DNA of 64,000 nucleotides, from NCBI RefSeq assembly GCF_018278905.1, contig NZ_CP046600.1, positions 4,216,001 to 4,280,000 on the forward strand. The letters run 5' to 3'. Source of the DNA: Mycobacterium spongiae. Its GTDB lineage: Bacteria; Actinomycetota; Actinomycetes; Mycobacteriales; Mycobacteriaceae. Positions 1 through 64,000 of this stretch are shown here, in pieces (within the stretch, counting starts at the first letter, position 1; every line of letters begins with the position of its first letter). Under the pieces are notes generated by a model that worked only from the letters and a program-made list of their open reading frames with translations, was not told where the DNA came from and made no database searches. A program made the translations under genes and the position numbers.

Positions 1-3000
1 TCCGATGCGGCCTGTTCGGCGGCGGCGTCTTCGGCGAAGTCATCGAAAATCTCGGTGAAATCCCAAGCCTGCTGCGCGATTCCACTGCCCTCGTTGTTGG
101 CAACACCCAACACACCCTGCATATCGCGAGGAAGCTGCCACATCGACAACTCACCAATATTGTTCTGATCAGCGAACGCCGCCAGCTGCACAGCATCGTC
201 CAGGGTAAAAACCTCACTCGGATTGTCATTGACTCCGATCATCGGCGTCACCCCCAGCATCGCCCACACCTGCTCACTGCTCAGCGACGGATACAACCCC
301 ATCAACTGCCCATGAGTGGCCTGCGCCGCATCAATCGCCAAGGCCCCCATGTCATACGGCGCATACGTCGGATCGAAATAGTCCATCGTCATGATGTTGA
401 CCCGCTCAATCACAACACCATTACTCTGCGCAATCTCAACAACCCGCAACCCATCAACCGTCAGACCCGTCGGCAACACCGGAAGGGTATACGACACCGT
501 CACCGGAGTACCGTTAGCGTCCCCCCACTGCTGAGCAAGAACAATCGCCTGCGACTGCGCCTCTAGGGCCGCCACATTGGACTGCATCGCCCCCTCAACA
601 TCGAAATCGATGTCATAGATCTCATAGGTCGTCATCACCTGCTGATACTGCAGCGCAAGCTCAGCAGGACTGACATCGTTCGCCGCGGCATACACAGCCA
701 GATCCGTACCAGCCGCCCCACCAAAGGAAATGGTCCCGTTGATGCCCGCGCTATCCATGTTGGCAAGCTGATTATCAATAAACCAACTATGACTGCCACC
801 GCTGACGTCGTACTCCGGATAGCCACCCCACGCCGCCTCGCCCCCAGGAGTAGCAGTGATAAAGGCCAGCGTGACATCATCGACCCCCGCCTGCGCCACC
901 GCAGCAAAGTCAAACCCCTCATTCGACGGCCACAACGTAATATCGACATACGGCGAGAACCTCCCATACACCACCCCGTCACCCGTGCCGGTCCCGCCGC
1001 CGCTGCCGCCACTGCCGCCAGTCCCGGTGCCGCCGCCGGTTGACTGTCCGTTGACCAGGACGTTCGTCGGTTCCGAGTAGGCGCCGGTGAGCAGGGCTTG
1101 GAAGCCAACCACGACCGACTCGCCCGGCTGAATCGTTTGCGTCCAAGACTCCGGGGTGATCGTGTAGTGCGTACCATCCTGGGCGAGCTGACCACTCCAC
1201 AGATTGGTGATGGATTGGCCTGCGGCCAAATCGAATTCCACCTGCCAACCAGTCACCGCGGTCTCACCGGCATTCGAGATCGTGAAATCAGCCACGAAGC
1301 CGTTATCCCATTGCGACGTCACCGCATACGTCGCGGCCACCGCGCTATCACCAGCGCCACCATCACCCGTCCCCCCATCACCAGCGCCACCATCACCGGT
1401 ACCCCCATCCCCAGCGCCACCATCACCGGTACCCCCATCCCCAGCGCCACCATCACCCGTGCCACCGTCACCGGTACCGCCGTCACCCGTGCCACCATCA
1501 CCCGTGCCGCCATCACCGGTTGCGTCGGCCTGTTCGGCGGCGGCGTCTTCGGCGAAGTCATCGAAAATCTCGGTGAAATCCCAAGCCTGCTGCACGATTC
1601 CACTGCCCTCGTTGTTGGCAACACCCAACACACCCTGCATATCGCGAGGAAGCTGCCACATCGACAACTCACCAATATTGTTCTGATCAGCGAACGCCGC
1701 CAGCTGCACAGCATCGTCCAGGGTAAAAACCTCACTCGGATTGTCATTGACTCCGATCATCGGCGTCACCCCCAGCATCGCCCACACCTGCTCACTGCTC
1801 AGCGACGGATACAACCCCATCAACTGCCCATGAGTGGCCTGCGCCGCATCAATCGCCAAGGCCCCCATGTCATACGGCGCATACGTCGGATCGAAATAGT
1901 CCATCGTCATGATGTTGACCCGCTCAATCACAACACCATTACTCTGCGCAATCTCAACAACCCGCAACCCATCAACCGTCAGACCCGTCGGCAACACCGG
2001 AAGGGTATACGACACCGTCACCGGAGTACCGTTAGCGTCCCCCCACTGCTGAGCAAGAACAATCGCCTGCGACTGCGCCTCTAGGGCCGCCACATTGGAC
2101 TGCATCGCCCCCTCAACATCGAAATCGATGTCATAGATCTCATAGGTCGTCATCACCTGCTGATACTGCAGCGCAAGCTCAGCAGGACTGACATCGTTCG
2201 CCGCGGCATACACAGCCAGATCCGTACCAGCCGCCCCACCAAAGGAAATGGTCCCGTTGATGCCCGCGCTATCCATGTTGGCAAGCTGATTATCAATAAA
2301 CCAACTATGACTGCCACCGCTGACGTCGTACTCCGGATAGCCACCCCACGCCGCCTCGCCCCCAGGAGTAGCAGTGATAAAGGCCAGCGTGACATCATCG
2401 ACCCCCGCCTGCGCCACCGCAGCAAAGTCAAACCCCTCATTCGACGGCCACAACGTAATATCGACATACGGCGAGAACCTCCCATACACCACCCCGTCAC
2501 CCGTGCCGGTCCCGCCGCCGCTGCCGCCACTGCCGCCAGTCCCGGTGCCGCCGCCAGTCCCGGTGCCGCCGCCAGTCCCGGTGCCGCCACCGGTCCCGGT
2601 GCTGCCGCCGGTTGACTGTCCGTTGACCAGGACGTTCGTCGGTTCCGAGTAGGCGCCGGTGAGCAGGGCTTGGAAGCCAACCACGACCGACTCGCCCGGC
2701 TGAATCGTTTGCGTCCAAGACTCCGGGGTGATCGTGTAGTGCGTACCATCCTGGGCGAGCTGACCACTCCACAGATTGGTGATGGATTGGCCTGCGGCCA
2801 AATCGAATTCCACCTGCCAACCAGTCACCGCGGTCTCACCGGCATTCGAGATCGTGAAATCAGCCACGAAGCCGTTATCCCATTGCGACGTCACCGCATA
2901 CGTCGCGGCCACCGCGCTATCACCAGCGCCACCATCACCCGTCCCCCCATCACCAGCGCCACCATCACCGGTACCCCCATCACCAGCGCCCCCATCACCG

Positions 3001-4030
3001 GCACCCCCATCACCGGTACCCCCGTCACCGGTACCCCCATCACCGGTTGCGTCGGCCTGTTCGGCGGCGGCGTCTTCGGCGAAGTCATCGAAAATCTCGG
3101 TGAAATCCCAAGCCTGCTGCACGATTCCACTGCCCTCGTTGTTGGCAACACCCAACACACCCTGCATATCGCGAGGAAGCTGCCACATCGACAACTCACC
3201 AATATTGTTCTGATCAGCGAACGCCGCCAGCTGCACAGCATCGTCCAGGGTAAAAACCTCACTCGGATTGTCATTGACTCCGATCATCGGCGTCACCCCC
3301 AGCATCGCCCACACCTGCTCACTGCTCAGCGACGGATACAACCCCATCAACTGCCCATGAGTGGCCTGCGCCGCATCAATCGCCAAGGCCCCCATGTCAT
3401 ACGGCGCATACGTCGGATCGAAATAGTCCATCGTCATGATGTTGACCCGCTCAATCACAACACCATTACTCTGCGCAATCTCAACAACCCGCAACCCATC
3501 AACCGTCAGACCCGTCGGCAACACCGGAAGGGTATACGACACCGTCACCGGAGTACCGTTAGCGTCCCCCCACTGCTGAGCAAGAACAATCGCCTGCGAC
3601 TGCGCCTCTAGGGCCGCCACATTGGACTGCATCGCCCCCTCAACATCGAAATCGATGTCATAGATCTCATAGGTCGTCATCACCTGCTGATACTGCAGCG
3701 CAAGCTCAGCAGGACTGACATCGTTCGCCGCGGCATACACAGCCAGATCCGTACCAGCCGCCCCACCAAAGGAAATGGTCCCGTTGATGCCCGCGCTATC
3801 CATGTTGGCAAGCTGATTATCAATAAACCAACTATGACTGCCACCGCTGACGTCGTACTCCGGATAGCCACCCCACGCCGCCTCGCCCCCAGGAGTAGCA
3901 GTGATAAAGGCCAGCGTGACATCATCGACCCCCGCCTGCGCCACCGCAGCAAAGTCAAACCCCTCATTCGACGGCCACAACGTAATATCGACATACGGCG
4001 AGAACCTCCCATACACCACCCCGTCACCAC
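1..4030 (-). repeat. Tandem ~1.52 kb coding repeats (GH18-linker-CBM2-linker units)
   Basis: The same GH18 start sequence recurs at 961, 2479 and 4006, giving periods of 1518 and 1527 bp, both multiples of three. The GH18 and CBM2 parts look almost identical between copies at the nucleotide level. The linkers (GDGG-type at about 2920-3050 and 1350-1525; GTGG-type at about 2500-2615 and 985-1048) differ in length. The pattern suggests recent amplification or gene conversion. Confidence 0.9.
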
Positions 4031-4556
4031 CGCCACCCGTGCCGCCACTCGCGGTGCTGGCTGAGCTAACGAGTCCCGGATTAGCCGCCGCGCCGCTGGC
4101 GATCTGCCCGCCGCTCGTGCCCTCAACCAGCTGAGCGGAATTGGCACCGTTGACGCTCTCCACAGCCGCTACCCCAGACAGTTCGACATTGCCCGCCGAC
4201 GGACCCCCGGCGCCGCCGATGACCGCATTGATCATTCCTTGCGCCGCTCGCGCCGCGCTCTGCAATGGCGATGCGTTCGTCGCATCGACTAGCGCATACG
4301 CCTGCGCACTTGCGGCCAACGTCTGCGCAAACCGGGCATGAAACGCCGCCACTTGGGCGCTGACGGCTTGATACTCCCCTGCGTGCGCATCGAACCATGC
4401 CACGATGGCCGCCGACACCTCGTCGATGCCCATCGCCGCCAACCCCGCCGTCCGAGTCGCCGCCACCGCATTGGCAATGCTCAGCTGTGATCGCAACGCC
4501 TCCAACTCCGTCGCCGCCGCGGCCACCATCTGCGCATTCGCGATCACAAAGGACAT
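1..4556 (-). CDS. PE-domain protein with repeated GH18 chitinase-like and CBM2 modules (partial, 3' end outside window)
   Basis: The reading frame is open from an ATG at 4556 to the left edge, about 1518 codons, with no stop seen. A strong GGAGGAG ribosome site lies about 8 nt upstream. Order by residue: PE domain 1-95 with an ESX-type YxxxD motif (YALVD); linker; GH18 about 180-490; Gly-Asp-rich linker; CBM2 about 545-642; Gly-Thr linker; GH18 about 688-1000; linker; CBM2 about 1070-1165; linker; a third GH18 to the edge. Each GH18 carries the catalytic DxDxE signature (IDFDVEG), a downstream MDYFD motif and a late LSMW tryptophan, as in Streptomyces/Bacillus-type GH18 chitinases. CBM2 modules show SQWDNGF and TGWQVEF, typical of chitin/cellulose binding. 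The inferred role is a secreted, multivalent chitinase or other beta-glycan hydrolase. No activity is proven, and the first acidic position of the DxxDxDxE consensus is Tyr. Confidence 0.9.
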
Positions 4557-6046
4557 ATCTCACTCCTCCGGCCGCAGTGATACGACCGTGATATCGACGA
4601 AAAGTGTTCGAGCACTATTTTGACCGTCAATTTTCCTCAATAGCAAGACACTGGGAGATTTTCTTGATCATTCGAATATTCGAACGGCAAGATCTGGCTG
4701 TTTCGCCATGACGGCGGCTGCCGCCGAAGCAATAAGGCTCCGAATAGCGCGTGCTCGCATTCGTCGACAACGTCGCCCCATCACAGCGGTCTATAATCTT
4801 TTACACAGTAACTTCTAAGGTGCGGCACAGGGCCGGGACAGCCAAGCGAACAGCGGTCCTCAATAAAGCTTATTCAACGAAACCGCATGTGAAGGCCGAT
4901 AAAGAGCGCTTCTAAAGATCTTTTTGCCCGGACCATTGGCTATGGACAAATATAATCAGAGAAACATTGTTCTCAGTTTTGCGGGACGATATGCCTGCAC
5001 CCCACCCCGGCCGCAGTGGAAAAGTCTTGGGCTACTAAAATGTCCAATACAGCGCCGTAAAGGCATCGGCGTGATGCTCCTATTACCTACCGTAGCCCCC
5101 CGGGTATTCGCAAATGCGATCAGATGCTCCGTTGCACGAAATTCCCGGCGCCGCTACGCTTCCGGGCCGAGCCTGCGGCGACACGGATGCGCAGCAGAAG
5201 CCTACCGCGGTGTGACGCTGGTGAAATACGTCGAGAAATGAGTCGAAACTATTGTTATCTTCCTGGTCAGATTTCGGCGTGCCGGCATAGCGAGTGTGGC
5301 CCGTCGTGTGAGGACGCATCGGCGGCACCTGCCGATCGCGGCCAGGCGACGACGAAGCCGCGTCGCACCGGACGATTCTGGGATTACCAAGATTCGATTT
5401 CTTCACACCTGGCCGAGCGAAGCCGCAGTCCATAATCACGCCGTATTTCCGCCTGGTCACGCGCCACCAGCGAAGCGGGGTGCTGGCGGTGGACATCAGC
5501 GCATCGTCAGTGCTGCAGTCGCCGAAGAACTCGGCGATCGGAGAGCTCCATCCCGTTGTCGCGAGAGCAGCGCGGCCTGTGCGCTGCCCCAGCACCCACC
5601 GGGCCTCGCACCGTTGCGACTACGACAGCGGCCTGGGACACGTCGGCAAATCTCACTCGCAGGGGTAGCACGGAGTGCGAGCCACCCTTGCTGGCGGTAA
5701 TCCTGCGACGGCTCTGGGCATGCTTGGGCTATCGACTTTTTCATTACTACGTTGGTTCACTAGGGATTACAGCTAGACAGCCGCTGATGAGGACTGGCCG
5801 TCCATGCCGACTCCGGTTGTCTGCGGCCGCGACATCCAGGACACCCGAGAGCCTCACAGTGAGATGACGAGTTGGCAAACAAGTCGACAACGGTTCTCGG
5901 TTCCTTCTTTCGGCTTGACCCGACGAGGATGATTGCCAATACTGCAGTAGCACTTGCTATTTCGGCCTTGCTCGCGATCCATTCTTGCCGATCAAAAGCC
6001 AAACAGGCCAACGCCGGCCAAGTCCGTAGGCTACATCGAGACAAGA
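4557..6046. other. Gene-poor 1.49 kb interval
   Basis: I see no convincing coding sequence here. The first ~400 bp is visibly more AT-rich than the neighbouring genes, holds the PE-GH18 leader, and contains an isolated TATAAT (4792-4797, + strand) with no obvious gene to drive. Short open frames in 4900-5950 overlap on both strands and match no family I recognise. No insertion-sequence ends or tRNA were spotted. Confidence 0.5.
4671..4684. promoter_or_regulatory. Perfect 14-bp palindrome upstream of the PE-GH18 gene
   Basis: TTCGAATATTCGAA is a perfect palindrome 115 bp upstream of the start codon. A second short palindrome, TTGACCGTCAA (4620-4630), lies between it and the gene and could hold a -35 element. 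It is a possible operator; no regulator is identified. Confidence 0.4.
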
Positions 6047-7168
6047 ATGACTGACACGACGACGAACGCCAGAACCACATCTCCGGGAAACGGCGATGTC
6101 GATGCCCGGCGCGTCACGCGTTTCGCAACCGAAGTCGCGGCGGCGATGTCGGACGAGTTGGCCGCACGCTGGATCGCCATCGCGCGACGATACGGGGCGG
6201 CCATCGGCTGCGGCACCGAAGGCGCGTTCGTCTGCGACGTCGCGACCCTCGATGGCGGCGAGTACGTTCGCCCGCTTCTGGCGGCCGCCAGTTATGCGGG
6301 CTGCGGGGGAACCGACTACGACGACATCACCACTCTGGCGATCGCGTTGCAGTTCCTGCACGTAGGTCTTTGCGCCCACAACGATCTCATCGACGATGAG
6401 GACATCCGTCATGGGCGCCCGAACATGCTGGCTCGAGCCAGACAGGATCCACTGATCAACGCGCGGCCGGCGCACACCGCTCAACGGCATGTCACTGCGC
6501 GCAGCGTACTGGCTGGCGACTTGGCGGTCGGCGCTGCGTTCACTGCTGTGACCGAGATGACGATCAGTCCCCGCCTCATGGCCGCGATCACCAAACAGTT
6601 CGCCCTCGCCTTGGAGACCAGTGTGCTTGGCGAATTCGCGGATACTTATGCCGAACTCCTCGATGTCGATACCACCGATACCGTGGTCAGGGCCGAACGC
6701 AAGACCGCCAGTTCCAGCACAGTTCTCCCGCTAGTCTCGGGCGCCATCTGCGCGGGCCAGACCGACGAGGCGTCGCTGCACCAGCTCACTGGCGTCGGCC
6801 TGGCGCTGGGACTCAGCTATCAGCTGGCCGACGACCTCTTGTCTGTTGTCGGCGATTCCGCGCTCAGCGGCAAGCCATTATTCAGCAACATCCGAGCCGG
6901 CAAGCACACCGAGCTCGTTCGCCAGGCGCTCCGCCGAGCAGATCGGCACCAACGTTCGATTATCGAGCGGTGCCTCGGCAACGATGTCGACGGCACCGCC
7001 GGACCCATGCTGGCCGCAATCTTCCACGACACCGGAGCCGTTGGCGCAGTCCGCTCAATGATCGACCAGTGCACCGAGCGCATCGCGGCATCACGGCTGC
7101 AATTCGCTCCGGGACTCAGGGACCACCTGGTGCACATCGCTCACGCGCTCGCTCGCCGGGTCGCCTAG
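6047..7168 (+). CDS. Polyprenyl (GGPP/FPP-type) diphosphate synthase
   Basis: A 373-aa trans-prenyltransferase that condenses IPP onto allylic diphosphates. The first Asp-rich motif reads HNDLIDDED followed by IRHGRPN, and the second reads YQLADDLLSVVGD. Both sit in the expected places, so the fold is clear. The first motif has Asn where DDxxD enzymes have the first Asp, while other acidic residues remain. The ATG at 6047 was chosen because the family alignment begins after it; the frame stays open upstream to 5954 without homology, and the ribosome site is weak. It lies 96 bp before an IPP isomerase on the same strand, a supply cassette for terpenoids or carotenoids. Chain length cannot be read from the sequence, and no terpene cyclase or phytoene synthase is in the window. 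Confidence 0.85.
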   Translation: MTDTTTNARTTSPGNGDVDARRVTRFATEVAAAMSDELAARWIAIARRYGAAIGCGTEGAFVCDVATLDGGEYVRPLLAAASYAGCGGTDYDDITTLAIALQFLHVGLCAHNDLIDDEDIRHGRPNMLARARQDPLINARPAHTAQRHVTARSVLAGDLAVGAAFTAVTEMTISPRLMAAITKQFALALETSVLGEFADTYAELLDVDTTDTVVRAERKTASSSTVLPLVSGAICAGQTDEASLHQLTGVGLALGLSYQLADDLLSVVGDSALSGKPLFSNIRAGKHTELVRQALRRADRHQRSIIERCLGNDVDGTAGPMLAAIFHDTGAVGAVRSMIDQCTERIAASRLQFAPGLRDHLVHIAHALARRVA

Positions 7169-7264
7169 CCTGAACTGCACGGTCAACTGTGAGAACATTG
7201 AGCCACAGCCCGCACGTGGCGGTCCGCTCGTGTTGGCCGCCTCCATCACCGCAAGGACGACTTG

Positions 7265-7915
7265 GTGACCGACAGCGTCCAACCACGCGACCGATCGATC
7301 TCTGTCGAGCAGGTTGTCTTGCTCGATGAACGCGGCGGCGCCGTAGGTGTAGCCGACAAGGCCACCGTTCATACTTCTGATACCCCACTGCACCTAGCCT
7401 TTTCCAGCTACGTGTTCGATGCCGAGGATCGCGTGCTGATCACCCAGCGGGCCGCCGCGAAACGAACCTGGCCAGGCGTGTGGACCAACAGTTGTTGCGG
7501 ACACCCCCTGCCTGGTGAATCGTTGCCCGACGCTATACGACGTCGGCTGGCCGATGAACTCAGGTTGCGTGTCGATCGGGTGGATCTGATCCTGCCGGAG
7601 TTCCGCTACCGAGCCACCATGGCCGACGGCATCGTAGAAAACGAGATCTGCCCGGTGTACAGAGTGCACAGCGACCAACAACCGCGGCCGAACTCCGACG
7701 AGGTTGACGCGGTCCGCTGGGTCCCCTGGGAACAGTTCGTCTCCGAAGCCAGCGCCGGACACATCACGCCACTGTCACCGTGGTGTCGTAGTCAACTGGA
7801 CCTGCTGACCGCATTGGGACCTCGCCCAGCCTGGTGGCGCGTTGCCGACGACAGTCGGCTGCCGATGGCCGCCCGGCCGAACACCCCGCGCACAGGGGAA
7901 ACGGGAAACCTCTAA
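7265..7915 (+). CDS. idi: Isopentenyl-diphosphate delta-isomerase, type I
   Basis: A 216-aa Nudix-fold enzyme interconverting IPP and DMAPP. The catalytic Cys is in TNSCCGHP and the catalytic Glu in ENEICPVY. Metal-binding His residues are in [13 protein letters not shown] and CGHP, matching the E. coli/M. tuberculosis enzymes. The GTG at 7265 follows an AAGGA-like ribosome site; a TTG one codon earlier is the alternative. It follows the prenyl synthase gene and ends 13 bp from the convergent fbiC stop. In H37Rv idi sits elsewhere (Rv1745c), so its position beside fbiC is a local feature of this genome. Confidence 0.93.
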
Positions 7916-7928
7916 GACCGAGGTGTCC

Positions 7929-10514
7929 TCAGCCCAGACACTCCGGGACCGCAAGTGGCGCATAGGTAGTGGTGCGCTGCCGAGCGGGCCGCCCGATCCC
8001 CTCGGCGATCGCGGCCAGTTCGGCAACTGTCTTGGACGATCCGTGTTCGGAACCTGCCATGCGCGAAATGGTCTCCTCCATCAGTGTTCCGCCGAGGTCG
8101 TCGGCACCGCCGTTGAGCATCACCCGAGTGCGCTCGATACCCAGCTTCACCCAACTGGTCTGTATATGGGAGATGCGGCCATGCAACATGATCCGCGCCA
8201 GCGCGTGCACAGCCCTGTTATCGCGATGTGTGGGCCCGGGCCGTGCCGCGCCCGCCAGATACAGCGGCGAATTCTGGTGCACGAACGGCAACGGCACGAA
8301 CTCGGTGAAGCCACCGGTACGGTCCTGGATATCACGGAGCACGTTGAGGTGCGCGACCCAGTGCCGTGGGCTGTCGACATGTCCGTACATCATCGTTGAC
8401 GAGGACGGCAAGCCCACCTCGTGGGCGGTCGTCACGATCTCGATCCACAGCGACGTCGGTAGCTTGCCCTTGGTGAGCACCCAGCGCACCTCGTCGTCCA
8501 GTATTTCGGCGGCTGTGCCGGGAATACTGCCTAGCCCGGCCTCGCGCAGACTGATCAGCCACTCGCGAATGCTCAGCCCGCTCTTGGTGACACCGTTGGC
8601 GATCTCCATCGGGGAAAACGCGTGAACATGGATCGACGGCACCCGCGCTTTAACGGCGCGGACGAGATCGGCGTAGCCGGTGACCGGGAGCTCTGGGTCA
8701 ATGCCGCCCTGCATGCACACTTCGGTGGCGCCGGCGACATGAGCCTCCCAGGCTCGGTCGGCGACCTCGGTAACCGACAGTGAGTAGGCGTCCGCGTCTC
8801 CTTTGCGCTGGGCGAACGCGCAGAATCGGCACCCGGTATAGCAGATATTGGTGAAGTTGATATTTCGGTTGACCACGTAGGTCACGTCGTCTCCCACGGC
8901 ATCGGCACGCAACGAATCAGCCAGTGCAACAACGGCTTCCAATGCGGGGCCGGCGGCGGTAGCCAACGCCAGATACTCCTTGTCGGCACAGCCGCCCGGA
9001 GCCCGCTCAACCGACCGCAGCGCGGCGAGCACATCGGTGTCAATACGCTCAGGCGCTCGCGCAGCCAGTTCGTGCACATGCGCCCGGATCGACTCCCAAT
9101 CACCGAAGGCGCTGTCCAGGTCGCTACGAGCCTCGGTATTGCGACCTTGGGTGTCGATCGCCGCGTTGAGATCCACTCGCCCCGAGGACTCCACGTCGTC
9201 GGGCTCCTGCCAGGGCATGCCCACCGGATTGATGTCGCGGGCAAAGCCAGTTGCCGGATCAGCCAGCGCCACAACGTGTCCGCGCACCCGCGGATCGATC
9301 CACGCGGCCCCAGCCTGCACGTACTTCGGCTGGGCCGTCAGCCGCTGCACCAGGTCGTAGCCGCCCTCCGCCGTCACGGCGGCCAGCTCATCCAATGCGG
9401 GCCAGGGCCTCTCAGGATTGACATGGTCGGGGGTCAGCGGCGAGACACCACCCCAGTCGTCGACACCGGCGCCAATCAACGCCAGGCATTCGTCACGAGA
9501 CACAAGGTTGGGCGGCGCCTGGATGCGCATCCCCGGCCCGAGCACCAGACGCGCCACCGCGACGGTGGCCACATAGTCCTCGAACCCGGCGTCGGGCACG
9601 TTAGCCATCGCCGTGTGTTCCTTGGCCCGGAAGTTTTGCACGATCACTTCCTGGATGTGCCCGAACTCCTTGTGCGACTTGCGAATCGCGTGCAGGGTCT
9701 CGGCACGTTCGTATAGAGTTTCACCGATGCCGACCAACAGTCCGGTAGTAAACGGAATGGACAACCGCCCGGCGTCAGTCAGGACGCGCAGACGCACCGC
9801 CGGGTCCTTGTCCGGGCTGCCGAAATGCGCGAGCCCCTTTGATTCGAACAGTCTTCGCGATGTGGTCTCGAGCATCATTCCCATCGAGGGCGCCACCGGT
9901 TTGAGTCGCGCCATCTCCGACCAGCTCATCACACCCGGGTTCAAGTGCGGCAACAGACCGGTTTCCTCGAGTACTCGGATCGCCATCGCCCGCACGTAGG
10001 ACAGCGTCGAATCGTAGCCTCGTTCGCCCAGCCACTCGCGTGCCTCCGCCCATCGCTGCTCGGGGCGGTCGCCCAGGGTGAATAGCGCTTCCTTGCAACC
10101 AAGTTCACCCCCGCGACGGGCCACGTCGAGGATCTCGTCGGGCTCCAGGTACATCCCGGCGCCTTGGGCGCGTAGCTTGCCCGGCACAGTGACAAACGTG
10201 CAGTAGTGGCAGGTATCGCGGCACAGATGGGTGACCGGAATGAACACTTTGCGCGAATAGCTGATCGGCAACCGGCCCTGAGGACCTTGCCGTCCGGCCG
10301 ACTTCAATCCCGCGTCGCGCACTCGCGCCGCACTCGCGGTCAGGTCGGCCAGGTCGGCGCCGCGGGCGGCCATCGCAACAGCGGCCTCATCGATGTTTAG
10401 CGCGACACCGTTTCGAGCCCGCCGCAGTACCCGTCGCAACGCTGACGGAGCGATCTTGGGCCTAACGATGGGGCTAGGCAGAGCTGTGGGCTCCCGGTCC
10501 GGAGTCAATGACAC
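7929..10514 (-). CDS. fbiC: FO synthase FbiC (CofG/CofH fusion, coenzyme F420 biosynthesis)
   Basis: An 861-aa cytosolic bifunctional radical-SAM enzyme that makes the deazaflavin FO from tyrosine and 5-amino-6-ribitylaminouracil. The N-terminal CofG-like half carries CRDTCHYC and the C-terminal CofH-like half CYTGCRFC, the two CxxxCxxC 4Fe-4S motifs. The sequence is close to M. tuberculosis FbiC (Rv1173) throughout. The GTG at 10514 was chosen because it gives the family length; the frame is open to 11000, but that extension is low-complexity and overlaps the divergent PE gene. Expected to be constitutive housekeeping, feeding F420 to enzymes such as the Rv1155-like protein in this window. 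Confidence 0.96.
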
Positions 10515-10716
10515 GTTGGTGTAACTTCCCAGCGATCCGATTTCATCCGCGCGTCCCGACGTGCCCGACTCTGGGCAACCGTGAGGACAACCTTGGTGCC
10601 ATACCCGCCACAGTAGCGCCAGACCACGGCCGATACGCGATCGAGGTTGCTGCACCATTGATTGGCCCGACTTGCAAGCGGCTGACCACCGATCGCGATA
10701 CCATCCGTTTTGAGAG

Positions 10717-10766
10717 CCTTGAAGACCCTTGACGACCCTTGAAGGCCCTTGTAGACCCTTGAATCG
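10717..10766. repeat. Five-copy 10-bp tandem repeat between fbiC and PE12
   Basis: The core CCTTG recurs exactly every 10 bp at 10717, 10727, 10737, 10747 and 10757, with unit consensus CCTTGAAGAC. It lies in the divergent intergenic region, about 200 bp upstream of fbiC and 60-110 bp upstream of the PE gene. One unit per helical turn would put all copies on one face of the DNA. Confidence 0.75.
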
Positions 10767-10825
10767 GAGGAAGAGGCGCAAGCACCGCGGCAGTCGCGGG
10801 GCTGCGCGGCGGGAAGCGGTGTGAG

Positions 10826-11692
10826 ATGTCGTTCTTGCAAGCGGTGCCGGAGGCGCTGACGGCAGCGGCGTCGGACGTTGCCGGCATCGGAGCCAACCTG
10901 AATGCCGCCAATGCGGCCGCAGCACCGACAACCGCACCCCTGGCAGCGGCCGCCGATGAGGTCTCGACGCAGGTCGCCGCGCTGTTTTCCGCACATGCAC
11001 GCGGATATCAGCAGCTCAGCGCGCAGATGGCGGGGTTTCACGACCAGTTTGTGCTAGCCCTTAAAGGCGGCGCGAGCTCGTATGCGGCCGCCGAGGCCAA
11101 TGCCGCAGAGACTCTGATGAACGCGGTGAACGCTCCCGCCGAGAAGTTGCTCGGGCACCCATTGATCGGCAGCGGCGTTGGTGCGTTGGTGCCAAACGCA
11201 ATAGCCAACGTCAACAACGCCTTCCTCGGCGGGACCGCGACGGCGGAAAGCGCCGCCGCCAGCGCGGGCGCACTGGCGCTGCAACCCGCCGGCGGGGCCA
11301 GCGGTCTGGCCGCCACCACCGCGTTGCTGCAACCTATGGCGAACGCGCTGGCCGCGTCCGGATCCATCGGCATGGCCATTGAGAATCTCTACCTGGCAGT
11401 CCAGCCGTGGGTGGAGTACGGGTTTCTGCTCGCCTCGTACGCGGTGGGTTGGCTGCCCTTTGGCTTCCTGTTGGGTCCCCAGATCATCTTCCTCTACGAC
11501 CTCTTTCAGCCCATGGTTCAGAGTGCGCTGTTCAACACGATCGACTGGCTCGAAGGAACCATCACCTTCGCCCAGGGGCTGGAAAACTTCTGGGCGGCCA
11601 CGACCGCGTCAATCAACCAATTCATCAACACCCAGATCAACTGGATCCTCAGCTTCCTCCCGCCGTTCCCACCGATCCAGAACGTTCCCTAA
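10826..11692 (+). CDS. PE12: PE family protein, PE12-like (Rv1172c)
   Basis: A 288-aa PE protein. Residues 1-95 form the PE helical hairpin, beginning [15 protein letters not shown], with the ESX secretion motif YxxxE (YAAAE) near residue 90. The remaining ~190 residues are hydrophobic with several possible membrane or surface-associated helices and end in [12 protein letters not shown]; there is no PGRS repeat. Position next to fbiC matches Rv1172c. Likely exported by an ESX system and surface-associated; function unknown. It is divergent from fbiC, with the 10-bp repeat array between them. Confidence 0.88.
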
Positions 11693-11706
11693 CCGTCTAG
11701 CACCCG

Positions 11707-12204
11707 CTAGCCATGGGCTCTGCTCCGCCACAGCACCACTGCCGGCGGTCCGACACCAAGCAGGATGAGAACCAGGGGCCCGTATGCCAGCAGGCCCTGG
11801 CCACCCAGGATGACATCGTCGGCGGGACCGCCGAAGCTCATCGCCGCCACCGTCAACAGCCACATCCATAGCGGCAGCGCCGCGACCCGCGCCGACGTGG
11901 TCCATCGCCCTGCCGCCCATACCAGCGCAGCGTTCACCAATCCACTGATCAAGGCGCTAATGGGAAATGGTGTCGAGCCGATGTAGATGGGTAGCAGCAG
12001 ACCGCCGGCTAGCGCAGAGAGGACCCCGTCAACAGCCAACAGGGCCAAGACAACCAACCGGATTGCGGGATCCGTCGCTTCGATTTCACGGCCGGACGCG
12101 ACGCGCGATTTGGTTTCGGTCAGGTCGGGACTTTCGGTCAGGTCGGGACTTTCGGTCAGGTCGGGACACTGTCGATCTGAGAGAGAATCGACCCAAGTAC
12201 CCAT
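11707..12204 (-). CDS. Small integral membrane protein (Rv1171-like)
   Basis: About 165 aa with three or four hydrophobic segments (LVVLALLAVDGVLSALAGGLLL; ALISGLVNAALVWAAG; MWLLTVAAMSF; YGPLVLILLGVGPPAVVLW). Function unknown. It lies downstream of mshB on the same strand, as in H37Rv. The start is uncertain: an ATG at 12204 is used, though a TTG at 12231 is possible and neither has a good ribosome site. The predicted N-terminus contains three SPDLTE-type hexapeptides encoded by an 18-bp DNA repeat, so the true protein might begin elsewhere. Confidence 0.7.
   Translation of the reverse strand: MGTWVDSLSDRQCPDLTESPDLTESPDLTETKSRVASGREIEATDPAIRLVVLALLAVDGVLSALAGGLLLPIYIGSTPFPISALISGLVNAALVWAAGRWTTSARVAALPLWMWLLTVAAMSFGGPADDVILGGQGLLAYGPLVLILLGVGPPAVVLWRSRAHG
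12118..12172. repeat. Three-copy 18-bp tandem repeat in the 5' part of the Rv1171-like gene
   Basis: The unit TTTCGGTCAGGTCGGGAC repeats three times with near-perfect identity, encoding consecutive PDLTES units on the minus strand. The length is a multiple of three, so copy number changes keep the frame. Confidence 0.85.
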
Positions 12205-12296
12205 TGCAGGCTGTCGAGTCGGTCCTGCCAATGCTGCAGGTTGGGGTCCAGGTCGGGGTCCATACCAGTTCCTTCCGCGGCTGCCTGCTTCGCAGC

Positions 12297-13193
12297 CTAC
12301 GTCGCGTACCCGGCGAAGCCCAGACCCGCAAGCAGATCCGTTTCCCAGCCCCGATCGTCGCGATCACCGGCGGAGCCGGCCACAAGAACGTAGTGCTCCT
12401 GCGCCAGAATCGGTATCGCCATGTTGTTCGACAGGGCACACGCCCGACCGGTCTGACCGACGACGACCTGGGTGGCATGCGAGGCAAGTGCTGCGGCCTT
12501 GGCAGTCCGCGCATCTCCATCGGCCTCGATCGCCGCGTTGATCTTTTCGTCCGGGTATCCGAACGGGATCTCCTCGGGGGGTAGCACCCACTCGGGTCGC
12601 AGATCGTCACGGACCAGTTCCCGCGCCCCACGAATGAATGCGCTGAGTGCAATGACCGTCCAGTAGAACTTCGGCACCGTCCATGGGTCGCCGGGGTAGT
12701 CAGCACTGCGGGCCCCAGCCACAGCGGCCGTGGTAACGCTGTGGGCGCGCATATGGTCAGGATGTCCGTAGCCCCCATCGGGGTCGTACGTCACGACGAC
12801 ATGGGGACGCAGCTCGCGGATGATCGCAACCAGCGCAGCCACGGCCTCCCGTTCGTCGGCGTCAACGAATCTTCGCTGACTGCGCGGAGCGGTGCCGGCC
12901 ATCCCAGAATCGCGCCACCGGCCCGCACCGCCGAGGTAGATGGGTTGGCTGACTCCCAGTGCGCGCAACGCCGATGTGAGCTCACTGATGCGGTAACCGC
13001 CCAGTTGGTTCGCATGCTCGACACCGAGTTGCGCCCAGCGCTCGCCGATGATTTCGCCCTCTTCACCGAGCGTGCACGTGACGACGTGGACCTGTGCGCC
13101 GCGGGCGGTGTAGTGCGCAATGGTGGCGCCGTTGCTGAGGCTCTCGTCATCGGGGTGCGCATGAACGAACAACAGCCGCGGCGTATCAGCCAT
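12297..13193 (-). CDS. mshB: GlcNAc-Ins deacetylase MshB (mycothiol biosynthesis)
   Basis: A 298-aa zinc-dependent deacetylase that removes acetate from GlcNAc-Ins, the second committed step to mycothiol. The LmbE/PIG-L family signature HAHPDDE is near the N-terminus (residues 10-17) and the third metal ligand lies in GHPDHMRAH (about 145). Length agrees with M. tuberculosis MshB (Rv1170). The gene starts 40 bp downstream of the lpqW stop on the same strand, so the two may be cotranscribed here. In H37Rv, PE11/lipX, PPE17 and Rv1167c separate them. Confidence 0.96.
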
Positions 13194-13233
13194 GAACGCT
13201 CACCCTACTCGCCGGCAGGCGCAGGCCAGCGCT

Positions 13234-15117
13234 TTAGGACCCGGTCTTGATCCATCGGCCGGCGTCGCCGACGATACCGACCGGTACCGCACCAGACAGG
13301 CTGACATTCTGCACGCTCGGCCCCGCGGCGACGATTGTGGTGTCCTGCAGTATTGGCAGCACCGTCGACATGTTCCACAGACGCGGTTCGACCGCGGTGA
13401 TCACCTCGTCGATGTCCTTGGTGCCATCGAGCGCGGCGTCGATATTCGACTGGATGCTGAGATCACAGGTGCCGGTGAGATTCGATGGGGCTTTCACCAA
13501 CGCTCCCGGCTTCGGTGGAGCGGGAGGAGCCGCCGGGGGCTGCGCCGGGGTCGTGAGCGTGGTGTCCGGCAGCGCTGTCGGCGTACCCGTCGGGGTGAGC
13601 ACCTCGGTCGCCTGCAGGGCGGGGCAGCCGTATCGGGAAGCGAGCAACGTAGCGAGATTTCCGCCAGCCTGTCGCCAGCCCACAATGGCATCCACGCGGT
13701 TCTCCCGTAACGCGTCGCGGTAGAGCACGACCGGGTCCAGTGCCAGCACGGTCGCGGCGATGCCGACGTTGCGCAACTGATCGGCAGCCGTATTGGCCAC
13801 GGCCACGGAGGTCGGATCGTTCGACGCCACCCCGATGACCAGCGCCAGCTGCTTACCGTTCTTGCTGATCCGGCCGCGAATGACTTTCGGAGGCCCGGTG
13901 CTCACCGGTGCGGCCGTCGAGTCCGGGCTAGGCGGTGCCGACGAAACCGACGCGTTGCTCTCGACCTGAAATCCTGACTCCTCCAGAAGGCCCAGCGCGA
14001 CCGTCGTGCCCATCGCTGGGGGCGCGGTCGGCACGTACCCGGGGTCACTCGGCGACCGGATCTGCGCCTGGTCCAAGGTGACGGTGTTGTCGGTGCCGGC
14101 GCCCACCGCAGCCAGCAAGTCCACGTCGAGTAACCCCAAGATCGCCTTGCGCACCTGCCGCTCGGCCAGCTTGGCGACGTTCGCGCGCAACGTCAGCTGC
14201 ATCACCCGCGGTGTGACGATCCGCGCGGTCTGCACGTCAGGAATAGCCGACAACTGAGCGAATGCCGCTGAGCCACCATGGACCTGAGCCACTTGGGTGT
14301 CACGGTTGCGCATGGAATCGGCCAGCGCGGCCGGCGAACCCGCCCTGCGGAAGAGAATGAGGGCGGGTTTCGCCGGACGCCCCCAATAGCGATCATTGCG
14401 GGCGATCAAGATTTCGTCGCGCTGCGGGTCGATGTTGTCCACCCGGAATTGGCCGCCGGTGACCGGCATCGCCCGAGCCAGCCCGGCTGCGAAGCCGCCC
14501 GGAATATCCTTCACGATATGCGCTGGCAGGATGTTGCTGAACAACTCGCGCCACGCCGGGTACGGCTGCGCGAACGTGACCACGGCCTGCTTACCGCCGT
14601 CGAGTGACTGCACCCCAGTGATCAGGTCGTAACCGGCGGGATCGACGACCCCTGGCTGGGTGACCATCTGCTGCCACAGGTACCAGAAGTCATCCGCGGC
14701 GATCGGCGCGTTGTCTGTCCATTGCGCCTCCGGCCGAATCTTGTAGGCCACTGTGAAGGGGTTCTCCCGGGTCACCCGCGCAGACACCAGCAAGGTGGGG
14801 TCCATCTCCCAGCGGGAACCGGTCGGCGTGTTGGGATCGGGCACCGGCCGAAACGCGCTCGGCAACACCAGCGCGCTGATCGCCGCATTCACCGGTGACA
14901 GATCGGAGAGCAGATGGGGGTTGAACCCGGGACCGATCGAGTCGATGCCCATGATGATCTGGATCGGACGCTGTGGAGGCGGCGGCGAGTTGTGCGGCGT
15001 GTCGGTGCTTTGCGGCGCGGGTGGCGGGCTGACTGTGCAGCCCGACACCAATCCGACGAGCGAGACCAGGACGCCGAATCCCACGAGTAGGCGGCGGGCT
15101 CGACGCGACATGCCCAT
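13234..15117 (-). CDS. lpqW: Lipoprotein LpqW (PIM/LAM pathway branch-point regulator)
   Basis: A 627-aa lipoprotein of the extracellular solute-binding protein family 5 fold. The signal peptide ends in a lipobox, LVSGC, with the lipidated Cys at about residue 26. In mycobacteria LpqW influences the branch between polar PIMs and LM/LAM at the PimE step, and pimE is also in this window. Near residue 540 there is a Pro/Ala/Thr-rich stretch as in Rv1166. Start ATG at 15117; an ATG two codons later is also possible. It follows typA by 55 bp on the same strand. Confidence 0.93.
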
Positions 15118-15172
15118 CAGGGTATCGAGCGCCGCCTCGGATACGCGGTCGCGCGGCCGTGGCGGCGCCACG

Positions 15173-17059
15173 CTAGCCGCGGGCCTTCGCGCGCGCCCGG
15201 CTGCGGGCTCGGGCAGTGGCATCCAACTCGACCTTGCGCACCCGCACACTCTCGGGTGTCACCTCGACGCACTCGTCCGCCGCGCAAAACTCCATGGCGC
15301 GCTCGAGGTCGAGTTCGAGCGGCTTGGCCAGCGTCTCGATGACGTCGGCCGTGGAGGACCGCATGTTGGTCAGCTTCTTCTCGCGTGTGACATTGATATC
15401 GAGATCCTCGGGACGCGGGTTGATCCCGACGACCATGCCCGCGTAGGTGTCCTGTCCGGGCTCGACGAAGAACTGACCGCGGTCAGCGAGTTGCAGCAGC
15501 GCGAACGGTGTGATGGTGCCGGATCGGTCGGCCACCAATGATCCGGTGTACCGGGCCCGGATCTCTCCCGCCCACGGCTGGTATCCGTCGAACACCGCGT
15601 GCCCGACGCCGGTGCCGCGGGTCTCGGTCAGGAAGTCGGTGCGCCATCCGATCAATCCGCGACTGGGAACGACGAAATCCATTCGGACCCAGCCGGTGGT
15701 GTGGTTGGCCATCTCCACCATGCGGCCCTTGCGCGCGGCCATCAATTGCGTGACCGCACCGACGTACTCCTCAGGGCAGTCGACGGTCATAGCCTCAACC
15801 GGCTCGTGCAGCGTGCCGTCGATCGTCTTGGTCACTACCTGCGGCTTGCCCACGGTGAGTTCAAAACCCTCCCGACGCATCTGCTCGACCAGTACCGCCA
15901 GCGCCAGTTCACCGCGGCCTTGCACCTCCCAGGTGTCCGGCGCGCCGAAGTCGACGACGCGAATGGACACGTTGCCGACCAGCTCGGCGTCCAGCCGACT
16001 TCGGACCATGCGGGCGGTGAGCTTGTGGCCGCCTACCTTGCCGGCCAGGGGCGACGTGTTGGTGCCGATCGTGACTGAGATCGCCGGCTCGTCCACGGTG
16101 ATCCTGGGCAGTGCCACGGGTGTCGCGGGATCTGCCAGCGTGTCGCCGATCATGATCTCCGGCAGGCCGGCCACGGCCACGATATCGCCCGCGATGGCCT
16201 CCTCAGTCGGTTTGCGTTCGACCCCTTCAGTGGCCAGCAACTCGGTGATCTTCGCCGTGGTAATGGTTTCTTGCCCGTCCAGTTCGCGGATCCATGCGAC
16301 CTGCTGGCCCTTGCGGATACGACCGTTGGACACGCGGATCAACGCCAGCCGGCCTAAGAAGGTTGACGCGTCGAGATTGGTAACCAGGGCCTGCAGCGGG
16401 ACGTCCACGTCGCCCGTCGGCGGCGGTACGTGCTCCAGCAGAACGTCGAATAGTGGGTCCAGGCTGGCACCGGCGGGCACCTGACCATCGGCCGGTGCTG
16501 TGGTGCTCGCCACCCCGGCTCGACCGGACGCGTACAGCGTCGGCAGGCCCAGTGCTAGCTCCGCGGCCGCGGCCGCCTCATCGTCAAGGTCGGAGGCGAC
16601 TTCGAGCAACAGGTCGTGGCTGGCTTCCACCACCTCGGCAATGCGCGCGTCGGGGCGATCTGTCTTGTTGACCACCAGAATCACCGGCAGGTGCGCGGCC
16701 AATGCTTTGCGCAACACGAAGCGGGTCTGCGGCAACGGGCCTTCGGAGGCGTCGACCAGCAACAGCACCCCGTCCACCATGGACAGCCCGCGTTCCACCT
16801 CGCCGCCGAAGTCGGCGTGCCCTGGGGTGTCAATCACATTGATCACGGTGACGGTGCCGTCGGGATCATGGCGATGCACGGCGGTGTTCTTGGCGAGGAT
16901 GGTGATGCCCTTCTCGCGTTCCAGGTCGCCAGTGTCCATCACGCGTTCCTGCAGTTCACCGCGTTCATGCAGGGCGCCGGACTGGCGCAGCATCGCGTCG
17001 ACGAGCGTGGTCTTGCCGTGGTCGACGTGCGCGACGATGGCGACATTGCGGAATGGCAC
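15173..17059 (-). CDS. typA: Translational GTPase TypA/BipA
   Basis: A 628-aa ribosome-associated GTPase. The G1 motif is [10 protein letters not shown]3 is DTPGH and G4 is NKTD; elongation factor domains II, III and V follow, then the TypA C-terminal domain. The C-terminal tail is Arg/Lys/Ala-rich ([12 protein letters not shown]). The GTG at 17059 ([11 protein letters not shown]) gives the same length as Rv1165; the frame extends 11 codons upstream without support. mutT2 ends only 10 bp before this start. In H37Rv the narGHJI operon lies between these two genes. Confidence 0.96.
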
Positions 17060-17069
17060 GACGGTGATC

Positions 17070-17474
17070 TTAGAGGGCTTGAGCCAGGTCATTGAGCCAG
17101 CCGCGATCGGCGGGCACCCAATCGACGTCGGGCAGCTCCGCGGCCGTCACCCAGCGCAGCGCCTTGTGGTCATGGGCGTGCGGTTCGCCGCGGATCAGTC
17201 GCACGCGATATGCCCGCAGTATTGTCGTGCGGTTCAAGGCGCGGTTCAATGCAATATCGCCGCCCAGTCGGTCCCCGACCGCGACATCGCTGGCATCCAG
17301 GCCCAGTTCCTCTGCGAGCTCGCGGACGAGCGCGCCGCGCTCGGATTCGCCGGGCGCGACCTTGCCCCCGGGAAGCTCCCACCGACCGGCCAGCTCCGGT
17401 GGCCGCGACCGCTGCGCCACCAGCAGTGTGGAACCACGGATGACGGCGCCGGCAACGACGACCTGGTTCGGCAT
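17070..17474 (-). CDS. mutT2: Nudix hydrolase MutT2 (nucleotide pool sanitation)
   Basis: A 134-aa Nudix protein with the box GGKVAPGESERGALVRELAEELG at residues 37-59, keeping all catalytic glutamates. M. tuberculosis MutT2 (Rv1160) hydrolyses dCTP and 5-methyl-dCTP and is classed with 8-oxo-dGTP hydrolases. The ATG at 17474 gives a complete Nudix fold. It is divergent from the pterin dehydratase gene 28 bp away and lies immediately upstream of typA. Confidence 0.94.
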   Translation of the reverse strand: MPNQVVVAGAVIRGSTLLVAQRSRPPELAGRWELPGGKVAPGESERGALVRELAEELGLDASDVAVGDRLGGDIALNRALNRTTILRAYRVRLIRGEPHAHDHKALRWVTAAELPDVDWVPADRGWLNDLAQAL

Positions 17475-17501
17475 GGGCAGTGACGGTATACCGTCGAACG
17501 C

Positions 17502-17786
17502 ATGGCTGTGTTAACGGATGACCAAGTAGACGCCGCACTGCCTGATCTCAACGGCTGGGAACGTGCCGACGGTGTCCTGCGTCGCAAAATCAAGTTTCCG
17601 ACGTTTCTCGCCGGCATCGACGCTGTGCGCCGGGTTGCAGATCACGCGGAAGCTAAGGATCACCACCCCGATATTGATATCCGTTGGCGGACAGTGACTT
17701 TCATGCTAGTCACGCATTCGGCGGGCGGCATTACCCAGAACGATATCGGGATGGCGCACGATATCGACGAGATTGTCGGGGATTAG
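17502..17786 (+). CDS. 4a-hydroxytetrahydrobiopterin dehydratase (PCD/DCoH family)
   Basis: A 94-aa pterin-4a-carbinolamine dehydratase-like protein, the counterpart of Rv1159A. The signature HHPDIDIRW with an upstream DHAEAKD segment is intact. The family dehydrates 4a-hydroxypterin and may also act in pterin or molybdopterin metabolism; the mycobacterial role is unproven. Its stop overlaps the stop of the convergent pimE by 4 bp. Confidence 0.93.
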
Positions 17787-19102
17787 CCAGCTCGACTTCG
17801 GCTCGAGCTAGCGGCGGTTCTGCTGGTGCTGGCAATCCAACCAAAGGTGCCAAGGGTTGCCACCACGTAGACCAGCCCAGCCCAGGCCAGGTACCAGGGC
17901 CGGCTGATCTGCCAGATTGTCGGCTGCGCGAAGCTCAGCAACCAGGGCACACCGATGATGGTCAGGACCAACCACCCGCAGCCCAAGATCCGGGCGCCGC
18001 GACGCTCGGCCAGTGGCCCCTGTAGCAACCACATCATGAGCGGCACCAGCCATACCCAGTGATGGGTCCACGAGATCGGCGACAGCAGCAGCCCGAATAG
18101 CTGCACCACCAACAGCCTGCCGAGCTGATCGGAGCCTGTGCGATCGGGGCTCAGCGCCCGCCAGGCCAGGACAGCCAGCACCGCTGTAGCCGCGAGGGCG
18201 GCCACCACCAGTGGGCCAAAACCCATGTCGTGGCCAAGAATCCGCGAGAGCGCGCCACGCCAGGACTGATTGGTCGAGGTGGCGATCGGCCCGACCCGCC
18301 GCGCGTCACCCAGCAAGTCGGTGAAGTAATGGCGAGCCTGATTCCCGACGACCAGTACCGACACCGCCACCGTGGCAATAAACACGACGGCAGAAAATGC
18401 GGCGGCACGCAGGCGCCGGACGCCGAGGAAATAGATCGCGGTAATCGCCGGCGTCAACTTGACGCCGGTCGCCAGACCGACCAGCAACCCCGATAGCCAC
18501 CATCGGGTGCTGCGGACCGCCCACAGCGCCGCCAGCACCAGCAGCAGATTGATCTGCCCGTAGTCGAAGTTGCTGCGCAGTGGCTCGATCCAGATGGCGA
18601 TCGCCGTCCACAACATTGCAGCCGCATAACCGCTGCCCGCGGCAACACCCATCAGGCGCTGGCTGATCCGAACTACGCCATACAGCGCGCCCATGCTCCC
18701 GACCTGCCAGAGAAAAGCAACCACGCCGAACGGCAGCAGATGCAAGGGGTAGAAGACGACAGCCGCAAACGGCGGGTACGTGAACGGCAACGGGAAATCC
18801 GGTGTTTGGTCCGCGTAAACGTAGCTGTACAGCGTGCCGGGATGGTCCAGGGCCGCCGCGCCTCCCAGGTAGACGTGCAAATCGACAAAGTTTGCGCCAT
18901 TGGGCACCAGATAGGTCCACATGAGTCGCGCAGCCACACTGAGGAGCAGCAGCAACGCCGCGTACGTAATCCGGGCGTCCAGCGGGATCGCTTGCGGCCG
19001 AGAGGCGCGCGCCTCCGGACCGTTTGACCTGGTGTCTATCCGCCCGACTCTAGCGATTCCGGCTAGCCGGTCACCGCCGACGCTCGTAATCGTAACGATC
19101 AA
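17783..19102 (-). CDS. pimE: Polyprenol-phosphate-mannose alpha-1,2-mannosyltransferase PimE
   Basis: A 439-aa multi-pass GT-C/GT87 enzyme of the plasma membrane that adds the fifth mannose to make higher polar PIMs. The essential Asp of the first extracytoplasmic loop is in [11 protein letters not shown], and about ten hydrophobic helices follow. No ATG or GTG is available in frame near the expected start, so TTG at 19102, preceded by GGCGG, is the best guess; the frame is open to 19198. The gene is divergent from the Rv1158c-like secreted protein. The C-terminus is Ser/Arg-rich. Confidence 0.9.
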
Positions 19103-19187
19103 ATAACCGCCACACGTGTCACTTGAGTCACATCTGTACCGCGCTAACTTCGTGCCGGGACCTGTCGCCAACCAACCAGGGAGAGTC

Positions 19188-19907
19188 ATGCCAACCATCT
19201 GGACCTATGTACGCGCCGGCGCCGTCTTGGTCGGTTCGTCCGCCGCGCTACTGACGGGCGGTATCGCCCACGCAGATCCGGCGCCGGTGCCGGCTCCTGC
19301 TCCCGCTACCGTTCCGGCTCCCGATCCAGCTGCCGCCGCTGCCAGCATTCCGCAGCAGTTGATCAGTTCGGCCGCCAACGCGCCCCAGATTCTGCAGAAC
19401 CTCGCGACGGCCCTCGGCGCCAAGCCACCGATCGCGCCGGCACCGGCCGCACCGGGCATCACTGCTACCGTCCCGGGCCTGACCCCGGCAGCGCCGGCAG
19501 CACCGGCCGGCGTCCCCGCGACAGTCCCGTCGATTCCCGGCTTGACCGCTCCGATCCCCGGAATCACCGCGCCGGCAGCCCCGGCGGCAACCCCTGCCAA
19601 TCCCGGAGCAATCGCTCCGATCCCGGGGATAGCCGCGCCGGCGACAGGGGCAGCGCCAGGGGCAGTGCCAGGGGCGGCAGCGGCTCCGGCCGCAGCCCCG
19701 GGTGTCCCATCGGCGAAGGTCGACCTACCACAGTTGCCCTACCTGCCGCTGCAGGTGCCATCGCAGATTTCGCTCCCCGGCGACCTGTCCGCGCTGGCAG
19801 CGAGTGCTATGCCGGCAACACCGATTGTGGGAACTCCGCCGGTCCCGGGAGCGCCTGCGCCGGCTAGCCCGGCCGGCCCGCCGTCGCTGCTGTCCGCACT
19901 GCCCTGA
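19188..19907 (+). CDS. Ala/Pro-rich secreted protein (Rv1158c-like)
   Basis: A 239-aa exported protein: residues 1-30 form a Sec signal peptide ending in AHADP, followed by a low-complexity Pro/Ala domain with short repeats such as PGLT and IPGI/APA. A conserved helical patch ([24 protein letters not shown]) follows the signal. Function unknown; probably cell wall associated. The ATG at 19188 has an AGGGAGAG ribosome site. The similar gene downstream shares the same layout, suggesting a related pair. Confidence 0.88.
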
Positions 19908-19951
19908 GCCATCCGTAGCCGGCTGACCACTACACGAACCGGGAGAACATC

Positions 19952-21103
19952 GTGGCAAACACCGGGAGTCTGTTCAAGGGTTTGGCCGCCGTCGTCGTCA
20001 CCTCGGCTGCCGCGTTCACGTTTTGTCCGAACGCGGCAGCCGACCCGGCGACCCCGCCGCCGCCCGGCCCCTCCCAACAGCTACCTGGCCTGCCAGCGTT
20101 AGCCCAGCTCAGTCCCATAATCCAACAAGCAGCGGGTAACCCCGCACAGGCGACACAACTACTGATGGCGGCGGCGCAGGCGTTCGTCCAAAATCCGACC
20201 GCACCCACCGAAGCCAAGAATGTTGCTTCCTCGGTGAATCAGTTTGTGGCCGAGCCAGGCAATCCCCCTCCCGGATCGCCGCCACTGGCCGTGCCGACCC
20301 CGGCTACGCCGCCGAATGCGGTCGCCCTGCCTGATGCCGGCCCGGTGCCACACGTGCCGGCGCTGGGTGTGGAACCCGGCTTCCAGTCGCACTTGCCGTC
20401 CGGCATTGATCCAACCCACGCCGCCGGCCCCGCTCCCGCACAGGCATCGGCAGCTGCCCCGCCGATCACCCACCACGGCGCATCCGCCCCAACCCCCGGA
20501 CCGGCGGACGCACCCGATGCGGCGCCCGCACCGGCCGCCGCACATGCACCCGCGGCGGCCACGGCCGCCGCGCCGGCCGCGCCGGCTCCCGCGCCCGCGG
20601 CCGCTGCGACTCCCGCACCGGTCGCCGAACCCGCCCCCGCGCCGGCGCCGGAGGTCGCCGCGGCACCCGCGGCTGCGCCGGGTTTCGGCCCTGACGCTCC
20701 GCCGACCCAGGACTTTCTCTACCCCTCGATCGGCACCAACTGCCTTGCTGATGGCGGCAACTCCATCGCGACCGCACTATCGGTAGCGGGCCCCGCCACA
20801 ATCCCGCTTCCCGGTCCGGGACCCGGCCAGACCGCGTATGTATTCACTGCCGTCGGCACCCCAGGGCCCGCCGATGTACAGCGGCTGCCATTGAACGTCA
20901 CATGGGTGAACCTGACTACCGGCAAGTCGGGAAGCGCGACACTCACGCCGCGCGCGGACATCAACCCGGAGGGACCGACCACGCTGACAGTGATCGCCGA
21001 CACCGGTTCGGGCAGCATCATGTCAACGATCTTCGGGCAGGTCACCACCAAGGACCGACAGTGCCAGTTCATGCCCACCATCGGATCAACCGTGGTGCCC
21101 TAG
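19952..21103 (+). CDS. Ala/Pro-rich secreted protein (Rv1157c-like)
   Basis: A 383-aa exported protein. The N-terminal signal ends in NAAADP, then a helical segment (QQLPGLPALAQL) and a Pro/Ala linker (about 110-250). A folded C-terminal domain (about 255-383) begins PPTQDFLYPSIGTNC and has two cysteines, in TNCLADGG and KDRQCQF, that could form a disulfide. The GTG start has a GGGAGAA site. It follows the Rv1158c-like gene by 44 bp, so cotranscription is likely. Function unknown; the C-terminal domain resembles beta-rich secreted mycobacterial domains. Confidence 0.87.
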   Translation: MANTGSLFKGLAAVVVTSAAAFTFCPNAAADPATPPPPGPSQQLPGLPALAQLSPIIQQAAGNPAQATQLLMAAAQAFVQNPTAPTEAKNVASSVNQFVAEPGNPPPGSPPLAVPTPATPPNAVALPDAGPVPHVPALGVEPGFQSHLPSGIDPTHAAGPAPAQASAAAPPITHHGASAPTPGPADAPDAAPAPAAAHAPAAATAAAPAAPAPAPAAAATPAPVAEPAPAPAPEVAAAPAAAPGFGPDAPPTQDFLYPSIGTNCLADGGNSIATALSVAGPATIPLPGPGPGQTAYVFTAVGTPGPADVQRLPLNVTWVNLTTGKSGSATLTPRADINPEGPTTLTVIADTGSGSIMSTIFGQVTTKDRQCQFMPTIGSTVVP

Positions 21104-21134
21104 AACCGGGCTTGCGCGCCGCCGCAGGCGGGCG

Positions 21135-21281
21135 TCAATACGCCATGAACAGAATCGCGTCGCGGTCGTAATCCAATCCAGGATGAACGCTGGCAAGGTG
21201 GGCTTGGGTCAGATCGACCAAATCGTCCTCGTCCTTGCCGACGATGGCTTCGCCGCACGGACATGTGATGTGTGTCTTCAC
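21135..21281 (-). CDS. Small DUF1059-like protein (48 aa)
   Basis: A 48-aa ORF starting at GTG with AAGGCGG upstream, reading VKTHITCPCGEAIVGK and ending GLDYDRDAILFMAY. The CPCG pair plus His residues (THI, QAHL, SVHPG) suggest a metal-binding mini-domain like DUF1059 proteins. It is directly downstream of the Rv1156-like gene on the same strand (46 bp gap) and convergent with the Rv1157c-like gene. It is easily missed by gene callers; function unknown. Confidence 0.75.
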   Translation of the reverse strand: MKTHITCPCGEAIVGKDEDDLVDLTQAHLASVHPGLDYDRDAILFMAY

Positions 21282-21327
21282 GATGCCGCCTTTCCGACTC
21301 GGGCCTACGATGACCCCTCTGGTGAGC

Positions 21328-21906
21328 CTACTTTTGAGCGCTCGCCTTGGCTGCCTTCATCTGCTTCTTGTGCGAGCGGACCTGCCCAAGGGTGCGAGCG
21401 TCGACGATATCGGCAACGGACATACACGTGCCGGGTTGACCGTACTCCCCAGCCGCCGCTTGCCAGCCCTGCGGCGTCACACCGTACTGCTTGCCGAGCA
21501 GCGCCAGAAAAATCTTGGCCTTCTGCTCGCCGAAACCGGGTAGCGCCTTGAGCCTGCGCAGCAACTCTTTGCCGTCCGGCTCACCGGCTGACCACACGGC
21601 GGCCGCGTCCCCGTCGTACTGGTCCACAACGATCCGCGCGAGCGCCTGGACACGCTTGGCCATCGATCCGGGAAAGCGATGGATGGCAGGCTTTTCCGAG
21701 CACAGGGCAGCGAACTTGTCCGGGTCGTGGTCGGCGATCTCGCCAGCATCGAATCCACCCATTCGGTCGGCGATCTTCTTGGGCCCGGCGAAGGCGGTCT
21801 CCATCGGAACCTGCTGGTCGAGCAACATCCCGACCAGCAACGCAAACGGGTTCGAGTCCAACAGCGCGTCGGCGGCTGGATCCTGGACAAGCTGCAGTTT
21901 CGGCAT
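21328..21906 (-). CDS. HhH-GPD family protein (Rv1156-like)
   Basis: A 192-aa protein of the HhH-GPD base-excision superfamily. It starts MPKLQLVQDPAADALL, carries NPFALLVGMLLDQQVPME (helix matching the glycosylase core) and the helix-hairpin-helix LPGFGEQKAKIFLALLG near residue 125. The C-terminus is Lys/Ala-rich. The catalytic residues of classical glycosylases are not obvious, so activity is uncertain. It matches Rv1156 in place and length. Confidence 0.88.
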   Translation of the reverse strand: MPKLQLVQDPAADALLDSNPFALLVGMLLDQQVPMETAFAGPKKIADRMGGFDAGEIADHDPDKFAALCSEKPAIHRFPGSMAKRVQALARIVVDQYDGDAAAVWSAGEPDGKELLRRLKALPGFGEQKAKIFLALLGKQYGVTPQGWQAAAGEYGQPGTCMSVADIVDARTLGQVRSHKKQMKAAKASAQK

Positions 21907-21980
21907 CCGCCTAGTCTAGAACCGTTCTTGACAACCGCCCGGTGAGCATCGATTCGGATGGCTCGGGTGGCTCGGATGTG

Positions 21981-22178
21981 CTAGCCGCTCTTGCGGCGAA
22001 ACTCCCGGCGGTTCTCAACGGGACCATGCGCGCGGGACTGCTTGCCGCCGCCATCCTTGTGATCAGATCCGCCGGACGAATGGGCCAGCTTGCGGTCAAG
22101 GGCTTCACGGAACTTGCGTTTGGTCGCGTCCTCTTCCCCAGAAGCTTCGGACTCTTGCGGGGACTTCGATTCAGCCAT
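21981..22178 (-). CDS. Small charged protein, DUF5302-like (Rv1155A)
   Basis: A 65-aa highly charged protein, rich in Glu/Lys/Ser, with central segment KRKFREALDRKLAH. It is likely disordered except for one helix. It matches the small gene annotated beside Rv1155 in M. tuberculosis. It starts 22 bp after the Rv1155-like stop on the same strand. Function unknown. Confidence 0.8.
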   Translation of the reverse strand: MAESKSPQESEASGEEDATKRKFREALDRKLAHSSGGSDHKDGGGKQSRAHGPVENRREFRRKSG

Positions 22179-22200
22179 ACCCGGAGCCTAACCCGGGTTG

Positions 22201-22653
<453 letters not shown>

Positions 22654-22721
22654 CTACGTCGGGTGTCCAGCTGTTCGGTCCCGGATCTCTTCGTTGCTCA
22701 GTGGCCTGATGGAATGGGATC

Positions 22722-23249
22722 GTGGCTCGATTCGCGGCGTTCCTACGCGGCGTCAACGTTGGGGGCATCAACCTCGCGATGTCCGAGGTGGCCGCCGCGT
22801 TGACGGGCGCGGGTTTCGCCAACGTGCGGACCATCCTGGCCAGCGGCAATGTGTTGCTCGATTCCTCCTCCGGGGTCGCAGCCGTGCGGCAGACAGCCGA
22901 ATCCGCGTTGCGGGAAAGATTCGGCTACGACGCGCGGGTGCTGGTCTACGACATCGACACGCTGCGTAGCATCGTCGAGGCCTACCCGTTCGAACGCGAG
23001 GTCGACGGATACCAGTCCTACGTCACGTTTGTCGCCGATACCGCAATGCTCAGGGAGCTAGCCGAGCTCGCCCAGCAGGCCGGATCCAAAGAAGAGATCT
23101 GCGCTGGCCCCGATCCTGGTGTCATCTACTGGCAGGTCCCCAAGGGCAGCACCCTGAACAGCACCATCGGGCAGACCATGGGCAAGAAGCGCTACAGGTC
23201 GTCGACGACGACGCGCAACTTGCGCACCCTGGATAAGGTGTTGCGGTGA
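22722..23249 (+). CDS. DUF1697 protein (Rv1154c-like)
   Basis: A 175-aa DUF1697 protein with the family N-terminus FLRGVNVGGIN and LASGNVLLDS, and the C-terminal RNLRTLDKVL. The family is common in bacteria and has no defined reaction. The GTG start at 22722 gives the standard length. The next gene's GTG overlaps its stop by 4 bp, so the two are translationally coupled. Confidence 0.9.
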   Translation: MARFAAFLRGVNVGGINLAMSEVAAALTGAGFANVRTILASGNVLLDSSSGVAAVRQTAESALRERFGYDARVLVYDIDTLRSIVEAYPFEREVDGYQSYVTFVADTAMLRELAELAQQAGSKEEICAGPDPGVIYWQVPKGSTLNSTIGQTMGKKRYRSSTTTRNLRTLDKVLR

Positions 23250-24079
23250 GCCGCGACGAGCCAGCACGACGCAAAGTCACCCTGTCCGGAGTGTCCGAGA
23301 CGGCCCTGCTGACGCTGAACGCGCGGGCCTCTGAGGCGCGCCGGGACGACCGGATCATCGAGGATCCGTTGGCGATAGCCTTGGTTGACTCGATCGAGTT
23401 CGACTTCGGCAAGTTCGGCCCCACCCGTCAGGACTTCGCATTGCGAGCGCAGGCCTTCGACGGCCAAGCACTGTCCTATCTCGACCAACACCCGTCGGCC
23501 ACCGTTGTGGCGCTGGCTGAGGGGCTGCAAACCAGCTTCTGGCGTTTGGACGCAGCCCGCCCCAACGGCCAGTTCCATTGGCTCACGGTTGATCTGCCTC
23601 CGATTATCGATATCCGATCCCAGCTGCTGCCGACTTCGCCGCGAGTCTCGGTCTGCGCCCAATCCGCGTTGGACTACAGCTGGATGGATTCCGTTGACCC
23701 CTCCGGCGGCGTGTTCATCACGGCCGAAGGTCTGCTGATGTACCTGGAACCCGAACAGGCGCTCGGGTTGATCGCCCAGTGCGCCAGAAAGTTTCCGGGT
23801 GGCCAGATGCTTTTCGACTTGCCGCCGCGCTGGTTTTCGCTGTGGAGCCGCCTCGGCATGCGCACCTCGCTGCGCTACAAGGTGCCGCGGATGCCGTTCA
23901 GCCTGTCCTCGGCGCAGGCCGCGGACCTGGCCAACAGCGTGCCGGGTATTCGCGCCGTTCGTGATCTGCAGTTGCCGCAAGGCCGCGGGCTGCTGTTCAA
24001 CAAGGTGCTGTCCACGGTGTACCGCATGGGAGTCCTCGACGCATTGCGTCCGTGTCTGACCCTGCTGGAATTCGGCTAG
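23246..24079 (+). CDS. omt: SAM-dependent methyltransferase, leucine carboxyl methyltransferase family (Rv1153c, omt)
   Basis: A 277-aa class I methyltransferase of the LCM type. Features seen: TALLTLNARASEARRDDRIIEDPLA-like N-terminal helix, VVALAEGLQTSFWRLD (SAM-binding strand with Glu rather than a typical Gly-rich loop), LTVDLPP and VFITAEGLLMYLEP. Substrate unknown. It is coupled to the upstream DUF1697 gene by a 4-bp overlap (GTGA) and ends 9 bp before the convergent GntR gene. Confidence 0.9.
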   Translation: MSRDEPARRKVTLSGVSETALLTLNARASEARRDDRIIEDPLAIALVDSIEFDFGKFGPTRQDFALRAQAFDGQALSYLDQHPSATVVALAEGLQTSFWRLDAARPNGQFHWLTVDLPPIIDIRSQLLPTSPRVSVCAQSALDYSWMDSVDPSGGVFITAEGLLMYLEPEQALGLIAQCARKFPGGQMLFDLPPRWFSLWSRLGMRTSLRYKVPRMPFSLSSAQAADLANSVPGIRAVRDLQLPQGRGLLFNKVLSTVYRMGVLDALRPCLTLLEFG

Positions 24080-24087
24080 CGCGCGAG

Positions 24088-24453
24088 TCAGTCGTCGGGC
24101 TCGTTAGCGAGGTAGCGCATCGCGTCGGACTTGGTCAGCCCCAATGCCCGGGCGACTTCGACATACTCATGGGCGGCGGCTGCCATCGCGGCATCGGTCG
24201 GATCGAATCGAGAGATGAAGGTGCCGAAGCGCCCCCGTGTTTCGACGATCGCCGCCGACTCCAGCTCGCGATAGGCACGCGCCACCGTATTTGCCGCGAC
24301 CCCAAGCTGGCCGGCCAGGTCCCGCACCGTCGGGAGCCGAGTGCCGGGCGGCAACGCGCCGGCGCGAACTCCGTCGATGACCTGTGTTCTGAGCTGGTCG
24401 AACAGCGGTTTGCCCGCCTTCACGTCGACCCTTAACAAATCTCGCAGCTCCAC
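24088..24453 (-). CDS. GntR-family regulator, YtrA-type (Rv1152)
   Basis: A 121-aa repressor-type protein. Residues 5-75 are the winged helix-turn-helix ([27 protein letters not shown], then [15 protein letters not shown]) followed by a short C-terminal helical tail typical of the YtrA group. The GTG at 24453 gives the length of Rv1152; TTG codons at 24471 and 24468 are alternatives. It is divergent from the sirtuin gene with only 37 bp between starts, so it may control both. Confidence 0.9.
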
Positions 24454-24490
24454 ATACTCAGTATCCAACAAGCACGGCTATGTTTGTGGG

Positions 24491-25204
24491 ATGCGAGTAG
24501 CGGTGCTTAGTGGGGCCGGGATCTCGGCGGAGAGCGGCGTACCGACGTTCCGCGACGACAAGAACGGCCTATGGGCACGTTTTGACCCCTACGAGTTGTC
24601 CAGCACCCAAGGATGGGAGAGCAATCCGCATCGGGTGTGGGGATGGTACTTGTGGCGCCACTATCTGGTGGCCGATGTCGAACCAAACGACGGACACCGC
24701 GCAATCGCCGCCTGGCAAGACCATGCCGAAGTCAGCGTCGTCACCCAGAATGTCGACGATCTGCACGAGCGCGCCGGCAGCAGTGAGGTGCATCATGTGC
24801 ACGGCAGCCTATTCGAATTCTGTTGCGCCCGTTGCGGCGAGCCGTATTCGGAGGCACTTCCCGAGATGCCCGAACCCGCATTGGAGGTGGAGCCACCGGT
24901 TTGCGGCTGTGGTGGTTTGATCCGGCCCGACATCGTGTGGTTCGGTGAGCAGCTGCCCCAGGGGCCATGGCAAGCCGCGGTCGAAGCGGCAGCAGCCGCC
25001 GACGTCATGGTCGTGGTAGGGACCTCCGCGATCGTCTACCCTGCCGCCGGGCTACCCGACCTGGCGTTGGCCCGCGGCACGCCGGTCGTCGAGGTCAACC
25101 CCGAACCAACGCCCTTGTCCGGGAGCGTAACGATCAGCATTCGCCAGACGGCCAGCCAAGCCCTGCCCGGGTTGCTAGCGCGGCTACCCGCGCTACTGAA
25201 GTAG
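24491..25204 (+). CDS. Sirtuin NAD-dependent deacylase (Rv1151c)
   Basis: A 237-aa class III sirtuin. Motifs: [15 protein letters not shown] (NAD binding), [12 protein letters not shown], catalytic His in HVHGS, four zinc cysteines in CCARCGEPY and CGCGG, then [10 protein letters not shown] and EVNPEPTPL. The Rv1151c protein deacetylates acetyl-CoA synthetase and other targets. This sequence also has the Tyr/Arg pair used for desuccinylation (WYLWRHYLV). It is divergent from the GntR regulator. Confidence 0.95.
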
Positions 25205-25207
25205 CAC

Positions 25208-25855
25208 CTAGCGAGCGCGTGCCCGGCCCAGCGCGAGCTCTGACACCGGCGAAGGCACCCAGGCGGGGTAGGTCCACTCCCGCCGGGCGCTGTCCACGTC
25301 GAATCCGGCGTCGACGATCGCGCGTTCGGTATCGCGATGCGTGTGGCAGTTGCCCGCCACTTTCGGCCAAAATGTCGCGTCGACAAACCGCTGCGCCACG
25401 CCCCGCACGCCGGCGCTAGCCACATGCTCGAGATACCGCAGCTGTCCGCCCGGGCGCAATAGTGCACGCAGTCGCCGCAGCACCGCGTCGGGGTCCGCGA
25501 CGGAGCACAGCACCAGCGAGCAGACGACCGCGTCGAACTTCTCGCTGTCGCTGAACTCCTCTGCGGTCTTGTCAGTCACGACGATGCGACTCGGCGCGCC
25601 GGCCGCGGCCACGCGTGCCCTGGCCGCCAACCGCGGCTCGGGCTCGGTAGCGATGACCGTGTCGACGGACTGCGGATAGTAGCCAAAGTTCGTCCCGACC
25701 CCCGCGCCCACCTCCAGCACGCGCCCCGACAGGCCCGCCAGATTCTCCTGGCGCAGGGCCCGTACCCGTGCGACCTCGTGGGCGGCGACAAACGGCCAGA
25801 TTCTGGCGAAGAACGGGTGGTTGACCTTCGCCGGCGAAGCCGGGCGTGACCTCAT
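25208..25855 (-). CDS. Class I SAM-dependent methyltransferase (Rv1147-like)
   Basis: A 215-aa UbiE/Methyltransf_11-type enzyme with SAM motif I VLEVGAGVGTNFG, motif II ATEPEPRL and FDAVVCSLVLCSV. It has a C-terminal segment like phosphatidylethanolamine/menaquinone methyltransferases. Substrate unknown. Its start overlaps the stop of the 71-aa ORF upstream in an ATGA junction, so it is probably the last gene of an mmpL13-led operon. Confidence 0.9.
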   Translation of the reverse strand: MRSRPASPAKVNHPFFARIWPFVAAHEVARVRALRQENLAGLSGRVLEVGAGVGTNFGYYPQSVDTVIATEPEPRLAARARVAAAGAPSRIVVTDKTAEEFSDSEKFDAVVCSLVLCSVADPDAVLRRLRALLRPGGQLRYLEHVASAGVRGVAQRFVDATFWPKVAGNCHTHRDTERAIVDAGFDVDSARREWTYPAWVPSPVSELALGRARAR

Positions 25856-26067
25856 AGCCGTGGTTCCTCCCGACGCGCCTCGTCGCCGTTGGGCCGCTGG
25901 GCATAGTTCCGCTCGTGGGTGCCGGGCGGCACCCAGTCGGCCAGCTGCCGGGCCGTGGCGTCGGCGCCAACCAACCCCGTTACCCTATGGCTGCGCTGCA
26001 TCGCGCCTAGCACCCGGTCGGCGAACGCGCCAGCATCGCCGGACGGCAGGTGCCCTTTGGCGGCCAA
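25852..26067 (-). CDS. Small hypothetical protein coupled to the Rv1147-like methyltransferase
   Basis: A 71-aa ORF beginning MAAKGHLPSGDAGAFADRVL. The frame fits exactly between mmpL13 (stop 26076) and the methyltransferase, with an ATGA overlap at the 3' end, which favours it being translated. No family is recognised; there is no membrane segment or cysteine. Confidence 0.5.
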   Translation of the reverse strand: MAAKGHLPSGDAGAFADRVLGAMQRSHRVTGLVGADATARQLADWVPPGTHERNYAQRPNGDEARREEPRL

Positions 26068-26075
26068 CAGGGCCG

Positions 26076-28451
26076 CTACCCTATGGGCCCCGCCGCGGCA
26101 GGGACCGGCTCAGCACCGCTTGGCAACCGAATCTCGTCCGCCCGACTGGCCTGTGGATCGCGGCTCGAAACCGGCTCCACCGGCTCCACCGGCTCGCCAG
26201 CCTCCTCGAGGCCGAAGCGGTCGTGGAGCCATACCAGGGGCCGAGGCGCCCACCAGTTCCAGCGCCCCATGACATGCATGAACGCGGGAACCAGGACCAT
26301 CCGCACGAGCGTGGCATCTGCCGCCACCGCGATGGTCAGGCCGAGACCGAACATCCGCATGAACGAGACGTGGGCGGAGATCAAAGCAGCAAACGACAGC
26401 GACATCACCAACGCCGCAGCGGTGATCACCCGGCCAGTGCGGGCCACGCCGAGTGCCACACTCTCGTCGTTGGCGGCGTGGGCTTCGGCTGCGGTCGGCC
26501 TGGCAGGTCGAGCGGCTCCGGAATTCAGCCAGTACTCGCGGATCCTGGAAACCAGGAACACCTCGTAGTCCATGGACAACCCGAACGCGATACAGAACAA
26601 CAGCACCGGCATGTTGGCTACCAGCGTCCCGCTCGGCGTTGTCCCGAGCGCTCCGAGGTGGCCGTCTTGGAAGATCCACACCAGCGCGCCGAACGCCGCG
26701 GTCAACGAGAGGACATTGAGCGCCAGCGCTTTCACCGGCAGCACTACGCTGCCGGTGAGCAGGAACAGCAAGATGAACGTAATGGCGGCCATCAGGCCCA
26801 AGACCAGCGGAAGCTGGTCCAGCACCGCATCGACGCTGTCGCGGTTGACCTGCGCCACACCGGCCATCTCGACCGATCGGCCGGCGGGTCCAGCGACCTC
26901 GTGCAGCTGCGTGAGCTGGGTGTCGGAGGCAGGCGAAAACAATCGCGCGGTGCTGTTCACACTCAGGAACGCGCTGCCGTCAGCGAACCCGGTCGCTCCG
27001 GCGGGCGGCCCTACCCGGATTCCGTCCACGAACGTGCCCGTCGGCGCCGTCACCGAGGACACGTCGCGCACCCGCGATAGGGCGGCAGCATAGCGTTCGA
27101 GGTCGGCCGAGCTCAGACCACGAGCGTCAGGCACGACGACGGGCACGACCGTCGCGGGATCGTGCGCGAAGTCCGTGCGCAGGATGTCACCGACTTGGTG
27201 CGACGACGCCGACTGCGGCAGCACCCGGTCGTCCGGGAATCCCCACTTCACTGAGAAGAATGGCAATCCGAGCAGCACAAGCAGCGTGACGACAGCCGCG
27301 CCGGCCGGCAGCCAGTGGCGCATCACGAATTTGCTCGACCGGTACCAGAACAGCCGGTTGACCGGTTTGGGCGTGGGTTCTGGGCGGCCCAGCAGCCGGC
27401 GCCCAAACCGGCGCACATCGAACGCATCCAGACGAGGACCCAGCAATGTGATCGCGGCCGGGGTGATCACGATCGATGCGGTCGCGACGAAGGCGACCGT
27501 GGCGACACCGGCATAGGCGAACGACTTCAGGAAGTACATCGGGAACAGCACCGTCACCGACATCGACAGCGCCACGGTGACCGCGGAGAACAGCACCGTC
27601 CGTCCGGACGTGACCATGGTCCGGATCAGCGCCTGGTCTCGGTCACTGCCCGCGGCAACCTCGTCGCGATAGCGGCTGACGATCAGCAGCGTGTAGTCAA
27701 TAGCCAACGCCAGGCCCAAAGCGGTGCTCAGGTTCAGCGCGAAGATCGACACTGTGGTGGCAAACGTGACGAGTCGCAACACCGCCATGGATCCGACCAC
27801 GGCCAGCGCGCCCAAAGCGACGGGCAGTCCGGCGGCCAACAAACCACCAAAAACCCAGACCAGCACCAGGAAGCTGAGCGGCATCGCGATCAACTCCATC
27901 GTCAGCAGATCCTTTTCGTTCTGCTCGTTGATCTGGGCGTACTCCATCGCGGAGCCACCGGTACGAACAGTGACGCCGTCCCGGTCGTGGACGATCTCGT
28001 CGGTCAGAGTGTCGGCGTTCTTCTGCGCGTTGTTCTCGCCGCCTTTGACGTTGACCACGATCAAGCCCGACTTGCCATCGACGCTGACCAGATCGGCTGA
28101 AGCGTCGGGAGCCCCGGCAGTTGGTCCATTCCACGGTGACGTCACGTTGTACACCAACGGCGACCGTTGCAGCTGGTTGACGATGTCGGTGCCGGCCTCG
28201 CGGGCCTGTGCACTGTCAACGCCGGCGGGTGCCGTGACCACGATCAACAGCTTCTGACCGCTCTCCCCGAACTTTTCGGTCAACACGTCGATTGCCTGAG
28301 CCGACTCCGAGTCCGGATCCTGGAAGCCGCCCGCGGACAGGCTCTTTGCGACCGGGAGTCCGAATACGGCGGCGGCGATGAAGACCAGGACCGCTAACCC
28401 GATGATTTGGCGTGGCGCCGCGATGGCGAATCGAGCGATCCGGTCGAGCAT
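26076..28451 (-). CDS. mmpL13: RND-superfamily transporter MmpL13, intact
   Basis: A 791-aa MMPL protein with two repeats, each one TM plus a large extracytoplasmic loop plus five TMs. TM4 and TM10 hold the proton-relay Asp-Tyr pairs: AIDYTLLIVSRYRDE and SMDYEVFLVSRIREYW. Loop 2 is about residues 400-540. MmpL proteins export lipids or siderophores across the inner membrane. In H37Rv this locus is split into mmpL13a and mmpL13b; here one continuous frame is present. Cargo unknown; the nearby genes suggest lipid. Confidence 0.93.
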   Translation of the reverse strand: MLDRIARFAIAAPRQIIGLAVLVFIAAAVFGLPVAKSLSAGGFQDPDSESAQAIDVLTEKFGESGQKLLIVVTAPAGVDSAQAREAGTDIVNQLQRSPLVYNVTSPWNGPTAGAPDASADLVSVDGKSGLIVVNVKGGENNAQKNADTLTDEIVHDRDGVTVRTGGSAMEYAQINEQNEKDLLTMELIAMPLSFLVLVWVFGGLLAAGLPVALGALAVVGSMAVLRLVTFATTVSIFALNLSTALGLALAIDYTLLIVSRYRDEVAAGSDRDQALIRTMVTSGRTVLFSAVTVALSMSVTVLFPMYFLKSFAYAGVATVAFVATASIVITPAAITLLGPRLDAFDVRRFGRRLLGRPEPTPKPVNRLFWYRSSKFVMRHWLPAGAAVVTLLVLLGLPFFSVKWGFPDDRVLPQSASSHQVGDILRTDFAHDPATVVPVVVPDARGLSSADLERYAAALSRVRDVSSVTAPTGTFVDGIRVGPPAGATGFADGSAFLSVNSTARLFSPASDTQLTQLHEVAGPAGRSVEMAGVAQVNRDSVDAVLDQLPLVLGLMAAITFILLFLLTGSVVLPVKALALNVLSLTAAFGALVWIFQDGHLGALGTTPSGTLVANMPVLLFCIAFGLSMDYEVFLVSRIREYWLNSGAARPARPTAAEAHAANDESVALGVARTGRVITAAALVMSLSFAALISAHVSFMRMFGLGLTIAVAADATLVRMVLVPAFMHVMGRWNWWAPRPLVWLHDRFGLEEAGEPVEPVEPVSSRDPQASRADEIRLPSGAEPVPAAAGPIG

Positions 28452-28773
28452 GTTGCGTCCCTCCGCCGCCGGTGCCCACCACGAAGGCCGGCACCATGTC
28501 CGCGGTAACTAATCGGCGATAAGTTACGGTGTCTAAACAACACCTGCCCCTAGTCACGAGAGCGGGCAGCCCGATGGTTCACCCGATTTCAGATTCGCCT
28601 CGCAGGTATTCCCAACACTGCTGGTCATGAGGGTTGCGACCCGCTGCATGCTAGGTGGGACCGCCATGTTTACGCGGTCGATGCGCAGCCACCCTACCCG
28701 TCGGTAATAATTGCCACTGTTTTCCGAATTGTGACTCAAGGATTCCTTAATGGAGACCCATAGGCTCGGTGCC

Positions 28774-28905
28774 ATGTGGATCGACGACTCGAGTGCCGAC
28801 GTCATCAAGGCTGACTTCGAGGCTCTCTACCACGGCGACATGCTGGTAGAAGGCGAGACCTCGGAGCAGCTGGACGACTGGCACCCACTGCTTAACGCAA
28901 GCTGA
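28774..28905 (+). CDS. Small acidic ORF (43 aa)
   Basis: A 43-aa ORF starting MWIDDSSADVIKADFEALYH and ending in WHPLLNAS, with GGAGACC upstream. An ATG 24 bp earlier is in frame (51 aa). The composition is strongly acidic and looks coding. It is followed by an RNA hairpin and a strong intrinsic terminator at 29009-29034, so it looks like an independently transcribed short unit. No family recognised. Confidence 0.55.
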   Translation: MWIDDSSADVIKADFEALYHGDMLVEGETSEQLDDWHPLLNAS

Positions 28906-28970
28906 GCCACACCATGGGCATGCTTGCGCGGCTACTTATGGCCGAACCCGCCGTCAGTCGTTGGTTTCGT

Positions 28971-28988
28971 CGGTAGCGTTCGCTACCG
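28971..28988 (+). other. RNA hairpin upstream of terminator
   Basis: CGGTAGCG and CGCTACCG form a near-perfect stem-loop 20 bp upstream of the intrinsic terminator. It may be part of a structured 3' region or a small RNA. Confidence 0.5.
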
Positions 28989-29008
28989 GATCCTTTTCCT
29001 TCATGGAA

Positions 29009-29034
29009 CCCTCCGCCATGCGGAGGGTTTTTTT
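29009..29034 (+). terminator. Canonical Rho-independent terminator
   Basis: CCCTCCGC-CAT-GCGGAGGG is a perfect 8-bp GC-rich stem with a 3-nt loop followed by seven T residues (29028-29034). It points rightward and ends transcription from the small ORF at 28774 just before the convergent SDR gene. Such clean terminators are uncommon in mycobacteria. Confidence 0.9.
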
Positions 29035-29068
29035 GGGTCTTGGGTTGGGGTCTTGGGGTGGCCCGCGC

Positions 29069-29830
29069 CTAGCGCGGCGCCATACGGATGGCGCCGTCCA
29101 GTCGGATGACCTCGCCGTTGAGCATCGGGTTTTCGATGATGTGCACTGCCAGCGCCCCATACTCATCTGGGTTGCCCAGCCGTGATGGGTGCGGTACCTG
29201 CTTGCACAGGGATGCCTTGGCCTCCTCCGGCAATGAAGCCAATAGCGGCGTGTCGAACAGCCCGGGTGCGATCGTGACTACCCGGATCCGGTGGCTGGCC
29301 AGGTCACGGGCGATTGGCAGCGTCAGACCGGCCACTCCGCCTTTAGAGGCTGAGTAGGCGGCCTGGCCGATCTGGCCGTCGAACGCGGCCACCGATGCGG
29401 TGTTGATAATGACGCCGCGCTCTTCCCCATTGCCACCGATAGGTTCGGTCTTGGCGATCCTCTCAGCCGCTAGCCGCAGCACGTTGAATGTGCCAACCAG
29501 ATTGATGTTCACGATCTTTTGGAACGCCGCCAACGGAAAGACGCCGTCGCGGCCGAGGATGCGAATCGAGTTGCCGGTGCCAGCGCAATTGACGACGACG
29601 CGCAGCGGGCCCAGCGAGTCCGCGGTGTCTAGGGCGCTGGTGACGGCGGCCTCGTCGGTGACATCGGCCCTCACGAAATGCGCGCGATCGCCGAGTTCAC
29701 CGATCACGTCTCCGCCTTTGAGGTCGAGCACGACCACGAGCGCTCCCGCGTCCAGCAGCCGTTTCGTCGTGGCCAGGCCCAGCCCTGACGCCCCACCGGT
29801 GACGACTGCTACGGCGTCGTTGATTTCCAC
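29069..29830 (-). CDS. Short-chain dehydrogenase, type II HSD10-like (Rv1144)
   Basis: A 253-aa NAD(P)-dependent SDR with [11 protein letters not shown] (cofactor), N-A-G equivalent NCAG and the catalytic YSASKGG. It resembles 3-hydroxy-2-methylbutyryl-CoA dehydrogenases that act in branched-chain and methyl-branched acyl oxidation. GTG at 29830 has a perfect GAGGAGG site; the frame continues to 29878 but lacks such support. It lies 66 bp downstream of mcr on the same strand, as in H37Rv, so a role with Mcr is probable. Confidence 0.93.
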
Positions 29831-29896
29831 TCGATTCCTCCTCGTGATCAGGCCCCTTGATCGGGCCCCACCCACCAAGCGTCCGGCTGGCTGAGG

Positions 29897-31000
29897 TTAT
29901 GCCCAATCGTTGAGTATTGCTTCGCCATCTGTCGCGGGCGCAGCCGGGCGGGGCTCGCTTGGCGCTGTGCGGGAAAACCGTGGCGCCGGCATCGGCTGCA
30001 ACCCGCCGTTCGCGTCGTAAAAGGTGTTCCGTTCGGTGATGTGCGGCTCGGTATGCACCTCGCCGAACGCTAGGACCGGGGTCACACAGGCATCGGAATC
30101 AGCGAACACCTCCCTCCAATGGTCGCGGTCATGTTTGGCGAACGCCTCGGTCAGCAGAGCACGCAGTTCAGGCCAGCGCGCGGCATCGTTCTGTGGGGGC
30201 AAGTCGGCACCCTCGAGCCCCAACCCAGCCAGCAGGGCCGCATAAAACTGCGGTTCGATCGCGCCGACCGCGACATAGCGGCCGTCGGCGCACTCGTAGG
30301 TGTCGTAGTACGGTGCGCCGCCATCGAGCATGTTCGTGCCGCGGACGTCGGACCAAAGTCCGCTCGCACGCATCGTCCACATCATCTGCACCAGCACGCT
30401 GGACCCGTCAACCATCGCGGCGTCAACAACCTGCCCCTTTCCCGAGCTCTGTCGCTCCCAGAGGGCGGCCAGGATGCCAACCAACAGGAACATCGAGCCG
30501 CCACCGAAGTCGCCGACCAGGTTCAGCGGTGGGACGGGTCGCTCATTGACCCGACCGATGGCATGCAGGATGCCATTCAGCGAGATGTAATTGATGTCGT
30601 GTCCGGCCTGCTGACTACGTGGACCTACTTGGCCCCATCCAGTCATGCGGGCATAGATCAAGCGGTCATTGACCCGTGCGCAGTCCTCGGGTCCCAGGCC
30701 GAGCCGTTCGGTAACGCCGGGGCGGTAACCCTCGATCAACACGTCGGCTCGGGCGACAAGTTTGAGCACAAGCTCGCGCCCTGTTTCGGACTTGAGATCA
30801 GCGGTGACGATTCGCCGGTTGCGCATCATGGCGTCTCTGGTGACGCCACCCGATCCGCGACCGCCTTTGCGTGGGCGATCGACGCGCACCACGTCAGCGC
30901 CCAGGTCTCCCAGAATCATCGCCGCATGCGGACCCGGCCCGATGCCGGCCAATTCCACAACACGCAAACCGTTCAGAGGCCCGTTGCCGATTCCCGCCAT
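29897..31000 (-). CDS. mcr: Alpha-methylacyl-CoA racemase Mcr
   Basis: A 367-aa CoA-transferase family III racemase that interconverts 2R/2S-methylacyl-CoA esters for beta-oxidation of methyl-branched lipids and sterol side chains. The catalytic residues of M. tuberculosis MCR are conserved: His in GHDINYI, Asp in NLVGDFGGG, Glu in YDTYECADG. An extra loop of a few residues (RKGGRGSGG) occurs near residue 45-52. ATG at 31000; upstream frame to 31117 has no homology. First gene of the mcr-SDR pair. Confidence 0.96.
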
Positions 31001-31213
31001 CTGTACCGACCTTTCATTGCATCGTGGGTCGCGGTCTAGATCTAGTCGCATCGAACACCCAGTGATTGCATCCTCCCAGGCCGCCAGTCTGACACCGGTC
31101 GAAGGTGTTGATGTCACTGTGAGCGGCGGGGGTTACTCACCCTGGTGTGAGCCAGCCGTCCTTACTGCCGGTTGATCCGAATCAGTAACATCTGCGGGCA
31201 GAACGGAGACCCG

Positions 31214-32590
31214 ATGTCGGCAAAACAGGTTAGCTGCCTCGTGTCTGGCGCCACCGGTTACATAGGTGCCCGGCTGGTGCCACGACTGCTCGACGAAGGC
31301 CACCGCGTTCGCGCGCTGGCCCGCGACCCGAGGAAGCTGGCGAACGTGCCCTGGCGAGAGCGCGCTGAGCTGGCACGGGGTGACTTGGGTGATGTCAACT
31401 CACTGATCGCGGCTTTCGACGGTATGGACGTTGTCTACTACCTGGTGCACTCGATGGGCACATCGAAGGACTTCGCCGCCGAGGAAACCCGCGCCGTGCG
31501 CAACGTCGTGACGGCCGCTCGTCGCACCGGGGTGCGGCGCGTGGTGTATCTCAGCGGCCTGCATCCGGAAGACCGCAAGCTCTCGCCGCACCTCGAGTCC
31601 CGCAAAGCCGTAGGCGACGCGCTGATCGATTCCGGCATCGAGACGATGGTGCTGCAGGCTGGGGTGGTCGTCGGGTCGGGCTCGGCGTCGTTCGAGATGG
31701 TCAGACACCTCACTGACCGATTGCCGGTGATGACCACGCCGAAGTGGGTACACAACCGAATACAACCCATCGCAATTCGCGACGCGTTGCACTACTTGGT
31801 GGCTGCGGCCACGGCTACAGTGCCTTGTTCGCGAACATGGGACATCGGCGGCCCCGACGTGTTGGAGTACGGCGACATGATGCAGCTCTATGCCGAGGCT
31901 GCGGGCCTGCATCGCCGCTACTTGATCGTGCTGCCGTTTCTGACGCCGACCATAGCCAGCTTGTGGATTGGAACGGTGACTCCGATCCCCCCGGGTCTGG
32001 CGCGGCCGCTGATCGAATCGCTGGAGTGTGACGCGGTGATGCGCAACACCGATATCGACACCATCATCGAGCCGCCGCCAGGTGGTCTCACCGGGTATCG
32101 CCGCGCGGTCGCGTTAGCACTCAACCGGGCCGCGCAGGGGCTTCCCGATGCGACCTGGGCGTCCTTGCTGTCGGAGCCCGCCGAGCCAGTGCCCAGCGAT
32201 CCGGACTGGGCCGGCGAAATTGTGTACACCGATGTGCGCACCGTCGCGACCAGCGCGCAACCCGAGCAAGTGTGGAAGGCGGCGGAGGACGTCGCCAATA
32301 CCACCAGGTGGTACTCGGTAGTGCTCGCACCGCGGCGCCGCGGCCAGCGGTGGAGCGTGGCCGAGCGCACTTTGGGTGTGCTGCGGCTGCGGGCTCGGAC
32401 ACGGTCACCAGGACCAGCGTGGCTGGAGTTCGCTGTCGCACCACAACACGAGCTGGACAGCGGTTACATGCAACGGGCGATCGTCTTTCCGCGCGGCCTG
32501 CCGGGCCGGGTGTACTGGCTGATAACGCGGCCGCTCTACGCCGCCGCGCTGCGCGCACTAGCACGCGACATCATCGCGTCGGCCCGATAG
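31214..32590 (+). CDS. SDR/NmrA-type NAD(P)-binding protein with C-terminal DUF2867
   Basis: A 458-aa protein resembling YbjT-type proteins: an N-terminal Rossmann domain (SGATGYIGARLVPRLL, then RALARDP) over about 300 residues, then a DUF2867/START-like C-terminal domain (residues 315-458, including WYSVVLAPRRRG and YWLITRP). Substrate unknown; the DUF2867 part could bind a lipid or polyketide. The ATG at 31214 was chosen because the Rossmann domain starts there. It is divergent from mcr across 213 bp and precedes the PKS region. Confidence 0.88.
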   Translation: MSAKQVSCLVSGATGYIGARLVPRLLDEGHRVRALARDPRKLANVPWRERAELARGDLGDVNSLIAAFDGMDVVYYLVHSMGTSKDFAAEETRAVRNVVTAARRTGVRRVVYLSGLHPEDRKLSPHLESRKAVGDALIDSGIETMVLQAGVVVGSGSASFEMVRHLTDRLPVMTTPKWVHNRIQPIAIRDALHYLVAAATATVPCSRTWDIGGPDVLEYGDMMQLYAEAAGLHRRYLIVLPFLTPTIASLWIGTVTPIPPGLARPLIESLECDAVMRNTDIDTIIEPPPGGLTGYRRAVALALNRAAQGLPDATWASLLSEPAEPVPSDPDWAGEIVYTDVRTVATSAQPEQVWKAAEDVANTTRWYSVVLAPRRRGQRWSVAERTLGVLRLRARTRSPGPAWLEFAVAPQHELDSGYMQRAIVFPRGLPGRVYWLITRPLYAAALRALARDIIASAR

Positions 32591-32612
32591 CCGGCGGTTC
32601 GCGGCGCGGTGG

Positions 32613-33335
32613 TCAGACGCCGAACAACGGTGGCAGCGCGAGGATCACGACCAGGCTAAACATCAGATGGGTCAGTATCGGGGCCAACACGCCGCCTGTC
32701 GAGCGCCGCTCCCACGCACATACGGTGCCGAGGATGATCGCGGCGAATCCCAGTATCAGGTTGGCGCTGGCCATGATGGCACCGATGTAGACGATGGTCG
32801 AAACGGTGACCGGATAGAACCCCCCCAAGGCGGTGTACACCGCACCGCGGAAGAACATCTCTTCGGCGATGCCGTTGACTAATGCGATTGTCAGCACCAG
32901 TAACACCGGTCCGTGACTCGCAAATTGCAGCACCCGGATCACCAATGCTGAAGCCGCTGGAATTTCCCTGGCCACCAATCCGCCCACCACAAAGACACCT
33001 CCGAGGAGCAGACCGACGGTGGTGCCAGTGATGACCGGACGCTGGTTACGACCGCGCCAATGGATACCACCCAGATGCAACGGCCCGGAAGCGAGCGCCC
33101 CGAGGGTCCACACCGCCGCCAGAGCCAGCGTCAGCCAGTAGAAGGTCGACTCGCCGGGGCGCCTGCTCATGGCCAGCCCCATCACCACAGCGCCAATCGC
33201 CAGCACGATGCAGACGACCACCCGTCGCCGCAACACCACCGAGGGCGCTTCATGATGTGGCACAGCGACATTGGTGATTGCGTGGCGCAGCTCGTCGAGC
33301 ATGCTGCTGTGGTAAGGCGAGGTGGACTGGCTCAT
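32613..33335 (-). CDS. CPBP/CAAX-type intramembrane protease
   Basis: A 240-aa membrane protein with about seven helices. The Abi/CPBP motifs are present: EEMFFRG (EExxxR, about residue 165) and the later His in THLMFSL. Prokaryotic CPBP proteins are thought to be intramembrane metalloproteases, often tied to bacteriocin immunity or prenyl-protein processing; the substrate here is unknown. It appears to correspond in place to Rv1140. Its start is divergent from the type III PKS by 240 bp. Confidence 0.85.
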   Translation of the reverse strand: MSQSTSPYHSSMLDELRHAITNVAVPHHEAPSVVLRRRVVVCIVLAIGAVVMGLAMSRRPGESTFYWLTLALAAVWTLGALASGPLHLGGIHWRGRNQRPVITGTTVGLLLGGVFVVGGLVAREIPAASALVIRVLQFASHGPVLLVLTIALVNGIAEEMFFRGAVYTALGGFYPVTVSTIVYIGAIMASANLILGFAAIILGTVCAWERRSTGGVLAPILTHLMFSLVVILALPPLFGV

Positions 33336-33575
33336 ACGTGGCAGGCTTTCGGGCTCAGAGTGGTCTGGGGATCCAGGCTAGTTCCTGAAGCAGCGGTGAG
33401 CGTGCCCGGGGACGATCTGCACCGGATTGCGGAAGGTGGATCCCGGAGTCCGATTGCCACGCCTGATCTACCTCGGGTGAGATGGCGTCCCGCCAAGGAG
33501 TGTGACCTGACGCTGAACCTAAACGGTTGCACTAACGTAACTTCCTACATGGATAGGATCACAGGCGGCAGAACC
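33336..33575. other. Divergent intergenic region, CPBP / type III PKS
   Basis: A 240-bp region between two divergent starts. No tandem repeat or strong palindrome was noticed. An A/T-richer stretch around 33515-33555 probably holds the PKS promoter, and AGGCGG at about 33562 is the PKS ribosome site. Confidence 0.4.
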
Positions 33576-34670
33576 ATGTGCCTCGGTGTTCAGACACCGA
33601 GGGCCACTCAGTCAGCAAGCAGGCCGGCAAACCCCGCGGTAGCGGGCGTGGCCGTGCAATTCCCACCGCACCGCTATCGCCAAGAAGAAGCTATTGGGGC
33701 GCTCACCGATTTCGCCGGCCCGGAGTTTCGACGGTTCGCGCTCAGCAGCGGCGTCGAGGCGCGCCACACGGCACTGCCGCTCTCGCGCTACGGGAAGCTC
33801 AGCGGCTTCACCGAGGCAAACGACGCCTTCGTCGATGTTGCCCTCGACTTGGGCGAGCAAGCGCTGCTGGCGGCACTCGATAACGCCGAGGTCAAACCGT
33901 CGGAGGTCGACATCATCTTTTCGACGACGGTGACCGGACTCTCCGTACCCACATTGGAAGCGCGATTGGCGGCCCGCGTCGGGCTGCGTGAGGACGTCAA
34001 ACGGGTCCCGCTGTTCGGGCTGGGATGCGTGGCCGGCGCCGCCGGCGTGGCGCGCATGCACGACTACCTGCGAGCGTTTCCGGACCAGGTCGCAGCGCTG
34101 CTCGCGGTTGAATTGTGCTCACTGACCATTCAGCGCCAAGACAATTCGGTGGCCAACTTGGTTGCCACGAGCCTCTTTGGCGACGGCGCAGCCGCGGTGA
34201 TCACCAAGGGCGGCTCCCTCGCCGCACCGGGCAACACAGGGCCGCGTGTGCTCGCCACCCGCAGCCGGATCTACCCCGACACCGAAGAAGTGATGGGCTG
34301 GAGGATCGGCAGCGACGGCTTTCGGATCGTCTTGTCGGTCGATGTCGCGACCGTCACTGAGAAATACCTCGGCGAGGACGTCCGCCAGTTTCTGGCCGAC
34401 TATGGGCTGACCACGCAGGACGTGACAACGTGGGTGTGTCACCCTGGTGGGCCCCGCGTGATCGAGACCGTCGAGAACGTGTTGGACCTACCCGTGAACG
34501 CGCTGGACCACACGCGAAACTCCCTGCGCGACAACGGGAACCTGTCATCGGTGTCAGTCCTGGATGTCCTTCGAGCCAATATGGCCGATCCGCCGCAGGC
34601 TGGTTCGATTGGGCTGATGATCGCAATGGGGCCAGCCTTCTGCTCGGAGCTGGTGCTGCTCCAGTGGTAG
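33576..34670 (+). CDS. Type III polyketide synthase (chalcone/alkylresorcinol synthase family)
   Basis: A 364-aa homodimeric ketosynthase that extends acyl-CoA starters with malonyl- or methylmalonyl-CoA. The Cys-His-Asn triad is visible: Cys in GLGCVAGAAG (about residue 152), His in WVCHPGGPRV, Asn in RDNGNLSS. The active-site Phe of the family lies in LFGDGAAA/GDGFRIVLS regions. Like alkylpyrone and alkylresorcinol synthases it probably takes a fatty acyl starter. ATG at 33576 has AGGCGG upstream; an ATG 27 bp earlier lacks a ribosome site. The next gene starts 7 bp inside its 3' end, and a flavoprotein follows, the srsABC-like order. Confidence 0.92.
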   Translation: MCLGVQTPRATQSASRPANPAVAGVAVQFPPHRYRQEEAIGALTDFAGPEFRRFALSSGVEARHTALPLSRYGKLSGFTEANDAFVDVALDLGEQALLAALDNAEVKPSEVDIIFSTTVTGLSVPTLEARLAARVGLREDVKRVPLFGLGCVAGAAGVARMHDYLRAFPDQVAALLAVELCSLTIQRQDNSVANLVATSLFGDGAAAVITKGGSLAAPGNTGPRVLATRSRIYPDTEEVMGWRIGSDGFRIVLSVDVATVTEKYLGEDVRQFLADYGLTTQDVTTWVCHPGGPRVIETVENVLDLPVNALDHTRNSLRDNGNLSSVSVLDVLRANMADPPQAGSIGLMIAMGPAFCSELVLLQW

Positions 34671-35176
34671 AGCGCTGGTACTACCTGCTGGTCCTAGCGG
34701 TCGCCATCGAACGCTTGGCGGAACTGGTAGTGGCGCGGCGCAATGCGCGGTGGTCTTTCGCCCAGGGCGGCAAGGAGTTTGGCCGGCAGCACTACCCGGT
34801 AATGGTTGTGTTGCACACGGCGCTGCTGCTGGGCTGTCTGGTCGAACCATGGGCGCTGCATCGACCGTTCCTGCCGTGGCTGGGCTGGCCGATGCTCGCG
34901 GTGGTAGCAGGAAGCCAGGGCCTGCGCTGGTGGTGTGTCAAGTCGCTGGGCTCACACTGGAACACCCGGGTTATCGTCGTGCCGCATACCCCACTAGTTC
35001 ACCGGGGTCCCTATCGTTGGATGCATCACCCGAACTATGTTGCGGTGGTGGCCGAAGGGTTCGCGCTGCCGCTGGTGCACACGGCGTGGCTGACCGCGCT
35101 CGCTTTCACCCTGGCCAATGCGCTGTTGCTGACCGTGCGCTTGCGGGTAGAAAATTCGGTTCTGGGCCACGCATGA
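34664..35176 (+). CDS. Isoprenylcysteine carboxyl methyltransferase-family membrane methyltransferase (Rv1139c-like)
   Basis: A 170-aa integral membrane methyltransferase with about five helices. ICMT/PEMT hallmarks: GSHWNTRVIVVPHTPLVHRGPY and MHHPNYVAVVAEGFALPL, which form the SAM and substrate site. In Streptomyces srsB, ICMT-type enzymes methylate the phenolic lipid made by the adjacent type III PKS; the same job is inferred here. GTG at 34664 overlaps the PKS 3' end by 7 bp, so translation is coupled. Confidence 0.88.
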   Translation: MVERWYYLLVLAVAIERLAELVVARRNARWSFAQGGKEFGRQHYPVMVVLHTALLLGCLVEPWALHRPFLPWLGWPMLAVVAGSQGLRWWCVKSLGSHWNTRVIVVPHTPLVHRGPYRWMHHPNYVAVVAEGFALPLVHTAWLTALAFTLANALLLTVRLRVENSVLGHA

Positions 35177-35252
35177 CGACGTGCGCCAGCAACGATGCAG
35201 TGGGGGTACCGCCCGCCTGCGGGAGACGAAGCGATGAGGAGGAGCGGCGCTC
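35174..35252 (+). repeat. MIRU-like intergenic element
   Basis: A ~79-bp stretch beginning at the TGA stop of the ICMT-like gene and ending at the ATG of the next gene. It contains ACGATGCAGTGGGGGTACC, a CCCGC-CT-GCGGG hairpin and GCGATGAGGAGGAGCGGCGC, which resemble the mycobacterial interspersed repeat (MIRU) family that bridges stop and start codons in operons. Confidence 0.6.
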
Positions 35253-36266
35253 ATGGCATACGACACCGACCTGCTGATCGTCGGCGGCGGCCCCGCAGGC
35301 CTCGCCACCGCCTTACACGCGCGCCAGCAGGGACTTTCTGTGATCGTCGCCGAACCTCGGGACAACCCCATTGACAAGGCATGCGGCGAGGGCCTCATGC
35401 CCGGCGGGCTGTCGGAATTGACCGCGCTCGGCGTGGACCCGGCCGGTATGCCGTTTCGGGGCATCGCGTACGTGAGCCAACGCCGAAGGGCCGAGGGTTT
35501 GTTCCGCAGCGGGCCAGGCCGCGGCGTGCGGCGCACCACGCTGCACGCCGCGCTCGCGGCGCGGGCCAAGGAGCAGGACACTGAGTGGATCCAGGCACGA
35601 GTGAGCAGTGTTACTCAAGACGCCCACGGCGTAGCGGCCGCCGGGGTGCGCGCAAAGTGGTTGGTAGCAGCCGATGGACTGCACTCGGCCGTTCGGCGCA
35701 GCGTCGGGATCACAGCGACCGCCGGCACCCCTCGACGTCACGGCCTGCGCTGGCACTATCACGTTCCGGCGTGGTCGGAATTCGTCGAGGTTCATTGGTC
35801 GCGGTGGGGTGAGGCGTACGTGACGCCGGTGGAGCCTGACCTGGTCGGCGTCGCGATTCTGTCCCGGCAGCGACCGGAACTCGACTGGTTCCCGTGGCTT
35901 GCGGAGCGCCTGGATGGTGCCAGCCGCAGCCGGGCGCGTGGTTGCGGCCCGCTACGGCAGGTGGTCACCCGACGCGTCGCGGGACGGGTGCTTTTGGTTG
36001 GCGACGCGGCGGGATACGAGGACGCACTGACCGGCGAGGGCATCAGCCTGGCCGTGAAGCAAGCCGCGGCGGCGGTCCGCGCCATCGTCGACGATGCGCC
36101 GACTTCCTATGAGGCGGCATGGCGCCGGGTTACCCGCGACTACCGACTGATTACCCGCGGGCTGGTCCTGGCCAGCACGCCGCGTGTGACCCGACGGGCC
36201 ATCGTGCCGGCAGCCGCGCTCCTCCCGGCCGTGTTTCAACGGGCAGTGAATGTCCTGGCGTCCTAA
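35253..36266 (+). CDS. FAD-dependent monooxygenase/oxidoreductase (Rv1138c-like)
   Basis: A 337-aa flavoprotein of the geranylgeranyl-reductase/PHBH superfamily. FAD motifs: LIVGGGPAGLATALHA (residues 6-21), VAADGLHSAVR (middle) and LLVGDAAGYEDALTGEGI (second GD box). In the srsABC model the third enzyme hydroxylates the alkylresorcinol towards a quinone, and that role is inferred. GGAGGAG precedes the ATG inside the MIRU-like spacer. Last gene of the PKS-methyltransferase-flavoprotein set. Confidence 0.88.
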   Translation: MAYDTDLLIVGGGPAGLATALHARQQGLSVIVAEPRDNPIDKACGEGLMPGGLSELTALGVDPAGMPFRGIAYVSQRRRAEGLFRSGPGRGVRRTTLHAALAARAKEQDTEWIQARVSSVTQDAHGVAAAGVRAKWLVAADGLHSAVRRSVGITATAGTPRRHGLRWHYHVPAWSEFVEVHWSRWGEAYVTPVEPDLVGVAILSRQRPELDWFPWLAERLDGASRSRARGCGPLRQVVTRRVAGRVLLVGDAAGYEDALTGEGISLAVKQAAAAVRAIVDDAPTSYEAAWRRVTRDYRLITRGLVLASTPRVTRRAIVPAAALLPAVFQRAVNVLAS

Positions 36267-37063
36267 CGGGCTTTCCAGACCGGATCCCGCTTCTCGGCGA
36301 ACGCCAACGGCCCCTCCCTGGCATCTTCGGATCTGATCAAGGTGCGCATCTCGCGCATAGTGCGCTCCCAACCCACTTCTTCGTCGGTGACGATGCCATC
36401 ATCGACCCCGTAGGCGATGCGTTTGCTGGCCTGAACGGACAACGGTGCGTTGACCGTCACCCGCGCCGCCAACGCCAGAGCCGCGTCTACAACCGAACCG
36501 TCGCTGACGACCTGGTTGATCAAGCCCCACTGGCACGCTTGGGATGCGGTGAGCGGCTCGCCTGTCAACAGCAGCTCCATCGCCACTTTCCGCGGCAATT
36601 GGTTCACGATCCGGAAAACACCGCCCGCCGCGGCGATCAGCCCTCGTTTGACTTCCGGCAGCCCGAACGTGGCGCGCTCGTCGGCCACCACCAGATCACT
36701 GGCCAGAGCCAGCTCGGTCCCACCGCCAAGCGCGGTGCCGTTGACCGCGGCGATGGTCGGCTTATCTATGAAATGGTGCACGTATCCCGCGAATCCCCAT
36801 TCCCCGTGGTCGGGGTGGTACAGGTTCTCGCGACGCGCGATGGCCTTGAGATCGGCCCCGGCACAAAACGACTTGTCACCGGCGCCAGTGATCACCACAG
36901 CGCGTACGTCGGGGTTTTGGTGCGCTTCTTCAAGGGCGTCCCCGACCGCGATGCTGACCGCACCGTTGACCGCATTACGGGCCTCGGGCCGATTGATCGT
37001 AATGATCATGACGTTGCCACGGAGCTCCAGTAGAGCCGCCTGCTGATCATCGACGTTTGTCAC
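36263..37063 (-). CDS. Enoyl-CoA hydratase/isomerase (crotonase family)
   Basis: A 266-aa crotonase. Oxyanion-hole segments are SFCAGADLKA and GTALGGGTELALA; the two catalytic glutamates lie in GGGTELA and LPEVKRGL. Start GTG at 37063 has GGAGGTGC; the frame continues to 37270 but that part overlaps the repeated PPE leader and is not supported. It may supply or trim acyl-CoA in beta-oxidation. Convergent with the flavoprotein gene, stops overlapping by 4 bp. Corresponds in place to Rv1136, which is short in H37Rv. Confidence 0.92.
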   Translation of the reverse strand: MTNVDDQQAALLELRGNVMIITINRPEARNAVNGAVSIAVGDALEEAHQNPDVRAVVITGAGDKSFCAGADLKAIARRENLYHPDHGEWGFAGYVHHFIDKPTIAAVNGTALGGGTELALASDLVVADERATFGLPEVKRGLIAAAGGVFRIVNQLPRKVAMELLLTGEPLTASQACQWGLINQVVSDGSVVDAALALAARVTVNAPLSVQASKRIAYGVDDGIVTDEEVGWERTMREMRTLIRSEDAREGPLAFAEKRDPVWKAR

Positions 37064-37327
37064 AGCACCTCCAGGAGGGCATCGGCCGGACCGGCCCTTC
37101 CCACATGGTCGGCACGCCAGGACGAATTCCCTTGTCGCGCATGTGGTGTAGGCCGGCTTGTGGTTTAGCAGTGTAGTCACCGACTGCGCCCCGGACGCGC
37201 CGGGGTGGCCGAGCGCTTTGGTGAAAACGCCAATACCGGCGCGTGAGCCTCGTAGTGTTTTTGTTGCCAAGGTTTGTGAGTTGTGGCGGGATCGGACCTG
37301 TGTTGCTCAACTTGTAAGGGATGCGCG
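37064..37327. promoter_or_regulatory. Divergent region echA / PPE-MPTR 1, with duplicated leader
   Basis: 264 bp. The last ~100 bp (about 37211-37310) recur with ~90% identity upstream of the second PPE gene at 40947-41045, including GAGCGCTTTGGTGAAAACGC and GTAGTGTTTTTGTTGCCAAG. The shared stretch probably contains the PPE promoter. Confidence 0.6.
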
Positions 37328-40300
37328 ATGAATTTCATGGTGTTGCCTCCTGAGATCAATTCGGCACGAATCTTTGCCGGTGCCGGGTCAGCCCCAACGC
37401 TGGCCGCCGCGGCCGCCTGGGACGGACTCGCCGCCGAGTTGGGGGAAGCGGCAACCGCATTTTCATCGGTCACAGTGGATGTGGCCGCTGAGGCATGGCA
37501 GGGTCCAGCGGCGGCGGCGATGGCGGCCGCGGCAGCCCCGTATGCGACCTGGCTGGGCGCCGCCGCCGCGCGGGCTCTCGGCGCCGCGCAACAGGCCCAG
37601 GCGGCCGCGGCGGTGTTTGAGGCCGCCCGAGCGGCCATGGCGCATCCACTGTTGGTGTCAGCCAACCGCAACCAGTTGGTGTCGCTGGTGCTGTCGAACT
37701 TGTTTGGCCAAAACGCTCCCGCCATCGCCGCGACGGAGGCCGCCTACGAGCAGTTGTGGGCTCAAGATGTCGCGGCCATGGTGGGCTATCACAGCGGGGC
37801 ATCCGCGGTGGCCGGCCAGCTCGCACCCTGGCAGCAGGCATTACGAGCCCTGCCCGGCTCGGTCGCCGCGAACGCATCGGCAGTGGCGGCGGCTCCCGCC
37901 GCGGCCCTGCGCTCCGTGGTCGCGGGCGCGGGTGCGCCGGTGGCCGCGGCCCTATCATCGGGGGCGGCGGCGGCCTCGAGCCCAGCCGCGCTGGCGATCC
38001 CCGCGTTGGGTATCGGCAACATCGGTATGGGCAACGTGTTCAGCATCGGCAATATCGGCAACTTCAACCTGGGCAGCGGCAATATCGGCGACTTCAACCT
38101 GGGCAGCGGCAACAACGGCAACGCCAACCTGGGCAGCGGGAACATGGGCCAGGCCAACCTGGGCAGCGGAAACTTCGGCTTCTTCAACCTCGGCAGCGGC
38201 AACATTGGTAGCTCGACCCTGGGCAGCGGGAACTTCGGCAATCTCAACCTGGGTGGCGGAAACAGCGGCAACAGCAACTTCGGCTTCGGGAACCTGAATG
38301 ACGGTAACTTCGGTTTCGGAAACCGCGGCGGCAGCAACTTCGGCTTCGGAAACGACGGCACGCTCAACTTCGGTTTCGGAAACGCCGGCGACCGCAACTT
38401 CGGCGGCGGAAGCCAGGGCTTGTTCAATCTGGGCAGCGGCAACAACGGCGACGGCAATATCGGGTTCGGGAACCTCGGCAACAACAACCTGGGGTTTGGG
38501 AACCTCGGCAATGCAAACCTGGGATTTGGGAACAACGGCAACAACAACATCGGCTTCGGGCTCACCGGCGACAACCTGGTGGGCATCGGCGCGCTCAATT
38601 CCGGGATGGGGAACTTCGGTTTCGGCAACTCCGGGGACAACAACATCGGATTCTTCAACTCCGGCAGCAACAACATCGGCTTCTTCAACTCGGGGGACGG
38701 CAACTTCGGCTTCTCGAACTCCGGTAGCACCAACACCGGATTCTGGAACGCGGGCTTGACCAACACCGGCATCGGGAACGCGGGCTTGAGCAACTTCGGT
38801 TTCGGGAACGCGGGTGACCAGAATATGGGCTCCGGGAATGCCGGCGTCCAAAACATGGGCTCCGGGAACGCGGGCAACTTCAACGTGGGCGACTTTAACT
38901 CGGGCTTCGAGAACACGGGCGACTTCAACTCGGGCCAGCGCAACACGGGCCTGTTCAACTCGGGCGAGTTCAATACGGGCCTATTCAACTCGGGGGGGTT
39001 CAATACGGGCCTATTCAACTCGGCGGACACCAACACGGGATTCTTCAATTCGGGCAACACCAACACCGGTCTGTTCAACTCGGGTGACCTGAACACCGGC
39101 ATCGGCAGCCCGGACACGCAGGCGGTTGCCAACTCGGGCTTCGGCAACACCGGCACCGGTAACTCGGGTTTCAACAACTCGGGTGACAATAATTCCGGGT
39201 TCGAGAACACGAACCAGGGCGCTGCCTTCGGTAACTCCGGCTTCCAGAACGTCGGCACCGGCGCTCTGTTCAGTAACTCCGGCGTGCGAAACACCGGCGC
39301 CGCAATCTCGGGTCTATTCAATGCTGGCACGGAAAACACCGGTCTGCTTAATTCGGGGTCAAACAACTCCGGTATCAATAACGCGGGCTCCCAACTCGTA
39401 GGCATCTCCAACACGGGAACGTTCAACACCGGCCTCGCGAACTCTGGCAGCGGCGGCTTCCCGGCAACGTCGGGATTCTATAACTCCGGCGAGAACAGCT
39501 CGGGGGGCTTCAACACCGGTGATAACCAGTCGGGTTTCTTTGATATCTCCAACATTTTGTTTGCGGCGGTGGCCAGCGTGCCCGCCGTACCGGTGATCGC
39601 ACTGCCGGGACTCGTGGTACCCGCCCTGGACACCGGCTTGGGAAATACGGGCGCGTGGAACTTGGGTCTTGGCAATATCGGCAATGCCAACCTCGGTAGC
39701 GGAAATATCGGCAACGCGAACCTGGGCAGCGGAAACGAGGGCTTCTTCAACTTCAGCAGCGGAAATATCGGCAACACGAACCTGGGCTCGGGCAACCAGG
39801 GCTTCTTCAACTTCGGCGGCGGCAATATCGGCGACATCAACTTCGGCTTCGGAAACAACGGCCACTTCAACCTCGGCAGCGGGAATGCCGGCGACAGCAA
39901 CTTCGGCTTCGGCAACCTCGGCAGCCTCAACTGGGGTAGCGGCAACCTGGGTAGCTCCAACATCGGCAAAGGCAACCTCGGTTCCTTCAACATCGGCTTT
40001 GGAAACAACGGCAGCACCAACATCGGCTTCGGCAACCTCGGCGACTTCAACCTGGGCTTTGCCAACAACGGCAACAACAACATCGGCTTCGGGCTCACCG
40101 GCGACAACATGATCGGCATCGGCGCACTGAACACCGGTATCGGCAACATGGGCTTCGGCAACTCCGGAGACAACAACATCGGTTTCTTCAACTCCGGCAG
40201 CAACAACGTCGGCTTCTTCAACTCCGGCGACGGCAACACCGGCTTCGGCAACGCCGGCGCCACCAACACCGGATTCTTCAACGCCGGTGCCACGAACACC

Positions 40301-40882
40301 GGCTACGGCAACGCCGGCAGCATCAACTTCGGCCACTGGAACGCCGGCAGCTCGAACATGGGCAACGGCAACGCCGGCGGCTTCAACCTCGGGTTGGGCA
40401 ATTCGGGCAGCACCAACACCGGCAGCTTCAACTCGGGCTCCCTCAACACCGGCGACTTCAACTCGGGCGACACCAACACCGGGTGGGCCAACTCCGGCGA
40501 CACCAACACCGGCTTGCTCAACTCCGGGGACCTCAACACCGGAATCGGCAGCTCGGTAAATCAGATCGGGCCGAACTCGGGCTTCGGGCACACCGGCACC
40601 GGCAACTCGGGCTTCTTCAACTCCGGCGACGGCAACTCCGGGTTCGAAAACGCCAACACCGGCGGCGGGGCCACCGGCCACTCGGGCCTGCGCAACTTCG
40701 GCGACGACACCAACGTCGGCTTCCTCAACTCCGGCACCAACAACACCGGCATCTTCAACGGCGGCAGCTCCAACACGGGGTTGGACAACTCCGGCAACGG
40801 CAGCTCGGGCGTGCAGAACTCGGGCGACAACAGCTCGGGATTCGACAACTCCGGCGACAACCAATCCGGTTTCAACAACTAG
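37328..40882 (+). CDS. PPE-MPTR family protein, copy 1
   Basis: A 1184-aa PPE protein. Residues 1-175 are the PPE domain ([19 protein letters not shown] motif in [11 protein letters not shown]). Residues 210-740 are MPTR pentapeptide repeats (NxGxGN-type, such as [11 protein letters not shown]). A non-repeat hydrophobic spacer (about 745-775, including [16 protein letters not shown]) follows, then a second MPTR block to a C-terminus [13 protein letters not shown] domain usually needs a PE partner and ESX-5 export; no PE gene is adjacent. It sits where PPE16 (Rv1135c) lies in H37Rv. Function unknown; cell-surface beta-helical protein likely. Confidence 0.92.
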
Positions 40883-40946
40883 GACTGTCCGGTTCCGAGG
40901 AGTCCTCGTCCGGACCGGCGACCAGGGGTGCGGCAGAAAAGATCGA

Positions 40947-41045
40947 GCGCTTTGGTGAAAACGCTGATACCGGCGCACGACCCTCGTAGTGTTTTTGTTG
41001 CCAAGTTCTGTGAATGGTGGCGGGATCGGATCCTGTGTTGTTGAC
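40947..41045 (+). repeat. Duplicated PPE leader sequence (partner of 37211-37310)
   Basis: A ~100-bp direct repeat of the region upstream of PPE-MPTR copy 1. It ends before a unique ~85-bp segment preceding the second PPE start, so duplication included the promoter but not all of the 5' UTR. Confidence 0.8.
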
Positions 41046-41131
41046 GGGAGGCACCATGAGCCGCGGTGACGGCCCTGTGGTCAAGATCAGCGCCAAGATC
41101 AGCCTCAAGATGGCTATGAAGGGATGGCGTG

Positions 41132-44100
41132 ATGAACTTTATGGTGTTGCCTCCTGAGATCAATTCGGCACGAATCTTTGCCGGTGCCGGGTCAGCCCCA
41201 ACGCTGGCCGCCGCGGCCGCCTGGGACGGACTCGCCGCCGAGTTGGGGGAAGCGGCAACCGCATTTTCATCCGTCACAGCGGATTTGGCCGCTGAGGCAT
41301 GGCAGGGTCCAGCGGCGGCGGCGATGGCGGCCGCGGCAGCCCCATATGCCACCTGGCTGGGCGCCGCCGCCGCGCGGGCTCTCGGCGCCGCGCAACAGGC
41401 CCAGGCGGCCGCGGCGGTGTTTGAGGCCGCGCGCGCTGCCACGGCGCATCCACTATTGGTGTCAGCCAACCGCAACCAGTTGGTGTCGCTGGTGCTGTCG
41501 AACTTGTTTGGCCAAAACGCTCCCGCCATCGCTGCCACCGAGGCCGCCTACGAGCAGTTGTGGGCTCAAGATGTCGTGGCCATGGTGGGCTATCACAGCG
41601 GGGCATCCGCGGTGGCCGCCCAGCTCGCACCCTGGCAGCAGGCCTTGGGTGCGCTGCCCGGCACGGTGGCGAGCTCGGTGGGCGCTGGCGTATCCGCGAT
41701 GGCCGGCGCCCCGGCGGCGACGGTCGGCTCGGTGGGCGCTGGCGTATCGACAGTGGCTGCTGCCCCGGTAGCGGCGGTGCGCTCAGTGGGCGCTGGCGTA
41801 TCAGCGGCGGCCGCCGCGCCGATAGCGGCGGTGCGCTCAATGGGCGCTGGCGCGTCGGCGATGGCCGCGGCGCCCGTGGCTGCGTTGCGCTCGGTGGCCG
41901 CGGGAGCGGGTGCGCCCGTGGCCGCCGCTATGGCTTCGGCGGCGTCTAGCCCGGCTGCGTTGGCGATCCCCGCGTTGGGAATCGGCAACATCGGCATGGG
42001 CAACCTGCTCAGCATCGGCAATATCGGCAACTTCAACCTGGGCAGCGGCAACACCGGCGACTACAACCTCGGCTCCGGGAATATCGGCAACTCCAACCTG
42101 GGTAGCGGGAACATGGGCCAGGCCAACCTGGGCAGCGGAAACTTCGGTTTCTTCAACCTCGGCAGCGGCAACATCGGCAACAGCAACTTCGGCTGGGGAA
42201 ACTTCGGCAGCCTCAACCTGGGTAGCGGCAACGTCGGAGATAGCAACTTCGGTTTCGGCAACATCGGTAGTGGGAACTTCGGCAGCGGCAACTCCGGCAG
42301 CGCCAACTGGGGCGGTGGCAACCTCGGCTCGTTCAACTGGGGTCACGGAAACTTGGGCAGCAACAACATCGGCTTCGGCAACCTCGGCACCTTCAACCTG
42401 GGCTTTGGCAACAACGGCACCAACAACATCGGCTTTGGGCTCACCGGCGACAACTTGGTCGGCATCGGCGCACTGAACTCCGGGATGGGCAACTTCGGCT
42501 TCGGCAACTCCGGAGATGGCAACATCGGCTTCTTCAACTCCGGTAACAACAACATCGGCTTCTTCAACTCCGGAGACGGCAACTTCGGCCACGACAACGC
42601 CGGCAACATCAACACCGGCTTCGGGAACGCGGGCTCGACCAATACCGGCTTCGGTAACTCGGGCAGCGTCAACTTCGGCTTCGGTAACTCCGGCTTGCAG
42701 AACATGGGAGGCGGCAACGCCGGCGGCAACAACGTCGGCTTCGGAAACTCCGGTGGCTTCAATATGGGCAGCTTCAACTCGGGCTCCACCAACACCGGCG
42801 ACTTCAACTCGGGCTCGACCAACACCGGGTGGGCCAACTCGGGCGACACCAACACCGGTCTGTTCAATGCGGGTGACTTGAACACCGGTATCGGCAGCCC
42901 GGACAACCAAGCGGTGGCTAACTCGGGCTTCGGTAACACCGGCACCGGTAACTCGGGCTTCAACAATTCCGGCGTCGGTAACTCGGGCTTCGAGAACACC
43001 AACGGCGGGGGCCTCGCTCTCGGCAGCGCAGGTCTGCTCAACTTGGGCGAAGGAAATGTGGGCATCAGCAACTCGGGCGACGGGCTGAATACAGGCTTGT
43101 TCAACACCGGCTCCGGGAATGCCGGTGTGGCGAACTCAACCTCCGGCGGTGCATTCACCGGCGCCAACTCGGGTGTGGCCAACTTGGGTACCGAGAGCTC
43201 GGGGTTCTTCAATACCGGTGATATGCAGTCGGGATTCTTCGACTTGTCCACTATCTTGTTTGCGACCGCGGCCAGCGTGGGAACCCAGCTCACCACAACG
43301 GCTGCCGCGCTCGCCGCGGCCCTGCCCGCGATCGACGTTCCGGTCTTCAACGTGGGCATCGGCAACATCGGCGAGTACAACCTGGGCAGCGGAAACATCG
43401 GCTCCTTCAACCACGGCCTCGGAAACATCGGCAACGCAAACCACGGCAGCGGCAACACCGGCAACGCCAACTGGGGCAGCGGAAACATTGGGTTCTTCAA
43501 CTGGGGCAGCGGCAACGAAGGCAGCACCAACTTCGGTTGGGGCAACATCGGCGACCTCAACCTCGGTAGCGGCAATGCCGGCGACGGCAACTACGGCTTC
43601 GGCAACCTCGGCAGCTTCAACTGGGGTAGCGGCAACCTGGGGAGCTCCAACATCGGCAAAGGCAACCTCGGTTCCTTCAACATCGGCTTTGGAAACAACG
43701 GCAGCACCAACATCGGCTTCGGCAACCTCGGCGACTTCAACCTGGGCTTTGCCAACAACGGCAACAACAACATCGGCTTCGGGCTCACCGGCGACAACCA
43801 GATCGGCATCGGCGCACTGAACACCGGTATCGGCAACATGGGCTTCGGCAACTCCGGAGACAACAACATCGGTTTCTTCAACTCCGGCAGCAACAACGTC
43901 GGCTTCTTCAACTCCGGCGACGGCAACACCGGCTTCGGCAACGCCGGCGCCACCAACACCGGTTTCTGGAACGCCGGCAGCACGAACACCGGCTACGGCA
44001 ACGCCGGCAGCATCAACTTCGGCCACTGGAACGCTGGCAGCTCGAACATGGGCAACGGCAACGCCGGCAGCTTCAACCTGGGCTTCGGCAACGCCGGCAG

Positions 44101-44572
44101 CACCAACACCGGCAGCTTCAACTCAGGCTCCCTGAACACCGGCGACCTCAACTCCGGCGACACCAACACCGGGTGGGCCAACTCCGGTAGCACCAACACC
44201 GGCCTGCTCAACTCCGGTGATCTGAACACCAATATCGGCAGCACCGTCGATCAAGTCGGGCCGAACTCGGGCTTCGGGCACACCGGCACCGGCAACTCGG
44301 GCTTCTTCAACTCCGGTGATGGCAACTCCGGATTCCAGAACGCCAACACCGGCGGCGGGGCCATCGGCCACTCGGGCCTGCGCAACTTCGGTGACGACAC
44401 CAACGTCGGCTTCCTCAACTCCGGCACCAACAACACCGGCATCTTCAACGGCGGCAGCTCCAACACGGGGTTGGACAACTCTGGCAACGGCAGCTCGGGC
44501 GTGCAGAACTCGGGCGACAACAGCTCGGGATTCGACAACTCCGGCGACAACCAATCCGGTTTCAACAACTAG
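41132..44572 (+). CDS. PPE-MPTR family protein, copy 2
   Basis: An 1146-aa PPE protein, tandem paralogue of the preceding gene. The first ~170 codons and last ~300 codons are nearly identical to copy 1, while the middle differs. A 54-bp repeat (18 aa, [18 protein letters not shown]) is expanded fourfold between PPE domain and MPTR, absent in copy 1. MPTR block 1 is about residues 280-700, then a spacer ([22 protein letters not shown]) and MPTR block 2. Start ATG at 41132 (MNFMVLPPE); a GTG one codon earlier is possible. Likely ESX-5 exported. Confidence 0.92.
41675..41890 (+). repeat. 54-bp tandem repeats (four units) in PPE-MPTR copy 2
   Basis: Units begin at 41675, 41729 and 41783, exactly 54 bp apart, with a fourth more diverged unit. 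Each codes for an 18-aa SVGAGVS...AAVR block. The periods keep the frame. Confidence 0.85.
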
Positions 44573-44706
44573 AACCGCAACGGGCACGGGGCCAGGCCTG
44601 AAACGCCTCCTCATTGACTCGCGACTCGTCGTTGCGCCAACTCTGGGGTCGTGGCCGAGTTGCGTTCGCGAGGTCGATCCCAGCACACCGAGGAGACACA
44701 CTCAGC

Positions 44707-45636
44707 TCATTGCACTTGATGGAGCAGTGGTTGCACCTGGGCACCGACGAACCTGACGAAGTCCTCGATGTCGACGTTGGCGGCGGGTTGCAAGACCAGG
44801 GTGTCTGTTCCGGCGTCGATCCAACGCTGAGCAGCGTCGGCTATAGCCGGGGCATCATCAGGTGCGGTGATTTGAGCGAGATCATCAAATCCCGAGTCCA
44901 GGATTTCGTCATCGACACCCGTTCGTGCATCCGGATCGGTGGCGCACAACACGTAGGTGACGATCGAATGCGACTTGATCGCAGATTGGTTGGCTCGGCC
45001 CCGGTCAATGTGACCGATCGCGGCGCGCACCGCATCAGGCGCTGTGCCATCTGCAAGGACAGTTCCGGTGGCCAGTTCTCCGCTGAGTTGAAGTGTCAGG
45101 GGGCCTTTGGCGGCCACGAGCAAGTCAACGTCACCTTCAGGAGGCCACGCCAGGCGGACATCACTCAGGGACATATATTGGCCGTGGTAAGAGACAACCT
45201 CTCCGTCCAGCAGCGCAGTCAAGCAGGTGACGTACTCGCGTAGCAAGGTCATCGGCGAGCTGACCTTTCCACCGATCTGGCCCATCCAATCCTGAACGCC
45301 GTGGCCAACTCCAATCCGAACCCGGCCAGGGAAGGCGCGATCCAGCGTGGCGATCTCCATCGCGGTGAGGGCTACGTTGCGCATGGGTACCGGTAGCACA
45401 CCGATCCCTACGGTGAGCCGAGCGCTGTGAGATAGCGCAATGGCTGCAGCAGAGATACCACCGGATAGGAAGCAGTCTTCCCACAGCCACAGCTCGTCTA
45501 GCGCGGCTTCGTCGGCAACACGAGCCGTGGCAGCCAGCCTTTCAGGGCCGAACTGTGGCAGATAAACGCAGCCGAGCCGGACCTTCGGTCGAGGGAAATT
45601 ATGGTCGCTGAAGTTCAACGTGCCGTGCAGACTCAT
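44707..45636 (-). CDS. LLM-class flavin/F420-dependent oxidoreductase
   Basis: A 309-aa luciferase-like monooxygenase fold protein. Visible features: KVRLGCVYLPQFGPERL at the N-terminus, ELWLWEDCFLSGG, and RVRIGVGHGVQDWMGQIGG (the substrate/cofactor loop), then YHGQYMSL. Many mycobacterial members use F420, consistent with fbiC in this genome, but FMN is equally possible. Substrate unknown. ATG at 45636 has a clear start context; the frame runs six codons further. Confidence 0.88.
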   Translation of the reverse strand: MSLHGTLNFSDHNFPRPKVRLGCVYLPQFGPERLAATARVADEAALDELWLWEDCFLSGGISAAAIALSHSARLTVGIGVLPVPMRNVALTAMEIATLDRAFPGRVRIGVGHGVQDWMGQIGGKVSSPMTLLREYVTCLTALLDGEVVSYHGQYMSLSDVRLAWPPEGDVDLLVAAKGPLTLQLSGELATGTVLADGTAPDAVRAAIGHIDRGRANQSAIKSHSIVTYVLCATDPDARTGVDDEILDSGFDDLAQITAPDDAPAIADAAQRWIDAGTDTLVLQPAANVDIEDFVRFVGAQVQPLLHQVQ

Positions 45637-45641
45637 AACTG

Positions 45642-45776
45642 GTGAACATCCCACAACCCACCGACAACCACGACCGACCGGCCTATAACCCCGCGGAGCG
45701 CCGCCCCCGCAGCGACTACCGGCGCACCCTCATTGACAAAGCCGGCAAAGTAGGACTAGCCACGGTCAAGGGCTGA
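45642..45776 (+). CDS. Short ORF of unknown function (44 aa)
   Basis: A 44-aa GTG-started ORF (VNIPQPTDNHDRPAY...) rich in Arg/Pro/Asp. Its start lies 5 bp beyond the divergent start codon of the LLM gene. No ribosome site is visible and no family is recognised; it may be the remnant of a larger gene. Kept only as a weak candidate. Confidence 0.25.
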   Translation: MNIPQPTDNHDRPAYNPAERRPRSDYRRTLIDKAGKVGLATVKG

Positions 45777-45835
45777 CAGCGCCGGATTTTAGAGATGTCG
45801 TCAGCGGCTGACCCAGCCACTTCTGGCTAGGGCCG

Positions 45836-47020
45836 CTATCCGATGCCGGTCCGGGGGATCACACTGGGCCGTGCGGTCACCACATTCGGATTGGCCCCAC
45901 CACGGCCCAACATCCCGCCGGGCGCCCCAGCCCCAGCACCACCCATACCCATGGGCATCGGCATCATCCCCATCGGGCGACCACCCGCCGCGGCCATCTC
46001 GGCCGTATTCGGCATCGCACCCAGCCCCGACACCGCCGAACTGGTGATCCCTTTGGGCACCGACCCCTCCCACGTCGGCGGCACCGACATCGCACCCACC
46101 AACCGCGCCTTACCCAATTCGCCGGCCATCCCCGAACCCAAAGCCCCGGCACCGCCCAGGCCCTCCAACGGAGCAACATCACCGGCCAACAACGCACCAT
46201 CAGCGGCGGCCAACCCGCCAGCCTCAGCCCCAAATGTCCCCGCAGTCGCGCCTGTCTGCCCCAACTGCATCAACGGCCCAATAAGCATGCTGGCCGGCAT
46301 CGCCACCGCCTGCGAGGCCCCCAACACCGTCTCCACCGGCACCGCCGAGGCCATCGCCGGCAAACTCTCGGCCGCGCCCTGAACCACCGGCGACAACGCC
46401 CCCGTCGCCGCCGTGGCCATCCCGGCAAGCTGACCATTCACCTGCGCACCAATAGCGGCGACCTGCCCACCAATAGCGCCCAACCCCGCCAACTCCAGCG
46501 GCGGCACACCAAAGGGCGTCAACGCCGCGGCCACCGACGTCGCCCCCGCGTCATAGCCCACCATCGCGGCCACGTCCTGAGCCCACATCTCCACATAGTC
46601 GAACTCGGTCGCCGCGATCAGCGGCGTGTTCTGACCCAAGAAATTCGTCGCCACCAACGACATCAACGCCGTGCGGTTGGCCGCCACCGCCGCTGGATGC
46701 ACCGTCGCGGCCAATGCCGCATCAAACGCCAGCGCCGCCGCACGCGCCTGGCCCGCCGACAACTCCGCCTGGCCCGCCGCAGCGCTCAACCACGCCACAT
46801 ACGGTGCCGCCGCAGCCGCCATCGACACCGACGCCGGACCCGACCACGGGCCATTGGCCAACCCGCTCAGCACCGACTGAAACGACGTCGCCGAACCTGC
46901 CAAATCCGCCGCCAACCCGTCCCAGGCCGCCGCCGCCACGAACAGCGGGCTCGACCCCGCACCACCAAAAATCCGCGCCGAGTTAATCTCCGGCGGCAAC
47001 CACGAAAAATCCAGAATCAT
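45836..47020 (-). CDS. PPE protein, PPE-SVP subfamily
   Basis: A 394-aa PPE protein. Residues 1-180: [18 protein letters not shown] with WSG motif in [11 protein letters not shown] and a downstream PPE-type [13 protein letters not shown]. The C-terminal SVP signature GAMSVPPTW is at about residue 310, so it belongs to the SVP group, usually paired with a PE protein and exported by ESX systems. The C-terminus is Gly/Met/Pro-rich ([18 protein letters not shown]). The gene reads away from the operator-like repeats at 47074-47139. Confidence 0.92.
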
Positions 47021-47435
47021 CACAACCCCAACCCAGCAGCCCGCAAAGCGGATCCAGTAGTCACACGGCCAACGGCTATCGCCGATGATAGCCATTCATA
47101 GGACATTCATAGAAATAGTCGCCTATGGCGACTATTTCTCCAACCGAATAGTACGGCATGCCCGCACGAAAGTCTGCACTTTGGCGAAACCTCCTTCGAC
47201 AGTCTCATCACCATAGATCAGATCTCTGCGCAATCACTTCCGCGGCCCGATCGCTGTCGAGGCGCACCGGGCACGACCGCAGCCTAGAGAGCGCGCGTCG
47301 CCAATCCTTGAGAGACACCGTCCCGCGGTGCGCCGCCGTGCATAGCAAGTCCGCCTCCCCCGATTGGTCGGTGTTGAGATCAACTATATGTTCTTCTCCA
47401 GAGATGCAGGCCAGGCGGTCCGAGGAGGGAGCATC
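47021..47435. other. Intergenic region, PPE-SVP / SDR
   Basis: 415 bp between divergent genes, holding the repeat cluster described separately and a TTGAGA/TATATG-like promoter pair near 47370-47392 for the SDR gene. No protein-coding frame is convincing. Confidence 0.5.
47074..47139. promoter_or_regulatory. Cluster of inverted and direct repeats upstream of PPE-SVP
   Basis: Three overlapping elements lie in 66 bp: an inverted repeat GGCTATC-N6-GATAGCC (47074-47093), a direct repeat CATTCATAG twice (47093-47101 and 47104-47112), and a perfect 13-bp-arm inverted repeat AGAAATAGTCGCC-TAT-GGCGACTATTTCT (47111-47139). The cluster is 50-120 bp upstream of the PPE start and ~300 bp upstream of the divergent SDR gene. 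It is probably an operator region. Confidence 0.65.
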
Positions 47436-48278
47436 ATGACTGCAATCGACCGCTTCCGATACGACGGCAAGCGAGCGCTCGTTGTCGGTGGCGCGACGGG
47501 CATGGGCGCCGCCGCGGCCAAGACAGCGGCAGAACTCGGCGCCGAAGTTGTCGCGATGGATTACGCGCCGGTGCGCTACGACGTCGCGCACGCAATAAAC
47601 GTGGATCTGCGCGACCCCGCTTCAATCAACTCGGCGATTGATCAGATCGGCGGACCGGTACACGCAGTGTTCTCTGCCGCCGGCGTCGCAGATGGTCCAG
47701 ACCTTATGAGGATCAACTTCATCGGCCATCGCCATCTCATCAAGCGACTGCTTGACAACAACCTGCTCTCGTCGGGCTCGGCGATCTGTTTGATCTCCTC
47801 AGTCGCCGGCATGGGGTGGGAAAACGATCTGCCGCGACTGCTGGAGTTTCTGGCCACGCCCGACTATGCGGCGGCCCAAGATTGGGTATCGGCGCACGAG
47901 GCCGACGGCATCATCCATTACGGCTTTAGCAAGAAGGCCATCAATGCCTACGTGGCGACCCAGGCCTATCCCCTTTTGAAGAAGGGGATCCGCATCAACG
48001 CCATTTGCCCCGGTCCGACCGACACCCCGCTGGCCCAGGCCAACGCAGACCTGTGGCTCACCTTTGCGCAGGACTATCGGGACGAAACCGGCTCCAAGGT
48101 CCATACCCCGGAGCAGATGGGCGATGCCATGGCGTTCCTCAACAGCGCCGCCGCTTTCGGGATCAGTGGAATCACGATGCTGGTGGACTACGGACACACG
48201 ATGTCATCGCTCACCGGTGCGTACCCGCCCGGCAAACCCATCATCGATCTGATCATGGGCCGCGCCCCGCTGCCCTAG
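47436..48278 (+). CDS. Short-chain dehydrogenase/reductase
   Basis: A 280-aa SDR. Cofactor loop VVGGATGMGAAAA, DLRDPAS (charged-loop), active-site Ser region SSVAGMGW and the catalytic YGFSKKA (YxxxK). It resembles 3-alpha-hydroxysteroid dehydrogenase/bile acid type enzymes that lack the N-terminal NAG signature; the substrate is unknown. ATG at 47436 has CGAGGAGGG. It is followed 15 bp later by the NmrA-type gene. Confidence 0.9.
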   Translation: MTAIDRFRYDGKRALVVGGATGMGAAAAKTAAELGAEVVAMDYAPVRYDVAHAINVDLRDPASINSAIDQIGGPVHAVFSAAGVADGPDLMRINFIGHRHLIKRLLDNNLLSSGSAICLISSVAGMGWENDLPRLLEFLATPDYAAAQDWVSAHEADGIIHYGFSKKAINAYVATQAYPLLKKGIRINAICPGPTDTPLAQANADLWLTFAQDYRDETGSKVHTPEQMGDAMAFLNSAAAFGISGITMLVDYGHTMSSLTGAYPPGKPIIDLIMGRAPLP

Positions 48279-48293
48279 CGGTAGCGTCGGGTC

Positions 48294-48941
48294 ATGGCGC
48301 GCATCATCGTTATCGGTGGCCACGGCAAGATCGGACTGCGACTGGCCCGCATCCTGACCGAACGCGGCGACCAAGTCAGTTCGGTCTTCCGCAATCCCGA
48401 TCACTCCGACGACGTCGCCGCGACGGGCGCCAAGCCGGTGGCGGCCGATATCGAACAACTCGATACCGCCGCGCTGGCGCAACTGTTGGCCGGGCACGAT
48501 GCGGTCGTCTTTTCGGCTGGCGCAGGGGGCGGCAACCCGGCGCGGACGTACGCGGTCGATCGTGATGCCGCAATCCGGGTGATCGATGCCGCCGCGCCAG
48601 CGGGCGTTCGTCGTTTCGTGATGGTTTCCTACTTCGGCGCGGGTCCCAACCACGGCGTGGCAATCGACAATCCGTTCTTTCCGTACGCGGAGGCCAAGGC
48701 GACCGCGGATGCTCATCTACGGGCCAGCGACCTGGATTGGACCGTGCTGGGACCGGGCCGGCTCACGCTCGAACCCGCGACGGGCCGAATCGCTGTGGGT
48801 GCGGGAAAAGGCACTGTCGCAAGGGCAAATGTCGCACTTGTTGTGGCCGCAGCGCTGAGGGACGCCTCGACCATTGGCCGAACCATCGAGTTCAACGACG
48901 GAGATGTCCCGATCACCGACGCGCTGGTGGCCGCAGAGTAA
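48294..48941 (+). CDS. NAD(P)H-binding SDR-fold protein, NmrA/SDR_a5-like
   Basis: A 215-aa single-domain Rossmann protein with GGHGKIGLRLARIL and SAGAGGGNPARTY, then YFGAGPNHG and YAEAKATAD. Similar proteins act as oxidoreductases or redox sensors; the function is unknown. The gene begins 15 bp after the SDR, so the two are likely cotranscribed. The cobalamin riboswitch of metE begins soon after its stop. Confidence 0.85.
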   Translation: MARIIVIGGHGKIGLRLARILTERGDQVSSVFRNPDHSDDVAATGAKPVAADIEQLDTAALAQLLAGHDAVVFSAGAGGGNPARTYAVDRDAAIRVIDAAAPAGVRRFVMVSYFGAGPNHGVAIDNPFFPYAEAKATADAHLRASDLDWTVLGPGRLTLEPATGRIAVGAGKGTVARANVALVVAAALRDASTIGRTIEFNDGDVPITDALVAAE

Positions 48942-48974
48942 CCTGGAGCACGCAGCTGGTCTGCCGTCGCCACA

Positions 48975-49181
48975 TGATGCTGGCGCCGGCATCGAGCGAA
49001 GCAACGATGCGTCGCGAGAGGGAACCCGGTGAGAATCCGGGACTGTCCCGCAGCGGTATGCAGGAACGACCGCCGTCTTAGAGCACTGGTCCTTAGGAAA
49101 TCTGAGGCTGGGAAGCGACGGCCAGTAGGAGCACCACCGAAGTGCGCGCCTGCAAGTCCGAAGACCTGCCAGCCGTGCCGG
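48975..49181 (+). promoter_or_regulatory. Cobalamin (B12) riboswitch upstream of metE
   Basis: The B12-box region GAATCCGGGACTGTCCCGC (49033-49051), the upstream GAACCCGGTGAG, and the 3' pairing element GCAAGTCCGAAGACCTGCCA (49152-49171) are in the expected order. It is on the same strand as metE and ends ~140 nt before its start. When adenosylcobalamin binds, expression of the B12-independent methionine synthase should fall. Confidence 0.93.
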
Positions 49182-49323
49182 GCGCGCCGCGTCCGGCGGC
49201 TCATCGCCTCGTGGAGTGGGCGCGTGGCCGTACCCGGCGATGGTGTGTGCGCATATTCGCACCCGAGCTGGATCGGCGCTGTGTCAACGGGCGGTGACCA
49301 TCCCGTCGATTGAAGGACAGCTC

Positions 49324-51615
49324 GTGACCCAGCTAGACCGTCGTCAACCTTTTACTGCAACCATTACCGGCTCCCCCCGTATCGGCCCGCACCGCGAACT
49401 CAAGCGTGCGACCGAGGGCTACTGGGCCGGGCGTACTAGTCGATCCGATCTGGAGTCCGTTGCCGCGACCCTGCGCCGCGACACGTGGTCGGATCTGGCC
49501 GCCGCCGGCTTGGACTCGGTGCCGGTGAACACCTTCTCCTACTACGACCAGATGCTTGACACCGCCGTTCTGCTTGGCGCGCTACCGGAACGAGTACTCG
49601 GGGTCTCCGACGAGTTGGACCGCTATTTTGCGGCCGCCCGCGGCACCGAGACCATCGCGCCGCTGGAGATGACGAAGTGGTTCGACACCAATTACCACTA
49701 CCTGGTTCCCGAGATTGGGCCGGCAACCAGGTTCACGCTGAACGCGGACAAGGTGCTGTCCGAGCTGAAAGAGGCCCACCGGCAGGGGATTCCGGCGCGC
49801 CCGGTCGTCATCGGGCCGGTTACCTTCCTGCTGCTGAGCAAGGCGGTCGACGGTGCGCCCCGACCCATCGAACGGCTCGAGGAATTAGTCGGGATCTACT
49901 CGGAGCTGCTGTCGTTCCTCGCCGACGGCGGCGCCCAGTGGGTGCAGCTCGACGAGCCGGCGCTGGTGACCGATATCTGCGCCGACGCGCCCGCGCTGGC
50001 CGAGCGGACGTACACCGCGCTGGGATCGATGTCCAACCGGCCGGCCATCCACGTCGCCACCTACTTCGGTGACCCGGGCGCAGCGTTGGCGGCTTTAGCC
50101 CGCACGCCCGTCGAAGCGATCGGGGTCGACCTGGTGGCAGGTGCGCGCGCGGCAGTGGCGTCGATCGTCGGGGCACCAGAACTGGCCAGCAAGACACTGG
50201 TGGCCGGCATCGTCGACGGACGCAACATCTGGCGCACGGACCTGGAGTCGGCGCTGAGCCGGCTGGCAACGCTGCTGGGTTCGGCGGCGACGGTCGCAGT
50301 GTCTACGTCTTGCTCGACGCTCCACGTGCCCTATTCGCTGGAGCTAGAAACCGACCTGGATGACGATCTGCGCAGCTGGCTGGCGTTCGGGGCGGAAAAG
50401 GTGGCCGAAGTTGTGGTGTTGGCGCGTGCGCTGACCGACGGGCGCGACGCGGTCGCCGAAGCGATCGAGGCATCCAATGCCGCGGTGGCGGCCCGCAAAC
50501 GCGACCCGCGCCTGCATAGCGAGCAGGTTCGCGCCCGCATCGACGCAATCGTCGCGTCCGGCGCGCATCGAGGAAACGCCGCCGACCGCCGCGCCAGCCA
50601 GGACGCGCGGTTGCACCTGCCATCGCTACCGACCACGACCATCGGCTCCTACCCGCAGACCGCGGCGATCCGCACCGCCCGCGCGGCCTTGCGGGCCGGC
50701 GCGATCGACGAGACCGAGTACGTCCGCCGGATGAAAGCCGAGATCGCCGATGTCATTGCCTTGCAGGAAAGGCTGGGACTCGACGTGCTGGTACACGGTG
50801 AGCCCGAGCGCAACGACATGGTGCAATACTTCGCCGAGCAGCTGGAGGGCTTCTTCGCCACCGAGAACGGTTGGGTGCAGTCCTACGGCAGCCGCTGTGT
50901 GCGCCCACCGATCCTCTACGGCGACGTGTCCCGCACCCATCCGATGACGGTCGACTGGATCACCTATGCGCAGTCGCTGACCGACCGGCCGGTCAAGGGC
51001 ATGTTGACTGGACCGGTCACGATCCTGGCGTGGTCATTCGTCCGCGACGACCAACCGCTGGGCGAGACGGCCAACCAGGTAGCGCTGGCCATCCGCGATG
51101 AGACCGTGGATCTGCAGTCCGCGGGCATCGCGGTCATCCAGGTCGACGAGCCAGCGCTCCGCGAACTGCTGCCGCTACGACGCGCGGACCAGCGAGAGTA
51201 CTTGCGCTGGGCCGTAGCGGCCTTCCGGTTGGCGACCTCCGGCGTAGCCGACTCGACTCAGATACATACCCACCTGTGCTACTCGGAGTTCGGCGAGGTG
51301 ATCGAAGCCATTGCCGACCTCGATGCCGACGTCACCTCTATCGAGGCGGCACGTTCCCATATGGAGGTGCTCGAGGATCTGAACGCCATCGGCTTCGCCA
51401 ACAGCGTGGGTCCAGGCGTCTATGACATCCACTCCCCGCGAGTGCCCAGCGCAAACGAAATGGCGGAATCGCTGCGTGCCGCGTTGCGGGCGGTGCCGGC
51501 TGGACGGCTATGGGTCAATCCCGACTGCGGGTTGAAGACCCGCAACGTCGAAGAGGTAACCGCGTCCCTGCAGCACATGGTTGGGGCTGCGCGGGAGGTC
51601 CGGACGGCAATCTAG
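49324..51615 (+). CDS. metE: Cobalamin-independent methionine synthase MetE
   Basis: A 763-aa cytosolic enzyme that transfers methyl from 5-methyl-THF-polyglutamate to homocysteine. The zinc ligands of the C-terminal barrel are present: His and Cys in HTHLCYSEF, and Cys in NPDCGLKTR. The N-terminal barrel begins [14 protein letters not shown] at 49324 with AAGGACAG fits the H37Rv MetE N-terminus; the frame is open to 49216. Regulated by the upstream cobalamin riboswitch. Its TAG stop shares bases with the convergent membrane-protein stop. Confidence 0.95.
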
Positions 51616-53357
51616 TCCGCCGCTGGGGCCGAGACATCCGACAGCACCTGGACCGGCACATCGTCGGCCCAGGGCTGCCGGGTCACCATGTCGGCGACCC
51701 GCACATAGCCGCGCTCGAACTCACCAGTCGCGGCGTCGACCAGTCGGTACTGCTGAGTCTGCTTGTGAATCGGCTGCGCATCGAGCAGGACGACCCGCAC
51801 CTCTCCCGGTTCGAAGTGGCAGCGCTGCTGCATCGCTTCGATCAGCTGCTCGTTGTGCATATGGCCGTCGCCGAAATTCCACCCGATGGCGGTGCTGCAG
51901 ATCCGTTCCCCGTCGGTGATGACGTAGTCGTCCTCGTTTTCGCCGACCATCGCTCGGTGGGCCAGAGTGAACAGCGCCCTGCCATGCGTGTTGAAGCCGC
52001 GGAACGCGTACCCCATGTAGATCGGGATCTGGGCCGCTTCCGGACTGCCGTAGAAACGCTCCAGCTGTGCCTGCGGCATGCTGGCGATCGCGACGATGCC
52101 CCTGCCGATCTTCTCGTTCGCCGACGGCTTGAGGCACCACAGCGTGGTGTCCCAATTGCCCGCGTAATAGCGCATGCCCGGCAGGAACGAGACCTTGCGC
52201 GGGAACAGGTTGCCGACTACCACGATGCCCACAATCACCACGAACAGAATCGCCACTGGCACAGGGTTTTTCAGATCACTCAGCCCAAGCTTGGCATGCC
52301 CGACGAATAGGGACAGGACGCCGAAGATCATGAACACGTTCCACTCCAACGGCACTCCCATTGGGATCGCCGTCAGGATTGCCAGGTGGAACCCGATCAT
52401 GATCGCCGCAGCCGCCGTCAACGGCCAGCCGGCGTCCGATAGGAACAGCACCACCGGTACGGCCATCTCGATGAGAGTGCCGGTGTGGGCGAAGAACTGC
52501 GACAAGTGTCCGGGCCGCAGGTCGTCGGGGAACTTCTTGAAGAACATCCGCTTGATGAACCGCGGCCGGAACAGCGGGTTGTTGGACATCATGGTGGAGA
52601 TCACGAACGGGAAGTGGCGGTTGAGCTTCGATGTCGCCGCACCCAGCCAGATCACCAGAAAGACCAGTTTGGCAGCCACGATCATGTCGACTCCGCCAAA
52701 CAGGAAGGTGACCGTCAGCGTGGCGTAGACCTCGCCGCGCGCGGCCAGGAAGATCACTTTGTCGCGCAATCCCAAGACTCCGAGAATGATCAGGATGATT
52801 ACGATCTGCCAATTCGGCAACAACCCGACCGTGGTGCCGAGTTCCGGTACCGGGCCGGAACCGTCGGTGAACAGCGCCGACAGCAACATGGTCAGCAGCA
52901 GCGCATAGAGTGCGACATCCACCGGCGTGCGCTTGGTGCCCCTGGTTAGCGGCACGCGGCCCGGCCACGGTGGCAGCCGGATGGTGCCGAACCTCATCCA
53001 GTAGAGGATTGAGCCCATCGGCGGGAAGAACCGGTTGTTGAGCGGCCCGAACCCGCAGCCCAGCCCGATCACTTCGAACAGCATCGTGTAGAGCACGACC
53101 TTCTGGAAGACGATCGGCTCCGCATACCACGACGTGACATCGGTGAACCCGTTGATGCCTCTAGTGCTGAACACGATCAACCAGGCGAAGAGGATGTAGA
53201 GCGCAATCTTGACGACGTAGAACAGGTGCATCGCCACCGGGGTGCCGAATCCCACTTCGGCCCAGTGACGCGCCATGGGACGGATTTTTTCGCTGCGGGT
53301 GCCTTTGCTCCATTCGGCCATGTCGATGTCCGGCAGTCGCGGCTTCAGAAATCCCAT
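51612..53357 (-). CDS. Multi-pass membrane protein, DUF3556-like (Rv1132)
   Basis: A 581-aa protein with about ten TM helices (such as [17 protein letters not shown] and [15 protein letters not shown]) followed by a soluble C-terminal part (residues ~400-581, including [12 protein letters not shown]). In place and size it matches Rv1132; the family is probably DUF3556, of unknown role. Start ATG at 53357; the frame runs to 53438 without homology. It is convergent with metE, with 4 bp of stop overlap. Confidence 0.88.
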
Positions 53358-53660
53358 AGCCCACAACATTAGAGCGCGTTGTCCGTTCTGAAGTGAGCGG
53401 CAGGCCGCTAAGAGTCGTCCTCCAGGTTTCGAAGCCACGTCGCGGCTGCCGCGCCGGCTCGGCGATGTCGGCGACGCGACGTCAGCAACCGTGGACTCAC
53501 CGTTGCACCGGCCGCTGGGCTAGCCCAGGCAATCGACGGGAGCACCAGCGATTCCCCAGCTTCGTCTCAGCCTGGACTCAACTCTCGTGCCCATCCTGTA
53601 ATCACCGGCCGCTGCCTGCGGTATCGGCGAAAGAGCTTCTCGACGCAAGGAGAGATTGGC
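53358..53660. other. Intergenic region before the TylF-like methyltransferase
   Basis: 303 bp between divergent genes. It carries the methyltransferase promoter and the AGGAGAG site at 53648-53654. No repeat or structured element was noticed. Confidence 0.4.
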
Positions 53661-54404
53661 ATGGCACCGCTATCTACACAAAGCCCGGCATTCGCCTGGG
53701 ATCAATTAGTAGAGTTGCCCGATCTCGGGGATCTGGATTGGCACCAGGGAAGCCAAGTGCTCAATTTTTTCCCCAAGGACAAAGACTATCGGGAGTTGCC
53801 ATCGGCGCGCGCGATGGTGGCAAAATACTTCGGCAACGCTAAACCTCTCAACACCGATGCGGCAGTACTGAAGTACGCTTCCGACCACGTCACGCTGCGT
53901 GGCGCCTTCTTGGAAATGGGTGTGTGCACAGGAAGAACGATCAACTTTATTGCCGCGCTCAATCCAGAACAGCGGATCTGGGGATTCGACTCCTTCAACG
54001 GACTTCCCGAGCAATGGCTGCGCACCGACCTGGCCGTTCCTGAAGGGACTTTCGGGATCAAGGTCGACGGGTGGATGCCGCCCGTTCTCCACAATGTGAG
54101 CCTGGTAAAGGGCTTGTTTCAAGAAACTCTTCCAGAATTCAAGAACCGCGTTCTGAACACGACTCCGATCGCTTTCCTCCATATCGATTGCGACATTTAT
54201 TCGTCCACGAAGGCGATTTTCGACCTGTTGGGCGACAACATAGTTCCGGGCACTGTGATTGCTTTCGACGAACTGTACAACTACCCGGAAGCCGAAGACC
54301 ACGAGTTCAAGGCACTCCAGGAATTCCTGCGCCGGACGGGGAAGAAGGCGGACTACCTAGCCTTCAATCAGCGTTTCGAACAGGTGGTCATCCAGATAAC
54401 TTAG
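53661..54404 (+). CDS. TylF/MycF-type macrocin O-methyltransferase family protein
   Basis: A 247-aa class I SAM methyltransferase of the TylF group, usually Mg-dependent. Motifs: LEMGVCTGRTINF (SAM loop), FDSFNGLPEQW, HIDCDIYSSTK (metal/SAM Asp) and FDELYNY. TylF enzymes methylate sugars on macrolides or glycopeptidolipids; the substrate here is unknown. Codon use seems less GC-biased than that of neighbours. It sits between the Rv1132-like gene and prpC, where H37Rv, as I recall, has none; transfer is possible. The 3' end overlaps the convergent prpC by 17 bp. Confidence 0.85.
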   Translation: MAPLSTQSPAFAWDQLVELPDLGDLDWHQGSQVLNFFPKDKDYRELPSARAMVAKYFGNAKPLNTDAAVLKYASDHVTLRGAFLEMGVCTGRTINFIAALNPEQRIWGFDSFNGLPEQWLRTDLAVPEGTFGIKVDGWMPPVLHNVSLVKGLFQETLPEFKNRVLNTTPIAFLHIDCDIYSSTKAIFDLLGDNIVPGTVIAFDELYNYPEAEDHEFKALQEFLRRTGKKADYLAFNQRFEQVVIQIT

Positions 54405-55518
54405 AGTCAACCAACGCCCGCTGATCGCGCCCCGTGTAGGCGCTGAGCGGCCGGATCAACGCGTTAGCCGCGGCCTGTTCCATGATGTGCGCAGTCCAGC
54501 CGGTGATCCTGCTCATCACGAAGATCGGTGTGAAGCTAGCGATGTCGAATCCCGTCAGGTAGTACGCGGGACCGGTCGGAAAGTCGAGGTTCGGCTTGAG
54601 TCCGGTAGCCGCCAGCATCTCAGCCTCGAGAGTGTCGTAGATGTTCAGCCAGCGCTGACCGTCGCGGACCGAGGCGATACGAGCCAACGCCTGCCTCATG
54701 GTCGGCACCCGGGAGTCGCCGTGCTTGTAGACCCGATGCCCGAAGCCCATGATCTTCTCCTTGCGACCAAGCTTGCCGTGCAACCATTCCCGCACGTTGC
54801 CTGAATCCCCGATCTCGATCATGTCGTGCATAACGGCTTCGTTCGCGCCCCCGTGCAGCTGCCCCTTGAGCGCGCCGATCGCCGCGGTCACCGCGCTGTA
54901 GATGTCGGATTGGGTCGACGTCACCACCCTTGCAGCGAACGTGGAAGCGTTGAAGCCGTGTTCGGCGTAGAGGATCATCGACTGCTCGAACGCCGACACG
55001 ATGGCGGGTTCGGGCACCTCGCCGAAGCACATCCGCAGGAAGTTCTCGGCATAGCCGAGCCCGCTGTGCGGTGCGATCGGAGCCAGCCCGCGACGCCGCC
55101 GCATATCGACAGCGACGATGGTCGGCAACACCGCCATCATGCGCAGCGCCTTGGCGCGGTTGGCCGATTCGTCGTCCTCGTCGGGGTCTTCCGCGCCCAG
55201 ATAGCTCATCGCGGTTCGCACCACATCCATCGGATGACAGTTGTCCGGCATTCGTTCCAACAGCGACAACATCGAGCGGTCGAGTCGCCTGCCGGCGCGC
55301 TCCCGTTGACAGAACAACGCCAACTCCGGATCGGTGGGAAGCTCACCGCGCCACAGCAGAAAGGCGACCTGCTCGAAACTGCAGCGCTCGGCTAGTTCCT
55401 GAACCGCATATCCCCGGTAGGTGAGCGAATTGGTCTCCGGCACCACTTTGGAGATCGCTGTGGTGTCCACCACGACACCGGCGAGGCCTTTCTTGATTTC
55501 GGTCGTTGACGTGGTCAC
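54388..55518 (-). CDS. prpC: 2-methylcitrate synthase PrpC (GltA1)
   Basis: A 376-aa type II citrate synthase fold enzyme condensing propionyl-CoA with oxaloacetate. Motifs: LHGGANEAV, GFGHRVYKHGD and the C-terminal IVSRITGW-like segment. Start ATG (MTTSTTEIKKGLAGV), length close to Rv1131. Third gene of the prpD-prpB-prpC operon; the gap from the prpB stop is 3 bp. Detoxifies propionyl-CoA in fatty acid and cholesterol catabolism. Confidence 0.94.
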   Translation of the reverse strand: MTTSTTEIKKGLAGVVVDTTAISKVVPETNSLTYRGYAVQELAERCSFEQVAFLLWRGELPTDPELALFCQRERAGRRLDRSMLSLLERMPDNCHPMDVVRTAMSYLGAEDPDEDDESANRAKALRMMAVLPTIVAVDMRRRRGLAPIAPHSGLGYAENFLRMCFGEVPEPAIVSAFEQSMILYAEHGFNASTFAARVVTSTQSDIYSAVTAAIGALKGQLHGGANEAVMHDMIEIGDSGNVREWLHGKLGRKEKIMGFGHRVYKHGDSRVPTMRQALARIASVRDGQRWLNIYDTLEAEMLAATGLKPNLDFPTGPAYYLTGFDIASFTPIFVMSRITGWTAHIMEQAAANALIRPLSAYTGRDQRALVDSKLSG

Positions 55519-55521
55519 TGA

Positions 55522-56442
55522 TCAGCCCCCCTCGAGCGTGAAGTTGTATGTCTGGGTGTCGAATTCGTTGTAGTCCTGGTAGCGGAGCAGCGCGTAGAGC
55601 CGATCCCGATGTTGCATTTGCTCCAGCAGACTCGATTGTGTTCCCGCTGAATGGATTTCGCGGAGCCCCGCCTCGATCGCGAACATCGCGAGGCGCAAGG
55701 TAGTGACCGGATAGATGACGGCGTTATAGCCAATGTCGCTCAGCTGCCGCGTGGTCAGCAGCGGCGACTTGCCGAACTCGGTCATGTTGGCCAGCAGCGG
55801 GACGTCGATGGCGGCACGGAACTTCTCGAAAGCGGCGACGTCAGCCAACGCTTCGGTGAAGATCATGTCCGCGCCCGCGTCGGCGTACGCGCGGGCACGG
55901 TCGATCGCGGCATGCAAGCCCTCGACGCCGGCGGCGTCAGTGCGGGCGCAGACCACGAAGTTGGGGTCTCGCCGAGCGGATACCGCCGCCCGCAACCGCT
56001 GGACCATGTCGGCCGCCGACACAACAGATTTCCCATCGAGGTGGCCACACCGCTTCGGGTTGACCTGATCCTCGAGATGACATCCGGCCAGACCCGCTTC
56101 CTCCAGGACCGATATCGTGCGCGCGGCGTTCAGCGGCGATCCGAATCCGGTGTCCGCATCGATCAGCGTCGGCAAGTCAGTCGCCGCGGCAATCTGGGCA
56201 CCACTGGCAGCCACCTCGGTCAGTGTGGTCAACCCGATGTCCGGCAGACCGAGATTGGCCGCCAACGCCCCGCCGGAAACATAAACTCCTTCGAAGCGCG
56301 GGGGGCCAATGTCAGCGACGACCTTGGCCACCAGCGGGGAGAAGGCACCCGGAAGTCGCTGCAGCCGACCCGAATCCAAGCCGGCCCGCAATGCGGCACG
56401 CTTATCGGCGACGCTGACCGCCACACCTACCACCGGGTTCAC
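55522..56442 (-). CDS. prpB: 2-methylisocitrate lyase PrpB
   Basis: A 306-aa PEP mutase/isocitrate lyase superfamily enzyme that cleaves 2-methylisocitrate to pyruvate and succinate. The catalytic KRCGH motif is intact in [10 protein letters not shown], and the Mg site region DADTGFGSP and [14 protein letters not shown] are typical. Starts with an ATGA overlap of the prpD stop and ends 3 bp before prpC. In M. tuberculosis the prp operon, as I recall, lacks prpB and Icl1 does this step; here the cycle is complete. Confidence 0.95.
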
Positions 56443-57944
56443 CGGAAGATTCCCGACGAAATCACCGGCGCCTTGTCCAAGACCCGCGGCTCGATCAGCA
56501 CATTGAGCCCGCCGAGGGCTCCGCCCTTGAGGTCGGCCAGGTTCTCCACAGTGGACAGGAACCTTTGCTGTTCACCGGATTCCACCACGGGTTCGGCAAG
56601 CTCGGCGAACTTGTGCAGGTATTGCTCCCGAGCAAACGGTCGCGCACCTAGCGGATGCGCGTCAGCCACGGCCAGCTCGTCGATGATCACCTCACCGCTC
56701 TTGAGCCTTACTTCCGCGCGTGCCCCGAAGGCCTTCTCGGCCGGGTCGGTCGAGTGATAGCGGCGCGTCCACTCGGGATCCTCGACCGTGGAGATCTTGT
56801 GCCACAACTCGACGGTGTCGGGCCGGTGCGCCCGCTCCGGCGCATAGGAACGCTCGTGGTGCCAGCTGCCGTCCTGCAGCGCCACCGCGAAGATGTAGGG
56901 CAGCGAGTGGTCGAGGGTTTCTCGAGAGGCGTCCGGATCGAACTTCTGCGGGTCCGCCGAGCCTGTGCCGATCACGACGTGGGTGTGGTGGCTAGTGTGC
57001 AGGACGATCGTGGCGACCTGGTCCAGGTCGCCGATGCGATCACGCATGCGGCGCGCCAGGTCAATCGGCGCCTGGCTCTGGTACTCCGCGGAGTGCTCCT
57101 TGGTGAAGCTGTCCAGAATGGCGCGCTTGGGTTCACCGGGAGCGGGCAACGGCACGTGGTAGATGTGTTCCGGGCCGCTGAGTAGCCATGCGATGACACC
57201 GTCCTCGCCCTCCCAGATCGGCGCCGGCGAGCCTTCACCGCGCATCGCCCGGTCGACGGCCTCGATGGCGACCTTGCCGGCATGCGCGGGTGCGAACGCC
57301 TTCCAGCTGGAGATCGCTCCCTTGCGCGACTGGCGCGTGCTGGTGGTCAGGTGCAGGGCCTGGCCGATAGCGGAGTAGATAGTCTCGGCGTCGAGCCGCA
57401 GCATGGTCCCGATGCCGGCGGCTACCGATGGGCCCAGGTGTGCGACGTGGTCGATCTTGTGCTCGTGCAAGCAGATTCCGCGGACGAGGTTGATCTGAAT
57501 CTCATAGGCGGTCGCGATGCCGCGGATCAGGTCGGCACCGCGCACGCCGAGCTGCTGGGCGACGGCGACGAGAGGCGGAATGTTGTCACCGGGGTGGGAG
57601 TAGTCGGCGGCCAAGAATGTGTCGTGGAAGTCGAGCTCGCGCACAGCAACGGCGTTGGCCCAGGCCGCCCATTCCGCCGAATACGTCCCGTCGACGCCGA
57701 AGACCCGGGCACCCTGCCCCGCGCGATGCGGCAACGCCTGCTGGCGGGCAACCGTGACAGGGCGGCGCAGTACCGACGCCGCACTGGCGGCAGCGTTGTC
57801 GATGATCCGGTTCAGAATCATCTCGGCGGTCTCGGGCTCGACGGCGACCGGATCGGTGGCGACCTCGGCGATCTTGTAGGCCAGGTGTTCGGTGCGCGGG
57901 AAGTCGTCGGCGCTGCGCCGAGACCGAATCGCGTGCAACAACAT
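56439..57944 (-). CDS. prpD: 2-methylcitrate dehydratase PrpD
   Basis: A 501-aa MmgE/PrpD-family enzyme converting 2-methylcitrate to 2-methyl-cis-aconitate. Hallmarks are [10 protein letters not shown], the [21 protein letters not shown] segment, and [17 protein letters not shown]. The ATG at 57944 ([12 protein letters not shown]) is used; a TTG at 57962 or GTG at 57953 is possible. First gene of prpDBC; divergent from prpR over 119 bp with TTGC-type repeats between. Confidence 0.93.
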
Positions 57945-58063
57945 GATTTGCACACTATGCAAGCTCGTCGGCGAAATAAATACCCTGCAAGTGCGTATTC
58001 TTGCGTCCTTAGCCGCAGCACGTTGCGAAGGTTGCGAACATACCGTCGAGTAATATCACAGCG
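57945..58063. promoter_or_regulatory. prpD/prpR intergenic region with PrpR-like operator repeats
   Basis: Three repeat pairs: TTGCA-N5-TGCAA (57948-57962), GCAAG-N8-CTTGC (57987-58004) and a direct GTTGCGAA pair (58022-58039, 9-bp period). RamB/PrpR operators are built around TTTGC(A/G)AA-like halves. Probably the binding sites of PrpR at both promoters. Confidence 0.55.
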
Positions 58064-59479
58064 GTGGCTAAGACGTTTTCCGGTGCTCGGCTGCGGCGAC
58101 TGCGCGAAGAGCGCAGGCTCACCCAAGCGGCTCTGGCCGGCGCCCTGAACCTGTCCACCAGCTATGTGAATCAGCTGGAGAATGACCAGAGACCGATCAC
58201 GGTGCCCGTGCTGCTGGCCCTCACCGAGCGCTTCGATCTGCCGGCGCAGTACTTCTCTTCCGACTCGGACGCCCGATTGGTGGCCGATCTCAGCGAGGTC
58301 TTCACCGAAGCAACGACCTCGCCCGCGATCGGCCCAAGCCAGATCGAGGAATTCGTGGCCCGAATGCCCGAGATCGGCCGCAGCCTGGTCGCGGTTCATC
58401 GACGGCTGCGTGATGCCACCGAGGAATTGGAGGGCTATCGATCTCGGGCGACAGCCGAGACGTCATCGCCTCCCGAGCGACCAATGCCGTTTGAGGAGGT
58501 ACGCGATTTCTTCTACGACCGCAACAACTACATCGGCGATCTCGACACCGCGGCGGAACGTATGTTCGCCGAAAGCGGGATGCGTCCCGGCGGGTTGGAC
58601 GTCCAGCTGCCTGAGCTGATGGCGGATCGGTTTGGCATTTCCGTGGTGATCGGCGACGATCTCCCGGCAACCACCAAGCGCCGCTACCACGCGGACACCA
58701 AAGTGCTTCGGGTGGCCCATTGGCTCCTGCCGGGCCAGCGCGCTTTCCAGATCGCCACTCAGCTGGCGCTGCTCAGCCAGTCGGAGCTGATCTCGGCGAT
58801 CCTGGCGACCGACAGCGAGCTCAGCACCGAAGCCCGCGGGGTCGCCCGGATTGGGCTGGCGAATTACTTCGCCGGAGCATTCCTGCTGCCCTACGGCGAG
58901 TTTCAGGGTGCCGCCGAGGAGCTGCGCTACGACATTGACTTACTGGGCCGCCGGTTCGGGGTGGGCTTCGAGACGGTGTGCCACCGGTTGTCGACCCTGC
59001 AGCGTCCGCACCAACGCGGGGTGCCCTTCATTTTCGTGCGCACCGACAAAGCCGGGAACATTTCAAAGCGGCAATCGGCCACGGCATTTCATTTCAGCCG
59101 GGTGGGCGGCAGCTGCCCGCTGTGGGTAGTGCACGACGCATTCGCCCAGCCGGGACGCATCGTCGTCCAGGTCGCGCAAATGCCCGACGGTCGTTCGTAC
59201 TTCTGGGTGGCCAAGACCACCGCGCCCGAAGGCCGCGGTTATCTGGGCCAGCACAAGAGCTTCGCCGTCGGGTTGGGTTGCGACCTCGCGCACGCCGACA
59301 AGCTGGTCTATTCAACCGGGGTTGTCCTCGACGACCAGACAACCGCGGTACCAATCGGAGCAGGCTGCAAGATGTGCAGCCGGACCGCGTGCGCCCAGCG
59401 CGCATTCCCGTATCTCGGCGGCCGCGTCGTCGTCGACGAGAACGCGGGCAGCAGCCTGCCCTACTCATCCACCGACTAA
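58064..59479 (+). CDS. prpR: Methylcitrate cycle regulator PrpR (RamB-like)
   Basis: A 471-aa activator. Residues 5-65 are an XRE-type HTH (LRRLREERRLTQAALAGALNLSTSYVNQLEN). The middle 150-320 resembles the IrrE-like domain of the family, and the C-terminal domain ends with GAGCKMCSRTACAQRAFPYLGG, the cysteine-rich segment linked to a 4Fe-4S cluster in M. tuberculosis PrpR. It senses propionyl-CoA/acyl-CoA and controls prpDC and icl1. GTG at 58064; divergent from prpD. Confidence 0.94.
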   Translation: MAKTFSGARLRRLREERRLTQAALAGALNLSTSYVNQLENDQRPITVPVLLALTERFDLPAQYFSSDSDARLVADLSEVFTEATTSPAIGPSQIEEFVARMPEIGRSLVAVHRRLRDATEELEGYRSRATAETSSPPERPMPFEEVRDFFYDRNNYIGDLDTAAERMFAESGMRPGGLDVQLPELMADRFGISVVIGDDLPATTKRRYHADTKVLRVAHWLLPGQRAFQIATQLALLSQSELISAILATDSELSTEARGVARIGLANYFAGAFLLPYGEFQGAAEELRYDIDLLGRRFGVGFETVCHRLSTLQRPHQRGVPFIFVRTDKAGNISKRQSATAFHFSRVGGSCPLWVVHDAFAQPGRIVVQVAQMPDGRSYFWVAKTTAPEGRGYLGQHKSFAVGLGCDLAHADKLVYSTGVVLDDQTTAVPIGAGCKMCSRTACAQRAFPYLGGRVVVDENAGSSLPYSSTD

Positions 59480-59591
59480 CCGGCTTGATCGCCTGGGTCT
59501 CCAGCTTGGCAGTTGAAATCCCTTGTGTCACTTTAGTTTCACGAGCATCAGAACCAGGATTCTTGTCGGTACCGGATCATAGAATTAGAAC

Positions 59592-61037
59592 ATGCTTTCG
59601 AGTAGTCGTGAGGAGATCGTCGAGGTCTTTGACGCGCTCGATGCCGACCTGGATCACGCACGCGAGCTGTCGTTTGATGCGCTGACCACTCCAGAACGGT
59701 TGGCGTTGCTGGAACGCTTGGAGACGGTCCGCCGCCGGCTGCCCGCCATCGAGCATGGGTTGATCAATCAGATCTCCGAGCAGGCTGGCGAGACCGAGCT
59801 CGGCGGCCGGCTGCCCAGGGCATTGTCGGATCGGTTGCGCATCACCCGCGGCGAAGCCGGCCGGCGGGTGGCCGAGGCCGCCGATCTAGGGCGGCGGCGG
59901 GCACTGACCGGCCAACCGTTGCCGCCGCTGCTCACCAAGACCGCCCAGGCGCAGCGCGACGGACGTCTCGGTGACGGCCACGTTCGGGTCATCCGTGACT
60001 TCTTGCGTCGCCTGCCGGTCAGTGTCGATGCCGAGACCCGCGAGAACTCCGAGGCCCGGCTGGCCAAGCTGGCCACCCGGTTTCGCCCCGACGAGCTAGC
60101 CAAGCTAGCCCAGCGGCTTATGGACTACCTGCACCCCGATGGCGACTACACCGACGAGGAGCGGGCTCGCCGACGCGGGCTGACGTTAGGCAACCAAGAC
60201 GTCGACGGCATGTCGAAGCTGACCGGCTGGTTGACTCCCGAAGCTCGGGCGACCCTCGACGCGGTGTTGGCCAAGCTGGCCGCACCCGGGATGTGCAACC
60301 CCGACGACCAGACCCCGGTCATCGACGGCACAGCTTCAGAAGAAACCGCCCAGCGGGATACCCGCAGCACTGCCCAACGCCAACACGATGGACTCAACGC
60401 GGCGCTGCGCGCCGTCCTATGCAGCGGAAAACTTGGGCAACACAACGGGTTACCGGCGAGCATTGTCGTGTCCACCACGCTCAAAGAGTTGGAATCGGCC
60501 GCGGGTAAGGCACTCACCGGTGGGGGCAGCCTGCTGCCGATGAACGAGGTGATCCGCTTGGCCCGGCACGCACACCATTACCTCGCACTCTTCGACCAGG
60601 GAAAAGCGATCGGGCTGTACCACACCAAACGCCTGGCATCATCCGGGCAGCGAATCGTGCTGTACGCCAAAGACCGCGGATGCACCCGCCCCGGTTGCGA
60701 CGTGCCCGGCTACCAATGCGAAGTGCATCACATCACGTCGTACGCGGCCTGCCGCACCACCGACGTCAACAACCTGACGTTTGCCTGTGGCCAAGACCAC
60801 TCGTTGGTCGAGCCTGGCGGCTGGACTACCAGAAAGCGCGCCAGCGGAAACATCGCATGGATCCCACCGCCCCACGTGGATCACGGCCAACCCCGCACCA
60901 ATAGCTTTCATCACCCGGAGAAGCTCCTCGCAGACGGTGACGACAGCCCGCTAGGCCGCCAGGCGGCTAGGCCGGCGGGCGGTAGAAGATCAGCAACTGC
61001 CCCACAGCCCCGGCGAGGCCAAGCCCCGCCGCGATGA
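59592..61037 (+). CDS. REP13E12-family DUF222/HNH endonuclease-like protein (Rv1128c-like)
   Basis: A 481-aa member of the 13E12 repeat family: a DUF222 N-terminal domain (residues 1-310) and a C-terminal HNH domain with [18 protein letters not shown] and [14 protein letters not shown]. The family has many copies in mycobacterial genomes, some of which host phage-like or RD integrations. It ends 71 bp past the DoxX stop, overlapping it on the opposite strand; the last ~25 residues are low-complexity and may be an extension. Confidence 0.9.
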
Positions 61038-61464
61038 TCAATCCCTGCCAGCCGTCGAACCAATTCCTGCCGAAGATCAGCCAATCGAGGCTGAGCTTGC
61101 CGGCACCCAGCATGGCGACGACGACGGCGCTGACCGCCAGCACCAGGTTGTACTCCCAGCCTTCGTTGACGATGAAAAAGCCGTTGGGGCGGTGCACCGT
61201 CCATGCCGCGACCAGCATCAGGGACACGAAGCCCGCGGCCGGGATCGGTGTCAGCAGCCCGGCAGCAAGCCCCAGTCCAGCAGCCGTCTCGGTGGTGGCG
61301 GCCAGGGCGGCGTGAAACGTACCGGGCTTCATTCCGATGCTCTCGAACCAACGTGCCGTGCCCGGTATTCGGCCGCCGCCGAAGAACTTGTTGAGGCCAT
61401 GCGCGGCGAGGGTCAGGCCCAGCAACAACCGCAAGATCAGCAACCCGACGTCGTTTGGAGTCAT
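60967..61464 (-). CDS. DoxX-family membrane protein
   Basis: A 165-aa protein with four TM helices. The family N-terminus is [23 protein letters not shown], then [18 protein letters not shown] and [12 protein letters not shown]. DoxX proteins are linked to redox/oxidant resistance complexes in mycobacteria. ATG at 61464; the frame is open to 61740 without homology. It is convergent with the 13E12 gene and divergent from ppdK. I do not recall this gene between Rv1127c and Rv1128c in H37Rv. Confidence 0.88.
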
Positions 61465-61542
61465 AGCCGCAAACCTAGAACATTCACCGAGATTCCGCCG
61501 CAGCAGCGCCGCGCCGCTGACCCCGGCCAGCGGTGTGGGACT

Positions 61543-63273
61543 ATGGCTGGCGTTGCGGCCTTTGTCCGAAAGGTACCGGCAGGAGACATCACAGCTTGGA
61601 CAAGCCCGAGGGGGTGCACCACGACTCGCATCGCAGGAGGCACCACCGGGCCCAACGTGGTCTTGCTCGACGGCACGGGGAATCACCCGCGGGAGATCCT
61701 GGGCAACAAGGGCCACACCATTGATGCGATGCGACGGCACGGTTTTCCAGTACCGCCAGCGTTCTGTCTCACCACCGAAGTTGGCGTTCGATATCTCGCC
61801 GAGCCCGAACCGACCATGGCCGCGATCTGGGACGACGTACTGGACCGGATCAGCTGGCTGGAAGCCGAGACCGCGCGCACTTTTGGCGGGGCTTCGCGTC
61901 CGCTGCTGGTCAGCGTGCGCTCAGGCGCCACGCAGTCGATGCCCGGCATGATGGACACGATCCTGGATCTGGGCATCAACGACGCCGTCGAACAGGCCCT
62001 GGCGGAGCAGAGCTCGCTTGAGTTTGCCCGCGACACCAGGCGGCGGTTCACTCGCATGTATCGACGCGTGGTGGCGGGCGATCAGGCCAGCGAGGCTAGC
62101 GTTCCGGCCGACCCCTATGCGCAGCTCCGCGCCGGCATCGAAGCCGTGTTCACCTCCTGGAATTCGCCTCGTGCCATTGCCTATCGCGACCACTACGGCC
62201 TGGACGACCGAGGCGGCACGGCGGTGGTCGTACAGGCGATGGTATTCGGCAACCAGAGCGCGAACTCTGGAGCTGGAGTGTTGTCGTCGCGCAACCCGAT
62301 CACCGGCGCCAGAGAACCGTTCGGCGAATGGCTGGCCGGCGGCCAGGGTGACGACGTGGTATCGGGGTTGGTCGACGTCGCACCAATCGCTGCGCTGCGT
62401 GATGAGCAACCGACCGTCTACGACGAGCTGACGGCCGCCGCCCGCCGCTGGGAGCAGCTGACCTCCGATGTCCAAGAGATCGAGTTCACCGTCGAGGACG
62501 GCAACCTGTGGCTGTTGCAGGCGCGCGCGGCGGCGCGGTCGGCGCAAGCCGCGGTGCGGATAGCGCTTCAGCTGCGCCACGAGCGTCGCATCGACGAGCT
62601 GGAGACGTTGCGCCGGGTGACGCCCGCGCACATCGAGGCTCTGCTCATGCCGGCCCTGCAGCCAGAAACACGTTTGGCGGCAACGCTTTTGGCCAAAGGT
62701 TTGCCCGCGTGTCCGGGCGTGGCGTCAGGTCGGGCGTACGCGGATGTGGATGAGGCGATCGACGCCGCCGACCGCGGTGAACAGGTCATCCTGGTACGCG
62801 ACCACACCCGGCCCGAAGATGTCTCGGGAATGCTGGCCGCACGAGCGATCGTCACCGAGGTCGGCGGTGCCGCCAGCCACGCGGCCGTGGTCAGCCGCGA
62901 ACTCGGCAGGGTCGCCGTGGTGGGTTGCGGCCACAATGTCGCGGAGTCGCTGGCCGGCAAGCACATTACCGTCGACGGCTGCACGGGCGAGGTACGCGCC
63001 GGCGAACTGGAGCTCTCTGCGTGGTCGGAAAACGGTACACCGGAACTGCGCGAGCTCGCCGACATCGCGTTGCGGGCCAGCCCCCTAAGGGTCCATGCCG
63101 CTGGCGACTACCCGAGGCTGGATGACCATTCGCAAGCCGCGGTGCGGGCCGCTCTAGCCGCCGGCAAGAGCGACGTTGTGTCGGCCAGGCCGCTGGTCAC
63201 CATGTTGGTCGCGGCGCACCTGGCCGACGACGACACGACACCGCTGCGGCCAGATCCGTCTGCCACGAAGTGA
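61543..63273 (+). CDS. ppdK: Pyruvate, phosphate dikinase-like protein lacking the C-terminal PEP domain
   Basis: A 576-aa protein with the N-terminal ATP-grasp-like domain (KGHTIDAMRRHGFPVPPAFCLTTE; SVRSGATQSMPGMMDTILDLG) and the phosphohistidine swivel domain (GGAASHAAVVSRELG, catalytic His). Complete PPDK is about 870 aa; the pyruvate/PEP-binding barrel is missing, as in Rv1127c. So it may phosphorylate a separate partner rather than make PEP. ATG at 61543 is the chosen start, ahead of the conserved segment; the open frame reaches 61192. Confidence 0.88.
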   Translation: MAGVAAFVRKVPAGDITAWTSPRGCTTTRIAGGTTGPNVVLLDGTGNHPREILGNKGHTIDAMRRHGFPVPPAFCLTTEVGVRYLAEPEPTMAAIWDDVLDRISWLEAETARTFGGASRPLLVSVRSGATQSMPGMMDTILDLGINDAVEQALAEQSSLEFARDTRRRFTRMYRRVVAGDQASEASVPADPYAQLRAGIEAVFTSWNSPRAIAYRDHYGLDDRGGTAVVVQAMVFGNQSANSGAGVLSSRNPITGAREPFGEWLAGGQGDDVVSGLVDVAPIAALRDEQPTVYDELTAAARRWEQLTSDVQEIEFTVEDGNLWLLQARAAARSAQAAVRIALQLRHERRIDELETLRRVTPAHIEALLMPALQPETRLAATLLAKGLPACPGVASGRAYADVDEAIDAADRGEQVILVRDHTRPEDVSGMLAARAIVTEVGGAASHAAVVSRELGRVAVVGCGHNVAESLAGKHITVDGCTGEVRAGELELSAWSENGTPELRELADIALRASPLRVHAAGDYPRLDDHSQAAVRAALAAGKSDVVSARPLVTMLVAAHLADDDTTPLRPDPSATK

Positions 63274-63307
63274 TTTCGTCCCAGCACCGACACGCGCCGA
63301 TCGGCGG

Positions 63308-64000
63308 CTAGAGACATGCATTCAGCAGTTCTAGGTACGCATCGAGGTCAGGCACGGCCGACTCGGCCGCATGCACGCTGATCGCGATGGTGTCCCCGAT
63401 ACCATGCACCCCGTGGGTCAGGCTCATCGCCGGTGACAGCGCGGGGAACCCGGCCGTCAGTACCACGGGGGCACCGCCAAGACTCAAATCGGGTGCGCCG
63501 CGATAAACGCTGGACACCACGGTATTTCCGGCCACCTGGGTCGGCCGGGCTTCCGCGTCGAACCGCGATACGCCCCAACGCAGTAGCGCTGCCGGCACCG
63601 CCGCGAAGGCCTGATCGGCCGAACGCGCGGCCGGATGCTCGAAGCGGCGTCTGCCGTTGGCGAGGTCAGTGGCGATCCTGCGCAGTCGATCGTCGCGCCC
63701 CAGCCGCGGGTACAAGCCGACCACAACGTTGGCGAAATGGTTGTGCGCCTGCGGCACACCCGGTTTAGCCATCGGCACCTCGGCTCCAAGTGCGTCGGCG
63801 GAGGAGTTCACCAGCCGGGACAGCGCGGTGGACAGCGCCCCCAGCACGCTGACGGTGACCGTCGGGCCCTGCAGTTGCGAACGGTGACGGACCAGCGTGC
63901 GCAGTCCACGTGCGCCCTCGGGACGCGAATTCGTGGGCAACGGCGGGCGCGACCCGATTCCTGGTGCCACCAGCCCCGCTCTCGTATCGCGAATCAGCCG
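63308..64000 (-). CDS. Wax ester synthase/diacylglycerol acyltransferase, C-terminal part (partial)
   Basis: The frame is open to the right edge, so only the C-terminal ~231 codons are present. The WS/DGAT C-terminal domain (DUF1298) is recognised by NTVVSSVYRGAPDLSLGGAPV, the PALSPAMSLTHGVHGIGDTIAISVH segment and VPDLDAYLELL. Enzymes of this family make triacylglycerol or wax esters from acyl-CoA. The catalytic HHxxxDG motif is outside the window. It is convergent with ppdK. Confidence 0.88.
   Translation of the reverse strand, partial: RLIRDTRAGLVAPGIGSRPPLPTNSRPEGARGLRTLVRHRSQLQGPTVTVSVLGALSTALSRLVNSSADALGAEVPMAKPGVPQAHNHFANVVVGLYPRLGRDDRLRRIATDLANGRRRFEHPAARSADQAFAAVPAALLRWGVSRFDAEARPTQVAGNTVVSSVYRGAPDLSLGGAPVVLTAGFPALSPAMSLTHGVHGIGDTIAISVHAAESAVPDLDAYLELLNACL

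Follow-up and report, generated by a model that had tools for sequence, protein, structure and literature searches.

Gene structure and genetic environment

What kind of protein is encoded by a gene in which a PE domain is followed by GH18 and CBM2 modules in nearly identical copies, and how did these copies arise? Such a gene lies at the start of the window, the whole 64,000-nucleotide stretch of the Mycobacterium spongiae genome analysed here. A sequence-only reading had proposed a single open frame joining a PE domain to at least three GH18 modules, each keeping the DxDxE motif, and to two CBM2 modules, and all of these elements were recovered, in the order PE, GH18, CBM2, GH18, CBM2, GH18. 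The features, all on the reverse strand, are as follows:

7929..11000 (-), fbiC-like radical SAM/CofH gene, also found beside this locus in G160, G236 and G104, three further genomes of the genus
4563..4569 (-), Shine-Dalgarno-like GGAGGAG, 6 bases upstream of the ATG
3..4556 (-), PE-GH18-CBM2-GH18-CBM2-GH18 gene, a single open frame with 1518 of its 1519 codons inside the window
4272..4556 (-), PE domain, residues 1-95 (Pfam PF00934, 84.7 bits, cut-off 22)
4284..4298 (-), YxxxD motif YALVD at the end of the PE domain, residues 87-91
3054..4013 (-), GH18 copy 1, residues 182-501, DxDxE at 302 (homology and motif)
2916..3053 (-), linker with 15/30-bp repeats, residues 502-547
2601..2915 (-), CBM2 copy 1, residues 548-652 (Pfam CBM_2 and alignment)
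2487..2600 (-), Gly/Thr/Ser linker with 18-bp repeats, residues 653-690
1527..2486 (-), GH18 copy 2, residues 691-1010, DxDxE at 811; 0 of 960 bp differ from copy 1
1344..1526 (-), linker, residues 1011-1071, longer than the linker at residues 502-547
1029..1343 (-), CBM2 copy 2, residues 1072-1176; 0 of 312 bp differ from copy 1
969..1028 (-), short Gly-rich linker, residues 1177-1196
9..968 (-), GH18 copy 3, residues 1197-1516, DxDxE at 1317; 1 of 960 bp differs from copies 1 and 2

The frame encodes 1518 amino acid residues in the window, without any frameshift between the PE domain and the first GH18 module, and its 3' end was located in the adjoining genome sequence, where the gene reaches four bases beyond the window edge and ends in GAC-TAA, with one base of the final Asp codon and the stop TAA (window coordinates -3 to -1) lying outside. 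The full-length product has 1519 residues, a mass of 154 kDa and a pI of 4.05. A frameshifted gene or pseudogene was rejected, given the one open frame and the GGAGGAG ahead of the ATG. The fbiC-like gene is its neighbour on one side, and an ORF of 110 aa together with a fadH-like gene lies on the other; these neighbours presumably correspond to Rv1173, Rv1174c/TB8.4 and fadH.

Family, fold and catalytic residues of the modules

The Pfam model PF00704 scores 50.9 bits in three stretches on the whole protein, above its cut-off of 29.6 only with the copies taken together, since a lone copy reaches 21.8 bits, whereas the GH18 module at the same locus of G160 passes with 36 bits. Because the lone copy misses the cut-off, the assignment to GH18 was based on sequence homology to chitinases of known structure (9buf, E 3.7e-54; 2dsk, E 2.8e-35) and on the predicted fold of one copy (pLDDT 93), whose best structural matches among Foldseek's top 1000 chains are again 9buf and 2dsk. 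The modules are thus predicted to adopt the fold of the Pyrococcus ChiA-type chitinases. The processive type of GH18 (DxxDxDxE, SxGGW) was also considered and rejected, because the extra Asp and the Trp of SxGGW are missing: Tyr occupies the extra-Asp position (domain residue 120) and SFGGA stands at 83-87. For the two CBM2 modules, PF00553 gives 186.6 bits in two stretches (cut-off 24), and their Trp residues align in register with those of 1exg and 2rtt; particular ones presumably lie on the binding face. The linkers are short, with TGTGG runs visible by eye.

Flexible Gly-rich linkers and identical repeats would also suit an avidity device, and inactive chi-lectins such as YKL-39, a pseudo-chitinase by its structure title, have the same fold, so the modules could be imagined as a non-catalytic adhesin or surface antigen repeated for valency or antigen variation. 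We regard this as rather improbable: DxDxE is intact in the three window copies and in all 67 aligned GH18 rows, the Tyr is kept in 66 of them, and dN/dS is below 0.5 in each of 13 pairs, although it goes up to 0.48 in two of these and several dS values are near saturation. In the MxMDY motif, Asp is replaced by Asn in 4 of the 67 rows, which are the four copies of the second GH18 gene of the source genome. A catalytic protein might, on the other hand, attack other GlcNAc polymers, either host N-glycans as an endo-beta-N-acetylglucosaminidase or peptidoglycan as a 'bifunctional chitinase/lysozyme', with the CBM2 merely as a surface anchor. GH18 includes endo-beta-N-acetylglucosaminidases, one of which (4ac1) is among the fold neighbours, and the relatives in M. 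simulans and M. basiliense are annotated as bifunctional chitinase/lysozyme. This alternative appears unlikely, as the closest solved relatives by both sequence and fold are chitinases and a CBM2-bearing chitinase binds both cellulose and chitin, according to the available part of its description (PMC11204758).

Probable export by the PE domain

The secretion signal motif is given as YxxxD/E in the accessible text of PMC6819658. It is present in 27 of the 33 PE domains examined. PE-GH18 genes supplied 31 of these domains, and 26 of them have the motif; its Tyr is absent from the other 5 and from the PE-GH12 gene of the source genome. Six EccB loci were found in this genome, one of which has PE genes downstream. 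From its sequence, the protein is probably exported by type VII secretion, most likely through ESX-5. In this process, the PE domain would carry the predicted chitinase out of the cell, and the PE part may then be removed at the cell surface, perhaps by a PecA-like protease encoded elsewhere in the genome.

Relatives in the genus

A PE-GH18 gene occurs at the same fbiC-fadH locus in G160, G236 and G104; in the last of these, the locus (L086) is split across two frames. The best match to the window GH18 is only 74% identical among 395 other genomes of the genus, with at most five candidates scored per genome. A few relatives carry two or three GH18 modules per gene, and those compared are not recent copies: in the two-GH18 genes of G063 and G023 the paired modules are 50-51% identical and belong to different clades. 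The relatives L082 of G028 and L083 of G133 look broken and fragmented, and the row of G018_L107 has a very long branch in the GH18 tree. Two groupings were rejected as single clades, with p-AU values to be taken as guides only since the groups were chosen after tree inspection: the GH18 modules at the fbiC-fadH locus (p-AU 1e-6; six rows: G160, G236, copies 1-3 of the window gene and, of the G104 copies, the last one only) and all seven GH18 copies of the source genome (p-AU 1e-9).

Recent in-frame multiplication of the catalytic modules

The three GH18 cores of the window gene (960 bp each) differ pairwise by 0, 1 and 1 bases, and because the gene contains direct repeats with perfect identity over 992, 961 and 907 bp, its repeats are not due to chance. 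What sets this gene apart most is how closely its copies agree at the DNA level, a point that the sequence-only reading had not raised. A GH18-CBM2 unit may have been duplicated in frame very recently, or gene conversion may have homogenised the copies. Repeats with about 1 kb of identity assemble poorly, and the exact copies could in principle be an assembly or sequencing artefact of one unit; we consider this highly improbable, because the repeat offsets (1527 vs 1518 bp) and the linker lengths are unequal and elsewhere the genome contains another array that has diverged further, its last copy having 86-90 differences from the others. Moreover, copy 3 carries its own change, and the source genome is in one 5.58 Mb contig.

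At least seven GH18 copies were found in the source genome, a lower bound as at most eight candidates were scored there (and at most five in each other genome, where counts are likewise minima). The second GH18 gene contains four GH18 modules and is followed by a decayed GH18 piece, and a third PE gene contains three GH12 modules. Thus, modules are multiplied at two GH18 loci and one GH12 locus, always in open frames, and according to the tree the catalytic modules appear to have been multiplied separately at the two GH18 loci. It is conceivable, and no more probable than the opposite view given below, that the bacterium repeatedly copies catalytic-plus-binding units within PE genes at three loci, with recombination keeping the copies alike, and in this way makes glycanases that have several catalytic modules on one chain and leave the cell by type VII export. 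If so, exported molecules could quickly gain or lose active modules, and the system would be a mycobacterial counterpart of the cellulosome, made by repeat expansion instead of scaffold docking. The triplication might equally be a neutral, short-lived duplication without functional value, a possibility to which the dS of at most 0.009 inside the array, the 74% identity of the best match and the decayed piece behind the second array would lend themselves; the rejected seven-copy clade and the open frames at all three loci speak against it. The identical repeats in any case let copy-number change of exported enzymes be measured directly in isolates.

Proposed function

We suggest that the window protein is likely to belong to the PE-chitinases of mycobacteria and to act as a secreted chitinase with several catalytic modules. 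Once released, or while held at the surface, its chain would present three identical, probably non-processive GH18 modules and two CBM2 modules on a flexible polymer, the CBM2 holding the enzyme on insoluble chitin or on chitin mixed with cellulose. GH18 enzymes act by substrate-assisted retaining hydrolysis, and chitin would be cut in this manner, the acid/base being Glu127 of the domain, which is the Glu in the DxDxE motif. Three copies could raise both the enzyme dose and the avidity per exported molecule. A whole-genome Pfam search found no GH20 or LPMO10 in the source genome, so that no complete pathway for feeding on chitin is evident; this negative is weak because the same kind of search missed at least seven GH18 copies. 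When M. ulcerans is grown in chitin medium, the expression of two out of three chitinase genes declines, as stated in the available part of PMC6468629, which counts against a simple feeding role. The accessible texts of PMC5928104 and PMC6468629 report that M. ulcerans grows better with chitin, and PE-GH18 proteins bear on why. Furthermore, slow-growing mycobacteria have numerous PE proteins, few with an assigned enzyme, and one with intact predicted chitinase modules would allow type VII export to be tested cleanly with a simple fluorescent assay.

Comparison with known systems

Several mycobacteria have already been described as encoding PE proteins whose chitinase domain resembles 2DSK (M. 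marinum, M. liflandii, M. ulcerans, M. gordonae, M. gastri and M. sp. 012931; PMC4758615, available text). Like the window gene product, these proteins combine PE with a GH18 modelled on 2DSK and with DxDxE, and in one of them, WP_036414736.1, a CBD is joined to GH18; by its predicted domains the window protein is a PE-chitinase in the sense of that paper. The available text of PMC4758615 does not describe a run of identical GH18-CBM2 units like that of the window gene, and no printed account of identical tandem PE-GH18 arrays was found among the matches listed from the open-licence literature. The single-copy PE-GH18 kind is therefore already known; what is unusual in the source genome is that catalytic modules have recently been multiplied in frame. 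The closest relative found, P0002 of M. basiliense (taken as locus L056 of G160), is annotated as 'putative bifunctional chitinase/lysozyme precursor' and shares the fbiC-fadH locus and a GH18 that is 74% identical and sister in the tree (100/98), but it has a single GH18 in the order PE-CBM2-CBM2-GH18. In M. simulans, P0001 ('putative bifunctional chitinase/lysozyme', 1152 aa) unites PE, two CBM2 and two GH18 in one protein.

Outside the genus, active domain 2 of Pyrococcus furiosus ChiA (2dsk, 3a4w, 3a4x) is 35% identical across the structural alignment, although this enzyme is archaeal and has no PE domain. The 9buf structure is Streptomyces venezuelae chitinase 1, solved for its hydrolase domain only. 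ChiW of Paenibacillus sp. FPU-7 (5gzu) has 13% identity to the window GH18, a relationship of fold only, and uses another export system. SsChi18C of Streptomyces sp. F-3 likewise joins CBM2 to GH18 with DxDxE but without the longer motif, whereas it is a secreted protein with one catalytic domain and no PE (PMC6545677, available text). In architecture, the window protein resembles LipY and PecA, which also have a PE domain, a linker and a C-terminal enzyme and are ESX-5 substrates located at the surface (PMC6819658, available text); their enzymes are a lipase and an aspartic protease, whereas that of the window protein is a predicted glycosidase.

Structure of the PE-GH18 gene and identity of its modules

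The reading frame lies at window positions 3-4556 on the minus strand, and the edge of the window falls inside the last codon of the gene. With the adjoining sequence of the genome (one contig of 5.58 Mb, in which a search gave more than 100 PE matches), the full protein has 1519 residues (154 kDa, pI 4.05) and ends with Asp followed by TAA, while GGAGGAG is located 6 bases upstream of the ATG. Its domains, separated by Gly-rich linkers of uneven lengths, are as follows.

Residues 1-95: PE domain
Residues 182-501, 691-1010 and 1197-1516: three GH18 (putative chitinase) domains
Residues 548-652 and 1072-1176: two CBM2 (binding) domains

These domains, their fold, the intact catalytic residues, the identity of the copies and the common locus described below can be read directly from the sequence. 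The GH18 copies show 0, 1 and 1 base differences across 960 bp, rising to 2, 3 and 3 with slightly wider borders, and the two CBM2 copies show none across 312 bp. Exact direct repeats of 992, 961 and 907 bp are present at offsets 1527, 1518 and 3045. The dS inside the array is at most 0.009, versus 1.81 (near saturation) to the gene of the related genome G160. For 13 between-gene pairs, dN/dS lies between 0.03 and 0.48, with nine pairs under 0.22; the two highest values belong to the window copy against the second gene of the same genome (0.392/0.814) and to two copies of genome G063 (0.011/0.023). This pattern fits a conserved function, although several dS values approach saturation. The GH18 copies have 57.7% GC, lower than the PE part (65.3%) and the window as a whole (64.4%), so the GH18 module may be of foreign origin.

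The fbiC-fadH locus

The gene is flanked by an fbiC-like gene on one side, and by a 110-aa ORF and then a fadH-like gene on the other; we take the flanking genes to be fbiC, TB8.4 and fadH. Two further genes lie between the PE-GH18 gene and fbiC.

Window 5954-7168, plus strand: polyprenyl synthetase
Window 7262-7915, plus strand: NUDIX (IPP isomerase-like) gene

Neither was detected between the flanking genes in G160, G236 and G104, the genomes with a stretch fetched there that also carry a PE-GH18 gene in this position. The layout is PE-CBM2-CBM2-GH18 in G160 and G236, and in G104 (L086) two frames together encode two complete GH18 and a split one; its three CBM2 are identical in DNA, yet its two full GH18 are only 58% identical in protein. 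In the tree, the three GH18 of the window form one clade (100/100) with the G160 copy at the same locus as sister (100/98), while the copy of G236 and the final one of G104 fall in another clade, and a single clade of all GH18 at this locus was rejected (p-AU 1e-6). Moreover, the window PE is nearest to that of G104 (65%), and the window CBM2 most closely resembles the CBM2 of G160 and G236 (79%). These relationships suggest an exchange of modules between PE-GH18 genes.

Other arrays in the genome

Two other multimodular PE genes are present in M. spongiae, on stretches L022 and L023.

L022:3999-10343, plus strand: second gene, PE-CBM2-GH18-GH18-CBM2-GH18-CBM2-GH18, 2114 aa
L022:10417-10965, plus strand: decayed GH18 pieces, directly after the second array
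L023:2351-6220, minus strand: third gene, PE, three CBM2 and three GH12

In the second gene, GH18 1-3 are 98.6-99.4% identical in DNA and the fourth about 90.5-91%. The decayed pieces behind it are a trace of copy gain and loss. All four GH18 have Asn where 63 of 67 aligned rows keep the Asp of the MxMDY motif, which may alter the activity of this paralogue. One clade of the window and L022 arrays was rejected (p-AU 1e-9), so the two arrays multiplied separately. The GH12 copies of the third gene are less alike (96.3, 87.5 and 87.9% in DNA). GH12 matched in 27 of 248 genomes; three matches, all in one frame, occur only in M. spongiae, and the other 26 have one or two; where there are two, they are widely separated or on different contigs. 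An isoprenyl diphosphate synthase-like ORF (L023:6735-7706) was noted by eye beside the third gene. Presumably this region is where M. tuberculosis carries PE9/PE10/celA2a/celA2b; these short genes could be what is left of a similar gene that has been disrupted.

Distribution in the genus

Counting M. spongiae itself, GH18 matched in 58 of 248 genomes of the genus at E <= 1e-10 and in 28 of 396 at E <= 1e-70. Sixty stretches from 43 other genomes were fetched and their open frames scanned with profiles built for this analysis. PE and GH18 share a single frame in 20 of the 25 fetched genomes whose matches are 47-74% identical, G104 being counted with only part of a GH18 in the PE frame. Five genomes differ: G221, G090 and G157 show a Sec form, fragments or no visible PE, G133 has its PE in a different frame that overlaps the GH18 frame, and in G023 the contig ends. 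No PE was found in the GH18 frame in the remaining 19 stretches (L097-L115, where matches are 41-46% identical); two of these, scanned with Pfam, contain Calx-beta, and one also GH5 and CBM2. Two GH18 in a single frame occur elsewhere in G063, G023, G104 and M. simulans (P0001), and the pairs in the first three are not recent copies, being only 50-58% identical in protein. Outside the bacteria, proteins of the chytrid fungi Phlyctochytrium and Terramyces (P0022 and P0023, with Pfam GH18) show 37% identity to the query across 20% of its length.

Export

The PE domain of the window protein ends with YALVD, a YxxxD motif; YxxxD/E is found in 26 of 31 PE-GH18 genes and Phe replaces Tyr in the other five. 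Of the six EccB loci in the genome, the one at 2717155 is accompanied by short PE genes (2726460 and 2728804), presumably the arrangement of the ESX-5 locus. A single PF20729 (PecA-like) domain occurs in the genome, in a 565-aa ORF that also has a PE match. It is reported that ESX secretion needs PE domains, that ESX-5 substrates include LipY and PecA, and that the PE part is trimmed at the surface by PecA (PMC6819658). The window protein is a candidate for ESX-5 export and surface trimming. In G221, G218, G073, G090 and G157 (L061, L066, L085, L094 and L096), a Sec-like signal peptide, recognised by eye, replaces PE before CBM2-CBM2-GH18 of the same GH18 family. This looks like a natural swap of the export signal, and the enzyme thus seems to be exported along either of two pathways.

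Binding, substrate and comparison with known chitinases

ChiC (2rtt, E 2.9e-15) and Cellulomonas Cex (1exg, E 6.4e-13) both align to the window CBM2 with their Trp residues in register. Of four Trp columns compared across 67 CBM2 rows, three are invariant, whereas the fourth holds Trp in 48 rows and Tyr in 17. A lone CBM2 protein (L024:3830-4297, plus strand), with a signal-peptide-like start by eye, adjoins a frame with a PE match and, we assume, resembles Rv1987. Chitin is the probable substrate of the window GH18 and our best guess; it would be cleaved in a non-processive endo manner, and the repeated modules would bring a gain from valency. GH20 and LPMO10 were not found in the genome, in weak searches of an approach that missed known GH18 copies, and feeding on chitin is therefore less sure than chitin as substrate. 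Alternatively, the protein may serve to loosen the walls of fungi, arthropods or amoebae, or to attach the cell to surfaces made of chitin. Among known systems, MaChi1, a chitinase with CBM2, binds cellulose as well as chitin (PMC11204758). Growth of M. ulcerans is reported to be better with chitin (PMC5928104), although two of its three chitinase genes are reported to be lower in chitin medium (PMC6468629). The only open-licence literature found joining ESX-5 with GH18 is a bioinformatic report of 2016, which describes PE proteins whose chitinase domain is 2DSK-like, one of them with CBD and GH18 (PMC4758615); for ESX-5, PE_PGRS and chitinase together, a single further paper, on tuberculosis severity, matched. 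The window gene is real and intact, and its kind is already described there, while its form is unusual and recently multiplied.
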